A DNA stretch of 17,342 bases from an uncultured Erysipelotrichaceae bacterium (GTDB taxonomy: Bacteria; Bacillota_I; Bacilli_A; Acholeplasmatales; Anaeroplasmataceae), in the NCBI GenBank assembly GCA_902783745.1, contig CACZRY010000093.1, forward strand, positions 1 to 17,342. Direction: 5' to 3'. The translations under genes and the position numbers were made by a program. The notes beneath the pieces are model-generated. The model saw nothing but the letters and a program-made list of their open reading frames with translations. It made no database searches and had not been told where the DNA came from. Positions 1 to 17,342 of this stretch are shown here, in pieces; positions within the stretch are counted from its first letter, which is position 1, and every line of letters begins with the position of its first letter.

Positions 1-1293
1 ACTAGATTCAGCTAATTCAGCTTGATAAGATGAAACATCACTTGAAAATCTATATAAGATTAATGATTGATATGAAGTTGGATATGAGACTTGGTATGTA
101 TATGTTTGTGTTTTATTTCTTCCATTTCCTGATGTAGTTAATTGAGGATTTTTAGCTTCTACCCATTCATAATTCCCATCTTGGTCATAAAAATAGAATA
201 CATATTTATAACTATCTGAATAATATGTTGATGATACATTAAAATATAGGCTTGATTTATCTACTGATGTTGCACCTGAATAATTAGAATAAGAGTCAGT
301 ATAAATATTTAGACTTGTACAATCATTTACTAAAACATCATATGCTGCATCAATTCCATCTTGTGCTGAATAAATATTAATTTCACCACCATTAACTGTT
401 ACATAGCCTTTTTGTGCACCAGATGACTTTAAGCCTGAGTTAGTAGTCTTAATTCCCTCACCAGCACTAGATACAAGTGTGATTTCACCTGATTCAATTG
501 TTACTGAATCATTTCCTTTTAATGCATCATTAACTGTATTAACAGTAAGATTCATCTTTTGTACCTTTAAATCATCCTTTGAATGAATACCATTATTATA
601 AGTTGAATTAACATAAAGTGTTCCTGTTGCTGCAAGCTTTAAATCACATATAGAATATATTGCAGCATCTTGATCTACACTATCATAAGTTTCAGATGAT
701 TTTCTGTTATCATTTATTGTATTTTCAGTATTTTTAACAGCTTTAATCGTTAAATTATCTGCATTAATACCATAAATAGGGGCTACATTTGAATTAGAAA
801 TTGTTGCTCCATTTAATTCAATTACAACATCTATTGTTTCACTTGATTCTTGGGCAGTTTGTGCATCAATAATAATTTGACCTTCTAATAATTCACCACT
901 ACATACATAAGTACCACCTTTAGTAATTGTATATGTATTTCCTGATACAACAAATTCACCATCTTCTGTTGTCATAAATGATGCTTGAGTATCTGTATTG
1001 TCAACAGTTGTAGTATTAATATCCTCATCTGTTGTAGTATTTACTGCAGTTGTTGTATTAACTGTTGTAGTATTTGCAGTAGTTGTATTTGCTGTAGTTG
1101 TTGTATTAACTGTTGTAATATTTGCAGTTGTTGTATTTGCTGTTGTACTATTAACTGTTGTAGTATCTAAAGTTGTTGTTTCTGAATTTGTTGTAGTAGT
1201 ATTACTATTAGTTGTACTAGAAGTAGATACACTACAAGCACTTAATAATCCTATGCTTATTATACTACTTAATGCTAAAATTCTTTTCTTCAT
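1..1293 (-). CDS. Lipoprotein with Cthe_2159-type carbohydrate-binding beta-helix (3' end outside window)
   Basis: The frame is open from an ATG at 1293 to the left edge: 431 codons, no stop, C-terminus missing. Residues 1-20 are a lipoprotein signal: MKKR, a hydrophobic stretch and the lipobox LSAC, with Cys20 as the lipidation site. Residues about 27-96 are a Thr/Asn-rich linker. From about 117 to 340 the protein shows the repeating pattern of the Cthe_2159/DUF4353 family: ITKGGTYVCSG, NGATISNSNVAPIYG, YNNGIHSKDDLKV, VTVNGGEINIYSAQDGIDA. Members form a right-handed beta-helix, and the founding protein binds acidic plant polysaccharides such as polygalacturonate. A beta-rich tail rich in Tyr and Ser follows. 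The start was chosen because GAGGT (1301-1305) lies 7 bases before the ATG at 1293 but only 1 base before the in-frame ATG at 1299. Likely role: outer-face, lipid-anchored glycan binding. The ligand is inference. Confidence 0.88.
   Translation of the reverse strand, partial: MKKRILALSSIISIGLLSACSVSTSSTTNSNTTTTNSETTTLDTTTVNSTTANTTTANITTVNTTTTANTTTANTTTVNTTTAVNTTTDEDINTTTVDNTDTQASFMTTEDGEFVVSGNTYTITKGGTYVCSGELLEGQIIIDAQTAQESSETIDVVIELNGATISNSNVAPIYGINADNLTIKAVKNTENTINDNRKSSETYDSVDQDAAIYSICDLKLAATGTLYVNSTYNNGIHSKDDLKVQKMNLTVNTVNDALKGNDSVTIESGEITLVSSAGEGIKTTNSGLKSSGAQKGYVTVNGGEINIYSAQDGIDAAYDVLVNDCTSLNIYTDSYSNYSGATSVDKSSLYFNVSSTYYSDSYKYVFYFYDQDGNYEWVEAKNPQLTTSGNGRNKTQTYTYQVSYPTSYQSLILYRFSSDVSSYQAELAESS
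1006..1215 (-). repeat. Coding low-complexity Asn-Thr-Thr-Thr linker repeat
   Basis: Residues about 27-96 of the lipoprotein consist almost wholly of NTTT, ANTTT, VNTTT and similar units, in DNA units rich in AATACAACA or AATACTACA. The stretch separates the lipidated Cys from the folded domain. It is probably an extended, possibly O-glycosylated spacer that crosses the cell wall. Synonymous differences between units show it is not a very recent expansion. Confidence 0.85.
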
Positions 1294-1372
1294 TCCCATT
1301 ACCTCTTTTCTAATAAAAGAATAATGGTTAAACCTAAATTTTACTAAAAATTAAATTAAAAATATCTTAAAA

Positions 1373-1849
1373 TTAAGACTCTTTAACTAATTTTCCTGTC
1401 ATATGCTCTATATTTAGTTCAAGAATTTGGACTCTATTAATAGTTTCTTCAATTTCTTTTTCGACTTCTTCTTTATTAGGATAATATTTATTACCAATCT
1501 TTCTTAATAAAGGAACAAATTCATCTTTATCATTTACAAATCTTATTTTCCCAAAACATACAACACTAGTTATATGCCATATCCAAGAATTATCTTCTTT
1601 ATATCCTTTATTCATTACTACAAAAGAACATTTATTACACTTCTTTAAAGAATCTATTTTGTGTCCTTCTTTTGCGCCATGAAAATATATTTTACTCTTA
1701 TCGGCATCATAATAATAATCTAATACAATTCCATATGGATACCCATCGTCTCCAAGTACTGATAAAACTCCTCTTTTTTCTTCTTGCAATATATTTTTAC
1801 AAACATCATCTGATACTTGTTGTTTAAATCTTCTCATTTGTCTAAACAT
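1373..1849 (-). CDS. Nim-like pyridoxamine 5'-phosphate oxidase-fold protein
   Basis: A 158-residue protein of the PNPOx-like split-barrel, flavin-binding superfamily, NimA/nitroimidazole-resistance branch. Recognisable features are the N-terminal MFRQMRRFKQ, the RGVLSVLGDDGYPYG strand-turn (about residues 26-40), IYFHGAKEGHKID (about 54-66), a VVCFGKIR-like strand and the closing LELNIEHMTGKL. The length is normal for the family. Members are annotated as nitroimidazole resistance or FMN-dependent reductases, but most homologues in gut Firmicutes have no tested substrate. The ATG at 1849 is the preferred start: GAGGTG (1856-1861) lies 6 bases upstream. A GTG at 1858 would add three residues but lies within that ribosome binding site. 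It is divergent from the membrane protein gene at 1912 and 79 bases upstream of the lipoprotein gene, so the two minus-strand genes may be co-transcribed. Confidence 0.85.
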   Translation of the reverse strand: MFRQMRRFKQQVSDDVCKNILQEEKRGVLSVLGDDGYPYGIVLDYYYDADKSKIYFHGAKEGHKIDSLKKCNKCSFVVMNKGYKEDNSWIWHITSVVCFGKIRFVNDKDEFVPLLRKIGNKYYPNKEEVEKEIEETINRVQILELNIEHMTGKLVKES

Positions 1850-1870
1850 AATAATCACCTCATACTACAA

Positions 1871-1894
1871 ATTATATCAAAAAAATGATATAAT
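1871..1894. promoter_or_regulatory. Divergent extended -10 promoters forming one palindrome
   Basis: ATTATATCA and TGATATAAT are perfect 9-base inverted arms separated by six A residues. Read outward, each arm is TGATATAAT, an exact extended -10 consensus (TGNTATAAT). The left arm would serve the Nim-like gene and the right arm the membrane protein gene. No convincing -35 box is seen on either side, as is common for extended -10 promoters. Predicted start sites fall at or a few bases before each GAGGTG, so both leaders would be very short. The same TGATATAAT precedes the RelA/SpoT-like gene. Confidence 0.65.
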
Positions 1895-1911
1895 AATGAA
1901 GAGGTGATTTT

Positions 1912-2472
1912 ATGCCCTATTTAAATGAATTTAGAGAAAGCTCATTAAGACAATTAAAAATATTTAGATATATATTAGAATTTTTAGCTGTATTAGTAGC
2001 ACTACTATTTACAGGATTTCATATATATTTTCATATAAATGAATTACCATATTTAATTTTATATTCTGTACTTGGTGGATTATCATTATTATATTTCTTA
2101 TATTTCTTATTTTTATCAAACCAATTTGATAAAAAAGATAATAAACAAATAAAAAGAATAGTAAGATATTTAAAAATCGCAACAAGAGGTGTAATTATAG
2201 TTTTTTCTATAATCGAACTTGCAAATGGTAATCTAACTGCATTAAAAATATTTATTACAGTAATTACATTAATTGTATTTATAAATAGAATATTATATGA
2301 GTTATTCTTAATATTATTATCTCACTTCTATTCTAGATTAAAAGATGAAATAAAAAGTGATTTAGACGGAACTTTTTCAACAATAAATAAAGTAAGAGAA
2401 AAAACAAAAAATAAATATAGTAATTATAATGAAGAAAAAACAAAAGATGATGATAATATAATAGACGTTTAA
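1912..2472 (+). CDS. Membrane protein of unknown family, four membrane segments
   Basis: A 186-residue protein I do not recognise. Hydrophobic segments lie at about residues 18-40, 46-69, 88-104 and 109-137. A Lys/Arg-rich loop (QFDKKDNKQIKRIVRY) joins the second and third, and a hydrophilic tail from 140 on is rich in Lys, Asp and Glu and ends in an acidic patch (KDDDNIIDV). By the positive-inside rule the N-terminus, central loop and tail are cytoplasmic. No catalytic or transporter signature is visible. The start is well supported: GAGGTG at 1901-1906 lies 5 bases before the ATG. It is the only plus-strand gene in the window, is transcribed divergently from the Nim-like gene, and shares a terminator with the convergent RelA/SpoT-like gene. 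Confidence 0.8.
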   Translation: MPYLNEFRESSLRQLKIFRYILEFLAVLVALLFTGFHIYFHINELPYLILYSVLGGLSLLYFLYFLFLSNQFDKKDNKQIKRIVRYLKIATRGVIIVFSIIELANGNLTALKIFITVITLIVFINRILYELFLILLSHFYSRLKDEIKSDLDGTFSTINKVREKTKNKYSNYNEEKTKDDDNIIDV

Positions 2473-2498
2473 AAGGGTAAGGCACATGCCTTACCCTT
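2473..2498. terminator. Bidirectional intrinsic terminator between convergent genes
   Basis: A perfect 12-base inverted repeat, AAGGGTAAGGCA / TGCCTTACCCTT, with a 2-base apex (a 4-base loop in practice). The plus strand continues with ATTTTTG, and the minus strand has a shorter run of Ts. It starts just after the stop of the plus-strand gene and overlaps the stop of the minus-strand gene, so it can end transcription from both sides. Its GC-rich stem stands out against the AT-rich surroundings. Confidence 0.92.
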
Positions 2499-3471
2499 AT
2501 TTTTGAAATTTTGATAAATGTTCAAATGGTGTGATCATTCGTCCTTTTAAAAGTCCACAACCATCATTAACTAAAGAATTAGATGTTGCACCAAACATAT
2601 TTACATCAACTAAAGAATAATCGATATTTTGAAGTAATTCTTCTCTTTTTATTGCTTCATCAAAATAAATAGATTCTCCTTCTTTAATTCCTAATCTTCT
2701 ATTTCTTTTTTCAATTTGCTTATTTTCATAATTAATATGATTTGCACTACCAATTTCTGCAAAATCATCCATATCCTTAGTTCTTAATTGTAATTCAATA
2801 TAACAATCTGCAATATCATCATGTAATGTTAAATGGAGTGACTTATATCCATTACTTGATGGATTTGATACATAATCTCTTACGTATTTGTGAAGAGATG
2901 GATTCAATAAAAAAGAATGATTTATATCCTTACTAGATTCAACAATACTAAATCCTCTTTCACTTAAGAATTTAGGTAAAATATTTGTAATTTTATATAA
3001 TAATTCTAATTCAATTTCACTTCTTTTAGTATCATCTTTAAAACTTGATTTAGGTAATTGAATAACTATTCTATATGCAATTAAATCTCTAAAACCATCT
3101 AGCTTTTTCTTTAATTCTTCAATATCAGGTATCTTACCTGTTTTTTTATATCCTTCATATATGTATTCAATAACATAGCCATTAAATTTTTGTTCAGCAC
3201 GAATAAGTGATTTTATTCTACCCTTAAAAGTAAATGATAAAAATGGATATTCGCTTACCATATATTGATAAAGTTCTCTTATTCTTTGGGCTTGAGATGT
3301 AATGAAATCATTATTCTCAAGTAAATCAATTTGTTGCTGTAAAAACATTGTATGAACCTTATCTATTTCATTTGATGTTTCTTCAATAGATTTACATAAA
3401 TCTGAATAATATCTATGAAGTATTTGTATAACAGTATCCCCATCATATAAATAATCAGTAAGTTTTACCAT
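2497..3471 (-). CDS. RelA/SpoT-domain (p)ppGpp synthetase-like protein
   Basis: A 324-residue protein with a RelA/SpoT nucleotidyltransferase domain at about residues 78-250. Visible motifs are GRIKS (84-88), FRDLIAYRI (127-135, with the Mg-binding Asp129), NGYKSLH (207-213, the guanine-binding G-loop Tyr region) and IELQLRT (225-231, with catalytic Glu226), followed by AEIGSANHINYE. The catalytic residues look intact, so synthesis of (p)ppGpp or a related alarmone from ATP and GTP/GDP is expected. There is no HD hydrolase domain and there are no TGS/ACT regulatory domains, so it is a small alarmone synthetase type. It is longer than the usual 200-260 residues, with a helical N-terminus of about 75 residues and a C-terminal tail of about 75 residues that I do not recognise. 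AGGAG at 3479-3483 lies 7 bases before the start. It is monocistronic, with no small antitoxin-like gene beside it. Confidence 0.85.
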   Translation of the reverse strand: MVKLTDYLYDGDTVIQILHRYYSDLCKSIEETSNEIDKVHTMFLQQQIDLLENNDFITSQAQRIRELYQYMVSEYPFLSFTFKGRIKSLIRAEQKFNGYVIEYIYEGYKKTGKIPDIEELKKKLDGFRDLIAYRIVIQLPKSSFKDDTKRSEIELELLYKITNILPKFLSERGFSIVESSKDINHSFLLNPSLHKYVRDYVSNPSSNGYKSLHLTLHDDIADCYIELQLRTKDMDDFAEIGSANHINYENKQIEKRNRRLGIKEGESIYFDEAIKREELLQNIDYSLVDVNMFGATSNSLVNDGCGLLKGRMITPFEHLSKFQK

Positions 3472-3494
3472 AAAATCACTCCTAAACCTTTAGT

Positions 3495-3503
3495 ATTATA
3501 TCA
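3495..3503 (-). promoter_or_regulatory. Extended -10 promoter for the RelA/SpoT-like gene
   Basis: Read on the minus strand this is TGATATAAT, an exact extended -10 element identical to those at 1871-1894. The predicted start site is near 3488, giving a leader of about 17 bases with AGGAG before the ATG at 3471. No clear -35 box is seen. Confidence 0.65.
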
Positions 3504-3531
3504 TAATTATTTTTAATTAAAAGGATATTTT

Positions 3532-3566
3532 TAAATAAATAAAGAGGCTTATATTAATTAAGCCTC
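3532..3566 (-). terminator. Intrinsic terminator of the helicase/surface-protein operon
   Basis: On the minus strand, GAGGCTTA / TAAGCCTC forms an 8-base stem with a 7-base AT loop, at 3544-3566, followed by TTTATTTATTT. It begins 16 bases past the stop of the giant surface protein gene and upstream of the RelA/SpoT-like promoter, so it separates the two transcription units. Confidence 0.85.
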
Positions 3567-3582
3567 AATATTATTAATTAGA

Positions 3583-6500
3583 TTAAATTAATACTATACC
3601 ATATAAACCTGAAATACTATATCTACTGCTCTTTTCAATAGTGATTACACCAGATAAACCAGATAATTCTAAAATACCTGATGATGGTATTTCATAAATT
3701 TCATCATTTATACTAATTCTATTATAATAAGAATTTGTTAAATATCCAACTAATATTAAAGTTGTATATGTTGTATTTGATAAATCAATGGTAATAGTTG
3801 TTGATGATTCAATCTTCAATACCTTACTAAATTCATGTTCTAAATATGATTTAGTTGTAGTAACTTGATTATTAATATTTCCTTTAACAGTACATAATTC
3901 ACTTGATGATGTATCATTTTGAGTAAAATCTATAAATAATGCACTATTAATAATATAATCATAAGAATCATTTAATAAGAATTCTATTTCGTCATCTGAT
4001 ACACCTAATTGGTTATATAATTCATAAACATTATTATACCAAACAGGATTTTCAATAATACCCATATCAGTAGTATAATATGCTGCTAAAGCCTTTAAGC
4101 TTTCTAATGTTAATGAAACATCATATGTATTAGATGATGATGAGCTTGATTGCATTATAATAGATTCTTCAGTTGTTGTGAACTTAATATAATAATGACC
4201 ATAACTTGTAGGTACATTATTTACTACCTCAACATCTAAATCATTATCTGTATAAACCTTATCAAGTTTTGCAAGAACTGATTCAGGATAATCACCCCAC
4301 CAGCTTGGTTCTATTGAATTCCATGCAAAGCCATAACCAACATAAATCTTAGATACAACTACATTTAATGTATCATAAATAGACTTATAATTTGCGTTAC
4401 TTGACATGATTTCAAAGCTATAACCATTTTCCTTATAGCTTTCAAATGTACCATCAATATAGAAATTAACATCATCATCTATTATATTAGAAAGATCACT
4501 TGAAGCTACATTAATATTTACATTATGTTCCAATCCATCATAATTACATGCTAAATAATACTTCTTATCCCATGTTACTGTTGCAGTAACATCTTCATCA
4601 GTATCAAGTGAGATATTAATATTAACCTCTATTGGTGATACGCTTATATAACATGTCATATCACTTGGAACATTATAATTGTTTGATGTTGTTTCAAATG
4701 TAGCAGTACATAAAACTTTACCATCTATTACATTTGTAACTTGACCTGTATATTTAACAGATAGCTTTAGACCATCTAATCCTTCTACTAAATCAAGGCC
4801 AGATACAGTTTGTTGATGTGCTGTACCATCGTAATTAAATACTACATCTTCAAATGTTACAGATGACATATCATAATCAGCCTTCTTAATAGTATATGAT
4901 ACAGTTGATGATGCTTTATAGTTTGAATTAGAAATTGATGCTATATAGGCAGTATATGTACCTGCATCTATCGCATATCCACCAACCTCAAATGTACATT
5001 CATCATCATTTAATAATCCATTTAGCTTAGCTATAGGATAATGCTTTGTATTGTCATATGTAAATGTAGTATTTGCCCATGTTACAGTTAATTCCTTAGC
5101 TACAATTGTAATTGTTGCTCTCATAGACTTAGGTACGTTATAGTTTTCATCTATAGTCTTAAATGAAACAGTAACTGTTACAGTACCATCAATAACGTTT
5201 GTTGCACCACCTGTATATTCATCAACGGATACGCCTTGTGGTAATTGACCAGAAATTACTGGATGTTGTAATTGACCATTATATTCTATAATTAAATCTT
5301 CAAATGATACAGATGACATATCATAATTTGCTTTAGTAATTTTATATGTTACATCATCAGGTATTGTTAATGAATAATTATTATTACTAATTCCAATAAC
5401 TTCAATAGTATATTCACCAACGTTAATGCCACCACCGTTAATAGTTAATTCACAAGCATCACCAGAAATTAATCCTATTAATTCATAGTTTGGACCTTGT
5501 AATTGACCATTATATTCTACTTCTAGGTCTAACCATTTAACAGTAAGTTCACGTTTTGTAATTGTAACCTCAACTGTAATATCAGGAATTGAATTGTAGT
5601 TTGAATCAACTTCAAATCTTACAGTAATTAAATGAGTACCAACTTGGCTACTTAATCCAATAAAGCTATAAGTTGCACCACTTGGCATTTCACCTACTAC
5701 AATTGGTTTTAAATCAGTACCATCATATACCTTAGTATTTTCTTCAAATGATACTTTTGAAATATCTAAGGTTGCCTTTTCAATAGTGAAATTATATTCA
5801 TTATTAGAAGGAAGCTTATAATTTGGATTTGATAATGATACAGCCTTTGCAGTATATTCTCCTGCGTTAATTCCAGAACCAGAAACATTTACTGTACAAA
5901 TATCTGTTAACAATAAACCATCTGCAGTACATGAAGGCTTTTGTTGTAAGCCATTATATGTGAAATTATCACCTGCCCACTTTAATGAAATAGTTTTTGC
6001 AGTAATAATTACTATTGTTGACATTTCAGGTATTTGATTATAGTTATCAGACCCCTTAAATGTTGCAGTAACTCTTCCTTGACCTACATCCTTAATACCA
6101 TCTGAATATTCAATAATAACTGGACCATCTAAGCCCATAATTTCAACAGCATCTCCATCTGATGTCTTAAGACTAGGTCTTTGTTGGTAACCATTATATT
6201 CAAAAGTATATACACTTTCAAATTTTATATTTGAATAATCATAATCAGCTTTTTTAATTTCATAAGTATACTTTGAATTATCTAAATCGAAAGTATAATT
6301 TGTATTACTAATTGAATTTACATATACAGTATATGTACCTGCATTAATATTATTAGAATAATCAGTTAATACTACTTCTGCATCATCACCTGAAACTAAA
6401 TTAGTAATTGATACATTAGGCGCAATAGCCTTACCATTATAAATAGGTGTGTTTTCAAATGAGAATACAAATGATGCAGTTCTTGGCGTAATTGTTACAA

Positions 6501-9500
6501 TAGCTGTTCTAGATGTTGGTACATTATATGAGTCATCAGTTGCTTCAAATGATACTGTTACAACTAATGAACCAACATTACAAATACCAACTTTATCATA
6601 TTTAACATTTAACCAATCAGGCTTATCATCTAAGAATTGCACTTCTGGCCTATGATAATCTCCATCATATGTATAAGTTACATCTTCAAAAATAAATTCA
6701 AAATTATAATCTTTTGCAACAATTGAATAAGTTGTTTCTACATTATCACTACCTAAAGTATAGTTAGTATTAGATAAGCCTATCGCAGTTGCAGTATGGT
6801 CTCCTACCGCAGATTCACCATCACCATCAATATATACAAAACATATATCATTTAATACTAAGTTAGTAACTGTTGCTGTTGGCTTTTTTAAAGAACCATC
6901 ATATTCGAATGTTGTTTGTGACCATTGGATTACTGCAACACGTTTAGTAATTGTTACATTAATTGTAATTGATTTATTTGCATCATCAATAACATAATTT
7001 AATGAATCAGGATTGAATTCTGCAACAACCTTATAAGATCCTGCATTCTTACCAAATCCACTATAAGAAACTGTAACGCTAGTTGGAAGCTTATCCTTAG
7101 AAATAGTTGGATATTGATTGCTACCATTATATTCATAGCTTGCATCAGTATATCCTAATTCACTTGTATCAAATGTAATCTTCTTAGGATTAATCTTATA
7201 TTGATATGTTTTATTTTCAGGTAATTTATAATTATTTAAATCATTATTCTTTAATGATAAATATGTAATTGTATATGTACCTGCATTAACTGAATTAGAA
7301 TAATCATAAACTAATTCTAATCCTTCAATAGAAATTGTATATGTAGGAACTTCGATATTACCACTATAAGTAGTTTCACTAAAGCTCCAGCTAATATCTA
7401 CTTCCTTAGGATTAATAATTACACAAACATTATATGTTGTACTAATTATTTCATTTGGTTTATCTTTATATTTAAATGAAACTAATACATCATAAGTACC
7501 AACATTTATAATATCCTTATCACATTTAAATATAGCTTCTACATTATCAGGTATAAAAGTGAATTCAGGTTCATGCTTATTACCATCATATTCAAATTCT
7601 AAATCACCAAATTCTATGTCTGTTAATTCATTTGTTTTTGCAGTAATACTATAAATAACCTGGTTTTCTAATAATTTATAATTTTTATAAATATAATTAT
7701 TATCATTCTTACCCTTTAAAGATTTAATTGATGCAGTGTGGTTACCTATAGAATTTGCACTACCTTCTTCTTCACATGCTACATAATCTAAATCCTTTTG
7801 TAATACATTTTTTAAAGTATATGAAGGGAATTGCAAATTACCATCATATTCAAATGTTAAAATCTTACTCCAAGTAACTTCTACATCTCTAGCATTAATA
7901 GTAATTAAACCATTCATACTTTCTGGTACATTATAATTATTAGATAATGTATAAAAATTACATGCTACTACCTTTTGACCAACATTAGTTAAGCCTTCTT
8001 CAAATTCATAAGTAATTTGAATATTGTCAAGACCGATTGGTAATTCACCTACTAAAGATGGAGTATGCATATTTCCATCATATGTATTTACTAAATCCTT
8101 AATTGATATATTACTCATATCATATGATGCTTTTGAAATAGATATGTTAATATCTTTTGTTCTATATTTAGTTTCTACTAAATTATTATAATTTAATGTA
8201 ATTATTGCATAATATGAACCTGAATCTACTACATTTTTAACATTAAATCCTTCATCAGTAACAATTATCTCATTATTACTATTATAAAATTCATAGCTAT
8301 AACTTGCATTAGATAAAACATTTGATATAGATAAATCAACATAATATGATTCATTATCATATATCTTATTTAAATCATCTGATATTATGATATTTGGTTC
8401 ATCAATTACCCATTTAGCATATAATGTATCAAATTCACCGTTTAAGCTTTGAGATGCTTTGTTGCTAAAATATGGATCTAAATACCAACCTTCAAAGCTA
8501 AATCCTTCCTTTTTAGGTTCAACAAATTCAATAACATCTTCTTCTGTATAAATTAATGTTTTATCTGAATCAAATGCTACATCATCTAATATAGTATCAA
8601 ATGTAATACTATATTCTTTTAAGAACTTAGCTTTTAAATTTAAATCAGTTGTAATATCAGGATTAATTTCAGTATATTCCTTTGTATAATTACCATATTC
8701 ATCTACTAAATACCAACCCTTAAATTGATATCCATCTTTTTCTAATTCAGGTAGCTTAATAGTACCTAAATCATCATAATAGACTTCTGGTAAATCATCA
8801 TTAGATGAGGCACCTGAATAATCATAATTAATATTATAAATATAACTATAATTACAATTAATTTCAGTATTCTTACTTACTGTAATAGGAAATGTAATAT
8901 CTAAATTACCAATATTATATCCATCATATAAAATCTTTCTTCCATCAATTTCCTTTTCTAAAGAATCACTTGATGGTTCTTCTAATAATTCTTCATCTTT
9001 AAATATATATACTGGAAGATTTGTTCCATTAAAACAAACATAATATTCATCATCACCTACAATAGGTACAAATAAATAATCATATTTTCTATTAGCACTT
9101 CTATATTCATCTACTAATGTTCTATCAGTTTTAATTCTAATATCCTTATTTAGGTTTTCTAAATCAAGCTTAGTATTAGCGTTATTTAAATAAATAACCT
9201 CAACATTAGAATTATTAATTGCATCCATTAATTCTATATCTAATGAATCGATATATACTTCTTTAACCTTTGAATCTAAAAAAGCATCTTTAGATATATA
9301 TTTAACACTAGATGGAATAACTAAAGTTCCAGAAACATTTACTAAACTATTATCAGATATAGCAATAGTATCATCTTTAATTATTACATCACCCTTACCT
9401 TTTAAAACATTATTTAAAACATAACCATTATATAATTTATCGTATGTATAAATAATCTTTCTATTATTTGTTGATGTAATTACTACAATTAACGCAACAA

Positions 9501-9981
9501 CTGTAAGTAAAGATGCAATTGCTAAAGGTACACCTTTAACACCAAAAGTCTTTTTATCATCTGTTATTTTAGTATTAAACAATAACATCGCAAGTGAAAC
9601 AAGACATATTATTCTTGCAATTAAACAAATAATATATATATTATTGCCTATAGATAAATAAATAATATAAGGAATTATAGGTAAGAAACATATAATCATT
9701 ATTCCTACCTTTGTTATCATAGATGCTCTTGCAAATCTTTTTATAGTAAATGTTAAAAGTGAGCCTACTTGTGCAACTAAGAATATTACTAATAATACAG
9801 TTGATGCAATAGGCATACCTGTATATATACCTTTTATTAATAAGAATACATCTATAAATATTAGTAAAGCCATTACTAAGAAATTTAAGACATTCATTAT
9901 CTTTAGGTTTCTTATATGGCTTTTATTTAATTTTTGCTTTTTTAACTTTATAGAATTATCTATATTATCATATAAAGCCAT
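3583..9981 (-). CDS. Giant membrane-anchored surface protein: LRR, InlB B-repeats, MBG-like repeats
   Basis: A 2132-residue protein. After a basic, cytoplasmic N-terminus come five hydrophobic segments at about 30-51, 56-80, 88-110, 113-136 and 149-171. An odd number puts the long remainder outside the cell. Then follow a BspA-like leucine-rich repeat stretch (about 191-260: LVIPSSVKYISKDAF), two InlB-type B-repeats (about 385-454 and 457-525, each with a G-[YF]-x-F-x-GWYL core), about 17 MBG-like beta domains (541-1876) keyed by Y-[DN]-G, a Trp-rich segment (about 1880-2020) and a C-terminal beta-sandwich (about 2022-2132) resembling that on pectate lyase-type proteins. There is no cleavable signal peptide, LPXTG or enzyme motif, so adhesion, glycan binding or a cell-surface stalk is inferred. 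Last gene of the operon, it starts 4 bases after the preceding stop. It is intact, with no frameshift. Confidence 0.88.
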   Translation of the reverse strand: MALYDNIDNSIKLKKQKLNKSHIRNLKIMNVLNFLVMALLIFIDVFLLIKGIYTGMPIASTVLLVIFLVAQVGSLLTFTIKRFARASMITKVGIMIICFLPIIPYIIYLSIGNNIYIICLIARIICLVSLAMLLFNTKITDDKKTFGVKGVPLAIASLLTVVALIVVITSTNNRKIIYTYDKLYNGYVLNNVLKGKGDVIIKDDTIAISDNSLVNVSGTLVIPSSVKYISKDAFLDSKVKEVYIDSLDIELMDAINNSNVEVIYLNNANTKLDLENLNKDIRIKTDRTLVDEYRSANRKYDYLFVPIVGDDEYYVCFNGTNLPVYIFKDEELLEEPSSDSLEKEIDGRKILYDGYNIGNLDITFPITVSKNTEINCNYSYIYNINYDYSGASSNDDLPEVYYDDLGTIKLPELEKDGYQFKGWYLVDEYGNYTKEYTEINPDITTDLNLKAKFLKEYSITFDTILDDVAFDSDKTLIYTEEDVIEFVEPKKEGFSFEGWYLDPYFSNKASQSLNGEFDTLYAKWVIDEPNIIISDDLNKIYDNESYYVDLSISNVLSNASYSYEFYNSNNEIIVTDEGFNVKNVVDSGSYYAIITLNYNNLVETKYRTKDINISISKASYDMSNISIKDLVNTYDGNMHTPSLVGELPIGLDNIQITYEFEEGLTNVGQKVVACNFYTLSNNYNVPESMNGLITINARDVEVTWSKILTFEYDGNLQFPSYTLKNVLQKDLDYVACEEEGSANSIGNHTASIKSLKGKNDNNYIYKNYKLLENQVIYSITAKTNELTDIEFGDLEFEYDGNKHEPEFTFIPDNVEAIFKCDKDIINVGTYDVLVSFKYKDKPNEIISTTYNVCVIINPKEVDISWSFSETTYSGNIEVPTYTISIEGLELVYDYSNSVNAGTYTITYLSLKNNDLNNYKLPENKTYQYKINPKKITFDTSELGYTDASYEYNGSNQYPTISKDKLPTSVTVSYSGFGKNAGSYKVVAEFNPDSLNYVIDDANKSITINVTITKRVAVIQWSQTTFEYDGSLKKPTATVTNLVLNDICFVYIDGDGESAVGDHTATAIGLSNTNYTLGSDNVETTYSIVAKDYNFEFIFEDVTYTYDGDYHRPEVQFLDDKPDWLNVKYDKVGICNVGSLVVTVSFEATDDSYNVPTSRTAIVTITPRTASFVFSFENTPIYNGKAIAPNVSITNLVSGDDAEVVLTDYSNNINAGTYTVYVNSISNTNYTFDLDNSKYTYEIKKADYDYSNIKFESVYTFEYNGYQQRPSLKTSDGDAVEIMGLDGPVIIEYSDGIKDVGQGRVTATFKGSDNYNQIPEMSTIVIITAKTISLKWAGDNFTYNGLQQKPSCTADGLLLTDICTVNVSGSGINAGEYTAKAVSLSNPNYKLPSNNEYNFTIEKATLDISKVSFEENTKVYDGTDLKPIVVGEMPSGATYSFIGLSSQVGTHLITVRFEVDSNYNSIPDITVEVTITKRELTVKWLDLEVEYNGQLQGPNYELIGLISGDACELTINGGGINVGEYTIEVIGISNNNYSLTIPDDVTYKITKANYDMSSVSFEDLIIEYNGQLQHPVISGQLPQGVSVDEYTGGATNVIDGTVTVTVSFKTIDENYNVPKSMRATITIVAKELTVTWANTTFTYDNTKHYPIAKLNGLLNDDECTFEVGGYAIDAGTYTAYIASISNSNYKASSTVSYTIKKADYDMSSVTFEDVVFNYDGTAHQQTVSGLDLVEGLDGLKLSVKYTGQVTNVIDGKVLCTATFETTSNNYNVPSDMTCYISVSPIEVNINISLDTDEDVTATVTWDKKYYLACNYDGLEHNVNINVASSDLSNIIDDDVNFYIDGTFESYKENGYSFEIMSSNANYKSIYDTLNVVVSKIYVGYGFAWNSIEPSWWGDYPESVLAKLDKVYTDNDLDVEVVNNVPTSYGHYYIKFTTTEESIIMQSSSSSSNTYDVSLTLESLKALAAYYTTDMGIIENPVWYNNVYELYNQLGVSDDEIEFLLNDSYDYIINSALFIDFTQNDTSSSELCTVKGNINNQVTTTKSYLEHEFSKVLKIESSTTITIDLSNTTYTTLILVGYLTNSYYNRISINDEIYEIPSSGILELSGLSGVITIEKSSRYSISGLYGIVLI
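4350..8361 (-). repeat. Coding array of MBG-like domains, alternating A and B types
   Basis: Units of about 70-87 residues carry a Y-[DN]-G-x(3-4)-P core near residues 541 (degenerate), 634, 711, 798, 871, 951, 1028, 1106, 1183, 1263, 1343, 1421, 1491, 1568, 1643, 1718 and 1815. From 634 on they alternate. A units read like YDMSSVSFEDL..YNG..H.P..SG.LP with a VTVSF strand and NYNVP near the end. B units begin with an [VI]xW strand and contain NAGTYTA and SLSNxNY. That makes eight A/B pairs of about 150-160 residues. DNA identity supports duplication by pairs: 4847-4877 and 5297-5327 differ at one base in 31, exactly 450 bases apart. Confidence 0.85.
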
Positions 9982-9985
9982 AAAA

Positions 9986-9993
9986 TCACCTCT
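9986..9993 (-). promoter_or_regulatory. Ribosome binding site overlapping the upstream stop codon
   Basis: On the minus strand, AGAGGTGA contains the final Arg codon (AGG) and the TGA stop of the cysteine-rich protein gene, and lies 4 bases before the ATG of the giant surface protein. Ribosomes ending the first gene sit on the start signal of the second, which favours translational coupling. It also shows that TGA is read as stop in this organism. Confidence 0.8.
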
Positions 9994-12067
9994 TTATCTT
10001 AAATACTCTTTCTAAATGTAAAAATTTATTTTTATCATCAGTAATTAAATAATATGTAACAAGCTTGTTTTTAGACTCACTATATACCCATAACGAATTC
10101 CATTCACTATTAAAGTGATAAGAAAGCTTCTTTTTAAACATATCACTTGCTTCAATATTCATTCTTATTAAAGCTTGCTTTTTAGCATCTAAGTTTTTAA
10201 TATCAAATGTTTCAACATTCTTACTACAATTAACACATAAATGAGTTTTTGAATCTATGTGATTTGGGCAATAATATTTTCTGCATGATATACATAAATC
10301 CGGTAAGTGATTCTTTCTATTTATATCAACAAATAATAAAGAATCCTTCTTTTCAGTACAAGATATACATGTATCTGTGTATTTTAAATCATTAATATCA
10401 TCTAAGAAATATTTATTTTGTCCTTTAGAATAAATAATAGATAATCCATTATTATATTTACTATTATCCTCTTCTTGTGCGCAATATTCACAACAAGATT
10501 TTTGATCACTATTAACAATCAAATGAGAGAATAAATACATATTCCATACCTCATCTGTTGCCGCAAATAAATGATTACAAGTCATGCATCTTCTTTCGTA
10601 TTGTTTAGATACATAATGTCTACTATCATCATCTATTATTGCAGCACCTAATATATCTTTTGCTAAAACCTCAATAGTATCACCAATATAGTAATAATTA
10701 CCTGATATTTCACCTTTTACAATTTGACTCTTTAAGTATGTATTAGAATCTACTTCTCCATCAAAAGGATAAACCTTATTATCAATTAATTTAACAAGTG
10801 AATCCTTTAAGAAATATACATCTTTATAAATATCATTATTAAATCTTTCATCAAGTCCATATAACATTACACTTGATTTCTTTAATGTCATTCTAGGTTT
10901 AACCTTACCTCTTAATGGGGCATCATCAAATGCTAATACTAATTCTTCATTTGAAACATGTTCTATTATTCCATCTATATCAACATCATATAATACATCA
11001 TCTAGGTTTAATGGGTTATATGTAATTTCATACATTAAAGGATAATCCTTATAATATGGATTTATACTTGTAACCTTATAAACACATTTCTTTTCTACAA
11101 TGTGATTACAATAAATAGATAATGGTGTTAAGCTAAATTCAATCTTAGGTTCAACAGATTGACTTTCTTTTAAAAATTCTTCTCTTGATTCTATTAATTT
11201 AGCTAAATTAGTATTACTATTGTTTCTTAATGTTTCAAAGATATTAAATTTAACATTAGGATCAGACATTAGATTTCTTATTCTTAATAAAGAATCAATA
11301 TCTTCTAAATCAACATCTTCATTTATTGCATCATATACAGGTTCAGCCTCAGTTTGACCTATATTAAAAAATCCATATGATACTTCATTTTTAGATAAAG
11401 ATATAAATATATCATCAATAACATTTTCACTTAATGTTTGATTATTAAAGTTATCTTTATAATTAACTAAAACCTTAATTTCATTTTGAATAGTTGATGT
11501 TTCAAAATCAGTATCTATGATATGACTGAATTCTTTATTATAATAATTAGATTCTGGCATACTAGGATATTTATCAGTTTTAAAATCCGCTTTTCTAACT
11601 AATAAAATATTATATTTAGCCATTATTCTTTTCATTAAAGTATCAACAAATAAAGATGTTCTACTTGCGTATTCAATTTTCTTTTTAATATCATGCTTAC
11701 GCTTATCAAATGTGACATCATAAATAATATCATCAAATGATTCACTATTAATTTTAAAGATAAAATGAGTGCTTGATACAATATCAATATATCCATTTAA
11801 ATCAAGTAAGCATTTAAGCTTATATTCATTTGATATATCATAAACTATACCTAATGAAATAGCTTCTCTTACTAAATCAATAACTTCAGTTATAGGTAAG
11901 TTTGCTCTTAATTCATTAATCAATGGTAAGTTTTCATTTGAATCTAGCTCATTATAATTAAATTTATATTCTTTATCGTTAAGGATGAAATTATTGTTTT
12001 CATCCTTAACTAAAATTCCTAGTTTAGAAGCGTAATCAATTAAATCATTTACATATAAAAGATTCAT
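9986..12067 (-). CDS. Unrecognised protein with Cys-rich, probably zinc-binding C-terminus
   Basis: A 693-residue protein of no family I recognise, with no signal peptide or membrane segment, so probably cytoplasmic. The first 480 residues are a mixed alpha/beta sequence without a known motif; part of it (about 100-130 and 340-370) has repeated acidic beta-type strands. The C-terminal third carries cysteine pairs typical of zinc ribbons or treble clefs: CMTC (494-497), CCEYC (525-529), CISC (567-570), CISC (592-595), then C600-P-N-H603 and HLCVNC (C611, C614). These could hold three zinc ions. Such clusters usually bind DNA, RNA or protein partners. It starts 13 bases after the helicase stop, and its weak Shine-Dalgarno (AGGATG) overlaps that TAG. 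It ends 4 bases before the giant surface protein. A partner or adaptor of the helicase is a reasonable inference from position only. Confidence 0.75.
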   Translation of the reverse strand: MNLLYVNDLIDYASKLGILVKDENNNFILNDKEYKFNYNELDSNENLPLINELRANLPITEVIDLVREAISLGIVYDISNEYKLKCLLDLNGYIDIVSSTHFIFKINSESFDDIIYDVTFDKRKHDIKKKIEYASRTSLFVDTLMKRIMAKYNILLVRKADFKTDKYPSMPESNYYNKEFSHIIDTDFETSTIQNEIKVLVNYKDNFNNQTLSENVIDDIFISLSKNEVSYGFFNIGQTEAEPVYDAINEDVDLEDIDSLLRIRNLMSDPNVKFNIFETLRNNSNTNLAKLIESREEFLKESQSVEPKIEFSLTPLSIYCNHIVEKKCVYKVTSINPYYKDYPLMYEITYNPLNLDDVLYDVDIDGIIEHVSNEELVLAFDDAPLRGKVKPRMTLKKSSVMLYGLDERFNNDIYKDVYFLKDSLVKLIDNKVYPFDGEVDSNTYLKSQIVKGEISGNYYYIGDTIEVLAKDILGAAIIDDDSRHYVSKQYERRCMTCNHLFAATDEVWNMYLFSHLIVNSDQKSCCEYCAQEEDNSKYNNGLSIIYSKGQNKYFLDDINDLKYTDTCISCTEKKDSLLFVDINRKNHLPDLCISCRKYYCPNHIDSKTHLCVNCSKNVETFDIKNLDAKKQALIRMNIEASDMFKKKLSYHFNSEWNSLWVYSESKNKLVTYYLITDDKNKFLHLERVFKIKR

Positions 12068-12080
12068 ATATTATCACATC

Positions 12081-15000
12081 CTAGTTATTTCTAATATCCC
12101 CTCTTAATACCTTAGAATATAATCTAATCATACTCTTTATAGCATCAAGTGGCTTTAATATGTTTCCATTATAATAAACATCAATTTTATCGTTATTATC
12201 CATTGCGTATTTTACAATGTCTGGGAATCTTTTGGCATTAAACTCTATATAATCATCATGATATACTGCAACAAATTCCCTATTTAATTCACTTATATTA
12301 ACATTATCTTTTTTCTTATATGAATGCGTACTTGAGAATAGCTTTTGTGATACAGCCATAATTACAGGCATTACAAAATCAACCTCTGTTTGACATACAC
12401 CATATAAATCAAATCCTTCTTCATCAGTTAATATATTATAATATTCTTTATTAAATTCATGGTTAATATTATTATTATCTCCATTAGTAAGACATGTTAA
12501 TACAAGACATGTTTCAGTTTGACCCATTCTAGAGATTCTACCTATTAATTGTTCTAACTCTAAAGGATCCATATATTCATTGTTTTGTTTATCAAGCTGA
12601 CCAATAATTAATAGGTTTGCTGCATTAAAATCTGTACCTGCAACCATTGTTTTATCAATAAAATATAAGGAATTCCAATTTTCATTTTCTGATGTAAATT
12701 CAGTAAACCAGTTATAATTTAATTCCTTAAAATTATCACCAACAAATGCTTTTTTAATAGTACCATTTACTGTATAAGAATCTTTTAATCTCTTTTCTTC
12801 ATATGAAAGCTTATTATCATCCTTTGCTAATATTTCTTCCATCTTTTCTTTCATATCTTTTGCATGTTTTCCTTTAGGGAAATATCCAAAATGTATAAAG
12901 TCAGATAATTCATAATTATCTTCTTCATTTATATAAAGATTCATATATACTCTTCTTGATTTATTAAATATATCTTTACTTTCTTTAATATTCTTATAAA
13001 GCTTAACTCTTAATTCAGGCTTTCTTTCATAAATTAGAGTTTTTGCAGTTTCTATAAATAATAAATCTTCTTTTGATGCGTTAGGATATTTATTAAATTT
13101 ATTATCATTAATAGATAATAATTCTTTTAATATCTCAATCTTATTAGAATCACTTGAAATATCAACCGCAAATCCTTTCTTTCTTGGTCTTCTCCAATCA
13201 ATAAAATCAGATAAGAATACTGTTGAATATTCATGATATGCTCTATAGAAAGCTAAAAGTCCTCTATTGATATATGAACATAAAAGATCACAAGTAAGAA
13301 TAGCTTTTTTATAGATATCTCCTAAATCATTTTCATTTTCTGATTTAATAATTATTCTATAATTTTCAATGAATTTATCATAAACATTAAATAAATCAAG
13401 CTTCATTCTCATTTGATATTCTAATCTCTTAGTACAAATTTTTACTGATTGTTCTACTAAGGATGAAATATTTAAGAATGCATCTTTAAATATTTCATTA
13501 GAAATTGTTCTTTTTGGGAATAATGGTCTTATATATTTATCTATGAATATATTTGTTTCATCTTCAGTCATAGTAGTCATTTCAGGAGCTTTTCTTATTG
13601 CCCCAACAAGCTTAATAAATGCTTGTCCACCATAATCGTCTCTTCCATATTCTTTTGCGTGAATTATTTCATCTTCTGTTGCTGAATGTCTTCTTATCGC
13701 ATCAATTACATCATTATCGTATAATCTTTTTCTTGTAAACATCGAATTAATAAGACCATTTAGCTTACTAAATTTCTTTGATGCATCATTTGATTCTGCC
13801 ATTTCAGATAAACTTCTTGCACCACCACAATATGCATTATAGAATTTAGCTTCAGCCATTTCTTTATTTTCACCTAATCTATTTTTATCAACCATATATA
13901 GTAGGTTAAATATATCTGATAAGTCATTTCTTATAGGTGTTGCTGAAATTAAAATACAATATTTCTTTTGGATATTTGCAATAAATTCTTGTAATATCTC
14001 TTCTTTGTTTCCTTTTTTATTAAAGTCAATTAATAAATCTTGTACTTCATCAAAAATTAATAAATCAATTAATCTTTCTTCTGCAAGCTTATCATCCTTG
14101 GCTAAATTAGAAACCATATTGATTAATGTTTGTTTTCTTTCTTCTATTTTAGCTAATGCTTTAGTATATTTTTGAAGTAAAGATTTTTCTTTTTCTAAGA
14201 TATATCCATTATCATTTTTCATTTGCATTATTCTATCATTAGTTGGATAGAATATTTTCTTTTGTTCATCAAATTCATATGTGAAGAATCCATATACATT
14301 AAATGATGTTATCTTTTGATATTCTTCATTTAATGAAAGTGATTCTTTAATTACTCTTGATAATTCTTTTGGTATTCTCTTTTTAATAATATCTAAATAT
14401 TTAATAGACATTATTTTATTAATATCCATATCTATTACTGAAATATCACTTGGTACTTCAGGAGATGGATTATATACTTGATTTTTTAATTCAAAATATT
14501 TACTTGACTTTTTTATATACTCTAATGTTGAATTAGATTTAATTTGTTCTGTTGAAACTAAATATACCTTTAATGCATTTTGATTTTTAGTAGCCTTATC
14601 CTTTTTTAATTCTTGAATCAATTCAATAAATGAATATGAATCATGCTTAGGATAAACCTCAAACATAGGACTTCCATCCTCATGACGGAATTTAGTATTA
14701 CATTCATTTCTCCATTGATGTATTGTTGATTTAGTTGTAACAATAACACAATTTTTAATTGTTGCACATCTAAACATTACATCTGCAGTCATTAATGCTT
14801 CAAGTGTTTTACCAAGTCCTACCTGATCTCCAAAAACGCCTCTTCCTTCAAACTTTTTAAGCATTGTTCTTACTGATTCTACCTGATACTTAAAAGGCTT
14901 AAAATAAGGATATTCACTAATATCACCATAATCTTGGAATACAGGTTGTTTTCTTACATCAATAGCGTAATCTACTAAATTATGGTATGCAGAATAATCA

Positions 15001-16544
15001 TGAATATTAAATGTATGAGTTTTAATATCATCATCAAATGATATTTCACTATAATCTTCATTCATTAATGATACTTTTACATTTTTACCAAATAAAGATA
15101 TTCCTCTACCTTCATTTTCTAAATCAGTATCTAATGATTTCTTATTTTCAGGCAATACACTTTCAGAAATATAAATGAAGAATTTTTCTAAGTCTCTAAT
15201 ATCTTTTGCGATATCTTGGAAATCACTTCTTTCATAGATCTTAAAAGATGGATCCTTAAGTCCACTTGTTAAGGCAAGATAATCAAATACCTTAACATGC
15301 TTTAAATAATTTTCTTTTTGACGAAGTAATCTCTTATATAAGAATTCAGCATCACTTTTACATGTGATATTTCCAATCTTTTTCTTTGAAATATCATCTC
15401 TATTACCAACTTCATCTTTTAATCCCATTAAGAATTCACAGAAATTCTTAATCTTATTTGATAAATCACGTGCCAAAGATAGGCGCTTTTGTTCTTCATA
15501 TCTTACTTCAATCTTTGTAATTTGTAAGTCAATTAATTGATATAAATAATTAATTGAACCTTCCTCTTCTGATGTAACAATAAACGTTAGTTGATTAAAT
15601 AATTCAGGTAATTCCTCATACATAATTGAAACAAAATCTACATATTCATTGTATCTTTCAACTGAATTATTATATAAATCATTTACTTGATCATTGATTT
15701 CATTTAAATCATCTAATCTTTTTATAGTTTGAATATTAAATTCAAAGCTATCTACCTTATTTTTAATATATTTATAAGTTTTCTTTATTTCTGGTTCAAA
15801 TATTTTATTAGATATATTCTTTAATATTTCATCAATCTTATCATATTGCATTAAAGCGAATTGATATAATGTTTGATATCTTGACATAAATCCTAAATCA
15901 AATATCTTAAATTTTTGATTTAGCATATTTTTAATTTCACACACCTGATGAAATGACATATCATCATCTTTTTTATCACGTAAGCTTTTAATTGTATCAT
16001 AGGCATAGCTAAAATAATCATCCATCTTAACTAAAAACATATTTAATTCATAAGGTACAACATCACCCTCATCATCATAAAAAGCATTTTGTCTTACAAG
16101 CTCAGGCATCACAACTTCTGGGTCTAGGGCAGATGAAAATGATTCAGGATCAGTTAATATTGAAAACATTACTAAAGCTTCTTGGAAGAAAGGGTAAAAA
16201 GGCCACATATCTTCTTTTAGGCTTCCTATAACTTCTAATATATCTTTAGTATCAGTTAATAGTTTTATTATTTCTTGATATCTATCTTCATATTTAATAA
16301 TATATTCAAATGAATCTCTAAAAAATAAAAATAATCCAATTGGATAATAATATTTAGGAGTCTTTATAGCGATACTATCAAATTTATTTAAAAGCTTATC
16401 ATCCTTATATGATGGACTTGAAAAATCAGCGTCAAATAATTCATTCATTTGATTAAAATTAAGCTTATCTTTTGGTTTTAATCCTAAAGTTTTTCTTACA
16501 AGTTCGACTAATAAATCCATATTTTCTTTATATTGCTTAATCAT
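12081..16544 (-). CDS. SNF2-type helicase/translocase with large insertions
   Basis: A 1487-residue protein whose C-terminal 950 residues form a superfamily 2, SNF2-like ATPase. Motifs in order: a Q-motif-like FKPFKYQVESV (548-558), Walker A GDQVGLGKT (572-580), motif Ia near TTKSTIHQW (603-611), Walker B DEVQD (832-836), motif III SATPIRNDL (867-875), motif V near GTDFNAANLL (1303-1312) and motif VI QLIGRISRMGQ (1332-1342), whose GRxxRxGQ form is typical of SNF2. About 250 residues separate motifs I and II and about 430 separate III and V, so both lobes carry insertions. The first 540 residues are mostly helical and unrecognised. No nuclease or methylase motif is seen. Expected activity is ATP-driven movement on double-stranded DNA or remodelling of protein-DNA complexes. 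AGGTGG (16552-16557) lies 7 bases before the ATG. First gene of the operon. Confidence 0.85.
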   Translation of the reverse strand: MIKQYKENMDLLVELVRKTLGLKPKDKLNFNQMNELFDADFSSPSYKDDKLLNKFDSIAIKTPKYYYPIGLFLFFRDSFEYIIKYEDRYQEIIKLLTDTKDILEVIGSLKEDMWPFYPFFQEALVMFSILTDPESFSSALDPEVVMPELVRQNAFYDDEGDVVPYELNMFLVKMDDYFSYAYDTIKSLRDKKDDDMSFHQVCEIKNMLNQKFKIFDLGFMSRYQTLYQFALMQYDKIDEILKNISNKIFEPEIKKTYKYIKNKVDSFEFNIQTIKRLDDLNEINDQVNDLYNNSVERYNEYVDFVSIMYEELPELFNQLTFIVTSEEEGSINYLYQLIDLQITKIEVRYEEQKRLSLARDLSNKIKNFCEFLMGLKDEVGNRDDISKKKIGNITCKSDAEFLYKRLLRQKENYLKHVKVFDYLALTSGLKDPSFKIYERSDFQDIAKDIRDLEKFFIYISESVLPENKKSLDTDLENEGRGISLFGKNVKVSLMNEDYSEISFDDDIKTHTFNIHDYSAYHNLVDYAIDVRKQPVFQDYGDISEYPYFKPFKYQVESVRTMLKKFEGRGVFGDQVGLGKTLEALMTADVMFRCATIKNCVIVTTKSTIHQWRNECNTKFRHEDGSPMFEVYPKHDSYSFIELIQELKKDKATKNQNALKVYLVSTEQIKSNSTLEYIKKSSKYFELKNQVYNPSPEVPSDISVIDMDINKIMSIKYLDIIKKRIPKELSRVIKESLSLNEEYQKITSFNVYGFFTYEFDEQKKIFYPTNDRIMQMKNDNGYILEKEKSLLQKYTKALAKIEERKQTLINMVSNLAKDDKLAEERLIDLLIFDEVQDLLIDFNKKGNKEEILQEFIANIQKKYCILISATPIRNDLSDIFNLLYMVDKNRLGENKEMAEAKFYNAYCGGARSLSEMAESNDASKKFSKLNGLINSMFTRKRLYDNDVIDAIRRHSATEDEIIHAKEYGRDDYGGQAFIKLVGAIRKAPEMTTMTEDETNIFIDKYIRPLFPKRTISNEIFKDAFLNISSLVEQSVKICTKRLEYQMRMKLDLFNVYDKFIENYRIIIKSENENDLGDIYKKAILTCDLLCSYINRGLLAFYRAYHEYSTVFLSDFIDWRRPRKKGFAVDISSDSNKIEILKELLSINDNKFNKYPNASKEDLLFIETAKTLIYERKPELRVKLYKNIKESKDIFNKSRRVYMNLYINEEDNYELSDFIHFGYFPKGKHAKDMKEKMEEILAKDDNKLSYEEKRLKDSYTVNGTIKKAFVGDNFKELNYNWFTEFTSENENWNSLYFIDKTMVAGTDFNAANLLIIGQLDKQNNEYMDPLELEQLIGRISRMGQTETCLVLTCLTNGDNNNINHEFNKEYYNILTDEEGFDLYGVCQTEVDFVMPVIMAVSQKLFSSTHSYKKKDNVNISELNREFVAVYHDDYIEFNAKRFPDIVKYAMDNNDKIDVYYNGNILKPLDAIKSMIRLYSKVLRGDIRNN

Positions 16545-16582
16545 ATAAAAACCACCTGCTTCTAATGAAGAATTTTTAATTT

Positions 16583-16602
16583 TGTATTATTTAAATAATA
16601 CA
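16583..16602. promoter_or_regulatory. Perfect 20-base palindrome upstream of the helicase operon
   Basis: TGTATTATTTAAATAATACA is a perfect dyad centred 48 bases upstream of the helicase ATG. It lies downstream of the likely promoter and of the leader hairpin. Its size and symmetry fit an operator for a dimeric repressor, although an AT-only core makes a chance or structural origin possible. No regulator gene is adjacent in the window. Confidence 0.45.
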
Positions 16603-16615
16603 TATTATTCTATGA

Positions 16616-16643
16616 AATAAAAAAATGGGCATAAATCCCCATT
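16616..16643 (-). terminator. Terminator-like hairpin in the operon leader
   Basis: On the minus strand, AATGGG / CCCATT (16638-16643 with 16624-16629) forms a 6-base stem with an 8-base loop, followed by a run of seven Ts that overlaps the stem end. It lies between the TATAAT at 16692 and the helicase start. It may attenuate read-through into the operon or stop transcription arriving from the acetyltransferase gene. The stem is short, so its strength is uncertain. Confidence 0.45.
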
Positions 16644-16691
16644 CCAACATACCCCTAATATAAACAAATACCCCTTATAAGTGTTAATAAT

Positions 16692-16697
16692 ATTATA
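16692..16697 (-). promoter_or_regulatory. Possible -10 box for the helicase operon
   Basis: A perfect TATAAT on the minus strand, with a predicted start near 16685 and hence a leader of about 140 bases. It lacks the upstream TG seen at other promoters in this window, and no good -35 box is found at the right distance. In such AT-rich DNA a chance match is possible. Confidence 0.35.
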
Positions 16698-16785
16698 CTC
16701 AAAATAAAATAAAAATTCTAGTGTCTAAGCATATTTAATAACAACTTACACTTAAATTAAATAATAAATGCAAATCTAAGTAATA

Positions 16786-16808
16786 TAAAAAAATGATGAC
16801 TTTATCAT
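16786..16808 (-). terminator. Weak terminator after the acetyltransferase gene
   Basis: On the minus strand, ATGAT / ATCAT (16793-16808) is a short AT-rich stem with a 6-base loop, followed by seven Ts. It is enclosed by a longer-range 8-base inverted repeat (ATCTAAGT at about 16774-16781 and ACTTAGAT at about 16810-16817) that includes the stop codon. The position fits a terminator, but the low GC content makes it weak. Confidence 0.4.
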
Positions 16809-16811
16809 AAC

Positions 16812-17342
16812 TTAGATATTAAATTCCCATTCGCTTTTTAAAATGCTATAAATTGAAGCATCTACAACTCCTCTATTACTGTAGTCTGCTTTTCTTAAGG
16901 TTCCTTCATATTTAAGACCACACTTCTTCATAACATCTCCAGAATGGATATTATCTAGGTCATGCATTGATTCTATTCTATTAGCACCAACCTCATTAAA
17001 TAAGAATGGTATTATTCCGTAGAATGCTTCAGATGTAATTCCTTTATGCCACCATTTACTTCCTATACAATATCCTATATGTAGTATATTAAGTTTTTCA
17101 TTCTTATCTACCACACTTATAGTACCAATTGGCTCATTAATTTCCTTTAATACTATTGCCCATTGATAGAAACTTTTATCATTATACTTGTTTATCCAGT
17201 CTTTAAATACCATTTTTGTAGTCTCAACACTAGTATGTGTAGGCCATCTTAAGTATGTTGTAACTTTTGGGTCAGATGTCCAGTTTTTAAATGCAAAATC
17301 ACAATCATCAAGCGTTAGTTTTCTTAGTATTAATCTTTCAGT
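16812..17342 (-). CDS. RimJ/RimL-type GNAT N-acetyltransferase (5' end outside window)
   Basis: The frame is open from the right edge to a TAA at 16812: 176 residues. The visible N-terminus TERLILRKLTLDD is the classic start of RimJ/RimL-type GNAT enzymes, so only a few residues are missing. An ATG at 17213 in the same frame is internal and would drop 43 conserved residues. Further family features are AIVLKEINEPIGTISV (strands 3-4), HIGYCIGSKWWHKGITSEA (the acetyl-CoA pyrophosphate-binding region, with G-x-T replacing the usual G-x-A), NEVGANRIESMHDLDNIHS and VMKKCGLKYEGTLRKA. It transfers acetyl from acetyl-CoA to an amine, either a protein N-terminus or a small molecule. The substrate cannot be told. 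It lies upstream of the helicase operon in the same direction, 267 bases away with a weak terminator between, so it is probably a separate unit. Confidence 0.88.
   Translation of the reverse strand, partial: TERLILRKLTLDDCDFAFKNWTSDPKVTTYLRWPTHTSVETTKMVFKDWINKYNDKSFYQWAIVLKEINEPIGTISVVDKNEKLNILHIGYCIGSKWWHKGITSEAFYGIIPFLFNEVGANRIESMHDLDNIHSGDVMKKCGLKYEGTLRKADYSNRGVVDASIYSILKSEWEFNI

Follow-up and report, generated by a model that had tools for sequence, protein, structure and literature searches.

An SNF2-family motor, a Cys-rich protein and a giant membrane-anchored surface protein encoded as one operon in an uncultured Erysipelotrichaceae bacterium

Is a gene for an SNF2-family motor, encoded directly beside that of a giant surface protein, part of the same biological unit, and if so, what might such a unit do? 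This question was raised by three adjacent genes in the window, that is, the whole stretch of 17,342 nucleotides analyzed here (contig CACZRY010000093.1 of assembly GCA_902783745.1). The initial annotation proposed that the set spans two cellular compartments, and we followed up this proposal through junctions, distribution, domain content and divergence.

Operon structure and distribution

The three minus-strand genes (Table 1) are separated by gaps of 13 and then 4 bases, and the TGA stop codon of the Cys-rich gene forms the end of the surface-gene ribosome-binding site, AGAGGTGA, an arrangement that the initial annotation had described correctly. This site was AGAGGTGA in eight of nine carriers and AGAGGTGG in carrier G009, it lay inside the end of gene 2 in all nine, and in three of them the gene 2 stop and the gene 3 start shared one base. 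Because junction geometry was conserved in 9/9 carriers measured, the gene order goes beyond chance. The reported terminator at the operon end was recovered, while the accompanying claim that there was no internal one proved nearly right, given one weak minus-strand candidate within the surface gene (6137–6121); the scan found eight terminator candidates in the window vs. 2.2 expected. Together, these observations confirm that the SNF2 motor, Cys-rich and surface genes form one tightly coupled operon.

Table 1. Features of the three-gene cassette, with positions in the window.
Feature	Position	Strand	Basis or remark
Gene 1, SNF2-family ATPase, 1487 aa	12081..16544	-	Pfam SNF2-rel_dom 1.2e-14
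Motor N-terminal region (residues 1-545), a long-helix rod followed by a small beta element of low confidence ahead of the core	14910..16544	-	AlphaFold2 model, mean pLDDT 75.9
SNF2 motor core, residues about 553-1400	12345..14888	-	Motif positions, Pfam
Gene 2, Cys-rich protein, 693 aa	9986..12067	-	Without known family
First zinc-site candidate, C494xxC497 ... C525C526xxC529	10481..10588	-	Pattern in 9/9 sequences; invariant columns
FYVE-like cross-brace candidate, C567xxC570, C592xxC595, C600xxH603, C611xxC614	10226..10369	-	Pattern in 9/9 orthologs
Ribosome-binding site of gene 3, AGAGGTGA	9986..9993	-	Overlaps gene 2 end and stop codon
Gene 3, giant membrane-anchored surface protein, 2132 aa	3583..9981	-	ORF, Pfam, hydropathy
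Five-segment membrane anchor, residues 31-168	9478..9891	-	Hydropathy
Two InlB-type B repeats, residues 382-524	8410..8838	-	Pfam Flg_new, two stretches
Stalk of MBG-type Ig-like repeats, residues about 540-1850	4432..8364	-	Pfam MBG_2; MBG_3 under its cut-off
C-terminal tip, CBM77 type	3586..3933	-	Profile comparison
Intrinsic terminator of the operon, hairpin and T-rich tail just 3' of the surface gene	3544..3566	-	Terminator scan

All three genes occurred in the same 10 of the 27 genomes of the genus, and the searches made found none of them outside it. Gene 2 adjoined the motor gene in nine carriers, the tenth being divided by contig ends. A motor and Cys-rich pair without the surface gene was looked for and not found: the anchor region was present in 10/10 genomes holding the pair, and residues 1–185 of the surface protein were, among 100 genomes, found only alongside the cassette. 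Functions that look unrelated might suggest chance neighbours sharing a promoter, but with this co-occurrence, the coupled junctions and a divergence pattern that is alike across the three genes, such an explanation is scarcely credible. Given one inherited unit and a protein with five transmembrane segments that would span both compartments, there is good support for the proposal that the genes encode components of a single entity.

The divergence of the cassette suggests that it moved by lateral transfer, and its neighbours differ between close species. Each of the 10 carriers had at most one Mur-ligase-family gene, and six congeners had 4–6; the carriers have apparently lost the cell wall, and members of the genus seem to differ in having one. 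Goat rumen or reticulum is named in the titles of two of the nine named loci.

The motor, the Cys-rich protein and known defence systems

By its Walker A/B motifs and motifs III, V and VI, the gene 1 product belongs to the SNF2 ATPase family, as a putative ATP-driven dsDNA translocase, and motifs I, II, III, V and VI were intact in all eight full-length orthologs. Within the motor core, the outer limit of which was placed by eye, a long stretch separates motif III (867) from motif V (1303). The small beta element ahead of the core was modelled with a pLDDT near 50, and fold searches with the model of the N-terminal region gave no confident match.

The Cys-rich protein had no significant family in Pfam, NCBIfam or PADLOC and no match in a PDB sequence search, and its predicted model was of low confidence (mean pLDDT 69.6). 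Nevertheless, two invariant patterns are predicted zinc sites, one of them FYVE-like, with four paired ligand sites at two-residue spacing in 9/9 orthologs. The same pairing and spacing characterize the FYVE/RING-like cross-brace family; Pfam listed FYVE itself in two of the nine orthologs, at a non-significant E of 1.6.

The main rival to the explanation we prefer below is phage defence, in which a membrane-anchored sensor, with its large ectodomain, would detect phage at the cell surface and recruit or release an SNF2/zinc DNA-targeting module, as is thought for ZorCD recruitment in Zorya. The four NCBIfam models matched by the motor (DpdE, DrmD, a PLD anti-phage protein and RapA) are consistent with it, as are the patchy distribution, the differing neighbours with likely lateral transfer, the fast ectodomain described below and certain neighbours, namely a PDC-S05 candidate-defence gene upstream in G003 that we take to be RhuM-like, a RelA/SpoT-synthetase-like gene adjoining the cassette in G000 and G015, and a DinG/Cas4-like protein farther upstream in G008. 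However, the best stretches common to the motor and defence helicases span only about 50–75 residues around Walker A, none of the three proteins had a recognisable nuclease, methylase or toxin domain, eight of the 10 neighbours scanned last with PADLOC had no match, the viral contigs searched held no close relative, and a CBM77 tip would be unexpected. We consider phage defence a serious contender that is nonetheless unlikely.

As tested, the cassette belongs to none of DISARM, Zorya, BREX or Dpd. Motor scores were 41.3 bits for DrmD vs. a family cut-off of 610, and 43.5 bits for DpdE vs. 500. DrmB/DUF1998, methylase and PLD genes were absent among the eight window proteins (Pfam), in line with the earlier remark that the DISARM methylase and phospholipase D are missing. 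The BREX core of BrxC, PglX and PglZ was absent among five window proteins searched with PADLOC and eight with Pfam. For Zorya, no MotA/MotB-like ZorA/ZorB motor was recognised, the surface and Cys-rich proteins having no PADLOC match, and the match to a ZorD-type SNF2/Mrr protein (E 0.002) covered only 54 residues, with no nuclease domain by Pfam.

Partial likenesses to these systems are nevertheless apparent. Zorya type I (ZorABCD) is also a membrane complex with a cytoplasmic helicase partner, and a surface event is proposed to recruit its DNA-acting proteins (PMC11890865); ZorAB, however, forms a MotAB-like ion motor that carries a cytoplasmic tail as well as a domain for binding peptidoglycan, whereas in the cassette system the long part lies outside the cell and the carriers appear wall-less. 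DISARM and ARMADA share SNF2/RapA-like helicases with the cassette (DrmD; ArmA, given as BrxHII-like), and the zinc-binding helicase part of DISARM is described as encoded by a separate adjacent gene (PMC12458937), comparable to the Cys-rich gene of our operon, which in contrast has no DUF1998, methylase or PLD family and a motor of only short similarity. BrxHII of BREX type 3 and RapA share the Swi2/Snf2 core and, according to the model, possibly a small beta element before it; BrxHII is described as having about 940 residues and C-terminal alpha+beta domains (PMC12839542), unlike the 1487-residue cassette motor with its long helical N-terminus.

The surface protein and its tip

Hydropathy gave five membrane segments in 9/10 surface-protein copies, including the window copy, for which five had been reported; the G007 copy had four, its third segment narrowly missing the cut-off (1.79 vs. 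1.9). Predicted exposure to the cytoplasm is limited to about 30 residues at the N-terminus and a pair of short loops. Beyond the anchor, InlB-type B repeats were present in 8/8 orthologs, and the stalk carries YDG/YNG landmarks with a period of about 75–80 residues. The SNF2, Listeria-Bacteroides (InlB B-type) and MBG_2 domains named earlier all scored over Pfam cut-offs in the window. As for the LRR claim, Pfam did not list LRR_5 for the window protein; five of eight orthologs matched it at E below 0.01, the best of them under the cut-off (22.8 bits vs. 27.7).

Rates of change differed along the protein. The dN of the ectodomain (stalk) was roughly 3–5 times that of the motor at similar dS, while anchor dN was below stalk dN in 4/4 pairs, for example 0.14 vs. 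0.43 (G000–G015) and 0.28 vs. 0.52 (G007–G008). The anchor may therefore do more than tether the protein, being retained and having a lower dN than the stalk. A fast stalk, an adhesin-like rod architecture and the swapped tip of G009 would also suit an adhesin operon of which the expression or variation is controlled by SNF2 and Cys-rich regulators that form no complex with the anchor. The closeness of the translational coupling and the conservation of the multi-segment anchor instead suggest partners, and other large surface-type proteins in these loci, few in number, start, by eye, with apparent single signal or lipoprotein peptides. We find the adhesin explanation improbable.

The rod tip is predicted to be a pectin-binding module of the CBM77 sequence family. 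Pfam found CBM77 in 6/8 full-length orthologs and did not list it for the window tip alone at E up to 1; this tip was matched by a leave-one-out profile of the six others (7e-26, 90.7 bits), and a profile of all seven matched PDB 5fu5_A, CBM77-RFPL, at 1e-14, the same domain type. The structure, presumably from Ruminococcus flavefaciens, is a module of an enzyme, unlike the end of a membrane-anchored rod. Two lysines were invariant in 7/7 tips and found in 5fu5 too, and lysines bind the ligand in CBM77. The family is tabled as a binder of low-ester homogalacturonan (PMC5943554). The G009 tip differs, showing that CBM77 is not universal among orthologs.

Invariant lysines also bear on DNA uptake or transport, in which the tip would bind polyanions including DNA and the inside motor, from a dsDNA-translocase family, would pull DNA through the five-segment protein. 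Pfam recognised no channel, nuclease or competence domain in the three proteins, we know of no SNF2 translocase that imports DNA, and this route appears very improbable.

A possible trans-membrane glycan-contact device

The predicted pectin-binding tip shifts the reading towards plant-glycan contact. Our best explanation, adopted tentatively, is a trans-membrane glycan-contact device with the SNF2/zinc DNA module as its inner part, derived from a laterally moving three-gene cassette. The rod would project out of a wall-less cell, and its tip would bind an acidic plant glycan, which may be low-ester pectin in most species; a swapped tip would bind a different ligand. Short basic cytoplasmic segments of the anchor may dock the Cys-rich protein and the motor, so that ligand binding or tension would change the access of the motor to DNA. 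Ligand contact would then alter DNA or transcription in the cell, somewhat in the manner of RsgI coupling, although here the output would be an ATP-driven remodeller.

Points for this device are the co-occurrence, coupled junctions, CBM77 tip, kept anchor, intact motor motifs, scarcity of Mur ligases, rumen titles and a Cthe_2159-type gene near the cassette in G000 and G015. That family binds polygalacturonate (PMC6712302); relatives of the gene also lie away from the cassette (loci L186 and L189), and it may therefore be a chance neighbour. Against the device stand the swapped G009 tip, the little cytoplasm-facing sequence and a Cys-rich model of too low confidence for a docking domain to be discerned; moreover, SNF2 motors are, to our knowledge, not known as outputs of surface receptors. 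Neither the tip nor the scarcity of Mur ligases in carriers featured in the initial annotation.

RsgI anti-sigma factors have a single membrane segment, whereas the cassette protein has more and no recognised anti-sigma domain, and an SNF2 motor takes the place of the sigma factor. Like the proposed device, RsgI of Clostridium thermocellum is described as a membrane protein through which the sensing of substrate is coupled to transcription (PMC12203970).

A more doubtful prospect is that the cassette encodes a trans-membrane machine of a class new to bacteria. An ATP-driven SNF2 DNA remodeller would be wired via a new zinc-binding adaptor and a multi-segment anchor to a giant glycan-binding rod on a wall-less cell, and contact with plant pectin, or with a ligand exchanged for it, would have a direct effect on DNA or transcription. 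In a bolder form, the motor would exert a mechanical pull on the rod, as a surface-leg machine.

The cassette yields testable predictions, including pectin binding, complex formation and a phage or transcriptional phenotype. Even a weaker result would be useful, leaving a defined mobile cassette and a new family of zinc proteins within a genus seemingly mixed for cell wall. Should the three proteins act jointly, a motor of the chromatin-remodeller type would belong to a bacterial surface receptor, a link between compartments for which we know of no precedent.

Composition and distribution of the cassette

The window corresponds to contig C93 in a 1.44-Mb draft genome that is 81.8% complete. 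As the initial annotation proposed, its cassette consists of three minus-strand genes, separated by gaps of 13 and 4 bases, with stop and ribosome-binding signals overlapping at the second junction (AGAGGTGA, which ends in the Cys-rich gene's three-base stop codon). The terminator predicted 3' of the surface gene was also found, and the claim that none is internal is nearly correct, with one weaker candidate inside the surface gene.

Coordinates of the cassette, its neighbours and related loci
Feature	Location	Strand	Remarks
SNF2 motor	window 12081-16544	-	1487 aa
Cys-rich protein	window 9986-12067	-	693 aa
Surface protein	window 3583-9981	-	2132 aa
Terminator	window 3566-3544		3' of surface gene
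RelA/SpoT-synthetase-like protein	window 2497-3471	-	324 aa
Pyridoxamine-oxidase-like protein	window 1373-1858	-	closest to NimIJ family, 133 bits vs curated cut-off of 270
Lipoprotein-like Cthe_2159-family protein	window 1-1299	-	tandem repeats encode Thr-rich linker
Five ORFs upstream of cassette	L032:5144-11132 (genome G008)		
Five ORFs upstream of cassette	L034:3832-9855 (genome G007)		
4449-codon open frame	L193:3-13349 (genome G001)		start cut by contig end

The Cys-rich protein was present in 10 of 100 related genomes searched (the carriers), and high-score motor matches and the anchor region of the surface protein fell in the same 10. Two additional weak motor matches (G031, G040) covered the SNF2 core only, and an eleventh match in the anchor search (G001) covered only residues 186–257, in the LRR-like part. 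All carriers belong to the window's genus (27 genomes, the window's own included), as did all matches of the Cys-rich profile in an evenly drawn sample of 395 class genomes (three) and in 392 phylum genomes (two, the window's own included), and both matches of the motor N-terminal profile in 392 phylum genomes. A motor pattern scan of an 84,980-species genome collection returned nine loci, all from records titled as MAGs of Acholeplasmatales, Bacillales or Erysipelotrichaceae. Goat rumen or reticulum appears in two of these titles, and RUG and RUI isolate names likewise denote rumen.

Motor and Cys-rich genes were neighbours in 9/10 carriers (in G017 they lie on separate contigs, and the G005 contig with the Cys-rich gene includes only the final 223 motor residues), and Cys-rich and surface genes in 10/10. 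Among nine carriers measured, motor and Cys-rich genes were 9–13 bases apart, and the surface gene followed after 4–6 bases in six and with a one-base overlap in three; AGAGGTGA lay within the 3' end of the Cys-rich gene at this junction, with AGAGGTGG instead in G009.

Protein architecture and divergence

All five SNF2 motifs sought were present in each of eight full-length motor orthologs. In the structure model, motor residues 1–545 form long helices plus a low-confidence beta element around 480–513. The best sequence matches beyond the genus were short stretches around Walker A, together with a RAD54-like segment (residues 855–896). Unlike the helicases of Dpd and DISARM, the motor scored far under the DpdE (43.5 against 500 bits) and DrmD (41.3 against 610 bits) cut-offs, and, in contrast to Zorya, no ZorA/B counterpart was found for the cassette.

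The Cys-rich protein had no significant family in Pfam, NCBIfam or PADLOC and no match in a PDB sequence search. All nine sequences carry a C-x2-C ... CC-x2-C pattern at residues 494–529 and an eight-ligand pattern (C-C, C-C, C-H, C-C) at 567–614. Paired ligand spacing as in the latter is typical of FYVE-like cross-braces; Pfam FYVE reached only E 1.6, in two of the nine orthologs.

Five hydrophobic segments lie inside residues 31–168 of the surface protein in nine of ten copies, the third segment of G007 scoring 1.79 against a cut-off of 1.9. Beyond this anchor lie, in order, a part with weak LRR likeness, the InlB-type repeats, the MBG stalk and a C-terminal tip. Pfam assigned CBM77 to six of eight full-length proteins, at the extreme C-terminus in all three displayed. 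Pfam did not assign the window's tip; a profile built from the six other tips matched it at 7e-26, and the seven-tip profile matched PDB structure 5fu5 (CBM77-RFPL) at 1e-14. G009 has a different tip on a longer stalk (3176 aa). CBM77 appears in a table of PMC5943554 as a binder of homogalacturonan with low esterification. The cassette's outer end thus far resembles a binder of plant glycan, and its inner end a DNA motor accompanied by a zinc-binding protein. The long open frame of G001 has an LRR-like part resembling that of the surface protein, and the stretch of it examined, which lacks the start, contained no membrane segments.

Across four genome pairs (dS 0.59–1.61, near saturation), dN was 0.08–0.16 for the motor, 0.09–0.20 for the Cys-rich protein, 0.14–0.28 for the anchor and 0.40–0.60 for stalk and tip. 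The fastest change is in the outside part of the surface protein, as expected of adhesins and phage-facing proteins alike.

Probable mobility, neighbours and possible phage defence

Protein identity (%) between carriers
Protein	G000-G015	G000-G003	G003-G007	G000-G007
ParE-type gyrase paralogue	98	82	82	79
Motor	81	79	57	57
Cys-rich protein	76	72	50	50
Surface protein	57	50	28	30

Relative to G007, the G000/G015 and G003 cassettes are therefore far closer than core genes predict; rpoB (77% for both G015-G003 and G003-G007) agrees with the gyrase paralogue. The simplest reading is lateral transfer within the genus; unequal rates are a less simple possibility. In the closely related G003, G024 and G025 (rpoB 93% for G003-G025; the G024 fragment clusters with them), cassette flanks had zero genes in common within the stretches compared, the upstream flank being visible in G003 and G024 alone, as the G025 contig starts inside the motor gene. 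The block downstream in G003 (DUF2089, HAAS, a 107-aa protein, TIR/Sel1) is present without the cassette in G025 and G024, in the latter interrupted by four additional ORFs. G007 and G008 have upstream genes in common, and G000 and G015 downstream ones, a pattern expected from common descent that counts against a purely mobile picture.

Of the five upstream ORFs of G008 and G007, one encodes a DUF2779/Cas4-like protein and two encode MutS-V proteins; the remaining two have no clear family. The sole close relative (81%) of the 324-aa RelA/SpoT-like protein is in G015, and both adjoin the cassette; longer Rel-type proteins sit elsewhere in the genomes.

The motor's kinship, the patchiness and the mobility would suit phage defence, one function suggested initially, as would a PDC-S05 candidate-defence gene near the cassette in G003, a DinG/Cas4-like protein near it in G008 and the RelA/SpoT-like gene beside it in G000 and G015. 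No nuclease, methylase or toxin domains were recognised, however, and the tip resembles a glycan binder; we consider defence rather unlikely. The cassette's gene set is absent from the titles and opening abstract lines of the eight papers retrieved on SNF2, anti-phage helicases, membrane and zinc, and our search found no paper joining an SNF2 helicase with CBM77.

Hosts, cell wall and possible role

With PF08245 (Mur_ligase_M) as Mur ligase probe, six of the 27 genus members (G004, G006, G014, G016, G020, G021) had 4–6 matches and the other 21, all 10 carriers among them, at most one (one-sided Fisher test for carriers, p 0.04, kinship uncorrected). Four carriers (G003, G007, G009, G015) are at least 90% complete, so the scarcity is not merely missing sequence. 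G005 and G024 had zero matches; the single match of the other eight carriers sits in a frame of 408–427 codons, which, by size only, would fit folylpolyglutamate synthase. Given that 11/17 non-carriers also had at most one match, the cassette is neither required for nor explained by wall loss. The split between those six members and the other 21 suggests that wall loss may have occurred inside the genus, whose trees are only partly resolved. Deteriorating peptidoglycan synthesis is described for gut Tenericutes lineages (PMC7301438), and a wall-poor surface is compatible with a membrane-anchored rod. The rpoB open frames are 1270–1295 codons in G007, G009, G010, G013, G018 and G022 and 1116–1252 in the remaining members whose frame is full-length; an insertion in a subgroup may account for the difference.

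The three-gene unit is real, and its parts therefore probably matter to each other. Adhesin regulation, DNA uptake and a chance meeting of neighbouring genes rank below both phage defence and our own reading, in which, tentatively and with every functional step conjectural, the cassette would be a contact device with DNA-level output.
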